From Sipunculus nudus (taxonomy: Eukaryota; Annelida; Sipuncula; Golfingiida; Sipunculidae), in contig CM049308.1 in assembly GCA_026874595.1 (NCBI GenBank), positions 50,268,124 through 50,332,123 on the forward strand: a stretch of 64,000 bases of DNA. The letters are read 5' to 3'. The notes beneath the pieces were generated by a model. That model was given only the letters and a program-made list of their open reading frames with translations. It did no database searches and was not told the DNA's origin. How positions within the stretch are numbered: position 1 is the stretch's first letter; every line of letters starts with the position of its first letter. A program made the translations under genes and the position numbers. Of the stretch, positions 1 through 64,000 are shown in pieces.

Positions 1-66
1 ATTCCTAAATCATATTTTTTAATCATATATAACAGCTGAGCGCCGTGACCCATAGGTCCCTTGTTT
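1..66 (+). repeat. 3' end of interspersed repeat family A
   Basis: The stretch ending CAGCTGAGCGCCGTGACCC...GGTCCCTTGTTT recurs with small changes at about 9450-9487, 13440-13474, 16393-16424, 21599-21632, 37950-37983, 38372-38407 and 48360-48393. It is the right-hand end of a repeat family whose left end is a hairpin (see 7315-9487). Here it lies in a CCT4 intron and its left part is outside the window. Confidence 0.75.
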
Positions 67-377
67 ATGATTATGGAAGTCCCCAGTCGCAAGCTTCTTT
101 TAATTATGTCACTTGAAATTACTAGAGTGCAAATATTAGAGATTAATCTTTCTCCTCTGTCAATATAAACACATGTCAACATACAGAGGTTGTACCAGCA
201 AGACCAGGTTAACATAATACCACTGTTGCTACATTAATGCTACATAAAGAACATTTGCTCTGTGCATCAGTAGTTTTATGCGAGTGGCTATTATTGCCTG
301 CTTAATATACCAGAGACACCTGCTGTCCCTGTGTAAGGTATTGGGTATAGGAGGTTGACAGATGTTGTTCTTTGTAG
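67..377 (+). other. CCT4: CCT4 intron, 3' part
   Basis: Intron sequence before the first visible CCT4 exon. It ends in GTTGTTCTTTGTAG, a pyrimidine-rich 3' splice site. Nothing else was recognised in it. Confidence 0.7.
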
Positions 378-513
378 GGGTACAGTAGAGGATACAGAGC
401 TTGTGGAGGGACTCCTGCTGGACCAGAAGGCTGCTGGTATACAGGGACCGAAGAAAATAGAGAAAGCCAAGATCGGTCTCATCCAGTTCTGTATCTCTCC
501 ACCAAAGACTGAT
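378..513 (+). CDS. CCT4: CCT4 exon a (first visible)
   Basis: The acceptor is TTGTAG|GG and the donor GAT|GTATGT. The exon enters with the last base of a Gly codon and leaves in phase 0. It encodes [20 protein letters not shown] and then the conserved [12 protein letters not shown] block of the apical domain. Confidence 0.93.
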
Positions 514-3500
514 GTATGTCATTCTGCTGTTATGCAGATAATTTAAAAGATATTGCTTAAAATTTCAGCATTAATTTACACCAGGATTAGCCAATAGAAT
601 AACTGTATGAATTGCAGAGATATTTATTATTCACTTATTATATGTATTATGATAAAAAAACTGGAGGGCACTTTAATGGTCATTACTGCTTGATACTTAT
701 CCTTTCTATCTATTTCTTAGTGAGGTAATTGTAAGATGGACCAGTGTTATAATTTCATCAGCTCAGTATTCCAGTGTGATGTGTTGCAAAATATTATGGT
801 TAGAGACATGCATTGCTTCACATAATATTATAAATGTATGGAATAAGAAAAGTTTGTCATGCTGTTTGACCATTGTCATATATCATGGTTAATCTGTTGA
901 TCTTTCAAATCCAGTGGAAGCACTTAAACCTAATCTTTGCTGTGGTGGAGATGTTCAAGTTGGGAGATGTTGGTGATAGGTTGTACAGTGTCTTGATATT
1001 AATTTTCCCACTTCAGATGGAGAACCAAGTAATAGTGTCAGATTATGCCCAGATGGACCGTGTACTGCGTGAGGAGAGACAGTATATCCTTAACATTGTT
1101 AAGCAAGTCAAGAAAGCAGGCTGCAACGTACTACTAATACAAAAATCTATTCTCAGGTAGGCATGTGTCACATCATCATTCCATATTAAAGAGTTGTAGT
1201 GGAATTTAGAGTATGAATCTTGTGTTGTATTCATAATAAAGACATAGTGTTATAGTCCAAACTACAGAAGTAATGTGTGATCATTTCATGGTGTAGTACA
1301 CCATGGCTGATAAGCCCTGTTTCATGGGACTTGGTTACCTTGTTGTTGTACAGCATGGCTGATAAGCCATGTTTCTTGGGACTAGGTTACCAGTTAGTAT
1401 CTTATGTATTGATAATCAGTGGCTCTTGGAACAAATGTTTCTAACTTTTTGATAATTATTGGGTCATATGACTCGGGGGGGGGGGGGGGGGGGGAGTACT
1501 TGTAAAACATTGTTTGAAGTCCCATTTTTAAACAACAGAGTCATTTCATGATTGAAAACCGACGGTCATGCTTGTTTTTCTGTTTGCTGGTAATTCTTTA
1601 TATTTTTATAATATACTTTTATATTTGTTACAGAGATGCTGTTAATGATCTTGCCCTTCACTTTCTGGATAAAATGAAAATCATGGCAGTTAAAGACATA
1701 GAAAGGGAAGACATAGAACATATTTGTAAGGTAATGATTTTGTCTGTGAATCGTTTCAGAATAAATACTCAGTTAAGTTTTATTTTTGCAAATATATAAA
1801 GGAAGTTTTCAGAAGAATCACATATCAAATAAGTATAGATATGCCTTCTGTAATTATATGTATTAACGCTTAACTGACCAAATGATGTTGTTAAGAAAAC
1901 AAAACTTTGTTTGCATTATCTGTATAACATCAAGAGAAGCATCACTGAAGAGCAGTCTCCTTATTGCATTAATTAATGCAAGTCCTTGATGATTACAGGC
2001 ATTAGGTTGTAAACCCATTGCAAGCCTGGATCATTTTACTCCTGAAATGTTGGGGACGGCTGACCTGGTGGAGGAGATCCAGACTGGGACCAGCAAGGTT
2101 ATCAAGGTGAGATCAGTCTGCTCCAGTGTATGTTTGGTTAAACAGGATCTTTGAAAGTGTTCATAGCATAGATGTTAGGGAAAAGAAAGATGTGCAGCAG
2201 GACAGGGTTGTTATCAAGGTAAGATCAGTCTGCTCCACTGTATGTTTGGTTAATCAGGATCTTTGAAAGTGTCCATAGCATGGATGTTAGGGAAAAGAAA
2301 GATGTGCGGCAGGACAGGGTTGTTATCAAGGTAAGATCAGTCTGCTCCACTGTATGTTTGGTTAATCAGGATCTTTGAAAGTGTCCATAGCATAGATGTT
2401 AGGGAAAAGAAAGATGTGCTGCAGGACAGGGTTGTTATCAAGGTAAGATCAGTCTGCTCCACTGTATGTTTGGTTAATCAGGATCTTTGAAAGTGTCCAT
2501 AGCATAGATGTTAGGGAAAAGAAAGATGTGCGGCAGGACAGGGTTGTTATCAAGGTAAGATCAGTGTGCTCCACTGTATGTTTAGTTAATCAGGATCTTT
2601 GAAAGTGTCCATAGCATAGATGTTTGGGAAAAGAAAGATGTGCGGCAGGACAGGGTTGTTATCAAGGTAAGATCAGTCTGCTCCACTGTATGTTTGGTTA
2701 ATCAGGATCTTTGAAAGTGTCCATAGCATAGATGTTAGGGAAAAGAAAGATGTGACGCAGGACAGGGTTGTTATCAAGGTAAGATCAGTCTGCTCCACTG
2801 TATGTTTGGTTACTCAGGATCTTTGAAAGTATCCATAGCATGGATGTTAGGGAAAAGAAAGATGAGCAGCAGGACAGGGTTGTTATCAAGGTAAGATCAG
2901 TCTGCTCCATTGTATGTTTGGTTAATCAGGATCTTTGAAAGTGTCCATAGCAAAGATGTTAGGGAAAAGAAAGATGTGCAGCAGGACAGGGTTGTTATCA
3001 AGGTAAGATCAGTCTGCTCCACTGTATGTTTGGTTAATCAGGATCTTTGAAAGTGTCCATAGCATAGATGTAAGGGAAAAGAAAGATGTGCGGCAGGACA
3101 GGGTTGTTATCAAGGTAAGATCAGTCTGTTCCACTGTATGTTTGGTTACTCAGGATCTTTGAAAGTGTTCAAAGCATAGATGTTAGGGAAAAGAAAGATG
3201 TGCGGCAGGACAGGGTTGTTATCAAGGTAAGATCAGTCTGCTCCACTGTATGTTTGGTTAATCAGGATCTTTGAAAGTATTCATAGCATGGATGTTAGGG
3301 AAAAGATGCGGCAGGACAGGGTTGTTATCAAGGTAAGATCAGTCTGCTCCACTGTATGTTTGGTTAATGAGGATCTTTGAAAGTGTCCATAGCATGGATG
3401 TTAGGGAAAAGAAAGATATGCAGCAGGACAGGGTTGTTATCAAGGTAAGATCAGTCTGCTCCACTGTATGTTTGGTTAATGAGGATCTTTGAAAGTGTCC

Positions 3501-6500
3501 ATAGCATGGATGTTAGGGAAAAGAAAGATGTGCAGCAGGACAGGGTTGTTATCAAGGTAAGATCAGTCTGCTCCACTGTATGTTTGGTTAATCAGGATCT
3601 TTGAAAGTGTTCATAGCATAGATGTTAGGGAAAAGAAAGATGTGCAGCAGGACAGGGTTGTTATCAAGGTAAGATCAGTCTGCTCCACTGCATGTTTGGT
3701 TAATCAGGATCTTTGAAAGTGTCCATAGCATGGATGTTTGGGAAAAGAAAGATGTGCGGCAGGACAGGGTTGTTATCAAGGTAAGATCAGTCTGCTCCAC
3801 TGCATGTTTGGTTAATCAGGATCTTTGAAAGTGTTCATAGCATGGATGTTAGGGAAAAGAAAGATGTGCGGCAGGACAGGGTTGTTGCCGAGTATTTAGA
3901 TTTCTAGGATTTAAGAATTTGTGAAAGAGATATTTGATATGTATTAGTGATGAGTTGATGATTAATTATAATAGAAAAACATTCTGATGATTAATCTTGT
4001 CTTAATCAGTTTAAGAATTTTGCATTTAATTAAGGCCTTGTGATTAGGAAATGTGTGCTTTCATATAATTCATTCCATCAAACTTAAAAAAATTCTGTGT
4101 TCACTGATAATCTCATACCTTAGTTCACTATATACACATGTAGACTATAGAAATATTATATATATCAGCCAACATCTCAGTTGAGATTATATACCAGATA
4201 TATATGGTCAGAATTTTCATTCTCCTAAACAACTGATTATTACCAACATTAGTATGTTTTATCAGTTGAAAAAAAAATTAAAACAAACAAAAATCCAATA
4301 ATTGGTATTTTGCACAGATCACCCTTACACACTTACAATTAACATAATTGGTATTTTGCACAGATCACCCTTACACACTGACAATTAAAATTTTAATTTT
4401 GTATCACCTTTTTTATTTACATAAGGTACAACATTTTACATGTAAGATTAATTTGATATGTTAGTTCCTGGTTAATTTGTGAACCTACCTGTGTGAATCT
4501 TTAAATATGTTATTGTTTGTAATATGAGAACCTGAACTATTTTGCTTTAAACTTGACAGGTGACTGGTATTGCCAATCAAGGTCGCACAGTGTCTGTGCT
4601 GGTGCGAGGTTCTAACAAGCTGGTTCTGGAGGAAGCTGACCGCTCTATACATGATGCCCTGTGTGTCATCAGGTGTCTGGTCAAGAAAAGGTAGGAGTCC
4701 AACACCAGTAGGACCATCAGTATATATAAACTACAACAGACCAGAAGTCAAAAGTAATAAAAAGAACTGCAGGTGCTGACACTGAAACTCATTTTCCAGA
4801 AACCAAGCAAGTTTTGGTAGTAGTGTTACAGATACTGTTTGGCATCTCTTAGTTATGACCATTACATTAGTAACAAATCTCATTTCCTCACTCAAACCAG
4901 ATGTGGGACTTGGGATCTGCTAAGTTAGTCTCCCTATATTGGCTTAACTTGAACATTGTACTGTTTGACCTTTCTTGTAAATTATTTATCCACCCAGTTA
5001 TACATGATGTTAGCTGTCCATGTGTGCTGTTACTGCTGATCCAGATGCATTCAAATAGTGATTTTTCAATGGAATGAAAAATTTTTTTTTTGCTTAGGAT
5101 AAAAATGATATTGTCATATTTTCCAAGAGATAATCCCACAAAGCATATAACATGTTTTCTACTGTCAGGGTGCTTGTCACTTGGGGATGGGATGATAAAG
5201 TTTCTGTGAATGAGAATGGGTTCCATGGTCCTACCATTAATGTGTACCCGACTGATTTACAGGGCTTTGATAGCAGGAGGTGGGGCTCCAGAGATCCAGC
5301 TCTCACTAGCACTAACTGAATATGCCAACACACTGACCGGTATGGAACAGTACTGCTTCCGTGCCTTTGCTGAAGCTATGGAGATCATCCCTTTCACGCT
5401 CGCTGAAAATGCTGGTCTGAACCCCATTGCCACGGTGACAGAGCTGAGGAACAGACACGCACAAGGAGAGACCACTGCTGGTATCAATGTCAGAAAGGTA
5501 AATGGCTTATACACTCAGGTCCAAAAACAGTCTTAACTGTAATGTAATTTGGATGCAAAATATTGAGTTGTGAGAGAATGTGTATCATTCAGGTTCAATT
5601 GTTTTGGCACATGTGTGGCCAGAGGATGATCTGGGCTTGCAAACTTAGTTTACACATTATCTGTCTGCTACTTGACCCATCTGTGGCTGTATATGTATGA
5701 TACTTACCTAGAAGGCCATTACCACCTCTGTGGTAAATGTTAGGTACATTCTTCTCAAGCTTACATAGTCAACTCCACCTCATAGTCTCTCCAACCCTCT
5801 GTCCGTAGATTTTAGTTCATGGTGCAGTAGGTTCAGAGTTCATTGAGAGGGATTGATTTGTTGGCTTATCTAAATCTCCTGGCTTCTTTTCAGTGTGCCA
5901 TCACAAACATCTTAGAAGAGAATGTGGTTCAACCTTTGTTGGTTTCCACTAGTGCTGTCCACCTGTCTGCTGAAACTGTCAGGAGTATACTGAAGATTGA
6001 TGACATTGTAAGTATACAAACAAAACTTACTGAAATCGTTCTGCATTATATATTCAGAATAAATGCACATAAATGACTGCTTAATAATATAAATAAAAAG
6101 TATATAAGTAAATAAAAAAGTATTGTTTACATAATCATTTCTCATTTGAGTTGCTATCTTTGTATTCATCATTTGTACTTTGCTATAATTCCTGGTAGGA
6201 TAAACATGTTTGCTATAATTCCTGGTAGGATAAACATGTTTGTTTGTTGTCATTTTTGAAGTGAAAAACTGCATTTTGTAGCACTTATTCCAGAGAAGAC
6301 CCATATCTTTAAGTAGTAATATATCTTTTTAGACCATTTTTTGATAATAGGACCATACCTTATTTTGAAACAATTTCTTTAGGAGGCCAGTAACTTTTCC
6401 AGCTATAGTTCTATCATCATACTAGGACAAGGCCTCCTTATGTCACTATTTTCATGTTAACATTATACGTTTAGAAAATAAAAGCAGCATTGGCTTAGAA

Positions 6501-6581
6501 GAATGTGTGCATGCCAGTGATTCTTCTGTGGATCATACAATTTGTGTATTTGTGTTTCAGGTGAACTGTATGAGGTCCTGA
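378..6581 (+). CDS. CCT4: CCT4, T-complex protein 1 subunit delta (3' eight coding exons)
   Basis: CCT4 is one of eight paralogous subunits of the cytosolic group II chaperonin TRiC/CCT, which folds actin, tubulin and WD40 proteins in an ATP-driven double ring. Coding exons are 378-513, 1017-1156, 1634-1730, 1999-2106, 4560-4690, 5263-5497, 5894-6007 and 6561-6581; all have AG/GT borders and their phases join without a break, giving about 326 residues and a stop. The visible part runs from the apical domain ([12 protein letters not shown]; then [29 protein letters not shown]) through the second intermediate segment to the C-terminal equatorial domain ([63 protein letters not shown]). GGGAPE and the NAGLN block belong to the nucleotide-binding equatorial fold. 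About 210-220 N-terminal residues are missing because they lie left of the window. The extreme C-terminus (VNCMRS) differs from the NTR-type tail I know from vertebrate CCT4. Assignment to delta rather than another CCT subunit rests on whole-sequence resemblance. Confidence 0.95.
514..1016 (+). other. CCT4: CCT4 intron
   Basis: AT-rich intron of 503 bp ending in CCCACTTCAG. No RNA gene or repeat was recognised; boxes for a C/D snoRNA were looked for and not found. Confidence 0.7.
1017..1156 (+). CDS. CCT4: CCT4 exon b
   Basis: Encodes [20 protein letters not shown] and on to [12 protein letters not shown]. It starts in phase 0 after CACTTCAG and ends in a split Arg codon (AG|A) before GTAGGC. 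The ATG at its start is internal, not an initiator. Confidence 0.95.
1157..1633 (+). other. CCT4: CCT4 intron with a tandem duplication and a G20 tract
   Basis: Contains two diverged copies of a ~50-bp segment at about 1293-1392 built around CATGGCTGATAAGCCATG-like palindromes, and a run of 20 G at 1475-1494. The 3' splice site is TTTGTTACAG. Confidence 0.7.
1634..1730 (+). CDS. CCT4: CCT4 exon c
   Basis: Completes the split Arg codon and encodes [19 protein letters not shown] then [12 protein letters not shown], a very conserved block of CCT4. The donor is AAG|GTAATG in phase 0. Confidence 0.95.
1999..2106 (+). CDS. CCT4: CCT4 exon d
   Basis: The acceptor is GATTACAG and the exon encodes 36 residues starting [17 protein letters not shown] and ending GTSKVIK. 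The authentic donor is AAG|GTGAGA at 2107. The last bases of this exon (GTTATCAAG) and the donor have been copied into the adjacent tandem array (2107-3886). Confidence 0.93.
2107..3886 (+). repeat. 112-bp minisatellite that amplified a 5' splice site (about 16 units)
   Basis: Near-identical units repeat with a period of 112 bp; one unit is 106 bp because 6 bp are deleted. GTTATCAAG|GTAAGA recurs with the GT at 2219, 2331, 2443, 2555, 2667, 2779, 2891, 3003, 3115, 3227, 3333, 3445, 3557, 3669 and 3781; the last unit breaks down at about 3886 (GTTGTTGCCGAG). The first unit starts at the true donor of CCT4 exon d (2107), so the array seems to have grown from the exon end plus intron start. Units differ by only a few substitutions, which implies recent expansion or homogenisation. 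Confidence 0.95.
3887..4559 (+). other. CCT4: CCT4 intron, 3' part, with a 46-bp direct duplication
   Basis: AT-rich DNA after the minisatellite. A ~46-bp segment containing ATTGGTATTTTGCACAGATC is duplicated head to tail at about 4299-4389. The intron ends ACTTGACAG. Confidence 0.7.
4560..4690 (+). CDS. CCT4: CCT4 exon e
   Basis: Encodes [20 protein letters not shown] then [17 protein letters not shown]. It starts in phase 0 and ends in a split Arg codon (AG|G) at [26 protein letters not shown] is the intermediate-to-equatorial junction common to CCT subunits. Confidence 0.95.
4691..5262 (+). other. CCT4: CCT4 intron
   Basis: A 572-bp intron ending GACTGATTTACAG. No repeat, RNA gene or extra exon was recognised. 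Confidence 0.7.
5263..5497 (+). CDS. CCT4: CCT4 exon f
   Basis: The longest visible CCT4 exon. It encodes [17 protein letters not shown], the helix with [38 protein letters not shown] and [13 protein letters not shown], i.e. most of the C-terminal equatorial domain with the ATP-site GGGAPE turn. The donor is AAG|GTAAAT. Confidence 0.96.
5498..5893 (+). other. CCT4: CCT4 intron
   Basis: A 396-bp intron ending CTTCTTTTCAG. Nothing recognised inside. Confidence 0.65.
5894..6007 (+). CDS. CCT4: CCT4 exon g
   Basis: Encodes 38 residues: [20 protein letters not shown] through [23 protein letters not shown] is the conserved C-terminal strand of CCT subunits. The donor is ATT|GTAAGT in phase 0. Confidence 0.95.
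6008..6560 (+). other. CCT4: CCT4 last intron, with a 30-bp direct duplication
   Basis: Carries a perfect 30-bp head-to-tail duplication at 6179-6238 (unit TGCTATAATTCCTGGTAGGA plus 10 bp). The 3' splice site is TTTGTGTTTCAG. Confidence 0.75.
6561..6581 (+). CDS. CCT4: CCT4 terminal coding exon
   Basis: After TGTGTTTCAG the frame reads VNCMRS and TGA at 6579-6581. This joins the previous exon as KIDDIVNCMRS, right where CCT4 proteins normally end, so a short last coding segment fits. The tail itself is not conserved in a way I recognise. Confidence 0.85.
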   Translation: MNCMRS

Positions 6582-7314
6582 GTAAATCAAGCAGGTTCTT
6601 GTGTACACTGTTGCTGTATTGGACCTAGGTTACGTGAAACAAGGCAAAGAATGGTCATCATACATGAGGCAACTTGTGGAAACTCTGCCCTGTTGAATCA
6701 AGCCTAATAAATTAGTTGGAGATCTTCCAGCTGCTTAAATCAGTCTTGGGATCTGTACATGTTGGAAAGGCTTTGAATTTAAGTTTGGCTTGAAACTATC
6801 TCACACATTTAATAACCATGTGTACCAGTAAATAGCTGGAGTATTACATGTATACACCTTTTGTTCAAAGGTAAAATTATTGGACTGAATTCCTTTTTAC
6901 CAATTTTTTTTTTTTTTTTCACTCAAATAAATTTGTAAAATACATGACATGCACACAGGAAAAAGTGTACTTGTTGGGTAACCCTTCCAACACATATTAC
7001 TGTATTACTGTATTAACCCTTCCAATACATATTAAGTGAATTAACTATTGACCATTTTGCCTTCCAGTAGACAGTGATACAGAGTGTTTTGTGATGTTTT
7101 TGTTTCCTGAATGTTACATGTGCTAACACACTATCAGGTGTGGACATAATTTAAAAAAAAATATTTGTATCACGAGCTCAGAATAAAACCACCAGTAGAT
7201 GGATTCAGTGTTTCTTGTTGCAGTGAATAGTTATAGATCAACGGTTGCCAAAGTGAGACAAGTTTTTAACATTTTTTAAAGGAATTTCTTTACTTGCATT
7301 TTCATTTTAGTTTT
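6582..7314 (+). other. CCT4: CCT4 3' UTR and flank with candidate poly(A) signals
   Basis: AATAAA hexamers are at 6706-6711, 6926-6931 and 7182-7187. The last is followed by a GTGTTTCTTGTTGCAGTG-type T/GT-rich stretch and is a good candidate for the distal cleavage site. Family A repeat starts just after, at 7315, so the transcript probably ends before it. Confidence 0.55.
7182..7187 (+). terminator. poly(A) signal candidate, CCT4
   Basis: AATAAA with a GT/T-rich region about 20-35 bp downstream. Two upstream AATAAA copies (6706, 6926) are alternatives; which one is used cannot be told from the sequence. Confidence 0.4.
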
Positions 7315-9487
7315 TAGCTCAGCTGACTATAAGTCATCTGAGCTATAGTCGTGGTCCATTGTCCGCTGTCTGTCTGTCCATCCGTCCCTCTGTCGTCCGT
7401 CCAAGGATGTGGCACATTTTGAAACCGTAAGACCTAGGAATCCAAAATTCGGCATAATGTTAGATGTCCCCAAGATCTCCTGCCAAACCTAAAACTGGGT
7501 CTTTGCAACTTTGTTCCTTTGAGAAATTCAGGAACACCTCAATTTTTTATTAAAAACCTATTTTAACACTTCAGGACTGCCTAATATCAAAACCACTTAT
7601 CTGTTTTTCCTCATATTTACCATATATATTCCTCTATATAGTTCCTATGTACATGCCAGAAATTATGTCTGTATTATATAATTTAAAAAAGTTATGGGCC
7701 CAAACATAATGCATTTTGTAAAAAATTGGGAAAGATATTTGATCACTTAACACAAAACATATTAAAGCTATGGACTTTTTTTACAGTAATATAACTTTAA
7801 TTAATCAAAATTAAATTGTATGACCAAAATTAGATCAAAATCTTTTAAATTTTTTAAAATAATAACAAAAATGAAAAATTTGTACCTTTAATTTTGCCCA
7901 ACTTTGACTGTGGCACGTTTTTTTCCTGTAAGTACTGTGGATTTAATTTTCACAGCACGTTTTTGTCAGCATTTTGTCTGTTAACACCAAAAATTTTAAA
8001 CCAGTTGATCAAAAACTGTAGATTTTATTCAAGTTTTCAAGCACCATGTAACATATTGTTTACATCAAGCCAGTGTTATGCAGTTTGCAAGAGCTCAGCT
8101 CCCCAGTTTCAACTCTCAGTTCCTAAAATTTGGCATACAATTAGATGTCTCCAAAATCCCCTACCATGCCAAGAATTTGGTCACTAGGACTTAATACCTT
8201 CGAGATAATAATGAAAAACTTCGTTTTTCCATTACAAACCCATTGTTACACTTCAAGACTGCCTAATATCAAAACTACTGATCTGACTTTAATCATATAT
8301 AATATACACCTTTTTCTATACATTTTCTATGCACATGCCAGAAATGATGTCAGTATTGTGTAATTGTTTTAAGTTATAGGCCCAAACATAATGCACCTTG
8401 TAAAAAATCAAGAAATATATTTACTCCCTTAACAAGGGGATTGCTGAAGCTAGAGATTTTTTGTCAGGGATGTAACATTATTTAATCAAGATTCAATTGA
8501 ATACCCAAAATTAGTTCAGAATTTTTCAAATTTTATAAGTTATTAGTATAAATATAAAATTAGTACCTTAAATTTTGCCCAACTTTGACCATAGCACGTT
8601 TGTTTCCTGTGAGCACTGTTGATATAATTTTCATATCTTGCACACATAAGGATTTCAGCTTTTTAGTTTAGAAAGCTGAAAGAAATTGGCCAAAAATTGT
8701 AGCTTTTATTAATGTTTTTATGAGACCATGTCAGACCTTGACTCTCTCCAGCCCCTCTTGAGTCACCTGTATGTTGACCTTGTTGAACTTTCAGCAAATC
8801 ATGCATGCTTGAGGTGAGACATACACTGGGGCAGCCTGGCAGTTTATGGCCAGCCACAGTTGATCCAGGTGTCCAACCCAACTCATCTAGTAGTTTTAAC
8901 CAACAGCATAACAATAAACAATAAATTAATAAATTTTTATTGGTTTTTAATAACAAATTAAAGAAAAATAGAAAAAGAATTTGTTAGTTTATAATAACAG
9001 GAAATTAACTTACAGTTACTGATGATATAGGAATCTTGTATCGATGGATAGAATGTCATGTATTCCAAATAACACCATGCAGTCACCTATGTTATTTTTC
9101 AGTTTAATTTTAATGATAAAAAGGTAAATCATATTATTCATTACTAATCATTAAGGATCATATGATTTTTAATAAAAATTATATTTGGGACAATATTTGT
9201 AATTTTTTTTAATAAATAGTTAAACTCTTATATGTTCTGCTTATAAGTTATATGGCCAAGTCAAAATCTGTGTGACAGTAGTACTCCATTTGTTAATAAA
9301 ATAAATGAAATCAATCCTCTTCCCTGTCTCCAAAGGTACTATCAAAATCATACATAAGCTAAACAACAACAACTCATAATACAGCTTATATTTATTACCC
9401 CACAAAACTAGCATGTGCCTCATTTCTAAATCATATTTGTTTATCTTATATAACAGCTTAGCGCCTTGACCCATAGGTCCCTTGTTT
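7315..9487 (+). repeat. interspersed repeat family A, near full copy
   Basis: Begins with an imperfect hairpin (AGCTCAGCTGACT / AGTCATCTGAGCT, 3-nt loop, 7316-7344) and ends CAGCTTAGCGCC...GGTCCCTTGTTTT. Both ends contain the same GCTCAGCTG motif in opposite orientation. Internal landmarks that recur in other copies are GGCATAATGTTAGATGTCCC, GGGCCCAAACATAATGCA, CCAACTTTGACCATGGCACG-like and TTTAATTTTCACAGCA. No coding capacity is visible, so it is non-autonomous or an old copy; the transposon class is unknown to me. Two partial internal blocks (from ~7470 and ~8115) resemble each other. Confidence 0.7.
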
Positions 9488-9929
9488 TGTGTATTGCATA
9501 AGGGGATGCAAATCTGATATTTTCCAAATGTTTAAATCAAGATCAAATTTTGATGATTAATAACAAGATACTTAAATCTTAGGCATGGACCTTTTTTTGG
9601 GAGGAAAGGAATTTTTACCTTTTTATTAACCCAAAATTAGGTCACAGTGACTTCTTTCTTTTGAGAAATTAAAAAACCTCCATGTTTCATAAAAAAAAAC
9701 TTGTTACACTTCAAGACTGCCCACTGAGAAACTGCTGGTGTTGTTTCATTTAAATTTAGTAAATATGGTCCTATGCACTTGCCAGAAGTTAGGTCAATAC
9801 TGGTTTAGATGGTACAGAAGTTATGGACCCAAACATAATATACCTTGTCAGTTGTCATCACATCAGGAAACATATTTACCTTCATTACGTGTTAATGGTT
9901 GAAGCTTGAGTCTTTTTTTTTTTTTTTTA

Positions 9930-12900
9930 AGCTCAGCTGACTATTAAGTCATTTGATCTATAGTCGTAGTCTTGTCCGACCTGCCGTCAGTTCGTTAACA
10001 GGGCACGTTTTGAAACCGTTGGACCTATGAATCAAAAATTTTGCATACTGTTAGATGTCCCCAAAATTGGGTCACTAGGACTTTATTCCTTCGAGATATT
10101 AAGGAAAAACCTCTGTTTTCCATAAAAAGCCATTGTAAGACTTTCAGGCTGAATAACATCAAAACCACTGATCTGTATTTGATCATATTAAGTATTCATA
10201 TTCTTCCATACATTTTCTATGAACATTCCAAAATGTTAGATCAGTATTGTGTATTGTTTTGAAGTTACAGGCCCAAATATAATGCAATTTTAAAAAAATC
10301 TGGAAATATATTTTTCCACTTAACATGAGAATTGCTGAAGCTGGAGACTTTTTTTCAGGAAAATATCTTAATTTAATAAAGATTCAATGGTTTACCCAAA
10401 AATAGATCTGAATTTTGCAAATTTTTCAAGTTATTAGCATAAATAAAAAACAATACCTTTAATTTTGTCCAACTTTGGCTACGGCACATTTTTTACCAGT
10501 AAGCACTGAAGATTTAATTTTCACAGCATATATACATAAGGATTTAATCTTTTAAAATCTGAAATTTCAAAGGAAAAGGGAAGCTTTTATTCAAGTTTTC
10601 ATACACCATGTCAAGTCATGTTTACATTTAGCCCACCTAGTAGTACAACATTCACTTGTGTTATGTAACCCGCCCAGGCAGCTTGCCTTGGCTCAGCTTG
10701 GCCCCTGCTAGCAGGCTTTCCCTCTGCCCTGCACCCCCCCCCCTTCCCCCCTTTCCCCCAGAGGGTGCATTAACTAGATGAATGTTATAATTTTCTGTAT
10801 TTTACTCATTCTTATTCTTGGCTATGCTACATTTTAGATTTTGTATTGTACCACAAGGGTTACAGTGATTAAAGTGCACATTTAATTGTGTCCACTAAGT
10901 GGTGTATTGATATGGAAGTGTGGATATTCATCAGATAAGTAATTCCTTACTTCAGCTCAGAAGAGTAAAAACTTCACCAGGTGTGAAATTGACTATTAAT
11001 TCCAGCAATAAATTATTGCTGAAATAGTAATTAGCACAATTATTTTGTTTGTCCTCATTCAACCAACAGTGTGTATACTTTGATTGAAAAGTTTTTAGCG
11101 AACCTGTGAGCTTATGCGATGGTGCAGCGTCAGTGCATTGTGCGTCGTCTGTACGTTAACCATAGCTATCTCAAAAACGGCAGGAGCTAGCATCACCAAA
11201 TTCAAATAATCAGTCATCTGAAAAACTCTTTCGGATTTTGTTTATTTTTTTCTAACTTCATTTTCTCAGATTTAATAGGAAAAAAAGCTAAAAAAAAGCT
11301 TCTCCAAAACTGTCCAGCAAAAGTGTCCAATATTTCACAGAAATGATCCCTAGAACAATCTCTCTCAGGTTTGTTCGAATGGTTCGAGTTTGGAGATTTT
11401 TGGTCGAGTTACAGGAGATTGAACTTAGTCATCTGTCCAAAAAAGCACACTAAAATTAAAATCTCAGAAACGGCTGGACTTATCATCACTAAATTTTATG
11501 CGATGGAGCAGCGTCAGTGCGTTGTGCGTCGTCTGTACGTTAAACATAGCTATCTCAAAAACGGCAGGAGCTAGCATCACCAAATTCAAATAATCATTCA
11601 TCTGAAAAACTCTTTCGGATTTTGTTTATTTTTTTCTAACTTCATTTTTTCAGATTTAATAGGAAAAAAAAAGCTAAAAAAAAAAAAAATTAAAAATCTT
11701 CTCCAAAACTGTCCAGCAAAATTGTCCAATATTTCACAGAAATGATCCCTAGAACAATCTCTCTCAAGTTTGTCCGAATGGTACGAGTTTGGAGATTTTT
11801 GGCCGAGTGACAGGAGGTTGAACTTAGTCATCTGTCCAAAGAAGCACACTAAAATTAAAATCTCAGAAACGGCTCAACCTATCATCACTAAATTTTGTGC
11901 CAAAGTTTGTCACATAAGTCATATCTGAAATTGAGGTATTGGTGGCGTCACCTACATAAATCTGTTTTTACAAGTAAAAATTTAATTTTAGACTCTTCTA
12001 GCTTATGCACTGTTTTATGATGAAACTGTTAAGCTGATTGGTTAAAACTTTGCAAGAATTATTCTATGGTAGGGTTCTGCCAGTTTTATAAGAATAGATT
12101 GGGTAAAAGCATGTTTAAAAAAGCAGTGTAGCCAATTGAAAAAGGCTTTCATTGTTTGAAAACAGATTTGGCAACATGCAAAGTTTCAACAGCCAAGTCA
12201 AGAGTCACTCAGTTCAACCAGGTGAGGTCCAGACATCACCATGGCAACTGACCTGGCTCTATCTGGTGTCTAGACGATGTGCATCATCTATACGTCTAGA
12301 CACATCATCTAGACGCAGATTAGAACAAGCTTATGGGATGGTGTTGCGTCGTCAGATGTGCTTCATAGCTATCCCAAAAAGGGCAGGAGCTAGCATCACC
12401 AATATTTTTGCAAATAAATGAGTCATCTAATTCTATTGGATTTTGCTTATTTCTTGGCTAACTGCATTTTCTTATATTTTATAGGTAATAAGCAAAAAAA
12501 TATTTTAATGTTCTTCTCCGAAACCATGCTGCCAAATTGTCCGTTCACCTGTCCCTATAATCCTCCCTGGCAAAAAGAACATATCCAAAATATCCTGACT
12601 GATACATCCTTGTTTTAAAATGTCCTAGTCTGAAACGTACAGGTCCGAAACGTCCATTTTGCTGAAATATAATGACGAAGAAAGATACGCAGGACATAAG
12701 AGGATCAGTATTAAATTTTAAAAATAAACCTCCATTCATACTCCCAAACTTTGCACAGGTTCGCATTAGGCCTGTAGGCCTCGTTATTTTATCAAATTTA
12801 CTGAATCTTTTATTTTATTTCGGTGAATAAAATTAAGCATGTACTGAAAACTCCAATGTGCAAAACTTTCAAGGAATAATCTTGAAGATGCCATGTTGTG

Positions 12901-13474
12901 GCATTGTTTTCTTTAAAATTCAGTTTTAACATTTGTGATTTAAAAATAATAAAATATATGTGTATGCATTATATGACCTAGTATGAGCTACACTCTGGAT
13001 ATATAATGATTGCAACTTAGAATTATGATATTTAACTTATTTTTCAGAAATTTTTATTACAAATTTATAAAACTTGTAAATAAATAAATGAATCAGATAA
13101 AAACTATTAATCGGAAAAGTGGATATGCTAAAAACAATAGGCTTATGTATAAACTTAAAAGCATTATTCCCTTGAAAGTAAAATAAAGGTATTATTCCAT
13201 TCTGTCCACTTCCCTGTCCATCTGTAAATTTTTCTTATACATCACAGTATCTCAAAATGTTTACTGTTTTTCTTCATGACAGTCTTGTCAGAGTATTAGT
13301 TTTGCAATCTTATGTTTACAACTTTACAGTAACCAAGTAAAAAAAACCCTTTCCTCTTAGCTTCTCATATGTTTATATACATGAAAAACATTACAATAAA
13401 ATTTTTGAATAGTTTGCATTTGCAAAAATTTCAAACTTCAGCTGAGCGCCGAGACCCATGGGTCCCTTGTTTTT
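9930..13474 (+). repeat. family A copy with nested family B
   Basis: Left hairpin-like start (AAGCTCAGCTGACTATTAAG) at 9930 and a right end (CAGCTGAGCGCCGAGACCCA) at 13440-13474. Family A internal landmarks occur at 10025-10600. Family B interrupts it at about 11095-12420. A C-rich stretch at 10730-10760 is typical of the family's variable section. Confidence 0.6.
11095..12420 (+). repeat. family B repeat, 2 full plus 1 partial unit in tandem
   Basis: Units open TATGCGATGGTGCAGCGTCA and contain ACGTTAACCATAGCTATC and GGCAGGAGCTAGCATCACCA. Unit starts are at about 11113 and 11498 (period ~385 bp), with a shorter diverged unit at ~12330. The same family recurs at 18674-19600. No ORF of note. 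Confidence 0.7.
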
Positions 13475-13478
13475 AAGG

Positions 13479-13770
13479 ATATAACTAATTTATTTAGTTT
13501 TAATCGATTACTAGAAATTGGATCAAAATTTTGTAATTTTTTAAATTAGCATAAATGTGAAGTCAGTGCCTTAAATTTTGACCATGGCACATTTTTTGCC
13601 TATGAGCACTGTTTAATTTTTACAGCTGGTACACATAAAGATTAAATCTTTATAATCTGGAATCTTAAAGCAACTGGTCAGAACTCTATATCTTTTTTTT
13701 TTTAAGTTTTCAACCACCATGTAAAATATTGTTTACATCAGGCCAGCCCAGTACAGTGGTATGCACAATG
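13479..13770 (+). repeat. 292-bp segment duplicated at 14921-15212
   Basis: Alignable base for base with 14921-15212 at a constant offset of 1442 bp; I see a single difference (AGATTAAATC against AGACTAAATC). It is family A internal sequence. The near identity marks a recent duplication. Confidence 0.9.
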
Positions 13771-13880
13771 AGTGCTACAGCCCTGGCCTCCCAAGCTGTA
13801 CGTTACACAACTCCCTTCACTCCTGGGCAACTAGCTCACGTTGCCTTGCTGAGTTAGATTTGACCTCTGCCTCATTTTTT

Positions 13881-16424
13881 AGCTCAGCTGACTATAAGTC
13901 ATCTGAGCTATAGTCCTGGTCCATTGTCCGTTAGACTGGCACGTTTTGAAAGCGTAAGACCTACGATTCCAAAATTTGGCATACTGTTAGATGTTCCAAA
14001 GATCTCCCACCAACCAAACCGAAAACTGGGTCACTGTGACTTTGTTCCTTTGAGAAATTAAGAAAAAAACTTAATTTTTCATTAAAAACCTATTATCACA
14101 CTTCAAGAATGCGTAATATCAAAACCACTCATCTGTTTTTCTTCATGGTTACCATAAATATTCCCCTATATAGTTTATGTGTAAATGTAAGAAACTAAGT
14201 CCGTATTCCAAGTTTATAAAAGTTATTAGCCCAAATATAATGCACTTAGTAAAAATTCAGTTAAGATATTTACTCACTTCATTTGATAATTGTTGAGGTT
14301 ATATACATGTTTAGAGGTATATAAATTTATTTGGTCAAGATTCAATTGCATACCCTAAATAAGATCAGAATTTTGTAAATTTTAAGTTATTAACATTAAT
14401 ATAAAATAAGTACCTTAAACTTTGTCCAACTTTGACCATGGCAAGTTTTTTCCTGTTAGTACATTTCATTTTTACAGCAGGTACACAGTAATTAATCTGT
14501 TCAATTCTGATATTTGAAAATCAAAGCTAAAAAATTAGGCTTGTTATTTGAGATTCTTTCAGAGGCTCCATTGTATTCATTTGCGTCCCCAGGCTGCCCA
14601 CTGTCATCACTAAAGCCCGGCCTGGGTAACCTTATTAGTGATGCAACACTGGTCCAGCCCCCTCCCCCCACCAACTGTCACAGGTGTACAGTTATTTTCA
14701 TGTCACCTAACCCCCCCCCCCCCCCACACACACACACACACTACCACCACCAAGTGTATTGCAATAATTGTTATTGTTCTATAATGTATTCTTTTAATAC
14801 TAAAGCTGTTTCCACTCCAATTTACAAAACATTTCTTGAGTAAAATTTTTAAAATGCCATGTTGTGGTAATGTAGCAATTTTAAAGAAATTAATTTCCAT
14901 TTAAATCATTTAATTAAAATATATAACTAATTTATTTAGTTTTAATCGATTACTAGAAATTGGATCAAAATTTTGTAATTTTTTAAATTAGCATAAATGT
15001 GAAGTCAGTGCCTTAAATTTTGACCATGGCACATTTTTTGCCTATGAGCACTGTTTAATTTTTACAGCTGGTACACATAAAGACTAAATCTTTATAATCT
15101 GGAATCTTAAAGCAACTGGTCAGAACTCTATATCTTTTTTTTTTTAAGTTTTCAACCACCATGTAAAATATTGTTTACATCAGGCCAGCCCAGTACAGTG
15201 GTATGCACAATGTGCAGTGGCATGTCACCTACCCCCCCCCCCCCCCCCAAACACACACACCACCACCACCAAGTGTATTGCAATAATTGTTATTGTTCTA
15301 TAATGTATTCTTTTAATACTAAAGCTGTTTCCACTCCAATTTACAAAACATTTCTTGAGTAAAATTTTTAAAATGCCATGTTGTGGTAATGTAGCAATTT
15401 TAAAGAAATTAATTTCCATTTAAATCATTTAAATAAAATATAATTAAACGCATCAGTAGGCATAATTCGATAATATGTGAGCCAAATCATGGATATATAA
15501 AGGTACAATTTAAAATTGTGAATTTATGAATCAAGTGTTGTTTTTAGATGTATTGTCTTGCACATTCAAAAAATATATTTTATAAAAAAATAAATACATA
15601 TGTGCGCATTATGTGATGTCACCTGACCAATGTAGCTATAAAGTCTGGTGCAATTTAGAATTGTTAATATACTTAAACTTTTAGATATATATGTTATACT
15701 GTTAATGTAAAGTAAAATTTATAAGCTTGGAAAAAAATTAATGTAATATAAAATGAGGATCTAATGCAAACATTCGTTCATTATTCTCCTGCCCAAGTGG
15801 CATTGGAATTTGCTATGTTTTTCCATCTTTCTGACTGTTTTAAAATAATTAATAATTATGAATACTTTTTTCTTTAAGCACTGTTGAATGAAATTTAATG
15901 CCCTCTATGTATATGCAAAGGCGTAATAACTCCCACCATCCCTACCCCCCCCCCCCTCCCCCCTCCCCCAAGTCCTTCCACCTGAGCACTGGGGACAATG
16001 TTTTACTACAACTGCGTAAAATATATAAAATAAAGAAAATATTTATAGAAAGGTACAGAGGTGTTGTAACTCCCATCTGAATCCCCCCAGTGCACCCACT
16101 AACAAGTCCTTCCACCTGTGGACTGGGGACTTTATTGAAACTGTTCATATTTTACAAAATTGAAGAATAAATAGTTTTATAAAAAAAATAGGATCTAACT
16201 GATAATTATGTGTAAACTGCTGAATTGTCAACAGCTTATCAAAAAGCCAACCAATGAGCATGGAAACAGTATAGATCTCATATTTACAAACTTCCTACAT
16301 GCTTCAGTTTCAACATTAGGAAATATATTGACAGATCACAAAATATTATTTTCAATTTAATATTATTTTAGATTTTTAACTTTAAGGTCAACTTCAGCTG
16401 AGCACAATGACCCATGGGTCCCTT
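13881..16424 (+). repeat. family A copy with recent internal duplications
   Basis: Starts AGCTCAGCTGACTATAAGTC at 13881 and ends CAGCTGAGCACAATGACCCA at ~16395-16424. It contains the duplicated blocks 14699-14917 and 15221-15436 (each with a C-rich/CA-rich start) and 14921-15212. C-rich tracts lie at 14710-14725, 15232-15248 and 15945-15970. Confidence 0.65.
14699..15441 (+). repeat. tandem segmental duplication (~520-bp unit)
   Basis: Block CATGTCACCT...TTTAAATCATTT at 14699-14917 is repeated at 15221-15436, differing mainly in the length of the C-tract and CA-tract. Between them sits a copy (14921-15212) of 13479-13770. The order is therefore B - A - B', consistent with unequal exchange inside family A. 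Confidence 0.85.
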
Positions 16425-17556
16425 CATTATTATATTTTCCCAAGCATCACTCAGCCCATACTAGAATTCTATGGGCCTTTAGCGGGGCCCTTCCTGACCT
16501 GTCAGTATTCATCTACTATCATGAAATTACGGGTCCGAACATTATGCACTTTGTAAAAAAATAAGGAAAGATATTTACTCACTTAACATGAGAATTGTTG
16601 AAGCTGGGGACTTTTTTCTTGGACATAACTTTATTTAATCAAGATTCATTTGTATACCCAAAATTAGATCTGAACTTTAAGTTAAAGTTTTGTTTAAGTT
16701 ATTGGCATAAATATAGAATCAGTACCTTAAATTTTGCCCAACTTTGACAACAGCTCGTTTTTTTCTTGTAAGTACTGTGGATTTAATATTCATAGCTTTC
16801 ACACATAAGGATTTAACCTGTTAAAAACTGAAATCTGAAAATAAAAGCTAAAGAATCAGGGTAGATATTGAATTTTGTTTTTGAAGTTTTGATTGTATTC
16901 ACTTGCATTGTCAAGCAGCCCACTTTGGTCACTGGAGGACATTCAGTACAGTTCTCTCTGCTTACCTGATTTGCAATTGGTCAATGGGGGTGCAGGGGCC
17001 ACAGGTGTACAGTTATTCTCATATCACCCTCCCCCACCCATCCCCACCAAGTGTAATGCAAATATTGTTGTTTGAAATGTTTTTCCTTAATTGTACAACT
17101 GAATGCATTCCTGTGCACAAAACTGTTCTAATTCAAGGAGTAGCCTACAATGTCATGTTGTAGTAATGTAAAATTTTTAAAGAAATAAATTTCCTTTTAT
17201 ATAATTTTAACAAATTTATAATTAAACCAACCAGAAAGCATAATTTGATAATATATGAGCCATATTATGGATAATATTAGGTGTAATTTTAAATTGTTAA
17301 TTGTTTTGCAAATTTATAATATATATATATTTTTGGTAAAAAATGTGTTATTATCTGACAAAATGTGTTGTTATCTGACAAAATGCAAAATGATATGCAA
17401 ATATTTCCTCTTTATTTTCCTGCTTCAGAAGAATATGAAATAAAGTGATTGTCATTGTTTGTCCATCTCTCTCTGTTTTTAAATATTTAATAATTATGAA
17501 TTAACGTTTCTTTATCTAGGCACTGTTGCCTTATATTTCATATCCTGTATGTATAT
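16425..17556 (+). repeat. family A internal sequence, left of the solo LTR
   Basis: Contains the family A landmarks ATTATGCACTTTGTAAAAAA, CCCAACTTTGACAACAGC and TTTAATATTCATAGC, then the C-rich variable part at ~17030. It stops at the LTR insertion point. Confidence 0.6.
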
Positions 17557-18408
17557 TGTTACAGTTGCCCCTTTTTATTGTGTGCAGCGGTCTTACAAAT
17601 GAGTGTTTTATTGTGCACACGGATGTTCCATGTGTTATTGGCATTTTGTTTGTGTGCCACGCGCAGCTCTTGTTGTGGCGACCTCGCCTGGCCGGATGTT
17701 GCAGGCTCGGTTTAATCCGCATTGGTTGAACCGTAGATAAACAGGGTTCTTTGTTCTGGTATGTTCATTGAACGTGTGTACTGTGTTTGATTCTTTAGAA
17801 TGTTCGAGCAATGGAAGGTTCTCGGCTGGAGGTGAAAAGTTATAAAAACGGGGCTGTGTTTTAGAGCCAAGAGAGAGGTGAGAGAATATTCCAGCGGACA
17901 CAGAAGCGTGTATGTCAGTTTGTGGGACCTATTCCGATAAATGCGGCAATTATAGATTTTCTTAAGATTTTCTTCTGGATTTTGTGACGAATCTTATTTG
18001 GTCTTCAGTTTACTTTCGGGACTGTGTCAAGAGCTTTACATTGAACTGTTATTCTCCGAGAGAATTTGTGTGAACTGTTCGTCCGGCTTATACATTTTAA
18101 AGGACTTATCACTGTGACAGTGGTGGTATCCAGGTACTGTGCACTTTGTTTATTTTACTGTGTGATTGTATTGATTTTTGTAATACTGCTGTAATACTGT
18201 GTAATTGTATTGATTTAGTATATTGTAATGTTAGGGTTGTTTTAAGAATAAATTATAGTTATTTGTTAAAAAAAAAACACTGACTTCTTTATTCATTCCC
18301 CTAGACATTTCACGCTGCCTAAAGTTACAGAATCTGATTTTTTTATCTCCCTGACAAAATTTATGTTCGTCACGCATGCGTGATCTGTTGATATTAGGTT
18401 CCGTAACA
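17557..18408 (+). mobile_element. solo LTR (852 bp) of an LTR retrotransposon
   Basis: Begins TGTTACAGTTG and ends CCGTAACA, so the termini are TG...CA inside a 6-bp inverted repeat (TGTTAC/GTAACA). It is flanked by a 4-bp direct repeat ATAT (17553-17556 and 18409-18412). It interrupts family A sequence that continues as TGCCGAGGTATTGTAACTCC, matching the uninterrupted form at 15898-15940 and 47218-47260. A TATAAAA box lies at 17841-17847 and an AATAAA at 18247-18252, in the order expected for U3-R. There is no internal gag/pol region next to it, so it is a recombination-derived solo LTR. The retrotransposon superfamily cannot be told from the LTR alone. Confidence 0.8.
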
Positions 18409-18673
18409 ATATGCCGAGGTATTGTAACTCCCACCATTAACCTCCCCTCCCCCTTGCTATTGAGCCCCTGCACCTCAGGACTGGCCCATTAGTTTTATAG
18501 AAACTGTATAAGGATTTATTAAATGAGAAAAAAAAATAAGTGAAATAAAATAAATAAGGATCTAATTGAAACATATATTCTTGCCTCAGCAGAAATGGAC
18601 ATAAAGTGATCAGCTCTTTCTGTCCATCTCTGTTTATCGTTATATATATACTAATTATGAATCATTTTTTTTT
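18409..18673 (+). repeat. family A internal sequence, right of the solo LTR
   Basis: Continuation of the copy split by the LTR: TGTAACTCCCACCATTAACC, a C-rich stretch and GATCAGCTCTTTCTGTCCAT, as in other copies. Family B follows. Confidence 0.6.
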
Positions 18674-19600
18674 TAGCAAACCTGTGTGCTTATGCGATGG
18701 TGAGGCGTCGTCCATCGGCTATCATCCGTACGTTAACCCATACTAACTAAAAGACCAGCAGGAGCTCGCATTACCAAATTTTATGAAAAAAACAGTCATC
18801 TAAAAAATCTCGGATTTTGCTTTTTCTTTCTTTCTTTTTTCTTTTCGCTATCTGCATTTGCTTAAATTTTATATGGGAAAAGCGAAAACAAAACCTTTAA
18901 AAAATTCTTCTTTGAAACCGTCCAGCCAAATTGTTCAATATTTTACAGAAATATTCTCAGTGAATTTTATCCGAGTTACAGAAAGCTGAATTTAGTCATT
19001 TTGCCGAAAAAAGGATACCAAAACAACAATATCAGAACCGGCTGAAGCTATCATCACCGAATTTTATTTCAAAAGTTGGTCACATGACTCATATTTGAAT
19101 TTGAGGTATTGGTGGCGCCACCTGAATCAACCTTCTTGTACCGAGGTCATCAGTTATCAGTATGGTGTGGCGTCGTTCGTCGGCTATCGTTTATACGTTT
19201 ACCCATACTATCAATTAAAATCGGCACGAGCTAGCATCACCAAATTTTATGCAAAAAACATTAGTCATGTAAAAAACTCGGATTTCGCTTCTTTTTTTTT
19301 TTTTTTTTTTTTTTTTTGCTATCTGCATGCTTAGATTTTAATATGGGAAAAGCGAAAAAAAACTTTAAAAAGCTTCTTCTCCGGAACTGTCCAGCCAAAT
19401 TGTTCATTGTTTCAGAGAAATAATACTAGTATCTAAAACAATTTCTCTAAAATGTGTTAAAATGGTTCCAGTTCGGTAAATTTTAGCCGAGTTACAGGAA
19501 TTTGGACTTCGTCATTTGGCCAAGTAGGTATACTGACATAACAATCTCAGAAACGACAGGAGCTAGCATCAAGTTTCGTGCAAATGTTGGTCTGATGACT
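18674..19600 (+). repeat. family B repeat, two tandem units
   Basis: Unit 1 opens AGCAAACCTGTGTGCTTATG at ~18676; unit 2 starts near 19158. Both share ACGTTAACCCATACTA-like and GCTAGCATCACCAAATTTTA text with 11095-12420. A palindrome GGTGGCGCCACC sits at 19111-19122, and a T-run at 19290-19317. Confidence 0.65.
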
Positions 19601-21632
19601 CATATTTGAAATTTTAAACATCAAAATTTGGCTTAAAGTTAGATGTCCCAAAAATCTCCTATCATACTGAAAATTGGGTCACTAGGACTTCGTTCCTTCG
19701 AGATATTAAGGAATAACCTCAATTTTCCATTACAAACTAATTATTACACTTAAAGAAGGCCTAATATCGAAACCACTGATCTGACTTTGATCATATCTAA
19801 TATACATATTCCTCTTTACATTTGCTATGCACATGCCAGAAATTAGACCAGTATTGCAATTTTTTTTTTTGCGCTATGGGCCTGAACATTATGCACTTTG
19901 TAAAAATCAGAAAATATGTTAACTCACTTAACAAGAAATTTGCTGAGGCTAGACTTTTTTACAGGGATATTACTTTATTTAATCAAAAATCAATTGTATA
20001 CTCAATAATATATCTGAATTTTGCATTTTTTTAAAAGTTGTTGGCATTTATATAAAATTAATTCCATAAATTTTGCTCAATTTTGGCCACGGCACGTTTT
20101 TCTTCCCTGTAAGTACTAGCTGTGGCTTTAATTTTCACAGACTGTACACACAAGCATTTTGGGGAGCTTTTATTGAATTCACTTGGATTGTCCAGCAGCG
20201 AACTTTGTTCACTGGAGGTCATTCAGTACAGTTCATTCTGCTAATCTGACCTGTTGGCCATGCACCCTGCTGGGCTTGTTAAGGAAGGCTGATTCTAGGT
20301 CAGGCTGCTTGAAGTGAGCACCCCCTCTGTCTGTCACTCTCTGCCTCTCTTTCCCTTACCCTCTCTCTCCACCCCATCTAATCCAGTTCAATAAACAAGT
20401 TGAATCTTAAATGTTATGTTTTTTTTGTATTTTTGATTAATTTTTTTTTTTATTTTTTTTACAAAATAAATTTTTAGGTCTGGCTACATCTTCAGTCAGT
20501 CAATTCCGTGTTCTACATATTGCAAATTTATAATTTTTTAAATAATTTTTAGTTATTTTTTTTTTTAATGTGATAAGTTTTAGATTCTGACATGTCCTAT
20601 TTGATACATTTTAAGGTTTAATGATGGCATTAAACCTTATTGCTTTATTAAATGGTTTCAAGCCATAATTCTCTGGTATTGCACAGTAAAATGTATATAG
20701 TTGTCAAATGTAGTTTATGCTTATTTGAAAATGGAAAATTCTTTGGATTTTTATGAAACTCATATTACATATTTTCCAGTAATTTTTCACCTCAATTAAC
20801 TTCTCACCAAAATTCACGCTAATTTAATGAGGTCAGAGGTCACCAGATACACGACGGGCATATTATGCACGTTTGCGGTGCTCTTGCTTAAATATTCAAT
20901 TGTGATGAAACATTAGGATCTAACATAAGTGCTCATTTACATGTTTGAATATATATAATAAGTTGAAAATACTTTGTAGCATTTTCATTATATATCTTAA
21001 AGTTTGCTAGACCTTGCTAGGAATAACACTGGAAGACTTAATCAGGAATATTCGGCAAATTTTTACGGGATTTAATTTTTAGTTCAGATGGCCATATATT
21101 TTACTGTTGAGAACTGTTACATTTTAAATTCGTATTTTTTGTTATTTAAATATATCCTTTCATATAACAGTTAGGCCCATTTATGATAACTATATTTTTC
21201 TTGATATCATTAAATGGTTTCAGGCCACAAGTTTTATATATTGTAAAGTGCAGATGCAATGTGTACCTTATTGTCTTGTTTTAATTTGCTTATAAAATTT
21301 AGTTTATTCTCATTTGAAAATGGACTCTTTTTTAATTTTTTACAGCATTTTGTTTCAGATAATAAATTGTGTATTATTATGATTCAGCTCATGTCCATTT
21401 TTCTATAATTTACAGGGTTTCGTTATATACCGTTGGATATATTTACATGCACATTACAATCACTAAGTGAAATAATGAATCTTTAATCAATCGTGTGTGA
21501 TCATCAGAGGCTCCTGCATCTCAGTTTCATGTAGTCCCATAAAAGTGCACAGTCAACACAACCACGAGAATTTATACAAATATTCTCAGAATCAATTTCA
21601 GCTGAGCGCCATGATCCACAGGTCCCTTGTGT
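19601..21632 (+). repeat. family A internal and 3' end, with a family C insertion
   Basis: Family A landmarks run from AAAATTTGGCTTAAAGTTAG (19623) to ~20400. A family C end (GAGGTCAGAGGTCACCAGAT ... GCGGTGCTCTTG) occupies about 20735-20893. The long-form 3' part then ends CAGCTGAGCGCCATGATCCA at 21599-21632. The stretch 20895-21400 has a close relative at 37490-37860. Confidence 0.55.
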
Positions 21633-22726
21633 AAACGTTAATGAGGTTAGGTGTAGCTACCGCTCAAGAAGTATTCCCCTGTGGAGAATCTTTATTAGTA
21701 AATGCCAAGATGTGTCCAATAGAAGTGGCACACCTGGTTTCCTTATGGACCGCTAGGTGGCAGCAGTAAGACGCCTAATCCTCAGCCTTCAGGTCAAGCA
21801 AACGTATTCCAACTCTCATAATCACTAATTCATTATAATTAAAAAATTAATATTAAGATTTTACATAACCTGAACCGAATGCCAGGTAGAAAAAAAACAT
21901 TTTTCCTATTTATTTTATCCACAAAAAAAAAAACACGAGGTTGTTGGATTTGTTAAAAAAAACTATTGGCAGTTTGGCACATCTATCAGCACTGTCGACT
22001 CAACAGTGACGTCACCCTCAGGGAAAACCACAGTGAATTAAAATTCTAGATATCATCAAAAGCTGAGTGTTTCTGACACTGTAAGTCCCATAATTTCAGG
22101 GAAGAATAAAAACATGTATTGCAAGATTTAAGTCATTTCTAAAGTTTGCCAGTGGCGTCATACTTTGTGCACAATGCTCCCTGCACATATGCACATATCA
22201 CCACCACGTGCTATTAAGGTTTACCAAACCTGTACTAAAAGGTGTCTGAGAAGTTTGACGTGATTTAAAAATTAAATATCTAATATCTTTAAAATTAATA
22301 TTTCACACATGCAACTGGTTGAGAGAGAGAGGTTTTTTTCCCATAATATTGTTTGATTCTTTTTTGGTAAAAATATAGTATTTTTGGCTTTCTCTAACAT
22401 TAAAGTGAGGGTGCATTTCTGCAGTTTTTGAAACCTCGACCACAGCCAGCTCTAGTGCTCGTTCACTGTTATTGTACACCTACCCATTAGTTATCAAAAT
22501 GAGTAATACTGTTTTCTTCTAATATCCGGTAAAAAATATTTTGATTCCTAAAAGCCCTCTGTAAATCTGGAAATTTGCCAGTGGGTAAATTCAGTGTAGC
22601 ATTTATGGCATTTTATAAAAGGTGTACGCGCGACGTTTTCCAGTATGGTGCAAACTATAGCCAATTTATTATTTGAACTGCCTTTCCCACTGAAATGGGT
22701 AAGGTTACCTAATATAGGCTATTAGA
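21633..22726. other. intergenic, little repeat seen
   Basis: No gene found. It contains a CTCF-like motif (21750-21765), a CRE palindrome TGACGTCA (22007-22014) and short A-runs. CpG dinucleotides are somewhat more frequent than in the repeats to the left. Confidence 0.5.
21750..21765 (+). promoter_or_regulatory. CTCF-like binding motif
   Basis: CCGCTAGGTGGCAGCA agrees at nearly all fixed positions with the known CTCF core CCGCNNGGNGGCAG. It is placed between CCT4 and MTA, directly outside the repeat block. Molluscs have CTCF; binding here is inference. Looser relatives are at 54189-54202 (TAGATGGCGCTGTC) and 55118-55131 (GCTCTAGGTGGCAG) in MTA introns. Confidence 0.5.
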
Positions 22727-23270
22727 TTTTTATACGCCCGTCTATGACGAGACGCATTATGGTATACCCATGTGCACTGTCCATCCGCCCGCCCGTTAAC
22801 TTTTAGTTTCACCGTGATAACTTAAGGGGCTTGATGGATTTTCACCAAACTCACCATAACTACTTCCCAATAGATTGTCTCGCCTGAGTTCGATTATTGG
22901 CTACATACACACATATTTAATAATGTCAGAGGTCACTAGGCTACTTTGTGGTGTCGACGCGATTACTTACCAAGAATAATGGATTTTAATAAAACTCAAC
23001 AGAAATATTAATCAATATATATCTCGCCTAGGTTCGATTTCCAGCAAAATTCATGCATATTTAATGAGGTCACAGGTCACCAGACTTTGGTGGCACCGTG
23101 ATGACTTACCAAAAATCTGATGGATTTTCATGAAGGTCATAATGAATATTAACCAATACACCTTCTCACCTGCATTACATTCTAAAGCAAAATTCACGCA
23201 TATTGAATGAGGTCAGAGGTCACAAGATATGCGACGGGCCTAAAATGCACCATTTGCAGCGCTCTTGTTG
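22727..23270 (+). repeat. interspersed repeat family C, near full copy
   Basis: Opens ATACGCCCGTCTATGACGAG and ends GCGACGGGCCTAAAATGCAC...GCGCTCTTGTTG. ACGCCCGTC near the left end and GACGGGC near the right end form an inverted pair. Internal blocks GTGATGACTTACCAA and TTCACGCATATTTAATGAGG-like repeat about three times. Other fragments are at 20735-20893, 36907-37031 and 39168-39397. Confidence 0.65.
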
Positions 23271-23939
23271 AAAAAGCTACATCAGTTCAACTTCAAATAA
23301 GCCCCAGGACTTTCTTATAACCAGAATGAAACTGATACTTGTTTAATTGGCACTTGGGACACGTCACATGCCGTGCAATGCATCGATTGTAATGCCATCT
23401 GCCGACAAAGTCTCTTACTACATTTGCTCCATGTCTTGTGGATACCGGTAATTGTCACACGGACAAACGACAGGCTAAGAGGGTCCCTACGTGTCTAAGA
23501 CTGCACACGCAAGACCATTTTCAATAAACACCTGTCATGGAGCACCCCCTTCTCAAATTCTTGACCAGCTGCTTGGAATCATCTGGGAAGCATATCATAG
23601 CTAGTGCTATATTGGTACAAATAATTTACTATATACATCAGATAATTATATATAGATATCCCAAGTAATATCTGAGTTTGGGTTAAACAGATAAATTAAC
23701 ATATAAAATAATCAACTCTGACTGGCTTATACAATTAGCTTGTCGGCAAGTCCCGCGAGGTGTACACCGTTCTGGACAGTAATTGGACGACTAGAACGGT
23801 GATCAATCAATCCCTCAGACTGATATATTCATTTACTTATACCTATATATATGTCACCTATACATGTACACAATTCCTCAGAACATACCACCATTACATC
23901 TTGCACGCATTGTACTCGTGCAAAACAAAAATTCTAATC
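23271..23939. other. intergenic, nothing recognised
   Basis: No gene, repeat family or RNA recognised. There are only short, unconvincing ORFs. Confidence 0.4.
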
Positions 23940-24175
23940 TAAACATTTGTATTTTACATAGAGTGTTCAAATAGTTAATACAACTTATCCGGCACTTTCC
24001 ATGACTCTTCATGGTGGTGGTGTTCGGTAGTGTCGAGAGGTACAGGAAACCCGAGCTAGCCACCGGCCTTGGACGGGCCTCCACAACCGACTCTTGTATA
24101 GCCATGCCAGGGATCGAACCCGGGTAAGCCGCGGAGTGAGAAGAGCGTCTTCCCTCTCGAATGTCCAGGTCCCAA
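23940..24175 (-). repeat. tRNA-derived SINE fragment (candidate)
   Basis: On the minus strand the text reads CCCGGGTTCGATCCCTGGCA (around 24104-24123), a good pol III B box (GGTTCGATCC). It is preceded by GACGCTCTTCTCACTCCGCG, which resembles the tRNA-like head of many invertebrate SINEs. I cannot place a clean A box, there is no cloverleaf, and the tail boundary is a guess; a decayed SINE fits better than a functional tRNA. Confidence 0.45.
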
Positions 24176-25070
24176 TACTTTATGTCAATTTAACAAATAT
24201 ATACGGGAAAATCCATGCACAGGGACAAATCCAGGATTTCGAAAAGGAGGGATCCAACACAAAGAGACTAACGAGAAAACTTAATATAACTTAAAACAGC
24301 ATTCCTGAGTTCTTTTTTCTCTATGTCCTCGGACTTTACTTCAGCTGAAAAAAGGGACGGTGCTCGCTTGACGGGAATGGGTGATACAGTTATTAGGGTT
24401 TTGGTGGACAAGATATGCAATCGAAAAGACATAAAATTTGTATTTTGTTTTTGTTTTTTTTCCTTGGCGCATTCCCTAATTGCCCTAAAGATTTCATGAC
24501 ATTCCATTTATGATTGCATGCGTGAGTTATGTTGTGAACATACACAAACACACACGAACGGGGACCAATGCATACCCTTCTGGTGGAGGCAATACATTTT
24601 GAACGTCCCTAGGTTTTTGACAGCTATTTCCGTTGATGATTTCGTGATTTATGTTGTGAACAAACGCACACAAACACTCACACGAACGGGAATGAAAGCC
24701 TACATCCTTATAGAGGAAATAATGCGATCTGAGTAACTTAGTTGAAACCAACCAATTATAAACATTTCAAGATAAGGTCAGTTTACTCCCGTGCCTATAT
24801 AGGCTGTGCTTCTGTATGGACCAGTCTGAGCTTTAGTTCACTATATAAAACTAAAACATGTCGAAAATGAACACTTTGATGCGGAGATACTGCTTTTGAA
24901 GTGGAGACCATACACCAACTACAATTATACCACTTGGTTATATATTTCTCATAACACTGCGCATGAAAGTGTTATGACAGCGGAACACTTATATACATGT
25001 CGGTTCTGATACAAAGTCAACAATTTGTAAAAAGAGAGAGGGGGCAAAAAACTTCATGAAATAGAGGCAC

Positions 25071-25072
<2 letters not shown>
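24176..25072. other. intergenic with a diverged ~140-bp direct repeat
   Basis: Two related segments at about 24519-24590 and 24640-24712 share TTATGTTGTGAACA, CACAAACAC and CACGAACGGG. No gene was recognised. Confidence 0.5.

Positions 25073-25138
<66 letters not shown>
25073..25138. repeat. (AT)33 microsatellite
   Basis: Uninterrupted alternating AT for 66 bp, followed by TTATAACTCTTAAG. Confidence 0.97.
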
Positions 25139-25143
<5 letters not shown>

Positions 25144-28011
25144 CTCTTAAGAAAAACAACACTGTAAATTCACAACAGTCTGTTTCACGGGATACGACCC
25201 GATCATCAGGTGAATGCGGTTAGAATGAATCTAACGGCGCATAACGGCGTGTTTTTATATATATACCACAGATGTGAAGTGGACAGGGACAGAGCAATAC
25301 GCTGCATGCAGGGCCGGTATTGCTGGATATAGACTACCGAACGCCATTATTGGAGCCATGGAGAGTGCCTTGATTAGTTGAAATAACCATTTGTACAATC
25401 CATGTTAAATAAATATAAGTTTATATATAGAAACTGGATAATGTGGATATCCTTAAGACATATATATACCTGGAAGATAGATATGCTGGACATCATTAGG
25501 CATAAACATATATACGTGATTGACTTTTTGTCAATGAAAATTTAGCTCTTAGGCAAACAGATCTGATCTTTATAGCGTATAAGAAGGGGTTTTGTCAAGC
25601 ATTTGTTTACAAGGGCCTAGAGGCAATAACTAGTCCCCCCCCCCCCCCGGAAAAAAAGAAAAAAATGTCTTTAGCTAATAATGTGCGACATCAGTGACAC
25701 CCAAATTTCCCAAAATTTGGCGAGGGCCCCTTTCAAAGTACTTGCAGTTGCAAAATCAAAACTGGATCTGAAAAAGAAAAAAATAATGCATGATAAAAGT
25801 TTTAGTTATCAAGATGACCCTGTTTGACTGGGAGCAATGAATGATGTAATTTATAAACTGGACAGATTTGAACAAGAGACTGAGGCACAGGTTATCAAAA
25901 ATATAGATGACTTTCATGCATGGTTGTAGCCAAGAAATATGCCTGTTACATTTTATGCTATCAGTTCCTGCTGTTGCTGAAATATTTGGCACTACATTTA
26001 ACAATATATATGCAAACACCTGCAGCTTGATATCGTAAAATTCCGTGATTGGTAGGTTACGTAACATTTGAGTTTGCATGATGAAGGACCCATTTTGAAA
26101 ATAAAACATTCAAGTCACACGCATTTAATTTCCCTTGGTCTTATACTCTAATTAAGACACAGTTGACCATGATAGGAGACAAAAATTTACTTTTTTCTGA
26201 CTGGTTGAGGAATAAGCAGAAACACCATTTTAACTTACACAGAATGAGCTATTACAAGTAGTGCAAACATCACATAGCAATGAAATGATAAAACATATAT
26301 AAAAGATTTGGTATAATGACTGAACAAGTGTTCATGAAATAAAAAGGTATTAGATTTTGCACTATATATGAGACGTGTGAAATCAGAATATTCCCCGGTC
26401 AGCAAAATTCTAACTTTTGTGGAAACATCAGTCTAAAAATGATTCTATTCAATATAGTATTCATTGAATTCCCCTGGCTCCAAGGATTCCTTGCATATAT
26501 ATGATGTGAAGGCTAAAGTATTTCTATATAGTATACTGACATATCTGAAGGAAAGTGGAAAAGAACATGTTGGACCGCAGAAAGTCGTTATATATACACA
26601 GGTGAAGCCACCTGCAAGTTTAAGTCACATGGAAGTCATGTGCCGAGCAATCTGATTTGGCTACTTTTTCTTATATTGAACTAGTAAATTATAAACAAGC
26701 ATATTAAATTTATTTATGAATATCTTAATATCCAAATCGCAAATATGAATACCACGTATATATATATAAAATAGGCAACCTAAAAATAATGTGTGACACA
26801 CGTACAGGATCATGAAGTCTAAGTGTCCGCGCGCGTTGTGTCTGTCTGATCATGACCCGGATGATGCACTATGATGCAACACATAAATTAATCTATAGAT
26901 ATATATCATATTTTCTATATATATATATTGATTCATAAAAAATTTGAACCATCTTTTTTATCGCGCCGAGGCTGTTGTCTATATTTGCTTGGCCTTGGCG
27001 AGTCTAATATTGAAACAACAATATTAATAAACTTGTCTGGATCATTTGACTCGACAGGCCAAACTAGCCGGGTGTGTTTTACAGTGCTGTTTCTTTGGAT
27101 GTGACGGGACACGTGTTTATGTTTTAATACCCCCGTTACGCTGTAGTATATCAATGTCAAAACCTTCATACATGAGCAATGGCCGGCCCTCTTAGCGAGC
27201 AAAAAGAACGGAATAACGTGTTTAACAGGTGTGACATAAGCCATTTACAACTGTATGGCCACAGGCTGCTTAGTGTGACAGATAGCACACAATAATGATC
27301 TCCAGTGAGACTGGGATCGCTGTCCATGGTGTAGACATTCCAACCTCTGCAGTATTCAAGCCTGTCTGGGGCCATGTCCACGGGTGGGAGCATTAAAGGT
27401 GATTAACCACATGTTTTCATCCGTTCACACTATCTCTCTATCTTTCATATATCGGCTTATTCCTTCGAGGTGTTTATCATGACGTCAGGTCAGTTACCAA
27501 GGAACATAGTCTGTGCTAGTGGCGCATAAATATCAGTGGTGAACCAGTTTGAGGCCCCCGTGCACATCTATTGTACAAATCAATGCGTGCTGGGGGCTCA
27601 TGAAGGGGTTTACATCCAAACACATTACCGTGCAGGGAGCAAGCACAAAGCCGGAACGGACAGCCGTTGGGGCAAATTTTCATCCCCTTTTAGACCTCTG
27701 CCTTGTATGACAGGTCTCAATGCCACTTTCTGGTGGTTCCTGTATCGATTAGCACACCCTCTAAAATAACAGTTCAACGTGGCAATTTATTTGAGAGAGA
27801 TAGTATATATATCCAGTGATCCACCAGTTATAGGTAGTCAATTTTTAAACAGATATTAATAATTTATATTGACATTTTGGACATTTTGATGCTTTAATCT
27901 GACTTGCCGAAATTGTGAGCTCTCATTTGAGGTATTACAAGGGTGGATCGTGGAGTGACCCGCATCACCCTTGATGTGCACACTAAGGACCGAGCTGCAC
28001 CGAAGGACGCA
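25139..28011. other. intergenic / MTA 5' flank
   Basis: No gene recognised; the short ORFs here lack known domains. Features seen: a C15 tract at ~25635-25649, AT-rich runs, a CRE palindrome TGACGTCA at 27480-27487, and rising CpG content towards the MTA start. The segment after the (AT)n with ACGACCCGATCATCAGGTGA looks repeat-like, but I saw no second copy in the window. Confidence 0.45.
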
Positions 28012-28023
28012 TGACGTCACGTG
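28012..28023 (+). promoter_or_regulatory. overlapping CRE and E-box in the MTA promoter region
   Basis: TGACGTCACGTG fuses a full cAMP-response element (TGACGTCA, 28012-28019) with a CACGTG E-box (28018-28023), about 180 bp upstream of the MTA start codon. A second full CRE is at 27480-27487. CREB/ATF and bHLH-ZIP factors bind such sites in animals; use here is inferred from position only. The transcription start is not visible. Confidence 0.5.
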
Positions 28024-28192
28024 TGAAAAGAGGAGGAAGACAGCAGACCGGGGAAATGGCGATCCATTGATCTCCAGGCATAACCCTTCGAGTTGACACC
28101 AATGTGCAAAAGATTTCTTCTGGGACATCTGTGACGCCCTGTAGGGGACTTTTTCCCGCTTCAAGTCGCGGATTTACCATTAATTCTTGAAA

Positions 28193-28220
28193 ATGGCTGC
28201 TAATATGTATCGAGTCGGAG
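28193..28220 (+). CDS. MTA: MTA exon 1 (start codon)
   Basis: ATG at 28193 in the context GAAAATGGCT. It encodes MAANMYRVG plus the first base of the next codon; the donor is GGAG|GTATGT. The reading frame continues open past the donor only as intron. Confidence 0.93.
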
Positions 28221-31200
28221 GTATGTATGTACGGGATAGCGTGGATTGGGACCTTGCCTATGGCGGCAGAATATGCATTAAAGCAATATTGATAATCATT
28301 AATATATTTGGACCGCATATGTCTCCAAAATCAAGTATTTCGCAGATTATTGTAATCTTAACTTGCTGTGTAAGTTTGAAAGCCAGTTTTACAAGAAAGT
28401 TTTGAGAAATTCAGTGACATTTAGCTCGGTTCGTCAATAAGGGTTGTGATGCGGTCCGTGGTCGAATACGCAAAATTTCAGGGCGGAATATCTCAAAAAC
28501 TTCTTGTGGAAGGTCATAAAATTTTTTCATTTTTGGAAATTTAGTGCAAATGTCTCGTAGGAAATGACAAGTTTAGCATAAAATTCTCTGTTAAATTATC
28601 TAAACTTGTGACTGAGGAACTACTTTTTGTCGCTGATATATATTGCAACCCACTGGGCACAAAGACCTTTTTGTTGTTTCTTGCAGATTATGTGTTCTTT
28701 GAAACATCATCCACTGGTCCGTATCAGGTTCGTCGAATAGAAGAATTAAATAAGGTATTGTATGATAAACTACTTTTACTTTATTCCCTCGAATTTCTCA
28801 CTTTGTTGGCTGATTGGATCTTTCCAATCATGACAGATCAATATTGATTAGACCAGTAGTATTGCTGTACTGTAATACCAAGCCAGTGTGCCAGGCTGAC
28901 TGGATTGCTTATCATATTGCAGACGCCCAATGGCAATGTTGAGGCCAAGGTGATGTGCTTTTACAGAAGAAGGGATATTTCAAGTTCATTGATACTTTTA
29001 GCAGATAAACATCAAAGTGAGTACAGTTGTTTATATATTTTTTTGACACCCAATTGGTCACATGGTTGAACTTAACCCATGCTTCTCTGAGTGTTTATGG
29101 GTGGTGATGGGTGATGTGAGGTTGATAAATATCATCTCAGAGCTGTTTTATTTTACTTACAGGGTCCTGAAAAGACTTTCCAAATAGTTTCTAGTAGTAC
29201 TCTGTGAAAGTAGTCCCAGTATGGGCAAATCTGATTGGCCAAAAGCTGTGAGAGGGAATGTTGAATGAATGGTGCAGAAGTTAGACACTCCTGAAACAAC
29301 TTGCCCACAAACTTGCTGTTTTTGCAATTGCATTTGTTGTTTCTGAAGTAAAAAAATTACTTATACTTTGTCAAGAAAGCAGAGATGATGGCTATGTCCC
29401 AGGCTGAATCACATACTGCTATTTAGAAGGGCCTACACCGGGTATGACAGTGTTTATTGAAATACTATTTTGATGATGTGACCTATCAACTAAATATGTG
29501 TAGTATGGGTGAAATTTTACTTACAAAAGCAACAATTAAAAGCAACCAGAGTTACATTTTAATTTAAATTTCAACCTTCATGTATGTATGAAAATTCTAC
29601 TTTAAATCTGACTTTAACGAAGATCATCTACTTGCACATTTGGAGGATTTCCTTTTTCAGATAAAGCACTTATGAGAAATGGTGATGGTATGTGATATGT
29701 ATTTTCTGAAATCTTTTGTTATGATATTTCTTGTATGATAATTCATTAGAAGTTTCTTTTCTGTACTTAATTCCTCAAAACATGTGTATAATGACTGGAA
29801 CTGGCTATTGAGAGAAAATTAATATTAATTTCCTCCAAATGTCAGGGTCAGGTGTATGAAATCAGGTGTCAAATGTCAGATGTATGGTATTAATATTTTA
29901 TGAAAAGAGTGTCTGTAAATACTTTTATAGCCACCTGTACCAATACTGCTGCTACTTTGTGGTGATAGAACTAAATTATTATCAGAAGTGTAGCATGGCT
30001 ATATTGAAGCCTTGAAAAAGTTAGCTGTTTCAGCTAGCTGCAGGTACTTTCCTTTGATGATATCTAGTGGAACTTGATAGTTACAATTTTTATTTTAAAT
30101 TTCCTTTTAATTGTGCACACTTAGAATAATCCAAACCTTTCTGTTGTACCAGTTTATAATATAAACTTTGTATCTATTTACGTATTGATTCTTGTTGAAG
30201 CATCTCAAAGTCCTCAGTAATTAATTTGATGCTTGTGACTCTAACATTGTGTTACATCAAATAGAAGAGCCATTATAATCATTAAGTTTTGGTCATTGTC
30301 ACCAATATATTATAATATTATCAGTCATCTTGTATCTTTGGTAAATCATGCCAGCTGAAATACTGCTTAACCAGCGTGAGTTTTATCCTCCTTGTGACAA
30401 CTGCACTAATTTATTAAATAAGAGGATTTTGGAGTAAAGCTTTTGTTTTCTTGTGACTGCTTTAGTGGCTAGATGTTTGCAAGCATGCTGTTTTCTTTAC
30501 ACATAGAAACATTTTATTCTACTGCAAAGACGTGTTGTAAGTTTGTATGATTGTTCTGAATTATGTCATTTGACATTCACTTTGAAAGTTGAATTTAGTG
30601 GGACATTGAACAGTAGAGCCAGTTGTGGCTTACATGGACAAAACATTGATGACTTCATGCTCAGTCAGTTATGCAGCTCAACTTGACAAAAAGTTACCCG
30701 TCTTCGAAATTTTATTGAAAGGAGGTTGGCTGCCTTTTTAAATTTAATACACTTTCTTTAACTGTCCTTGATTTTGTTAATACTTATGAGTTATCTTGGT
30801 AATTTTGTTGGTCAGCTAAAAAAACTTTGTTTGTGCTTTTCATCTTCCAGAGAACCAATTTTTTTCCCAGTTAAGAATAGGTTGCAATAAGTTGGCTCTC
30901 TTTAGCTTTAAGTAATCATGGCGGTAATCCGAGATAAACTAGGCTTGGTTCAGTTTGAACCTGTCTCAGCTCTCAGTTATGGAAGTCAAATTTCCAACCC
31001 ACTTTCTGAAAGGAAATTGTCATTTTTATCATGATATTCACTTGTGGTAGGAATCTTTTGTAAAATAATATTCATTGAATGAAAGATAAGAAATGACAGA
31101 TGATCAATTATTAATCGTTTATTTCATGTACCGTCTATGATACCATGAAATATGCTGTATATAGGATTATACCTAAAATATTGACAGAATTCATTCAGTA

Positions 31201-34200
31201 TCACTTGTACACCATGCACAAAGGTCAAGATAATGGCCAGGTTGTTGACACTTATTCGTTGCACAACATTAAGTTTTAATGCTGATTGTTGTCTTTCTTA
31301 TATCTCTGATGGGCTAACATGACTTCTTTTGATGTTCATATATATTATGATTTGTGATCAAATATGCAACATGCATAGTTAAATCGATTATTATTATAGA
31401 CAACATCCAGTCATTGATACAATAAATTATTTGGCCCACTGCTAATAATCACATTCAGGATAAGATAGCAATGAACATGCACATAGTAAATTTTCAGGGC
31501 CCTGTTTGAAAAAAAAAGTGGGTGCTCTGTAGTAATCAACTAATCACCAGGTCTGTCCATCTGTTTTTCAACTCATTTGTTTACGGACGATATGTCTTGT
31601 TTGGATTGACCAATTGGATTCAAACTTGTTCTTATATATGACACACTGCAGTTGTGAAAATCTTTTATATTTCAGGCTTCAGCTGGTCAAACATCAGGGT
31701 CACAGGTTAAAGTAATTCATATTGTGTAAACAGATATTGATTCAGAATCAAAAACATAATGCTGTGATACTGATGGCTCGGATTAGCTCCAGCTTTACAT
31801 CATGAGAGTCCTTAATTGGATCAAACCACAACTTCTGTAATTAGGTTAATGTGACCTGTATTCTCTGAGTTTAAGACACAGCCTTCAATGCTTTAGATTG
31901 TTTTAAAATTTATACACATGATTTCAGATAAAACTCCAGTTTGCATGGATTAGTTTGCATTGAACAGTTGTGTTTACAGTTACTGATTCAGGGCAGAAAT
32001 CATTACAAGGAAACATGAAATGAGGTTATTGTGATCTATATTTTGTAAGGAAATTACAAAATACATGTGTTGAAACAGAGTTTTCTTTTACCCTTTGGTG
32101 GTAGCCTTTTTCGGTCAAAATAAAAAAAAAATCATTCAAAAGGCCAGATTTCTCAGGAACTCCTGGATTGATTTTCCAGGTATTTAGTAAGCTTATCCTG
32201 AAGAACTTCCATCTGTTGCATGAGACTGGTGTTGCTGTCCATAGTTTCTCTTTGTTCTACATTTATAGTTTTGGGGAAGGATAAGTTACATTATTTGTGA
32301 CCCATGGCAGAAGGAAGATTTCTAATAAATTTGAGGTTGTTCACAAATTGTTTTTTCAAAGGGTAACATTCGTTGATAAATTGTCTTCAAACTTTAAGCT
32401 GGAACCCTGCTGATTATAATGTAAGATCAAACTCTACAATTAACAGTACACAGGCATGTAGCAAGACTTTTTCAACAGTTTTGCTTTTTTATTCATAGTG
32501 CCACATGTACCATATGGATAGATAGTGTGGATACATGTTTCCAACTTTTTCTTGTGAATGCAGATTGCAGTGTATACAAGACCAGGCTAAGTAAAAGTGT
32601 CTTCTGCAGTGGTTGTACTGTTCACAAGGGCTACATCTCGTACGCATTATTACAATCACTCACGGAGGATTTGATGATCTGCTCGGCCAGTAGACCCATT
32701 CAGTCTGCCTGTAAACTTAAAACCAGTTCTTAAATACACTTGTAATTAGCATGAAAAGCGCATTTTTAGTCTCAATATCTGATTAGGTTATGGTGATTCT
32801 AATAAAAACTTGATCATATTGTATTTTGAGCCTTTCATTAGAAAATACACAATGACTGATTTTCACAAATATGCATTGCAAAGTCTCTGTTCAGTTACAT
32901 GCAGGGTTGGGTTTAGCTGGCTAATCCCGGTTTCAGCCATCAGCCATGGCTAAAACTGGCTAAAATATATTTTAGCAGTCTAGATTTATCCACTTTTACA
33001 GTTAAAGCCGGCTTAAAGTCTGCTAAAACTGTCAAATATTCAGTAAGAACTACTGTAGTGCTTAATTAGTTGCAAGAAAACACAAAAACAGAGTATCATG
33101 TTTATTTTTAATTAAAAAACTAAAAATCATAATGTTGATGCAGAAAATAAATAAATATATGAACACACTTAAAATCTATGGTACGTCACTGTGAGACATG
33201 GCTACAAAATCCAAATAAATGTGATATTAAACGGGTCTACATATTTGGAAATTCGTCCATACTAAGTTTTTCTCATTGACTAACCTTTGGTCCTCTCAGA
33301 ATTCTAAACATAAACACTGCCTTCTGTATATAACTAATAAACCTGGTATACCAGACATATTACCGCGGTTGGGGAGTTCTATTTACTGAGATGTGGAATG
33401 TTGGCTCATTTTATATGCTAAAAGTTAACAGAGAATATAGGTTTTCAGTGGGAAACTGTCTCAATAAAATATGTATAAATATTTTTTACATTTTTTTTTT
33501 GAGGCGCTGTGTGCTTTGCAAGAAATTCATAACCCTGTATGTTTACCTTGACGACCTGGTCAGTGATGATGTTTACTTTGCGAACTGGAATGAGATGCAG
33601 GGGGCATCAGGTTTTCAATGATATGTGACTGGATTCAATCGTTTGATGTATAAAGATTAGGTTGATGTGAGGAACATATGAAAGATTTATTAAATGTACG
33701 TTGCAAGGAAACTGTCCCTGAAGAAAGAAACAGAAATATGCATACCTCGTAAGTAGCAGAAGCGGACCCAACGGGACTCCATGCAGAGGGTCAGTATCCC
33801 ATTTTCAACCACCGCAACCTTTTATTTCATCATATCAGACAAATTCTGAGGCCCGAAACCCCCACCACCACTCCATCCCACCCCACCACTGTTCCCGAAA
33901 TTAGGACCTTGAATTAGGTTTTGTCATTAATCCTCCTGGATTGAACTCTCCATTTCAAAAAGTGAGAAATGTGTTTTTTCTCTTTTACTGACCATGCACG
34001 TGGGTGAGAGCCTTTTCAAATGCAAATACAGAAATGCTTAAATCCTTCACTGAAAGCAAGCATTATTCATATGAACAGTAGTCCTTCATTCAGAGTGTTT
34101 GAGACTGAGTAACCACAATGCACGCATTACGGTCATTGCTGAAGGCAGTTCAGCTGTAGTCGGTTGATCTAACCTCCATGCAAGTAAGTGAAACAGAAAA

Positions 34201-37200
34201 ATCACTCAAAATTATATGTACATTAAAAATTATTTATTCTGATATCACGTGTCACAGCGAGGATAATAACCTTTAACATGATGAATGGCACAGTAACTTA
34301 CACAATGCAGTTTTAGAGAATATTGTGTGAACAAAATTCCTCATAAGTTTTAGATTACCATGTCTGTTGTGTAACTTAGTCAGCACAAGCCCAAAGCTAC
34401 TGAACATCCTCTCCAAGGCTTCTGATGAAGCCACTGAAGACTGTAGAGTCACCATCATGTGAATGAAGCCATCAGGCAGGTCAGATGTTGAAGACCTTTT
34501 GATCTCAGACTGATTACAAAAATATCACCCAAATACTGTTCATTGCTTATATTAAAAAAATAACAGAAACAAATCATCAGACACACGTGAGTGTTCAAAC
34601 TCACATTCAAGGTATGGTTTTCACACTGTGGAGTCTCAACTCATATGACACCCTGTTCTGGGTATGAGTTGTCCATATATTTAGATGAAATGCATATTGT
34701 GGACCATGATGATTTAATGGTTTACAGGGTTTTCAACCTGTTTTAGCCACTTTTGGTATTTTAACCACGTTTTTAACCAGGTTTAACAGCTGGATGGCTA
34801 AAGCCATGCAACCCTGGTTATACCATTCAAGATCAGTGAATCTTAGATTGATTATAGGGTTTAAACCTGTTAAACCACTTTAGGTGGCTAAAACTGGTTG
34901 AACCTGTTTTAGCTGGGTTGGTTTAACCCACTTTTATAAAACCAGCCAACCCTGACTTACACATGATTAGTTTGCTTTATATAAAAAAAAATATTTATAT
35001 TGAACAAATTGAAAAATATAGCAGATGCATGTATCAATACTTTATACTGGAGACAAGGAGGGGGTTGTTATATGTTGATATGATGTGATATGAAAAATAT
35101 GAAGAGTATTGTAATGTTAAATCATACACTTTCTGTGTGCCCAGTAAGCTTTTAAAGACCATCAAATGCAATAAAAAGAGTATTTTATCAGTATTGGAAA
35201 ATTATGTTAATTGAATTTTAAAATGAAAATGTCTTTTCAAGGTTGAGTTTTTATTGGCATCATTACATTTTTAGAAGACCTGTCTGTCTTGAATATACTT
35301 AGCAGGTTAAGGAATGACCATACTGTTTTGGTCTTTTATATGAAGTTTTCATTGATATGGTTTGTATTTCCATCACCAGGTGGCACTGATGTAGGATAAA
35401 CACTGGTGCCTTACTGACCTTTTGACCTAACTCAGCATGTTATCTTGGGAGAAGCCATTTAATGTCACAGCAGGGATACCTGGAGTGCATGTCGGAGGGC
35501 AGACATTTATTATGAAATTAAACATATCTGGCCCTAACTTAGTCATGTCTGGACATCTTTTTGACCTTAAATATTGCTTGTTTGTTTACAAATTTGGCTT
35601 GTATTTTATTAGATTATGTTAAGGTTTAAATGTATCGGCTGTTGCTATGATGCTGAATTAAAAAAACATTTGAATATAGAAGGAACATATCATACCTACA
35701 TAAATGGTAAAATACTACTACAGAAATATTCAATACAATTATTGCATATTGTATTATAATCATGTGTGATAAATCTGATCATATATATCAATCTGTATGT
35801 TTCCTTGTGATAAATATTGCCCTCAGGTTTGGTCATTGGTCTTTTGTGCATTCTGTAAATTTATACTGTAATTAAATGAAATCCTGAAGTCCTCGGATTA
35901 AAATACACAATTCATGTTTAATGCCATGATATTGCACTGAAGTGTAAACTATATGATTAGATAACACTGAGGCAGTGTTATGGCAGGACAGTTACAAAAA
36001 TTTAATTAAATGGGATACTCATTTGCCATGTCTTGACCTAGAATCTAGTCATAGCTTGGTTTTGATGAGCCATTAGGACATTTTAAAGCATGTGTGTGAT
36101 GAGCTATGGTAATTCTTGGTATAGCCAGGATTGTGTTCATTCCTCTTGTCAGTCAATAATTGTATCCCCAGACAAAGTCGGGATACTATGATTTAATTGT
36201 CGCACCGCAGCCGCAGAGATTGCATGTGGACATGATCACTCAAAAAAATATTTTTACAGATCTTTACCAAATTTGACATGTGCATAGATATGGATGACAG
36301 GACAAAGCCTATTTACAATGGGGTCATGACCTGTAATAGGAAAGTGACTTTGACCTTGAATATTGCCATATATGGTGAAAATTACACAAAATCATTAATA
36401 TCTCAATAAGGGATGCATGGATTGGTCCAAAAATCAACGTGACCGAAGATCTTGGATAGTGTTGTCATGTACCAGAAACTGATAGCGCCACCTGTTATTC
36501 TTCTACTTGTTTTCGTGACGTTTAATACCCCATCATTGCCACTTAACAGTACTATGAGCATTATAAGTCAAAAACTATCAGACAGATTTCTTTCATATTA
36601 TGCATATACATAGACATGGGTTTAGGGGATGATGTATAGTGAAATAGGGTCATGACCTTTTCTATGAGTGTGGTCTGATATTAATTGTTGCTGAAGACGG
36701 GGGCCTATTCTTAAAGGGGGGGGGGGGGGTTAATTGTCTGGGGATACTATGGCACCTGCGGTGCCAAGAAATATCTAGTTAAAAATTTGGTGCAATAGCT
36801 CCAGTATCTGTATAACTAATGCATTGATGACTGTGATTATTTGCTGTGTCATGTTTCATCAGTTCCTTTAGACTGGTGGCGCCACCTGTATTTTTCAAAT
36901 TTGATCGCATTTTTAGACGCCCGTCTTAAGACAAGAGTAAAATAGTAAACCCACCATCAGTCTGTTTACTTTTAGTGTCGGTGCGATTCTTACCGGGGCT
37001 TTGATGGATTTTCACATAACTCACCATTAGTACATAAGGATTTTATCTGTTAAAATCTGAAATTTGAAAATAAAAGCTGCAAAATTAGGCTAGTAATTGA
37101 ATTTATTTTGGAGGCTCTTGTTGTATTCCCTTACATAGTCAAGCAGTCCACTCTGGTGACTGTAGGTCATTCAGTGCAGCTCTCTCCACTGAGTTGAGCT

Positions 37201-40200
37201 TGATCAGGCTGTCTGCAGTTAATACCATACCACAGGGAGCCTTTTTCTCTGGCAACCCCCGCTCCCCCATCCCACCCCATTCTGTTGACAGACCTGTACT
37301 ATGAACTAGATGAATCTTAAAATTCACATTTTTTTCAGCAACGAGCAGTAACAACGGAGACCCCTCCCCCCACCCACCCCTTCAATACACAGGACTTATA
37401 AACAAGATGAATCTTATAATTTTCATGTTAAATAAATTCTTTTTGATGAGACTTGGACAAGTTTGATTGTTTCAAAGAAAAAAAATTCAGGAATTTAATC
37501 CTAATATTCAAATGTGATAAAATATTAGGATCTAATGTAAGTGGCAACTGACAAGATTTAAGAAGATATAAATTCTTTGTAGCATTTCATTCATATCTCT
37601 TAAAGTTGACAGGGCCTAGGTGTGAATAACACTGTTAACTTAGTATTAAAATTAGGAATATTGGTCAAACTTTGTTGGATTAACTCATATGGCCATATAT
37701 TTAACTTTTGAAAATTTAATTACCTTCACACATTATTTGTTTATGAAATGTTACTTTTATATAACACTTACTGTAGGCCTATTTGTTCCCTTGGTGCATT
37801 GCTAAATGGTTTAGCTCATGTCCATTATTCTATAATTTACAGAGTTTCATTTTAGCAGGGCCATTTTCTCATAGCTTTTCTAATGATAATATACATGAAA
37901 AACCAAAAGAAATAAAAATATTTTGCAGTTACTAATATTTTCCAAAATTCAGCTGAGCGATGTGACCCATGGTCCCTTGTTTTCTCTGGCAAATGTATTT
38001 GAAAAATAAATAGTTAAAACTCTTGTATTATTTATGCTAGTGCTACTCTTGGGTAGGGATAACCTGAAATTATTACAAAAACAGTTAACTCATTTGTAAA
38101 AAGCATAATCAACATAACTGATAATGGACAGTTTTTTTCCAAATACTGCAATGTAGATAAAGTTATATGGCCAAGTCAAAACCTGTGTGACACCATTTCC
38201 AAATGTAAATAATATAAATGACATCAGTCCTCTTCCTTCACTCCAAGGATATTATCAAAATCTTACATAACTTGTGTTAAACACCATCAACTCATAATAC
38301 AGCTTATATTACCACACAAAACCAGCATTTGCCTACCTCCTCTTCCAAATCATATTTTGTGATCATATATAACAGCTGAGCATTGTGACCTGTGGGTCCT
38401 TTGTTTAGACCTTCATTTAAAGCAGTTGTCTGTTAACAGGGCACAAATAGTAACTGTTGGACCTAAAATCTCCTCATCCAGCGAGTTCCTAGGCCAATCT
38501 CCTTGGAAACCCTAAATTAGGTCTTGGTGACCTATATTTTGTGAATTACAGGCTGAAAACATGATTTTTAAGCACCAGGTGAGTCAGATGGGGCACATAT
38601 TGTATCCATTTGGCCTAGAATCCTCATACATGATTTTCAGGGAGGTCCACATAAAAACTCCTTGGAAACTTGATATAATGGTAAGGTGACCTATTTTCTG
38701 CAAGTTGTGTAAAAGAACATGATTTTAACACTCTATTAGTCAGATTGGCGCAAATGGTCGCAGCTGGATGTAGAATAAGGTCACTGTAACCTATATTTGA
38801 GGTCTATTGGCAAAATGCATGTTTGAATGTATATTCATTATGTAATAAGTGTTAATTTTGCTTCATGGTATAAACTTTTGTGGAAACATAGAAGGTACTC
38901 AAAGTGGGAACAAGCCTAAAGCCAGCAGTTAGCTTTTAAACTTGAAGATTAGAGGAACTCTGATTCATTAACACCTCAGCTTGGATAGTCATTGTACATG
39001 GTTGATCCAGTACCTCCAGTTTGTAATTGTTATTTTCTGTAGAATCTACTTTAATTATTCATCTATATATTCAACATCACTTGGATCTCATCTATTCATC
39101 AACAGACCAGCATATACCAAAGTGTCACAGTGATAATATTACCAATATAATCTCTCATCTAATATGGTTCCCGGCAAAATTCATGCATATATAAAGAGGT
39201 CAGAGGTCACCAGACCTAGGTAGTGTCATTATGATAAAAAAAAATAAAAACTGATGGATTTTTATGAAACCCATAAATATTAACCAAGAAAGTTCCTCAA
39301 CTAAATAAAATTTAAAATCATGCATGTAATAATGAGGTCAGAGATCACAAGACACACAATGGGTGTATTATGCACCTATTCTGTGCTCTATTTATTGTAT
39401 CGGCCAAAACAGAGTTTTGCGGATACTATGTTTTCAGGCCGCCGCCGCCCGCGTAGGTGACCAGAGATCACTTTTTGTAACCGCTGGGCGGAATTTTACG
39501 AAACCCGGGATTATGTTCGGGTCCGTTTGAACTGCTGCGACATGATTTTGTTTTGACCTCTGACCTTTCCTCTCTCAATTGCGTCCATCTGTGCGCCATG
39601 GGATAAAATCTCTGCAATGGTTGAACTTATCCACCTGAAATTTGCATGTGTATACATCCTGGACAGCTTCCTTGATTTTATGACCGGTGGGGCCACCTCC
39701 ATTCACGTTTACACTGCAGACATCCAAGCTCATATCTCAGGAACCGTTTGACTGATTGGGCCAAAATTTGCATATGTTTAGATCTCACATAGCTTTTTGT
39801 CATACGCAAAACTGGTGGCGCCACCTGCCACCATTTTTGCACAGCTTCCATCTGTTTGTCTGCCGTGGGATAAAATCACTCATATCTCAGCAGTGGTTTG
39901 ACTTATCTGCCTAAAATTTTGCAAGTTTATACATCTTGGATAGCTTTCTTGATTTTATGACAGGTGGCGCCACCTACATTCACATTTAAGCTGCAGACAT
40001 CCAAGCTCATATCTCGGGAACCGTTTGGCCGATTGGGCCAAAATTTTGCATGTGTGTAGGTCTTACATAGCTCTTCATCATATGCAAAACTGGTGGCGCC
40101 ACCTGCAACCATTTTTTGCACAGCATCTGTCTGTTTGTCTCTGTCTGTTTGTCTGCCGTAGGATAAAATCACTCATATCTCAGCAGTGGTTTGACTTTTT

Positions 40201-43200
40201 GCATTTGTAGACAACTTTGGTAGCTTTCTGGATTTTGTGGTAGGTAGCACAACCTTCATACACATTTCAGCAGCAGACATCCATGTTAATATGCAACACA
40301 CTTCACTCTATTTCTCATTATTACTCAATCCATGCCTCACTTCACCCATCCCACTCTCATTTGGGCGGATACACATAGTCACTTGTTGACTACCTGTATT
40401 CTAGTTTTAAATAATCTCAGAGAAAGCCAGCATTTTCATATATTTATGAAGACAGATTCAAAATAAATGGTCCTCAGATACTGTTTTTTAGTTCAGCCAT
40501 AAAGTATGTCACCTGAGCTATAGTTATTTACCTTTGGGAAATCGTACGTTGTCAGTCCGTCTGGTTGTCCATTTAGATTGGCTAGTTTTGAAACCCTCAG
40601 ACCTACGCATCCAAAATTTGACATACTGTTAGATGTCCCTTACTTTTAGCATAAAGATACCTCTATATATTTCCTAAGTACTTTCTAGAAATTAGGTCAA
40701 TATAACTTAATAATCTGTAAAAGTTATGGACTGGAACATTAGGTACCTTATCAAAACAGCCAGAATTATATCTCTCACTTATCATTGTAACTGTTGAAGC
40801 TAGACTTTATAAGGTTATAAATAAATTTGTTATAAAGATTCAGTTGTACACCAGACATTAGATCAGAATTTTGTGATTTTAAGTTCAGCCAAGGAGTTTA
40901 TATCCCCCTTGGTTCAACCGTCCAAGTCACCTGAGGTATATAGTGATGGTGCTTTGTCCATCATCAGTCTGGCTGTATGGACATTCATTAGCAGGGCACA
41001 AATCCTAAGCTGAGGGCTAGGACTGCATTGGAGATTCTTTATAGGTCTCTCTGGAAACCTGAAATGAGGTCACTGTGACCTGTATTCTACCTGGAAGACT
41101 AGTGTCACCACCTAAGATCTTCTTAGGTTTTGAACCATTTAATACCCCCCCCCCCCCCCCATCACTGCCACTTGAAAATAGTAGGGGTCAGATTTCTTTT
41201 ATATTGTACACATCCTATTAATCATAGGATGAAACCTATTTGGATTTAAGTCATGACCTTCAATGTGAGACTGAGAGTGGTATTTATCATGAATAATTCA
41301 TTATTTGGTGAAAATCTGATTAAACGTTACATCTCTCAAGAAAGGGTGGATTGGTTTTTATGAAAATCAGAATGATGCAAGTTCAAGGATAGTAAGTTCT
41401 TAGATTTGAAAAATGGTGACCTTGATCTTTAATATCAAGGTGGCCACAATTAAGGATAATTATGAACCTCAACTTTCAAAATACTGCATAATTTTTTCTC
41501 AAATTTGTTTCATCTATTGTTTGTGATTTCCAAAACTGTTAACCTTGAACTTTATTTTTAAGGTCAAATCATTGGAAATTTAAGATATTTATGAACCCTT
41601 AATGTTTTGAAGTAATGGTCAAACTTTGATGTCACAGTTTCCATCTTTCAGAAACTCCTTACCAGATAAAAGGGGAAGAATACTGTGTATTTTGAGTTCA
41701 CATAGTCAAAGGTCAAGGTCAAAGGGTCCACTTATTTAAAATTGTGAGGAAACAATAACTTGAAATTTTGGAAAATAGGGCAAGGAAAGGTCTCTCTGGA
41801 CATGGAGTCCAGTAAAAGCTGAACTCCAGCTGGACATTAGCAAATTTTGTGAAAATTTCCAGTGGTCCATGTCTGATCTTCAATATAAGAAAGTTAAGGC
41901 AATAAATATTATATCTTATCAATGATGTCATAGTCACCTGATGAAGCAGATATCTCTGAACCATGAAAAAAAATATTTGTTTTTCATAATGCTGGGCTCC
42001 GTTCACAGCTGAACTCTTCCTGGACATATGCGAGTTTTGCTTTGGTCCTTTGCTAATTTTGCGCCCTAGTCTGTGTCTGATCATTATTATAGGAAAGTAA
42101 AGGCAATGAATTTTAGGCTATTATATTGATATTATAAGTTAGTTCTCACTAGTATTTCCATGGTAACCTGATCAAGCAGCTGTCTCTGACCCAGGAAAAA
42201 AATGTTTTCATGATGTCAGCTGTTTAGATTGTTTGAAGTATTATCATTACATCCTGTGCTTTCCTAAAAGGTGCATCATCCTCAGAAAACACTATTACAC
42301 CCTGCGTGCTCCGGTATTTGGTTTTATCTATAAAAGCATTAAGAGCTGGAGGGATCAGCATCATTATATCTTGGTGGTTATAATCCAGGTTAGGCCATTC
42401 TTTTCCTGCTGACCTGGCATTTTCATAGCTATCTTTTTATAAGCCTACTACCAAGCTGACATCCCTCTGTTGTCCATGACTGGCATTTCTTATAACTAAG
42501 AGGCATCTCATTCATGAGTTGTTCATTTAAAATATTGACAAGCAATACTGATCACATTGTTTTTATGTGCTGGAAACACCTACAAAAAACTAACTAGATG
42601 CTCCCAACATTTTATTTCTTTACCCAAGTGTTGTTGTTATGACTTGCTTGCAGCAGTGTATTTAAATAACTGTGACATGTGACTTTCAATAAGGCATACA
42701 AGGGTGTCCATTTAAATTAGTAGTAAGATGTATTGCTTTAAATTGACCCTTGGGCTCCTGTTATGAACTTGAACTAGCCATGTGAAACACTAACAAGAAC
42801 AGTGGCTTGTTATTTGAAAATGTCACTGATAACACGTTATCCTTATTATACTCATTAATGTCACCATCTGCATACATGGTGCTGTTAAAAAATATAGAGG
42901 TCTCCATAGCAACATGGACTGGATGGAGAGGGGCCTTTGAGGCAGGGACTACTTCCTTGTGTCTGATGCAGGAACTATTTCATGTAAGGCATGGCAAAGG
43001 GAGTAATACATTGTGATGGGGCTCCCTTTGGGAGATGGTTGCAAACCCTTCCTTGCATATGTAATCAGGATGTGTTCTAAAAATAGCTGGGCTCACCCAG
43101 GTCCCTATGTGTAAAGGTGACAGATAAAATATGGGAGGTTAGCAATTGTGAACAAGAGTGAGGGAGCGGTGTCTCACTGCCAGCTAGCACCACCTCTTTT

Positions 43201-46200
43201 AAACTAGTGGCCAGCCAGTGTGCAGTGTATATGAAGGCCATTGATTTTATTGTTCAAATAGGGGAGGGGGATGGTGATAGCAGGTTTCTGTGTGTTAATG
43301 ATTTCAGTATGAGTGCTGGTTTCAGATAGGCCAGGAGGTTCCAGAGGTTCTGTGGAACTGACTGGTAGTCTGTGTGTGAGCTGGGCAGTGGGCCTCCAAG
43401 GGGGATCGTTGTTTGAATGTATGTGTCACTCACATTATTGGACAAATAATATTGCTGTGTTGCTGTGATCATATTCAGTATTGATCTTGTGACGGTGCCA
43501 GTCTTAAGACCATCTGTGTTGACTTCAGCTTAAAACAAACTCTGTAGCTCACTAGTAGACCCAACAGTACCTCTTAACAGATCCATACCTAAGATTGAAG
43601 AATGCATGTGTATGTATGTACTTTGCACCATGTTACTGATGATGTAATTTCCTGGTGGTGATTATCTGATGGGTTTATCAAGTGAAGGTACATGTCTTGT
43701 CATGTGTAACCATTAAAAAAAGTGATCCTGTTACTTTAACACTGGAACCCCCGCTCCTGCCACCCACACTTCAGTTTATTACTGGTACAATATTTCGATC
43801 ATTTTGACAATCTGTTGAAAAATGAACACTATAAACATTCTCTGAATCATTTTTAGCTCAGCTGACTATAAGTCATCTGAGCTATAGTCGTGGTCCATTG
43901 TCCGTCGTCCGTCTATCCATCCGTCCGTCCGTAGATGTGGCACGTTTTGAAACCGTAAGACCTAGGAATCCAAAATTTGGCATAATGTTAGATGTCCCCA
44001 AGATCTCCTACCAAGCCGAAAACTGGGTCTTTGCGACTTTGTTCCTTTGAGAAATTAAGGAAAAACCTCAATTTTTTATTAAAAACCCATTTTCACACTT
44101 CTGGACTGCCTAATATCAAAACCACTCATCTGTTTTTCCTCATATTTACCATAAATAATCCTCTATATAGTTCCTATGTACATGCCAGAAATTGGGTCTG
44201 TATTATATAATTTAAAAAAGTTATGGGCCCAAACATAATGCATTTTGTAAATAATCAGGAAAAAAATTTGATCACTTAACACAAAACTTGTTAAAGATAA
44301 GCACTTTTTTCCAGTAATATAACTTTTATTAATCAAAATTAAATTTTATACCCAAAATTTGACCAAAATCTTTTAAATTTTTTAAAATATTAGCAAAAAA
44401 TAAAAAATTGCTACCTTAAACTTTGCCCAACTTTGACCATGGCACGTTTTTTTCCTGTAACTGCTGTGGATTTAATTTTCAAAGCATGTTTTTATTAGCA
44501 TTTCAACTGTTTACATTTAAAATTTGAAACCAGTTGATCAAAAACTGTAGATTTTATTCAAGTTCTCAAGCACCATGTCACATATTGTTTACATCAACCT
44601 AGTGTTATGCAGTTTGCTAGAGCTCAGCTCCCCAGCTTCAGCTCTAAGTTCATTAAATTAGGCATACAGTAAGATGTCTCCAAAATCCCCTACCATGCCA
44701 AGAATTTGGTCACCAGAACTTAATTCCTTCGAGATATTAATGAAAAACTTCATTTTTCATTAAAAACCCTTTGTTACACCTCAGGACTGCCTAGTATCAA
44801 AACCACTGATCTGACTTTGATCATATATATAATATACATATTTTTCTATACATTCGCAATGCACATGCCAGAAATGATGTCAGTATTGCGTAATTGTTTT
44901 AAGTTATGGGCCCAAACAAAATTGACTTTGTAAAAAATCAGGAAAAATATTTACTCAGGTTACATGAAAATTATTGAAGCTAGAGAATTTTTTTTTTCAA
45001 GTATATAACTTTGTTTAATTAAGATTCAATTGTATACCCAAAATTAGATCTGTATTTTGTAAATTTTATAAGTTATTAGCATAAACATAAAATCAGTACC
45101 TGAAATTTAACCCTACTTTGACCATGGCTCATTTTTTTCCTGTGAGTACTGTTGATTTAATTTTCTCAGAATGTAAACATAAGTATTAAATGTGTTTAAA
45201 TCTGAAATTTGAAACTAAAAGGTTTAAAATTAGGCTAGTTATTGAATTTTATCTTGAGGCTCTATTGTAGTCACTTGCTTTGTTCCAGATGCAGGTAAGC
45301 CACTCCAGGTCACTGGAAGTCAGCTATGCCAGAGTTCCTGATTTGTTTCAGTCACTGGGGGAGATCCCCTGCTGTGACAGGTGTACAATTGTTCTCATAT
45401 CACTCCCCCTTCCCCCCATGAATATATAAATATACATTTGTATGCATGATGTGGTGTTACATGACAAGATTGAGATTTATGATGATGCAATTTAGAATTA
45501 TGAATCAACGTTTATATTCAGAAATATATGTTAATATTGGAAATGTATACAAATTAAACTTAAAATAAAAAAATGAGGATCTAATACAAACATGTGTTCA
45601 TTATTTTCGAGCCTCAGCAGAATTGGAGATCAGGCTTTGTTTGCCCTGAATGTTTATGCAAAAGTGTTGTTAATCCCATCTCTTCCTCCCCCCCCCCCCC
45701 CCCCCCCCCCCCCCCGGCTGACATTGATCCTTAGCATCTCACCGTCACCTGTGCACTGGGACATTAGTTATTATTGCAAATGTGTACAATTTTTTTCAAT
45801 TTGAAAGATAATTGGATTAGAAAAGATTAAGATCTAATATTGAAACATATTCTTGCCCCAGGAGAATGGAACATAAAGTGATCAGCTCTGTCTGTCCATC
45901 ATCTCTCAATTATCATTAAAATATATACTAATTATGAAATCTTTCCTTTAAGCACTGTTGAAATAACTGTCATATGCTGTATGTGTATGGATTTAAGCCA
46001 TTAAAGTCTGAAATTTGAAAGCAACTTATGTATTCAGATGTGTAATATTGCAGATGAAAAACTTTAAAATATTAAAATATATTATCAGCTTTGTTTGTCT
46101 AACAGTCTGTCTATCCTTTTTTAAATATTATGTAATTGTGAATGAACTATTTAATCCTGTAAGTATTGTTGAATTAAGTGGAAATCCTATATGTATATAC

Positions 46201-49200
46201 ACTATGTTAATACAGAGATGTTGTAACATTCCAGCCCTCCCCCCCCCCCCCCCCCCCAACCACCACCACCAGGTCCTTGCATCTGGGGACTGGAGACATC
46301 AGTTATATTTTCAACTGTATACATTTTATAAAATAAAAATACATATATTTAATAATATATATTATGTAAAATAGATCCAATTGAGCAAATGTGTAAACTA
46401 CTGAACTGTCAACAAATTATCAAAAAGCCAGCCAATGATCATGGTAATAATATACATCTTATGTTCACAAACTGCTCACATGCTTCAATTTTGACATTAG
46501 AGAATGCATGGTTTGGTCACAAAATATTATTTGCAACAATTTCTCACTCATCAATACAAACCAATCATGTCAACCAGCCATGGCGTATATTACCTTTTCC
46601 TCTTAGACTTGATCTCCATTATTATTTTAGATTTTTACCTTCAGGGTCAGCTGAGCACAGTGACCCATATTTATAGAACCATGTCTTGAATGTTTACATC
46701 AAGTCATTGGTTAACAGTGTTCCAGGCTGTTACATATCACCTTCACTCCTTGCCTACTGCTGCTGTGAGTGTCTGGGTCAGGCTGGGTCAGGCAGTAATT
46801 ACCAGAGAGCCTTTCTCCTCGCTCTCTTTCCCTTTCTCTCTTTCTAGCTCTCTTTCTCTCTCTCTCTTTCTCTCTCTCTCACCCCTATGCCTCCCTTCCT
46901 CCCTCCACCCCATTCTGTTGACAGGTACTATAAACCTAATTTATTAGATATATATGTTGATGCAATTAAGAAATGTGAATCAACTGAAACATTCACATAT
47001 ATGTGTTATACTCTAAATGTATAGTTACATTTTCAAACCTGGAAAAAAATGATGTTATGAAAAAAGGAATTTATGTAAAAATTGTTCATCATTTCCTGGC
47101 TCAGAAGAATGGGAATTAAAATTATTTGCTTTGTTTCTCTAGCTTTCTTGCCTGTTCTATATATTTAATAATTATGAATAAACTTTTTTTTCCTGTAAGC
47201 TCTGATTAATTAAATTTCATATCCTGTAGGTAAATGCAAGGGTATTGTTACTCCCACCATCCCCTTCCCCCACCCCACTAAGTCCTTGCTCCTTCGCACT
47301 GTCAACAATAGTGCTATAGCTATAGCATAAAATTTAATAATTTGAAGAAAATATATACAAAGAGACAGAGGCGTTGTAACTCCCATCATAACCCCCCCCC
47401 CCTCCATCAAGTCCTTCTGCCTGTGGAGTTGAGACTTTATAGCAACTGTATACATATCATAAAATAGAAAAAAAAGTTTAATTAAAGTTTAAATTTAAAA
47501 AAATTGGATCTCATTAGACAAATGTGTAAAATGTTGAACTGTCAACAGCCTGACAAAAAGGTATCCAATGAAAACGCAAGGTCAGATCTTAAAATATTAT
47601 TTGCAACAATTTCTTCAATCATATCAACCAACCATAGCCTAGATTACCTCTTTCTCTCAGACTTTATCTACATTTCATAATATTTTAGATTTTAACCTTC
47701 CAGGTGTTTAAGTACTGTTGAATGCTCCGTCCCTCTCTCTCTATCTCCTTTTCTCTCTACATCCAACCCTCCTTGCTGCCCACACTGTTTCCTTCCCTGA
47801 ACCCCATCCCAATGTCAGCCTCAGTAAACGAGAACAAGTTGAATCAGATATATTCATATTTTTATATATTGTATAACTGTTTGTTACCTATGTACGTGCC
47901 AGAAATTATGTCAATATTGTGTAATATATATAATGTACCAATATAATGTACCTGGTCAAGACCTAAGAGATATCATGTCATACAGTCACAATTCATAAAT
48001 CCACTCTTCAGCATAGTTAATAATAACATTATATATGTCAAATTGAAATCTTGCGGACTTCCATACACTATAGATCCTTCAACAAATAGCCTTATCATCA
48101 TTCTACCACTGCTTAGTGTACTGTCATTGCATTCATATTTGCTCAAATATATCGCTATTTTCAAAAGCTCCCAAAAAAATAAAAAATAAACCACTACATT
48201 TACTCCATATTAATCCATCAGTCAGGTAATTTCATACATGATTTACTCACATATTACATTATATTCCTTTATAATAGCCTAATAGGTCCATGATATTCAT
48301 AAGGTTTGTCGACTAAATATAGTATCACAATGGTGATACATTTATAGTTCAATCATGATCAGCTGAGCGCCGTGACCCATAGGTTCCTTGTTGTTTTCAA
48401 GTAATCTGAAAAAAAAATATTTTGTATATTTACTGTCTTAGTCATATACTGACATAGGTAAATTCCATCCTTAGGTTAAAAAAGTGCAAGTTTTGATTGT
48501 GCAGCACCTGTGTATCAGATAACACTGTTCATTTTAAATGTGTCTCATATGTACACTAAACAACAAACCGTCCCATCATGAGCCGGTTCAGCTTCACTGG
48601 TATCGTGAATGACTGTCATAATGCTTGTCTTCTTAATGTATAAGTAAGTGATAAAGTGCAGAGTTGTAAAAGAAAAATATTTTTTTATTGTTTTCTGTAT
48701 GGTGATACTAGGAACTAATCCCATGGATTTATCAAATCTTAACATGCATACTTGGATGTGGGTTCTATATGAGGTAATCATACATGACCTTCAAATCCTA
48801 TCAATCCAGGTGAACGTTTGCATATTTTGGATTGTAGGAAGGCATGAGATAATTGTGGTTAGCTCTGGAGGTTTTGGTGTCACTGTATGTTTATGTGGCT
48901 ATGGTTATTATGTGATGGAAATCATGATGAGAAGACACTAGACACTCATTTGTTTTTCATGTACCTAACAAATATGTAGTTGGATTGCATCACATGAACT
49001 CAGTAGACTGCAGTTATGTGTATTAGGGCTATGTATGTAATTTCATCTTTTTAAGCACGGCTGACTTAGTCTTCTCAGCTATGTGATGGTGCTTTGTCCA
49101 TTGTCTGTGTAGCCATATAAACATCTGGACATTAACAAGGGACAGATTGTATCAGTCACAATCCAGTTAGTGTTCAAAATTGAGGAATAAAATTTTCAAA

Positions 49201-52200
49201 CTGAATGATAAATTGGAAAGTTGAAATAATGTGCCTAATCCAAGCATATGAGATTGTTCTGAGCATTGAAATATTGAAGAGTACCAGCCCAGCCAGCTGT
49301 TTTAAGATGTAACCACTAACGACCAGTTGTAACATTTTAATCTCTGCATGGTTTATAAGTTAGTGTGGCCAACTATCTATTAATTTTGTTTTTGCCCCTT
49401 CAGAAATTTTTAGAGAGAGCAAATGATCACCCACAAATATTGCTGGTCCAGGTTATGTCTAGAACTATTGCCAATGATAAGCCAACATGAACTTGTTAAA
49501 AACTGAAAATATATTAATTAGGTTGTCGCCATTAGTAGCCTTTACTAAATTACTATTCCATTCTACACATAAAAATTGTCACTTTAAGATAGATATTAGG
49601 TCAAGAGGTCACAGGTCTGGGCAGCTGAGCCTTTGGTCACTTTTCAGGAACCGGTAAGATTTCCACAATTTATGTCTTGATTGATTAGTACATATTTATG
49701 TTTTGTTAACTTAATACATATTGATGTCTTGATAATTAATTTAATACATGTGCTACCCTTTTATATCCTATTTACCTAATCATATTGGTTATAATAAATA
49801 TTTCCTTATTGAAACTTTCCTGTGCATATCTCTGATGTCCTGTCTGTGATGTAATGTATCATTCTATCACACAAGCCATATTTCAGGTTCTATTTCCCCT
49901 GTTGTAAAATTAGGGTTTCCTGACACTTCCTGTGTTGAAAATTTATGAAAGCTGCAGTTATACATTTACCTTTGACCTATGTCAAAAGAAGGTTTGTAAC
50001 ATTGGTGTGATTAGTTTGTATTCACGTGGGACTTAGTTTTTCAAAGTACAATTAACTCCTGCCCAAGTACCAGAAACTAAACTTGTATAGTGGGAATAAA
50101 CAAGTGAAATGAAGCAGATAGGGATCTGGTAACCAATGACCTAGATAGCTGTTAATGATGTATGGGGCCAGAGAAAAAGGCATTGTGTGAGTGAGCTTGT
50201 GTACACCGTGGCTGCAGACAGGTGACAGTTGGTTATCACTCAGTGTGTGACGCTACATGTCAGAGTAATTATAGGTACTGGCATCAGTGTACACCATTCC
50301 TTTGTTAATGTTATCATTTAGAGGTTCTACCTCCCATTGTTATGTTCCATGAATTGTACTTTGGTGTTATTGTAGGGGAAATCCTTGAAATATGTATAAA
50401 AAAAATAAGTGTATCAATATTTGAACAGACAAGCAGCGGCCATGTTATATCTATCCATCTGTTTGCTTGTATGTGATTCAGCTCTGAAGAAATTGTGTAG
50501 ATCTAAATTTACTGATGAAAATCTGTATATAATTGTCTTTGTAATTGAATACTGCTTGTCATCAGGTTAATTTCTTTGAGACCTGTATTCAAGATGTCCA
50601 ACCTTTAATGATCAGAGGGCACTGTTGATCTGAAATAATAGGAAGTGTCAGGTATCATCTGCATTAATTGATTAGTATTGCACATTGAATCAAATTAAAA
50701 AAAAACACTGGTGGAGGTACTATGAGACACAGTAGTACACAGCGCATATATTCAGAAAACCTACCTTATTTACTTAATAAAGACAGTGAGGATTTTAAAA
50801 AAATTCAGTTTACCTAAATGTTGATAGATAGTATATCTGATATCATGCTTGTTTTGAATACTATCTGGGGTTTTTGTGTTTTCACATATAATGATAAAAA
50901 ATAATTAGATGAGCATTACTCTTTGTTTCTTTCAACACAGCACATTCTTCAAAGTGTTGTTTATTTAGTTAGTCAAATAGACTTCTTGCCAAAGAATATT
51001 CAAGTATTAACTTTTTTATCCAGATTTATCAAAATATTTATTTAGATATTTCATATCTAAGACATGCAGCATGTAATTTATTATGTCATTCCTGATGTTC
51101 TGGGGTTTCACTCTCTACCACATGCTAAACACTATTGTGAAAATTGATGAATATGGGTAATCACAGTAAGAACCCTCAGAACAGTTTTGTGATTGTTGGA
51201 AGGTAGAATCTTACAGGATTTTAATTAATTGAAGGATTTGAATTTAAAGGAACCCATAAGCCCAATGAAAAAAAATAACTTTCCAAGAAAATAGACCTGG
51301 TGTTTCATCCTTTCCATTAAAAAAAAAACATTTTCAGTATTTTAAAATTTGTTCCTCGATGTTATTGATTTCTTTGTACCCTTCAAATTTCTTTAATAGG
51401 CAGGGCTATTTGGAACATGGTCACTAAACTCTCATACATTGGAGGGACAAAATGGTTCAAAAATAGATGAGAAGCAGAGGAAGCAGTGAAGGGCAATTTT
51501 TATACTTGTCAGTCTGGGACATCAGCTTCTATTTTTAACATCCAGACCTCTCACATTGATTGACAGTTAGTTTTCATTAAGGGTCATTAAGGGTGAAAAA
51601 CGTTTTTTCCAACTACACATCTTTGATGTTTGTAAACCTGTTTCTTTTCAGTATAAATATCATAAATTTGAAACAGCCACAAATATAAAACCATCATTGT
51701 GTCAAATCATTTGCTAAAGTGTACAAAGACACTTACATGACTACATTTATTAACATAAAATGCATACATCATACATCTCATTTAGATGCTGACATTCTTC
51801 TTGCAGCCACACATTCCAGTACACCTTTCATAACTTCCATATTAAAATAAGGAGTCAGACTGCCTGGTTTCCTGTTCTTGAAGCCAGCTTTACAATAATG
51901 CTGAATGTTAACATTTTTGTGCCACATGACTGGCCTTCGTTTACCAATATTGTCTTGCTGCAGGTTGGGGCATTAATTAGAAGCTTGTTCATTTATTTAA
52001 TGAGAAGCTTATTATCTTCATGCCTGGATATGCTTTCCAGTTGAGAGATAACAAATTTCCCTGTTAGTAGACAATTAAATTTGCAGACAGATATTACATT
52101 GATGAATATGCTGGTAACCATGGTAACATGACTGGGTGTAACAGGACCATCAACTCTGTCTGCTGGTGGTTGTAATTTATAACAGCCAGGCATTGAATGA

Positions 52201-52677
52201 GATACCCAATGGTTAAATTTGATTAAACAAATAGCTAGTTTATTTGTCTTCTACACATTGACCTAGCACAAACTGCCTACTGGGCAGCCACGATACAGCA
52301 CAGAATATGATCAGAACTGATTGAAAAAAAAAGACACAAATCAAATCTGGTCTGGGAGAATTAGGAGCATAAAATAGATAGCCATATTTGCATAATGTAA
52401 ATTTCAGTGGTTTTAAATTAGGCAAGATCATGCAAGATTGTCACAGTTGCTTGACTGGTGCCGTGCACATTATCATGTGTCACACATGTATTTATTATAT
52501 AAATATGACATATGCATATTCAGTTGGTTCTGATGTAAGTTAACCAGGTGATATGAATATTTATATAAAGAAGCATACAGCCACAGTTGCTTTGTAAGCT
52601 TGAGGGCCTTATGTGATCCTCTAATGTAATCAGATGCCATGAATATTCATATAAGGCAAGTGTGTGTGTGTGTATGT

Positions 52678-52724
<47 letters not shown>

Positions 52725-55700
52725 CATATATAATCTCACTTGCAGTCTGTTGGTCAGGGCTTTTAAGTATCTGTATATGATACAGAATTAACTTGACCAT
52801 TGTTAGGTTAAGGAGCATTACCTAATCAGATGTTCTGATTGTAATTGTGTTAAACAGGGTTGTAAGATATGCTGTAGGTTAAGCATATGCCAGAACATAT
52901 AAACTGACAAACAATGGCTGTTGACAGTCCACTTTGTTGAAATATTTTTATTTTGTCATGATTCAGTGAGTTACTGAATTAATATTATCTTTTTTCCCCG
53001 CTTCTGAAGGAAGGGGAGACATTGATTTGGGTAGGTCTGTCTGTCTGTCTGTCACTTGTGCTTCTTTTTCCAAATATTCTCCCTAAATATTATCTGATAT
53101 CATTCGAATTTTATACCATGGTCCCTTTAGGAGTAACTTTTATTGAATCACTTATTTTCTGCCAGCTAAATGATCTTTAATACTTTTACCCAGAAAAGTA
53201 AGAAAATGTGTTTATATTTAGAATTTATTCAATGGCTAAGTATTTCTTCGAGCAAGTGAAATAAGATGGTATGAATTATTAAAAAATGATGTTTTCATCA
53301 CACTCTAAATTGATGGTGCAAAATAGGTTTTTGCATGTTAACTTTATAAGATAATATTGTTTACCTATTATCAAAGGAGCATCTGTAGCTGTCAACACCA
53401 ACCTTTACTGCCACACTATTCTTGTGTGTGATTTAAAGAGGCAGGTGGCACCACCTGTGTTGATATTTCTGTGAGCCAAAATAGGACTGCCACTGACAAA
53501 AACCAAGCAAAGTATGTAAATTCCATGAATTTGCTGTAAACCTTTTTATATAGATACATAACATGTACTAAAACATGGCAGTCTGGCCAGAAAATGTATT
53601 ATACATATTGCCTTTTGGTCAATAGTTCTTGTAAAATGTAATAATTTTATTACCCCATGGCAGTGAACATATGTCAGTCCACCAGATAAAATAATAACAC
53701 ATTATTAGTCCCCTGCCTCAGAAATAAGACTACTAAAATGGTTCATGTCTTTTAGTCCATCTGTCCATCCCAACACATTCTTTTACCAGATACCTCTAAA
53801 ACCTCTGCTGCTTTCTTCATCAAATTGTCCAGATATTCACCTCACTGGACTGACATATGATGATAAGGTGGCACCACCTCTGTTGAACCACTTTCTGAAA
53901 TCTAAAATGATCTTTTCCACTCTCCTACTGAAAAAGTCAGTTAAATAGGAGTACTTTTGCCCTCATACACAAGGATTCAAGGAGCTGGGGGAATTAAACA
54001 AATACAGTATTGAATGGAATTATTTTCTAAATGATTTTTCAACAGGACATTGAATTTAGCAGATCACAAAATTTTATAATTTCACATCTTTGCTTATATG
54101 GTGCAAAATCATTTACCTTTTATCTCAGGTACAATAGCACAAAATTTGACAGACATTGGTAATGTGATTGCTGCGTGATTTTTCCCTGTAGATGGCGCTG
54201 TCTGTATTGGCATACTATTGGGGGGGGGGGGGGGGGGGGGGGGTTTATTTCTGCTTATTCCTGAATTAGTCCAAAAAATAATTTAATTTTGCCTTTCCTG
54301 TTATGGTCAATTGTATCTTAGAACAAGGGCTTCAAAATTGCTTTTTCAAGTAAATGTTGCTAATCACAGCATTTTATGATTTCAGCTGTCTGCATACATT
54401 AAAGTTAAATCTAGTACGAAATATCCCAGCAACAGCAGGACAGAACCACCTATTTTTTATAATAGTTGAAATGGTATTTTCATTTTCACTGTTTGAAGTC
54501 AGGTTTTCCTTGTTTCCTTATGATCAGGACTTTTATTGCATGCACTAACCATGGATGGCTCGAGATAAATAACTGCCAACTAACTGCTAATGGTGTGTGC
54601 CCAGTCAGTCCATGTGGTACATGATTGTATCATTCTGTCCAGCGTGGATATAACCGCAGCAAGTGTCTGCAGGTAATTGATCTATATCTACTGTACTTCT
54701 TTGTTGTCAGGTGCCTTGGAAGAGGACCAAGAATTGGGCACCGATGAAGATCTAACAGAGAAACAGCGACACCAGCTAAAACACCGTGAACTCTTCCTCT
54801 CCCGCCAGGTGGAGACACTCCCTGCTACACACATACGCGGAAAGTGCTGCGTCACTCTGCTCAACGAAACCGAATCCTTCCTCTCGTATCTCAACAAAGA
54901 GGTCAGTTATCAGTATTAGAGTTAAAGAATATAAGTTTTGAAGGGGGCATTCTTTTTGGACTCAAAATTAAAGGGGGGAAAGAATATTACTTTTTCCTGA
55001 GAGACATTTTTGTGTTACTGTACATAATCATAACTCCCATTTTGTATGTTCTGTGCTGCCAGTGATATTGTCTGATTGCCTTTCAAAGAGTATTAGATCA
55101 ATTAGTGTCATGTTTGTGCTCTAGGTGGCAGGACTGACTATATTTCAGGTTAGTGTTCTTAGTATCAGGTAGGTGGCAGCACCTGCTTGACTACAGCTTT
55201 CTCTTCAGGAAAACCAGGTGCCATCTGTCAGTCAGTATTTTGAATTTTTGTTTTGTTTATGAACACATACAGTTAGAATATGTTACAGCTTCAACAGAAC
55301 TGACAACATAGTATCACTTGAGCATAACATACATGTACAAATACAAAGTGACTGCTTTGGAAAAAAAACATGGTTAATGTTGTGAGATAAGTTGGCCAAC
55401 AATTCATGTGATCACCTGAAAGATCCTGTCTGCATCAGAATATAATCATATTCAACCAGTTAATGGACATCTTTCCAGTCCCCAAGATCTAAAAATGATT
55501 CAGCATGACTTGCTGAGCTGTTAACAGTGAAAGGAAAATTTAAGAACGTGCTTGAATGATGATGATAGAACACAGACCTGTACTGAATCTTGTTGAAGAA
55601 ATGTTCTCTGACAAGCACTTCACTATCCAAATATGTAGCAGAGTATGTTAGAATGTTTATCAGTTACATTTGAGGATTCAGTAACCAGGGTCCTGGCCTG

Positions 55701-58700
55701 GATTTACAGCTCAGATGACTTTTGTCATCTGAGCTGTAGACATCACTCCTTGTCCGGCGTCCGTCTGTGTCTGTCCTTTAACCCTGCACAAATCATCACA
55801 ACTGGACCTGGAATCTTCTAACTTGACATCCAGAGAGGTCCATTAAAAATCTCCTGGACACCTCAAATTAGGTCTCTGTCGCCCATATCCCCCAAGCTAT
55901 AGGACTCAGAAGTAACCCCCCCCCCCCCCCCCAAAAAAAAAAAAAATTAAAAATTTGATACAAAAGCTTCAGAATTTAAACAACTATGCATCAACCACCA
56001 TGATTATTTGCATGCATTTTCATCACGGAATGTTCCATCAGTTCCTGCAGACTGGTGGTGCCACCTGGCTTTTCTAATTTTTACATATTTTTTCTCTATT
56101 TTTGAGACCTTTAAAGATGCGGTCATCTGTTAACAGGGCACAATTCATAACCATTGGACCTGGAATCTTCTAACTTGACATCTAGGGAAGTCCATGAAAA
56201 ATTTCCTTTGAAACCTGAAATTAGGTCTCTGTTACCCATATCCTCTGAGCTATGCTTCAGTTTAATTGGGATACCATTTACAAAATTTGGCATTCAGATG
56301 ATAAAATTCCTTTTGTGAAGGTCTTCCTACTGAGCTGGGCATCATGACCCCTGGGTCACTTGTTTCACAGTGTAACGACAGTTAAGAAAAGTATGTCCAG
56401 GGGAGGTCAGGGGGATGTAGCCCCCATGAAGCTTGAGCTCATTCAGCATGCCCAAATACAACAAAGTGCTATCTAAGACAATAGAATTTCGTAGTTAAAA
56501 CAGTACTTTGTATTTTAAATACTCTTGTAAGTGGTAAAATATTTTGATTTTTCTGGAATACTTCTTCCACAAAAATTTGATAATTTTGGCCTAATTCCCT
56601 CATCCTTCAGGGCCATTGTTCTCCTGCTAACTCAACAATGTTTATTTTAAAATTTTTACTTTCCCTTGTCTTTAATTTACTCAATTATCAGATGTCTTAC
56701 ATTGTCTGAAAGGATAAAATGAAAGGTGTCGAGCTCCCTTTATAATTTTGATCCGTAGATAAATAGTGGCAGGTGATTTTAATCATGGACGTTTCTGATA
56801 AAACTGTGACATTTTTGTGCATGCACATTTAATGGAATGCAAGTATTTTATATGTGCTTGAAACTTTCTATATTCATTTGCAAAAAGCTTTTGTAACATC
56901 AAGCAATATTACTTTGCAAGACGATATGAAATACATGTAAGTTTTATTATAAAGTCATTTCTGCAGTCTTGGACAATTTGGTAATGATACATGGGTGCCC
57001 ACTGCTGTTTATCGTTCTCATTTTGTGAGAAATTGATTGTATTAGCATAAAACTACATGTCACATGATTGGTGGAAAGACCCCCTTCCGAGAACCAATCA
57101 GTGACTCATTGTTTACTACATGCCTGTGGGTTGTTTCATTCATGGTATTTTTTGGCAGGAAATAGTCCGTGCACAATAGTTCTGAGCAGTGTCTACAAAT
57201 GTGATATCACAAGCAGACAATCGGCGATGATCTGTTGACTTTCGAGATGGCATGTTTTCAGGAGTCAAGGAACCTGAATCCTCATTAATGCAGGGGTAAC
57301 ATACAGAAGATTTTACCATCAACAAGCCTGTCAAAACAATCAAGAGCTCCTAGGATTTGTGCGGGATTCAAACTAAGACTGTTGACACTGTCTTCATCAG
57401 AAACATGGTCATAAATTTGCTGCTTATAAAAAATCAGCATAGTGGCCCTAATTACAGCGTAATTTGAAAACATACAAAGAAATTACCTGGTGAGGACCCT
57501 GAATAACTTGAGTTGGGGGGGTAGTGGGGTTGGTTGTATTAGTAATTGCAACAGTGCACTTGAGACCTGTAGACATTTGGACTGGCTTTTAAATCAGTCC
57601 AGTGAAACCTAAGTTTGACATCTGAAGTGTTTACACAATATCTGACTGATATATTTCCACTTTTGAAATTGCTTGCAAGCTTTAAGTATATGTTGTGAGG
57701 CTAATCCTTCCTTTGAATTTATGTCATGAACCTTGGCTTTTGTTTTTGTTGATTGTTCAACAGGGTCGGGACAAGTGAGATATTGCACCACTTGTGTATA
57801 AGTACTAGCTAGATACATGAATTCAAGTACATGGGTATGAGTATAAATACGTATGGGTGGTACTCAGAACAAGTACAGAGTTGTTTATTTCAAGAAAAGT
57901 ACATAACATATACATATATTCTTTCCAGTTCCTTTCTTTATTCATGTTTTGTACATTTATACCACATTACACACTATATTTAATATTTATTTATTACAGT
58001 GAAACCCCTCTATAGTGAACGGTCATGGGACTGATTGTTTTGTCCATTATAGCAGGGTGTCTGCCCAAGAGAGATCAGGCCAGGTGGTCTTGTTGGGGCA
58101 AGATGTAGGCAAGGGACTTTGATTTGGGTTTTGTGTCCCATTGGAAATTTGTTGATTGATTTGGGACTTTTGTCCCATGGGTAACTTGATTGATTTGGGT
58201 CTTGTGTTCCATGGGTAACCTGTTGATTGATTTGGGTCTTGTGTTCCATGGGTAACCTGTTGATTGATTTGGGTCTTGTGTTCCATGGGTAACCTGTTGA
58301 TTGATTTGGGTCTTGTGTTCCATGGGTAACCTGTTGATTGATTTGGGTCTTGTGTTCCATGGGTAACCTGTTGATTGATTTGGGTCTTGTGTTCCATGGG
58401 TAACCTGTTGGTTGATTTGGGTCTTATGTTCCATGGCTAACTTGTTGATTGATTTTGGTCTTGTGTTCCATGGGTAACCTGTTGATTGATTTGGGTCTTG
58501 TGTTCCATGGGTAACCTGTTGATTGATTTGGGTCTTGTGTTGTTGACTACAGGATGCCTTCTTCTACTCGCTGGTGTATGACCCTTCACAGAAGACACTG
58601 CTGGCAGACAAGGGAGAAATCAGAGTGGGCAGTCGTTACCAGGCTGAAATACAGCCACTTCTCAAAGAAGGTAAGTCGTTACTGGGGTGAAATGCAGCCA

Positions 58701-61700
58701 CTTCTCAAAGAATGCCACTTGCAAAGTATGTCAACTGTATCTTACTCCAGAGCACAAAGAAGCAAAATAAATTTGAAAAGGAAGTTTTATGGTTATGTAT
58801 AGCATTATCTCAAACAAAGATGTTTATGAATCCTGCCTGACATACCTTTAAAGCAAGTAATGAAGAAAATAAGAACAACGTGGACGCTTACAAATGTAAT
58901 CAAACATGTCTGTAGAAACTAACATCAAAAGAAACATGAGAAACCCAGTGCTTGTGTGATGAAAATACACAGACCTGTACTGAACAACAGGAAAGAAAAA
59001 CCATGTCTGACAAGCACCTAATTTTCCTGCGGATCACTCTTGTAAAAGAGGAACCTCCTGGTATATAATGTTGCATAGATTTGGTAAATTATAGTGTACA
59101 TTCTAGTGTTTATTTCACAGTGTTCATTTCAAAGTTGACCAGTGATGTTATTTTTATTTTGCAGGAGAGACAGATGGCAGAAAAATTGAAGAACTGGAAG
59201 AACTTATATGGGATCCGGTTAATAACCTAAATGACCGACAGATTGACCAGTTTATGGTGGTAGCAAGGTAAGTCTTCTGGTGCTACTAGTGGCAGAACGT
59301 AAGAAACAAAAGGGAAACATGTTTTTTACAGCTGGTGCAAGCTACAATAGGAGTTTGCTGCCCCCTACCCCCTCCCTTTAAAACTTAATTGGCATCATCA
59401 TTTATTTCAGATAAACTCAGTGGCTCACAGCTAAGGGAATGCTGAAGGCAAAATGCAGTGTTAGAAAGCTTCCATGAAAAAGGATGACTTCTGCATTAAT
59501 CTGAAAGTTTGACACTGACACTGACAGATATGTAGTAGTTCTGTTGTTGCTAGCATGTAACTCTCCTCTAAAAGTTGGGTAAACCTTAAACAAAGCAAAG
59601 GGTTGCTCTATATTGCATAAAAAGGATTAACAGGGATCAGATTTCTTGTAATTAGTTCATAGGTGAAAGAAAACACCATATTCTTATGACTTTTGTAATA
59701 TTCCAATACTCCATGCCTGTGGCAACATGGTCCCCTTCATAAACTTTGTATGACCTTTCAAATATATTCAGATCATGAGTGACATTTTACAAGGTAACTA
59801 TAGCATGTTATAAATAGATGGATCCTTTAACTCATTTTAAATGCCACTAGATGTCTTATAGAATTGCATCCATAAATTTATCCTGTGTAAATAAATCCCA
59901 TAGGGTCACATTTAATACAGGTATTACACCTTTATTGTTATGTACATACATCTTTTCATTGGCTAAAAGTTGTTGAGCAGCCATTGAGTTTCTTTTGCCA
60001 AGCAGCATAAAAAAATGCCAGTCACTTCTGGTCAGTCCTGCTTGGTGTGAGCATTCTCTGGCATGACCAGTAAATTAATTTTTCCCTATTTGAAATGGAC
60101 AGGGCTCATGAAAGAATTATATTAATTATAAAAGTGCAGCTTTGTTATTGATAAATGATAAGCAAAATACCAAAACTTTCATGTGTGCATGAATGATGAT
60201 AAAACACAGACCTGTACTGATAAAACAAGAGGAAAAAACATTATCTGATTTGCACACATAAGTACATTATTTTTAAATCCCTGAATGGGACTTATTCATT
60301 CAAAACATACTTTCTGTATGATACAAGTCCTAATTTTTTCTTGAATTATATATATATATATATATATTTATATATTTATAATATATAATTTGATCATCTG
60401 TTTAATCATGATTTTATAAATAATGAGTCCTGTTATCTCGTGGACATTTCCCCTTCACGGTGGCCATCTTGTGGTTTGTGTGTTTTAGGTCTGTTGGGAC
60501 ATTTGCCCGTGCATTAGACTGCACTAGCACAGTTAGACAGCCCAGTCTACATATGAGTGCTGCAGCAGCATCAAGAGATGTTACACTGGTAAGTACAGCT
60601 TTGTCAGCTGCAGTTATCCCTGGCATCTCTATAACTGTGAGATACAGAGGACATATAAGTGATATGCCGGGCAATATATACCATGGTATAACACTGGACT
60701 GAGATGACATTCAGTATATTTCAGTAAAAGTTAATATATGATCCGTGTATGCTGGTATAGTATAAATCAAGTATTTATTTTTTGCATATTTAAATCTGAG
60801 TAATAATATGAATAACCTTGTGCATGGTATGTTTCAAAACACTCCATACCATGTTCACCACTCTGAACTTGTTAATGTTGTCACTTTTGACGAATGAATC
60901 TAAGGGTAGCCTGCTTCACTTAAGCAGGAGTTTAAGCACATTTATTATATCCCCAGACAAAGTCGGGATACTATGGTTTCACGACATTCCCGCCGCCGCC
61001 GCAGAAAAACCTTGTGAGCGGGATAACTAAAAAAATACTTCACTGATCTTTTTCAAACTTTACATTTGTATAGATATAGGTAAAGGGACGTAGCCTATTT
61101 AAAATGGGGTCATGACCTATGCTAGGAGAGTGACCTTGACCTCGAATAGGTCCATTTTTGCTGAAAATAACACAAATTCTTAAATATCTCAAGTAAGCTT
61201 GCATGGACTGGTCCAAAAATCAAGGTGACCAAAGATCTTGGATAGCCTTGTGGTATACCGGAAACTGGTGGCGCCACCTATTATCCTTTCCTTGCTTTTA
61301 ATACCCCCATAATTGCCACTTGACAGTACTGTAAGCATTATAAGTCAAAAACTAACGGACAGATTTCTTTCATATTATGCACATGTAGTGAGATGGGTTA
61401 TGGGATGAGGTCTATTTACATTTGGGTCATGACCTTTACCATGAGAGTGGCCTTGACCTTTAATGTGTCTAAAGTTGGTGAAAATCATGCACCTCTTATG
61501 ATATCTCCAGTGTTGATAGCCATATGGATTTCAAACGTGACTTATGTATGGCTAACCACTAAAGTAAGAACCCTATAGGTTCTAGGGTCATGAGGTCAAA
61601 GGTCAAGGTCACTGGACTAGCATCTTAAAAGATACTGTGGATGCATTTCAAGCCAAACTTTCATCCCAGATCTTTCATCTTGAATATATAGCTCTCTTGC

Positions 61701-64000
61701 CAATAGTGGATGATCCATATCAATTTTGGGGTCACAAGGTCAAAGGTCAAGGCCACAGGAGCTATCTGTCAAAAAATTAGTTTCTGGATGATAATTCCTG
61801 CTTTTATTGATGTATTGATTTCAAACTTGACTTATATATGTCCCATTGGAAAAGCAAGACCCAAATTGATTTTGGGGTCATGAGGTCCAAGGTCAAGGTC
61901 ACAGGTCACATCTTTAAACAGGTGTGGATGCATTTTCAGCCAAACATTTCATCTCATATCTTTCATCTTGCACATCACCTGCCAAGAGTGGAAGACCCCT
62001 ATCAATTTTGAGGTCACAAGGTCAAAGGTGAAGGTCACAGGAGCCATCTGTCCAAAAATTAGTTCCAGAGATGATAATTCAAGCTTGGATTAATATATCA
62101 ATTTCAAACCTGACTTATATATGGCCCATCAATAAATCTATTGATTTATATATAAAAGTGGATGATCAATATCAATTTTGGGGTCACAAGGTCAAAGGTC
62201 AAGGCCACAGGAGCCATCTGTCAAAAAATTAGTTTCTGGATATTAATTCCTGCTTTTATTGATGTACCAAGTGTCAGTATAGGCTGCTAAAAATGGGGGC
62301 CTATTCTTAAAGGGGGGGCCGTACTATGTCTGGGGATACTCTGGCACCGCAGTTTAACATGCAATCAGCATAGATTACAGAAAAAAATACAACGACAGAC
62401 CTGAGATTTTACAGTGAAATTCATATAACTGGTATGATGAGATTTACTGGTAAACCTGTAAAAAAAACCAGTGAAACTGGTATTTTGATATCCCAGACAA
62501 TAAAAACCCATGAAATATGAAATCCTAGCATTCCATATAATAATGGTATATGACCACACTCTAGATACAATCTACATATTTCTTATAAGCAAAAGTTGAT
62601 GTAGGCCTAGTGTGACCTTTATTTATGGAATGGATTAAAAGTAGCTTCTTCTCGTATTTGAGCAGTGACTGGGAACACGTGTCACAGTTTGTAGAAAGTC
62701 TATGTTTGTATGATGAAATTACACAGACCTGTACTGATCCACAGGGAGGAAACCCTATATATCTGATGAGCATAGACACCAGCATAGCATCAACTGTGAC
62801 ACATGCCAGTCATTTAATGAATTTATGTACCAGCAAAAGTACAAATTAAACCAAAATTTGATAATTAAACTAAAACATTTTATAATTGAAGTATGTTTTG
62901 TTTTTATTAGCTCTTACATAGAGACAGTGTTATATGTAAGCCACAGGGTGAACATAACACAAGTGCAACTAAAGTGGAATCTGGTCCTTTGCATTGATTT
63001 TGTAAGGTTATATCAAATGTTTTCTTTATTTCTTTTTAGTTCCATGCAATGGACACCCTCCACAATCACAAATACAATTCGTCCAAAGCCATTTCCAGTC
63101 TAGTGCCTCCCGGTGGCCCAGTGTTATGTCGAGACGAAATGGAGGAATGGTCAGCATCTGAAGCCAACTTGTTTGAGGAAGCTCTTGACAAATATGGCAA
63201 AGACTTCAATGACATCAGACAGGACTTTGTGAGTAGTGAAAAATTGTGTATTTTTTGTACTTAGTGGTAACTTTAAGAAGAACATGAAAGAATTTAATTC
63301 AGAGGTTGATTCATGTGAATTTTTTCCCCGGTTGATTCTTTCTTTTTAGTGTGAGGGAGGGATAAATAACTAATCAACTCCAGGTTAAAGGGTGATCTTC
63401 ATATATATGCCATTTGTTTGGATTCTGTGGGTATTTTACAGGTAAAGCAGGATCAGTAGTAGTAGTCCTAACATCATTATGATGGTAAACTGATTTTAAA
63501 ATAAGATGATGTATGAAAATATCAGTGCAGAAAGAATACCTGCTTGCATGATGACATCACACAGACCTGTACTGAATATGTAGGAGGAAACTTTTTGTCT
63601 GACAAGCAGTTAGAGACCTGTGTCACCAGACACAGGCAGTCTTAACATATTTTATGTAGACATAGGGACAGATGTTATGAGATTGTTATAGATCTTTAGG
63701 TTATATTTCCAAATTTGTGAAAGGTCGACCTGTTCTAGAGACAAAATTTGGTATGATAACTCTCTGCTGAGGGTTTTACCTTTAAAGTTCTTGATCTGAG
63801 GAAGTCTGTTCTGCCTGATACACTGATCACATCTAATGGACAAATCATTCACATGTGTATTCAAGTCAAGCTGGAATATCTGTATACCTGTAGTCCTGTA
63901 AATTTTCTTTAAGATACTCTCTGTCTGTTTCAGTTACCATGGAAGTCGTTAAAAAGTGTGGTAGAGTATTATTACATGTGGAAGACCACAGACAGATACG
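28193..64000 (+). CDS. MTA: MTA-family protein, NuRD subunit (first ten coding exons)
   Basis: MTA proteins scaffold the NuRD chromatin-remodelling and deacetylase complex: BAH binds nucleosomes and ELM2-SANT wraps and activates HDAC1/2 in the nucleus. Exons are 28193-28220, 28687-28754, 28923-29016, 29661-29687 (microexon, probable), 54711-54901, 58553-58670, 59165-59267, 60489-60588, 63040-63228 and 63934-64000 (cut by the window end). Phases are consistent throughout; 985 coding bases give ~328 residues. BAH is about residues 1-148 ([85 protein letters not shown]). ELM2 is about 160-265 ([52 protein letters not shown]). SANT begins at ~275 ([37 protein letters not shown]). The start codon is chosen because MAANMYRVG is the conserved MTA N-terminus. 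The GATA-type zinc finger and the C-terminal RBBP4-binding motifs lie beyond the window. Vertebrates have MTA1-3; which one this matches best cannot be decided here. Confidence 0.96.
28687..28754 (+). CDS. MTA: MTA exon 2
   Basis: The acceptor is TTTCTTGCAG. The exon completes Asp and encodes [20 protein letters not shown] then NK, the first BAH strands. The donor is AAG|GTATTG in phase 0. Confidence 0.95.
28923..29016 (+). CDS. MTA: MTA exon 3
   Basis: Encodes [20 protein letters not shown] then [11 protein letters not shown] (BAH). The donor is CAAA|GTGAGT in phase 1. The preceding intron is only 168 bp. Confidence 0.95.
29017..29660 (+). other. MTA: MTA intron 3
   Basis: A 644-bp intron ending in a strong polypyrimidine tract TTTCCTTTTTCAG, which argues that the microexon is real. 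No snoRNA or repeat was recognised in it. Confidence 0.6.
29661..29687 (+). CDS. MTA: MTA 27-nt microexon (candidate)
   Basis: The acceptor TTTCCTTTTTCAG|AT and donor GATG|GTATGT frame exactly 27 nt, with entry and exit both in phase 1, so the frame holds with or without it. Included, the protein reads [20 protein letters not shown]; skipped, it reads ADKHQSALEED. In vertebrate MTA proteins this same place, inside BAH between the ADKH and KHQLRHREL blocks, holds a longer variable linker, so extra residues are expected here. RNA evidence is not available to me. Confidence 0.75.
29688..32900 (+). other. MTA: MTA giant intron, first part
   Basis: First 3.2 kb of a ~25 kb intron (29688-54710). 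It is AT-rich and looks mostly single-copy within the window. No coding exon, RNA gene or repeat family was recognised. Confidence 0.5.
32901..34954 (-). mobile_element. decayed hAT-like DNA transposon (~2.05 kb)
   Basis: The ends form a terminal inverted repeat CAGGGTTGG (32902) / CCAACCCTG (34946-34954), typical of hAT elements. The flanks AGTTACAT and ACTTACAC match at 6 of 8 positions, compatible with a decayed 8-bp target duplication. Sub-terminal regions are rich in GGCTAA / TTAGCC and AAACC / GGTTT repeats. Inside, the minus strand encodes a remnant of a transposase C-terminus (34273-34458). No long ORF survives, so it is dead. Confidence 0.75.
34273..34458 (-). pseudogene. hAT transposase C-terminal remnant
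   Basis: The 61-codon minus-strand ORF contains [17 protein letters not shown] then LVLTKLHNR, the pattern of the hAT dimerisation region (a small-residue run, then ER-F-S and a -K-RNR stretch). Only this end is readable; the rest is lost or frameshifted. It lies inside the TIR-bounded element 32901-34954, which supports the call. Confidence 0.7.
34955..36161 (+). other. MTA: MTA giant intron, unique-looking segment
   Basis: No gene, repeat family or RNA recognised in this 1.2-kb stretch. Confidence 0.45.
36162..36747. mobile_element. TIR element family D (586 bp)
   Basis: Perfect 14-bp terminal inverted repeats GTATCCCCAGACAA (36162-36175) and TTGTCTGGGGATAC (36734-36747). A longer relative is at 60948-62338 with the same ends and the same right sub-terminal block (GGGGGCCTATTCTTAAAGGG). 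There is no coding capacity, so this is a MITE-like non-autonomous DNA element. A G-run lies at about 36716-36729. Confidence 0.8.
36748..36906 (+). other. MTA: MTA giant intron fragment with palindrome
   Basis: Repeat-like text CTCCAGTATCTGTATAACTA... with GGTGGCGCCACC at 36875-36886; related in style to families D and E but not assignable. Confidence 0.4.
36907..37031 (+). repeat. family C, 5' fragment
   Basis: AGACGCCCGTCTTAAGACAA ... GATGGATTTTCACATAACTC matches the start of the family C copy at 22727. It is cut off and joined to family A sequence. Confidence 0.6.
37032..37983 (+). repeat. family A, 3' portion
   Basis: Starts in family A internal text (AAGGATTTTATCTGTTAAAA) and ends CAGCTGAGCGATGTGACCCA...CCCTTGTTT. 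It shares a long stretch with 20895-21632. Confidence 0.6.
37984..39167 (+). repeat. family A 3' end and older A-like remnants
   Basis: 38157-38407 matches the right end of the copy at 9243-9487 (ATATGGCCAAGTCAAAACCT ... GGGTCCTTTGTTT). 38420-38900 carries older text of the same style (GGGCACAAATAGTAACTGTT, GGTCTTGGTGACCTATA) also seen at 55790-56250. Confidence 0.5.
39168..39397 (+). repeat. family C, 3' fragment
   Basis: Two GAGGTCAGAGGTCACCAGAC-type blocks and an end GGGTGTATTATGCACCTATT, like the right half of the 22727-23270 copy. Confidence 0.6.
39408..40390 (+). repeat. repeat family E with ~275-bp internal tandem
   Basis: Opens GCCAAAACAGAGTTTTGCGG with a GCCGCCGCCGCCCGCG stretch. 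A ~275-bp unit is repeated about 2.3 times (from ~39596, ~39866 and ~40155): GGATAAAATC...CTCATATCTCAGCAGTGG, TGGCGCCACCTACATTCAC, CATCCAAGCTCATATCTC, TGGCGCCACCTGC. Three exact GGTGGCGCCACC palindromes are at 39814, 39963 and 40092. Coding potential was not seen. Confidence 0.65.
40488..41100 (+). repeat. two diverged family A starts
   Basis: AGTTCAGCCATAAAGTATGT...CACCTGAGCTATAG at 40490 and AAGTTCAGCCAAGGAGTTTA...CACCTGAGGTATATAG at 40880 are degraded forms of the family A hairpin start. Each is followed by ~200-350 bp of related text. Confidence 0.5.
41101..43854 (+). other. MTA: MTA giant intron, mostly unrecognised
   Basis: 41101-41700 has family D-like phrases (AATACCCC plus a C-run, GGTCATGACCTT-like text, GGTCAAGGTCAAAGGTC). 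The remainder has no recognised repeat or gene. C-run at about 41146-41160. Confidence 0.4.
43855..46668 (+). repeat. family A copy, long form
   Basis: Well preserved hairpin start AGCTCAGCTGACTATAAGTC at 43855, then the same sequence order as 7315-9487, a second internal block from ~44640, C28 at 45688-45715, C-rich runs at ~46227-46258, and an end TCAGCTGAGCACAGTGACCC near 46648. Confidence 0.65.
45688..45715. repeat. poly(C)28 tract
   Basis: 28 consecutive C inside a family A copy. Similar C or G runs occur at 1475-1494, 14711-14725, 15232-15248, 25635-25649, 46227-46257, 54220-54243 and 55917-55932. Confidence 0.95.
46669..48393 (+). repeat. family A, second internal unit and 3' end
   Basis: Family A text continues (CTCCCACCATCCCCTTCCCC at 47248, TTAACCTTCCAGG at ~47690) to a well preserved right end CAGCTGAGCGCCGTGACCCA at ~48359-48393. 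A CT-rich low-complexity tract is at 46817-46881. Confidence 0.55.
48394..52660 (+). other. MTA: MTA giant intron, mostly unrecognised
   Basis: A degraded family A start is visible at about 49053-49180 (AGCACGGCTGACTTAGTCTT ... GCTATGTGATGGTGCTTTGT). Otherwise no gene, RNA or repeat family was recognised over about 4 kb. Confidence 0.4.
52661..52722. repeat. (GT)n then (AT)n microsatellite
   Basis: GT alternation at 52661-52672 followed by TATG and then an AT run to 52722 with one interruption. Confidence 0.95.
52723..54710 (+). other. MTA: MTA giant intron, last part, with a G24 tract
   Basis: A repeat-like segment begins near 52998 (CCCCGCTTCTGAAGGAAGGG, then CTGTCTGTCTGTCTGTC) and includes near-palindromes GGTGGCACCACC at 53444-53455 and 53867-53878. 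G24 is at 54220-54243. The intron ends TTCTTTGTTGTCAG. Confidence 0.5.
54711..54901 (+). CDS. MTA: MTA exon 5
   Basis: Encodes [20 protein letters not shown] then [40 protein letters not shown] and NKE (63 codons after a split one). This is the second half of BAH and matches vertebrate MTA closely from QLKHREL on. The donor is GAG|GTCAGT in phase 0. Confidence 0.97.
55548..55618 (+). ncRNA. SNORD25: box C/D snoRNA, SNORD25 (U25) family, copy 1
   Basis: A 7-bp terminal stem GTGCTTG (55548-55554) / CAAGCAC (55612-55618) encloses a C box ATGATGA (55556-55562), guide ACACAGACCTGTA (55570-55582), D' box CTGA (55583-55586) and D box CTGA (55608-55611). The guide is complementary to the conserved 18S rRNA segment ACAGGTCTGTG. 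By the D+5 rule the methylated base is the first G of its GG, the site known for vertebrate U25 (Gm1490 in human numbering) and yeast snR56. It is intronic and on the sense strand of MTA, so it is expected to be released from the spliced intron. Confidence 0.88.
55705..56364 (+). repeat. family A variant opening with a perfect 15-bp hairpin
   Basis: TACAGCTCAGATGAC (55705-55719), loop TTTT, GTCATCTGAGCTGTA (55724-55738). It ends GAGCTGGGCATCATGACCCC...GTCACTTGTTT near 56364, the equivalent of the family A right end. Internal text GGCACAATTCATAACCATTG occurs twice (~55775 and ~56136). Confidence 0.65.
56365..58117 (+). other. MTA: MTA intron 5, unrecognised middle part
   Basis: No repeat family, RNA or exon could be supported here. 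A minus-strand ORF at 57285-57473 was considered and rejected. Confidence 0.4.
58118..58545 (+). repeat. 37-bp minisatellite next to a 3' splice site (about 11-12 units)
   Basis: Unit TTGATTGATTTGGGTCTTGT plus GTTCCATGGGTAACCTG, nearly identical in the central copies and diverged at the left edge. The last unit breaks off inside GTCTTGTGTT, 7-8 bp before the acceptor GACTACAG|GATGCC of MTA exon 6, so repeat sequence supplies the branch/polypyrimidine region of that splice site. Long minus-strand ORFs here are products of the repeat and not genes. Confidence 0.95.
58553..58670 (+). CDS. MTA: MTA exon 6
   Basis: Encodes [20 protein letters not shown] then [19 protein letters not shown], spanning the end of BAH and the start of ELM2. 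The donor is GAAG|GTAAGT in phase 1. Its last ~40 bp are duplicated in the next intron. Confidence 0.97.
58631..58716 (+). repeat. 43-bp tandem duplication across the exon 6 donor
   Basis: Unit 1 (58631-58673) is AGTCGTTACC...CTCAAAGAAGGTA, ending in the working donor; unit 2 (58674-58716) is AGTCGTTACTGGGGTGAAAT...CTCAAAGAATGCC. Unit 2 keeps the exon-like text but has no GT at the donor position. Confidence 0.9.
58948..59017 (+). ncRNA. SNORD25: box C/D snoRNA, SNORD25 (U25) family, copy 2
   Basis: Stem GTGCTTG (58948-58954) / CAAGCAC (59011-59017); C box GTGATGA (58956-58962); guide ACACAGACCTGTA (58967-58979); D' box CTGA (58980-58983); D box CTGA (59007-59010). It sits in MTA intron 6 (494 bp), about 150 nt before the 3' splice site. 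The stem is the same as in copy 1, while the region between D' and D is quite different. Confidence 0.88.
59165..59267 (+). CDS. MTA: MTA exon 7
   Basis: Completes Gly and encodes [20 protein letters not shown] then [13 protein letters not shown] plus a split Arg codon; ELM2 N-terminal half. The acceptor is TATTTTGCAG and the donor CAAG|GTAAGT. Confidence 0.96.
59268..60488 (+). other. MTA: MTA intron 7
   Basis: A 1.2-kb intron; apart from SNORD25 copy 3 and a short AT microsatellite (about 60347-60366) nothing was recognised. Confidence 0.6.
60181..60259 (+). ncRNA. SNORD25: box C/D snoRNA, SNORD25 (U25) family, copy 3
   Basis: C box ATGATGA (60193-60199), guide ACACAGACCTGTA ending just before D' box CTGA (60217-60220), D box CTGA (60245-60248). 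The terminal stem is different from copies 1 and 2, but a 9-bp one is available: ATGTGTGCA (60181-60189) / TGCACACAT (60251-60259), separated from the boxes by 2-3 nt. MTA intron 7, about 230 nt before the 3' splice site. Confidence 0.85.
60489..60588 (+). CDS. MTA: MTA exon 8
   Basis: Encodes [20 protein letters not shown] then [13 protein letters not shown] after a split Arg codon; ELM2 C-terminal half, the surface that wraps HDAC1/2. The acceptor is GTGTGTTTTAG and the donor CTG|GTAAGT in phase 0. Confidence 0.97.
60948..62338. mobile_element. TIR element family D, long copy (~1.39 kb)
   Basis: Ends TATCCCCAGACAAAGTCGGG and ATGTCTGGGGATA are inverted repeats shared with 36162-36747. Internally a ~280-bp unit recurs 2-3 times (ATCAATTTTGGGGTCACAAG, GGTCAAAGGTCAAGG, AAAAATTAGTT, TTTCAAACTTGACTTATAT). 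A GGTGGCGCCACC palindrome lies at 61267-61278 and a CCGCCGCCGCCGCAG stretch near the left end. No transposase ORF is visible. Confidence 0.75.
62698..62777 (+). ncRNA. SNORD25: box C/D snoRNA, SNORD25 (U25) family, copy 4
   Basis: Stem GTCTATG (62698-62704) / CATAGAC (62771-62777), unrelated in sequence to the other copies but fully paired. C box ATGATGA (62710-62716), guide ACACAGACCTGTA, D' box CTGA (62734-62737), D box CTGA (62763-62766). MTA intron 8, about 260 nt before the 3' splice site. Confidence 0.86.
63040..63228 (+). CDS. MTA: MTA exon 9
   Basis: Encodes [20 protein letters not shown] then [20 protein letters not shown] and [20 protein letters not shown]. It joins ELM2 to the SANT domain, which starts at about DEMEEW. 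Exactly 63 codons, phase 0 at both ends. Confidence 0.97.
63229..63933 (+). other. MTA: MTA intron 9
   Basis: A 705-bp intron carrying SNORD25 copy 5; the rest shows nothing recognisable. It ends CTGTCTGTTTCAG. Confidence 0.65.
63540..63609 (+). ncRNA. SNORD25: box C/D snoRNA, SNORD25 (U25) family, copy 5
   Basis: Stem CTGCTTG (63540-63546) / CAAGCAG (63603-63609): compared with copies 1 and 2 the outer G-C pair has become C-G, a compensatory change. C box ATGATGA (63548-63554), guide CACACAGACCTGTA, D' box CTGA (63572-63575), D box CTGA (63599-63602). MTA intron 9, about 320 nt before the 3' splice site. Confidence 0.88.
63934..64000 (+). CDS. MTA: MTA exon 10, cut by the window end
   Basis: Encodes [20 protein letters not shown] then RY plus one base; second and third helices of the SANT domain. 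The rest of the gene (GATA finger, C-terminal region) lies to the right. Confidence 0.95.

What the first reader, a model, noticed from the sequence alone, without database searches (positions are those of the whole stretch)
55548..63609. MTA gene is a multi-copy host for SNORD25 (U25): one snoRNA in each of five consecutive introns
Five sense-strand copies (55548-55618, 58948-59017, 60181-60259, 62698-62777, 63540-63609) share C box, the guide ACACAGACCTGTA, D' and D boxes, and each has a paired terminal stem. One copy per intron is the classic arrangement of snoRNA host genes (known: human U25 sits in the SNHG1 host gene, one snoRNA per intron). Having the same guide five times in a protein-coding chromatin gene is an arrangement I do not know from any described genome.
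Basis: partly seen in the sequence, partly recalled or inferred. Interest (0 to 1): 0.93.

Follow-up and report, generated by a model that had tools for sequence, protein, structure and literature searches.

The report
Six U25 snoRNAs inside MTA gene
An animal chromatin gene (MTA) carries five intact-looking copies and one worn copy of the same small guide RNA, U25, in its introns: a familiar kind of arrangement in an unfamiliar host gene.

Summary
Five sense-strand C/D-box RNA genes with the U25 guide sit one per intron in five consecutive introns of an MTA gene. The C box, the 17-nt guide+D' block and the D box are identical in all five. The D'-D interval is only 55% alike, and the closing stem shows compensatory changes. 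A sixth, diverged copy lies about 28 kb right of the window in another MTA intron. In the 1.43-Gb genome the full box-and-guide pattern matches only these five loci. Of 71 guide+D' sites, none of the 65 outside MTA has a convincing C/D layout. MTA is thus the only U25 source found. These are very probably SNORD25/snR56-type guides for 18S Gm1490, released from spliced MTA introns. This genome also has two SNORD24 copies 2.5 kb apart. New to me: the MTA host, the copy number for U25, and exclusivity. No Rfam model reaches its cut-off. Expression, rRNA methylation and conservation in relatives could not be tested.

The parts
55548..55618 (+). U25-type C/D snoRNA copy 1 (intron 54902-58552; 2934 nt from the 3' splice site)
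   Evidence: boxes, guide, 7-bp stem; 77.3 bits with model R1, which was built from these five
58948..59017 (+). U25-type copy 2 (intron 58671-59164; 147 nt from the 3' splice site)
   Evidence: 87.9 bits
60181..60259 (+). U25-type copy 3 (intron 59268-60488; 229 nt from the 3' splice site), 11-position stem with one non-standard pair
   Evidence: 83.1 bits (60185-60255)
62698..62777 (+). U25-type copy 4 (intron 60589-63039; 262 nt from the 3' splice site), 11-bp stem
   Evidence: 80.2 bits (62702-62773)
63540..63609 (+). U25-type copy 5 (intron 63229-63933; 324 nt from the 3' splice site)
   Evidence: 88.0 bits
28193..64000 (+). MTA gene, the part in the window; exon pieces at 28193 (weak), 28680, 28920, 54711-54901, 58553-58670, 59165-59267, 60489-60588, 63040-63228, 63934-; goes on to about 93357 in window coordinates, outside the window
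   Evidence: tblastn with a recalled human MTA1; Pfam BAH, ELM2, Myb/SANT and MTA_R1 above cut-off, GATA below its cut-off, on a joined peptide that includes pieces right of the window

Best explanation
The five elements are functional C/D-box snoRNA genes of the U25/snR56 type. They arose by duplication within one host gene and are carried one per intron by MTA. When MTA pre-mRNA is spliced, the C/D core proteins assemble on each element, exonucleases trim the intron to the stem, and the RNA pairs through CACAGACCUGU with 18S rRNA ACAGGUCUGUG. The 5th nucleotide above D' (a C) faces the G that is Gm1490 in human numbering, so that G is 2'-O-methylated. The five copies act redundantly and raise the dose. 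A sixth copy in a downstream MTA intron looks as if it is decaying (C box TGATTA, one change in the guide). Shown: anatomy, positions, conservation pattern, stem covariation, absence of other matches to the patterns searched. Inferred: expression, processing, methylation, redundancy.
For: C box, guide+D' and D box are 100% identical in the five copies, while the C-to-guide spacer is 38% and the D'-D interval 55% alike (shuffled interval 45%, maximum 50% of 200 shuffles). The closing stem is paired in 42 of 43 cells with 4 pairs changed on both sides (two of these four rest on two sequences only). 0 of 500 shuffles reach the paired percentage or the covariation score, 7 of 500 the count of pairs changed on both sides, 5 of 500 the count of pair types; slid versions pair in 16-52% of cells (five sequences). 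All five are sense-strand, one per intron. The full pattern has no match elsewhere in the genome. Of 71 guide+D' places, those with C and D boxes in snoRNA spacing and a closing stem are the six MTA copies. The guide gives an 11-bp Watson-Crick duplex with a recalled 18S segment, and the 5th nucleotide above D' is the C that pairs with the target G. U25, snR56 and AtsnoR19 are listed as equivalents at Gm1490 (PMC3511168, PMC8817022, table passages).
Against: No RNA data exist here. No Rfam family passes its gathering score; the nearest U25-clan model falls about 18 bits short, although Rfam's SNORD24 model does pass in this same genome. None of the five lies about 70 nt from the 3' splice site, the distance reported as optimal (147, 229, 262, 324, 2934 nt; PMC1821038, passage). 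The genome's own intact 18S was not found: only a broken rDNA fragment turned up. The human MTA1 and 18S letters used as queries were recalled. The C' box is degenerate. Stem covariation rests on five sequences.
Confidence: 0.87

Rival explanations
1. Only some copies are live. One or two supply U25 and the rest are duplicates or pseudogenes that still look intact.
For: A diverged sixth copy exists in the same gene, so copies seem to die. Copy 1 lies 2934 nt from its 3' splice site.
Against: The unconstrained parts are strongly diverged while boxes and guide are identical in all five, and the stems changed on both sides. Recent dead copies would be alike throughout; old dead copies would have lost boxes.
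Confidence: 0.15
2. A retroposed or otherwise mobile snoRNA family, not duplication by recombination within the gene: the MTA copies are insertions that landed in introns.
For: Flanks of the six copies (8-300 nt out) share nothing beyond matches of 11-19 nt with E 0.12-0.41, so whole introns were not recently copied.
Against: No copy with boxes found elsewhere in 1.43 Gb; all six in one gene and one orientation, which random insertion would not give. Old duplications also lose flank similarity.
Confidence: 0.06
3. The elements act mainly in cis, on MTA splicing or on the level of its transcripts, rather than on rRNA.
For: Intronic snoRNAs with roles within their host locus are reviewed in print (PMC11028025, start of abstract in a listing only).
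Against: The most conserved part is the 18S guide with its boxes; the rest between the boxes is little alike.
Confidence: 0.04
4. Chance or low-complexity resemblance.
For: The guide 13-mer alone occurs 190 times in the genome (86 for the reversed word), and similar words sit in minisatellites on C8 and C1.
Against: Box architecture, stem and one-per-intron layout were found only in MTA; reversed control 0, antisense control 0.
Confidence: 0.01

Closest known systems
SNORD25/U25 (human, in SNHG1), snR56 (yeast), AtsnoR19 (plant), CD1 (Dictyostelium), Nc CD19 and CD41 (Neurospora): guides for 18S Gm1490 and equivalents
   Same: Same target site and D'-guide type; the snR56 and Dictyostelium DdR1 Rfam consensus share the guide letters (PMC6466398, PMC3511168, PMC8817022, PMC2780460, table passages)
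   Different: Human U25 lies in SNHG1, a host of eight snoRNAs (PMC6466398, passage); here five copies plus one worn copy lie in a protein-coding chromatin gene
Three U14 (SNORD14) copies in introns of hsc70 (human, mouse, rat)
   Same: Same C/D snoRNA repeated in introns of one protein-coding host (PMC7277114, passage)
   Different: Other guide, other host, three copies rather than five or six
DmSnR60 a-d in Drosophila minifly/Nop60B
   Same: Four isoforms of one C/D snoRNA within introns of one protein-coding gene (PMC1821038, abstract and passages)
   Different: Host is a ribosome-biogenesis gene, position near 70 nt from the 3' splice site, two predicted guides; here one guide is conserved and the distances are longer
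SNORD24 pair in the same genome (C4:42540919-42540995 and 42543463-42543538)
   Same: Two copies above Rfam's gathering score on one strand, 2.5 kb apart
   Different: Two copies; host gene not identified

Membership tests
Box C/D snoRNA | C box RUGAUGA near the 5' end and D box CUGA near the 3' end | tested here: met
   TGATGA and CTGA in five of five copies; the sixth has TGATTA and CTGA
Box C/D snoRNA | closing terminal stem next to C and D boxes | tested here: met
   7-11 positions, 42 of 43 cells paired, with changes on both sides
Box C/D snoRNA | internal D' (and C') boxes with a guide directly 5' of D' | tested here: met
   guide+D' identical in five; C' only as a degenerate GA.GAAA motif
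Box C/D snoRNA | stable RNA bound by fibrillarin, NOP56, NOP58 and SNU13 | not testable with these tools
   no RNA data
U25/snR56 guides (18S Gm1490) | guide complementary to 18S ACAGGUCUGUG with the target G facing the 5th nucleotide above D' | tested here: met
   11-bp duplex and a C at that place, with a recalled 18S segment, not the genome's own; 10 bp for the sixth copy
U25/snR56 guides (18S Gm1490) | match to an Rfam model of the clan at its gathering score | tested here: not met
   best is snR56 RF01188, 31.5-36.3 bits against 54. SNORD25 RF00054 belongs to the same clan (PMC3511168 table passage), and only the best clan member is printed, so its own score is unknown
U25/snR56 guides (18S Gm1490) | the rRNA G is methylated in this organism | not testable with these tools
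   needs RiboMeth-seq
Intragenic C/D snoRNA duplicates in one host | several paralogues in different introns of one gene, same orientation | tested here: met
   five consecutive introns plus one distant intron

The most novel reading that the evidence does not exclude
In this lineage MTA, a chromatin (NuRD-type) subunit gene, has become the sole and long-standing multi-copy source of the universal 18S Gm1490 guide. The methylation of one ribosomal position would then be dosed by transcription and splicing of a chromatin regulator, with five redundant copies kept by selection over a time long enough to nearly randomise the sequence between the boxes.
Probability: 0.35. Interest if true: 0.45.

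Novelty: new member of a known kind. Interest (0 to 1): 0.3.

Why it matters
It is a clean case of a universal rRNA-methylation guide whose every copy found in a 1.4-Gb genome sits in one protein-coding host, in five neighbouring introns, with a sixth copy apparently dying in the same gene. It gives a natural series for asking how many copies selection keeps, how intron position affects output, and whether guide dosage follows the host. It fits the 'constrained drift' view, in which guides move between hosts while expression is kept (PMC3511168, abstract and passages). It does not reveal a new kind of system.

Tried and rejected
Second multi-copy U25 locus: five CAGACCTGTACTGA on C8 within 28 kb looked like another host. 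They are units of a minisatellite without C/D boxes. Rejected.

Other U25 genes: all 71 genome-wide CAGACCTGTNCTGA places lie in loci that were fetched and checked for boxes (67 distinct contexts, as four pairs of places are identical over 54 nt). Seven passed a loose filter: the six MTA copies and L085, whose C-like and D-like words are not joined by a stem by eye; the only model hit in that locus, 13 bits, lies beside the site. The best covariance-model scores outside MTA were 21.8 (L087, no C box upstream) and 19.8 bits (L041), against 46.5 for the sixth copy (the five MTA loci L031-L035 were left out). The pattern C box + guide without D' gave 76 places (6 for the reversed pattern): 30 in a C1 minisatellite, 6 rows for the five MTA copies, 40 others. 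Four of those 40 were read and have no D' after the guide; 36 were not read beyond the listed letters, but one search shows that none of them runs on into D' and D as in MTA. A U25 gene with changed boxes and changed guide would have been missed.

Other C/D snoRNAs in MTA introns: none in the box-and-stem scan or by Rfam at gathering score (for the window, for L015-L018).

The genome's own 18S: exact 25-mer absent; one near-match beside a partial rDNA match; a viral-contig scan for 18S found 0. Dropped; recalled 18S letters were used.

Literature: answered searches were. Only asked for MTA1 together with SNORD25 or snoRNA host gene (20 papers, 10 listed); the one paper holding all three terms, PMC8005115, has them in unrelated places (passages). 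Searches (8 papers, 8 listed; 407, 15 listed; 67, 12 listed) asked for molluscs, bivalves or lophotrochozoans, and I saw no study of snoRNA host genes there in the listings. So 'not in print' is not established. Only listings, abstracts and passages were read, no whole paper.

Full report
The five elements are real and at the stated places. Each is a sense-strand C/D-box RNA gene by anatomy: TGATGA, a four- to seven-base spacer, ACACAGACCTGTACTGA (guide and D'), a degenerate C' motif, CTGA and a closing stem. The exact 15-mer core is found only at these five places in the window. No Rfam family reaches its curated score in the window. Below that score, at E up to 10 over 55000-64000, the highest-scoring matches at the five places are yeast snR56 and Dictyostelium DdR1, whose consensus letters share the guide. 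Vertebrate SNORD25 is in the same clan as snR56 (PMC3511168, table passage), and only the best clan member is printed, so its own score is unknown. Against my reading, the SNORD24 model does pass its cut-off in this genome while the U25-clan model falls about 18 bits short.

The host is MTA. Exon pieces from 28193 to about 93357 in window coordinates match a recalled human MTA1 in order (the pieces at 28193, 71073 and 88960 are weak on their own, E 4.7 to 18, and those at 67344 and 93250 modest, E 0.012). The joined peptide hits Pfam BAH, ELM2, Myb/SANT and MTA_R1 above their cut-offs and GATA below its cut-off. Splice sites place one copy in each of five consecutive introns, 147 to 2934 nt from the 3' splice sites. 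Seventeen exon pieces were seen, giving 16 intervals taken as introns; further exons may have been missed. Five carry an intact copy and one, between the pieces at 90326 and 93250, carries a diverged sixth copy (window coordinate 92373-92443, 46.5 bits). The other ten gave nothing above 14 bits in the model searches; a 15.9-bit match at 21844 lies left of the gene.

Evidence that the elements are kept as RNAs: boxes and guide are identical in five of five copies. The C-to-guide spacer is 38% and the D'-D interval 55% alike, against 45% for shuffled intervals. The terminal stem pairs in 42 of 43 cells, with changes on both sides at four pairs; 7 of 500 shuffles reach that count and 0 of 500 the covariation score. 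Only five sequences stand behind this, and two of the four pairs have letters in two sequences only. Flanks share nothing beyond matches of 11-19 nt. The duplications are therefore old relative to unconstrained sequence, which is an inference.

Evidence on exclusivity: the full pattern TGATGA-guide-D'-CTGA matches five loci in 1,426,538,692 bases, all here, reversed control 0. The looser guide+D' pattern has 71 places (16 for the reversed pattern): six are the MTA copies and 65 lie elsewhere, none with a convincing C/D layout. Degenerate U25 genes with a changed guide and changed boxes would be missed, as the genome could not be searched with the covariance model.

Mechanism. Established for intronic C/D snoRNAs in general: release from introns, protein assembly, exonuclease trimming (PMC7277114, passages). 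Applied here: the guide gives an 11-bp duplex with 18S ACAGGUCUGUG and aims at the G known as Gm1490 in human (target from PMC6466398 and PMC8817022 table passages; the 18S letters and the fifth-nucleotide rule are recalled). The sequence 5' of the D box differs between copies, so only the D' guide is likely to be used. The distances to the 3' splice site are all longer than the roughly 70 nt reported as optimal (PMC1821038, passage); this counts mildly against efficient release.

Comparison with what is known. [quoted passage not shown] all seen as abstracts or passages. CHD8 carries SNORD8 and SNORD9, both aimed at U6-A53, and CHD4 carries scaRNA11 (PMC6466398, table passages), so chromatin-gene hosts are known as well. 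In this genome SNORD24 too has two copies 2.5 kb apart on one strand. What is new to me is the host, the copy number for U25, and that no other U25 locus was found.

Verdict: real, probably functional, and of a known kind. The surprise is modest.

Noticed in passing
window coordinate 92373-92443 (L018:373-443, G000:C3:50360496-50360566), outside the window: Sixth, diverged U25-like copy in a downstream MTA intron: C box TGATTA, guide ACGCAGACCTGT, D' CTGA, stem pairing kept in part by G-U pairs.
   Followed up: yes
L094:920-996 and 3464-3539 (G000:C4): Two SNORD24 copies above Rfam's gathering score, same strand, 2.5 kb apart; host gene not identified.
   Followed up: partly
window 58112-58541: Tandem array of a 37-bp unit, about 430 bp long, inside the MTA intron that holds copy 1, ending 11 nt before the end of the intron.
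   Followed up: no
G000:C8:69271984-69299502: Minisatellite whose unit contains CAGACCTGTACTGA without snoRNA boxes; it mimics the U25 guide and D'.
   Followed up: yes
G000:C1:3404724-3407741: Minisatellite with TGATGAGAGGACAGACCTGT units, 23 bp apart where dense, another chance mimic of C box plus guide.
   Followed up: no
L057 (G000:C17:49116123): An 18S-like 26-mer with one change inside the U25 target, beside a partial SSU rRNA match; no intact copy of the 25-base 18S stretch was found in the assembly.
   Followed up: partly
window 5210-5533 (+): Open frame that looks like a TCP-1/CCT chaperonin delta subunit exon (recalled resemblance, not tested).
   Followed up: no
window 61498-62266: Imperfect direct repeats of 42-132 nt in the MTA intron that holds copy 4.
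   Followed up: no
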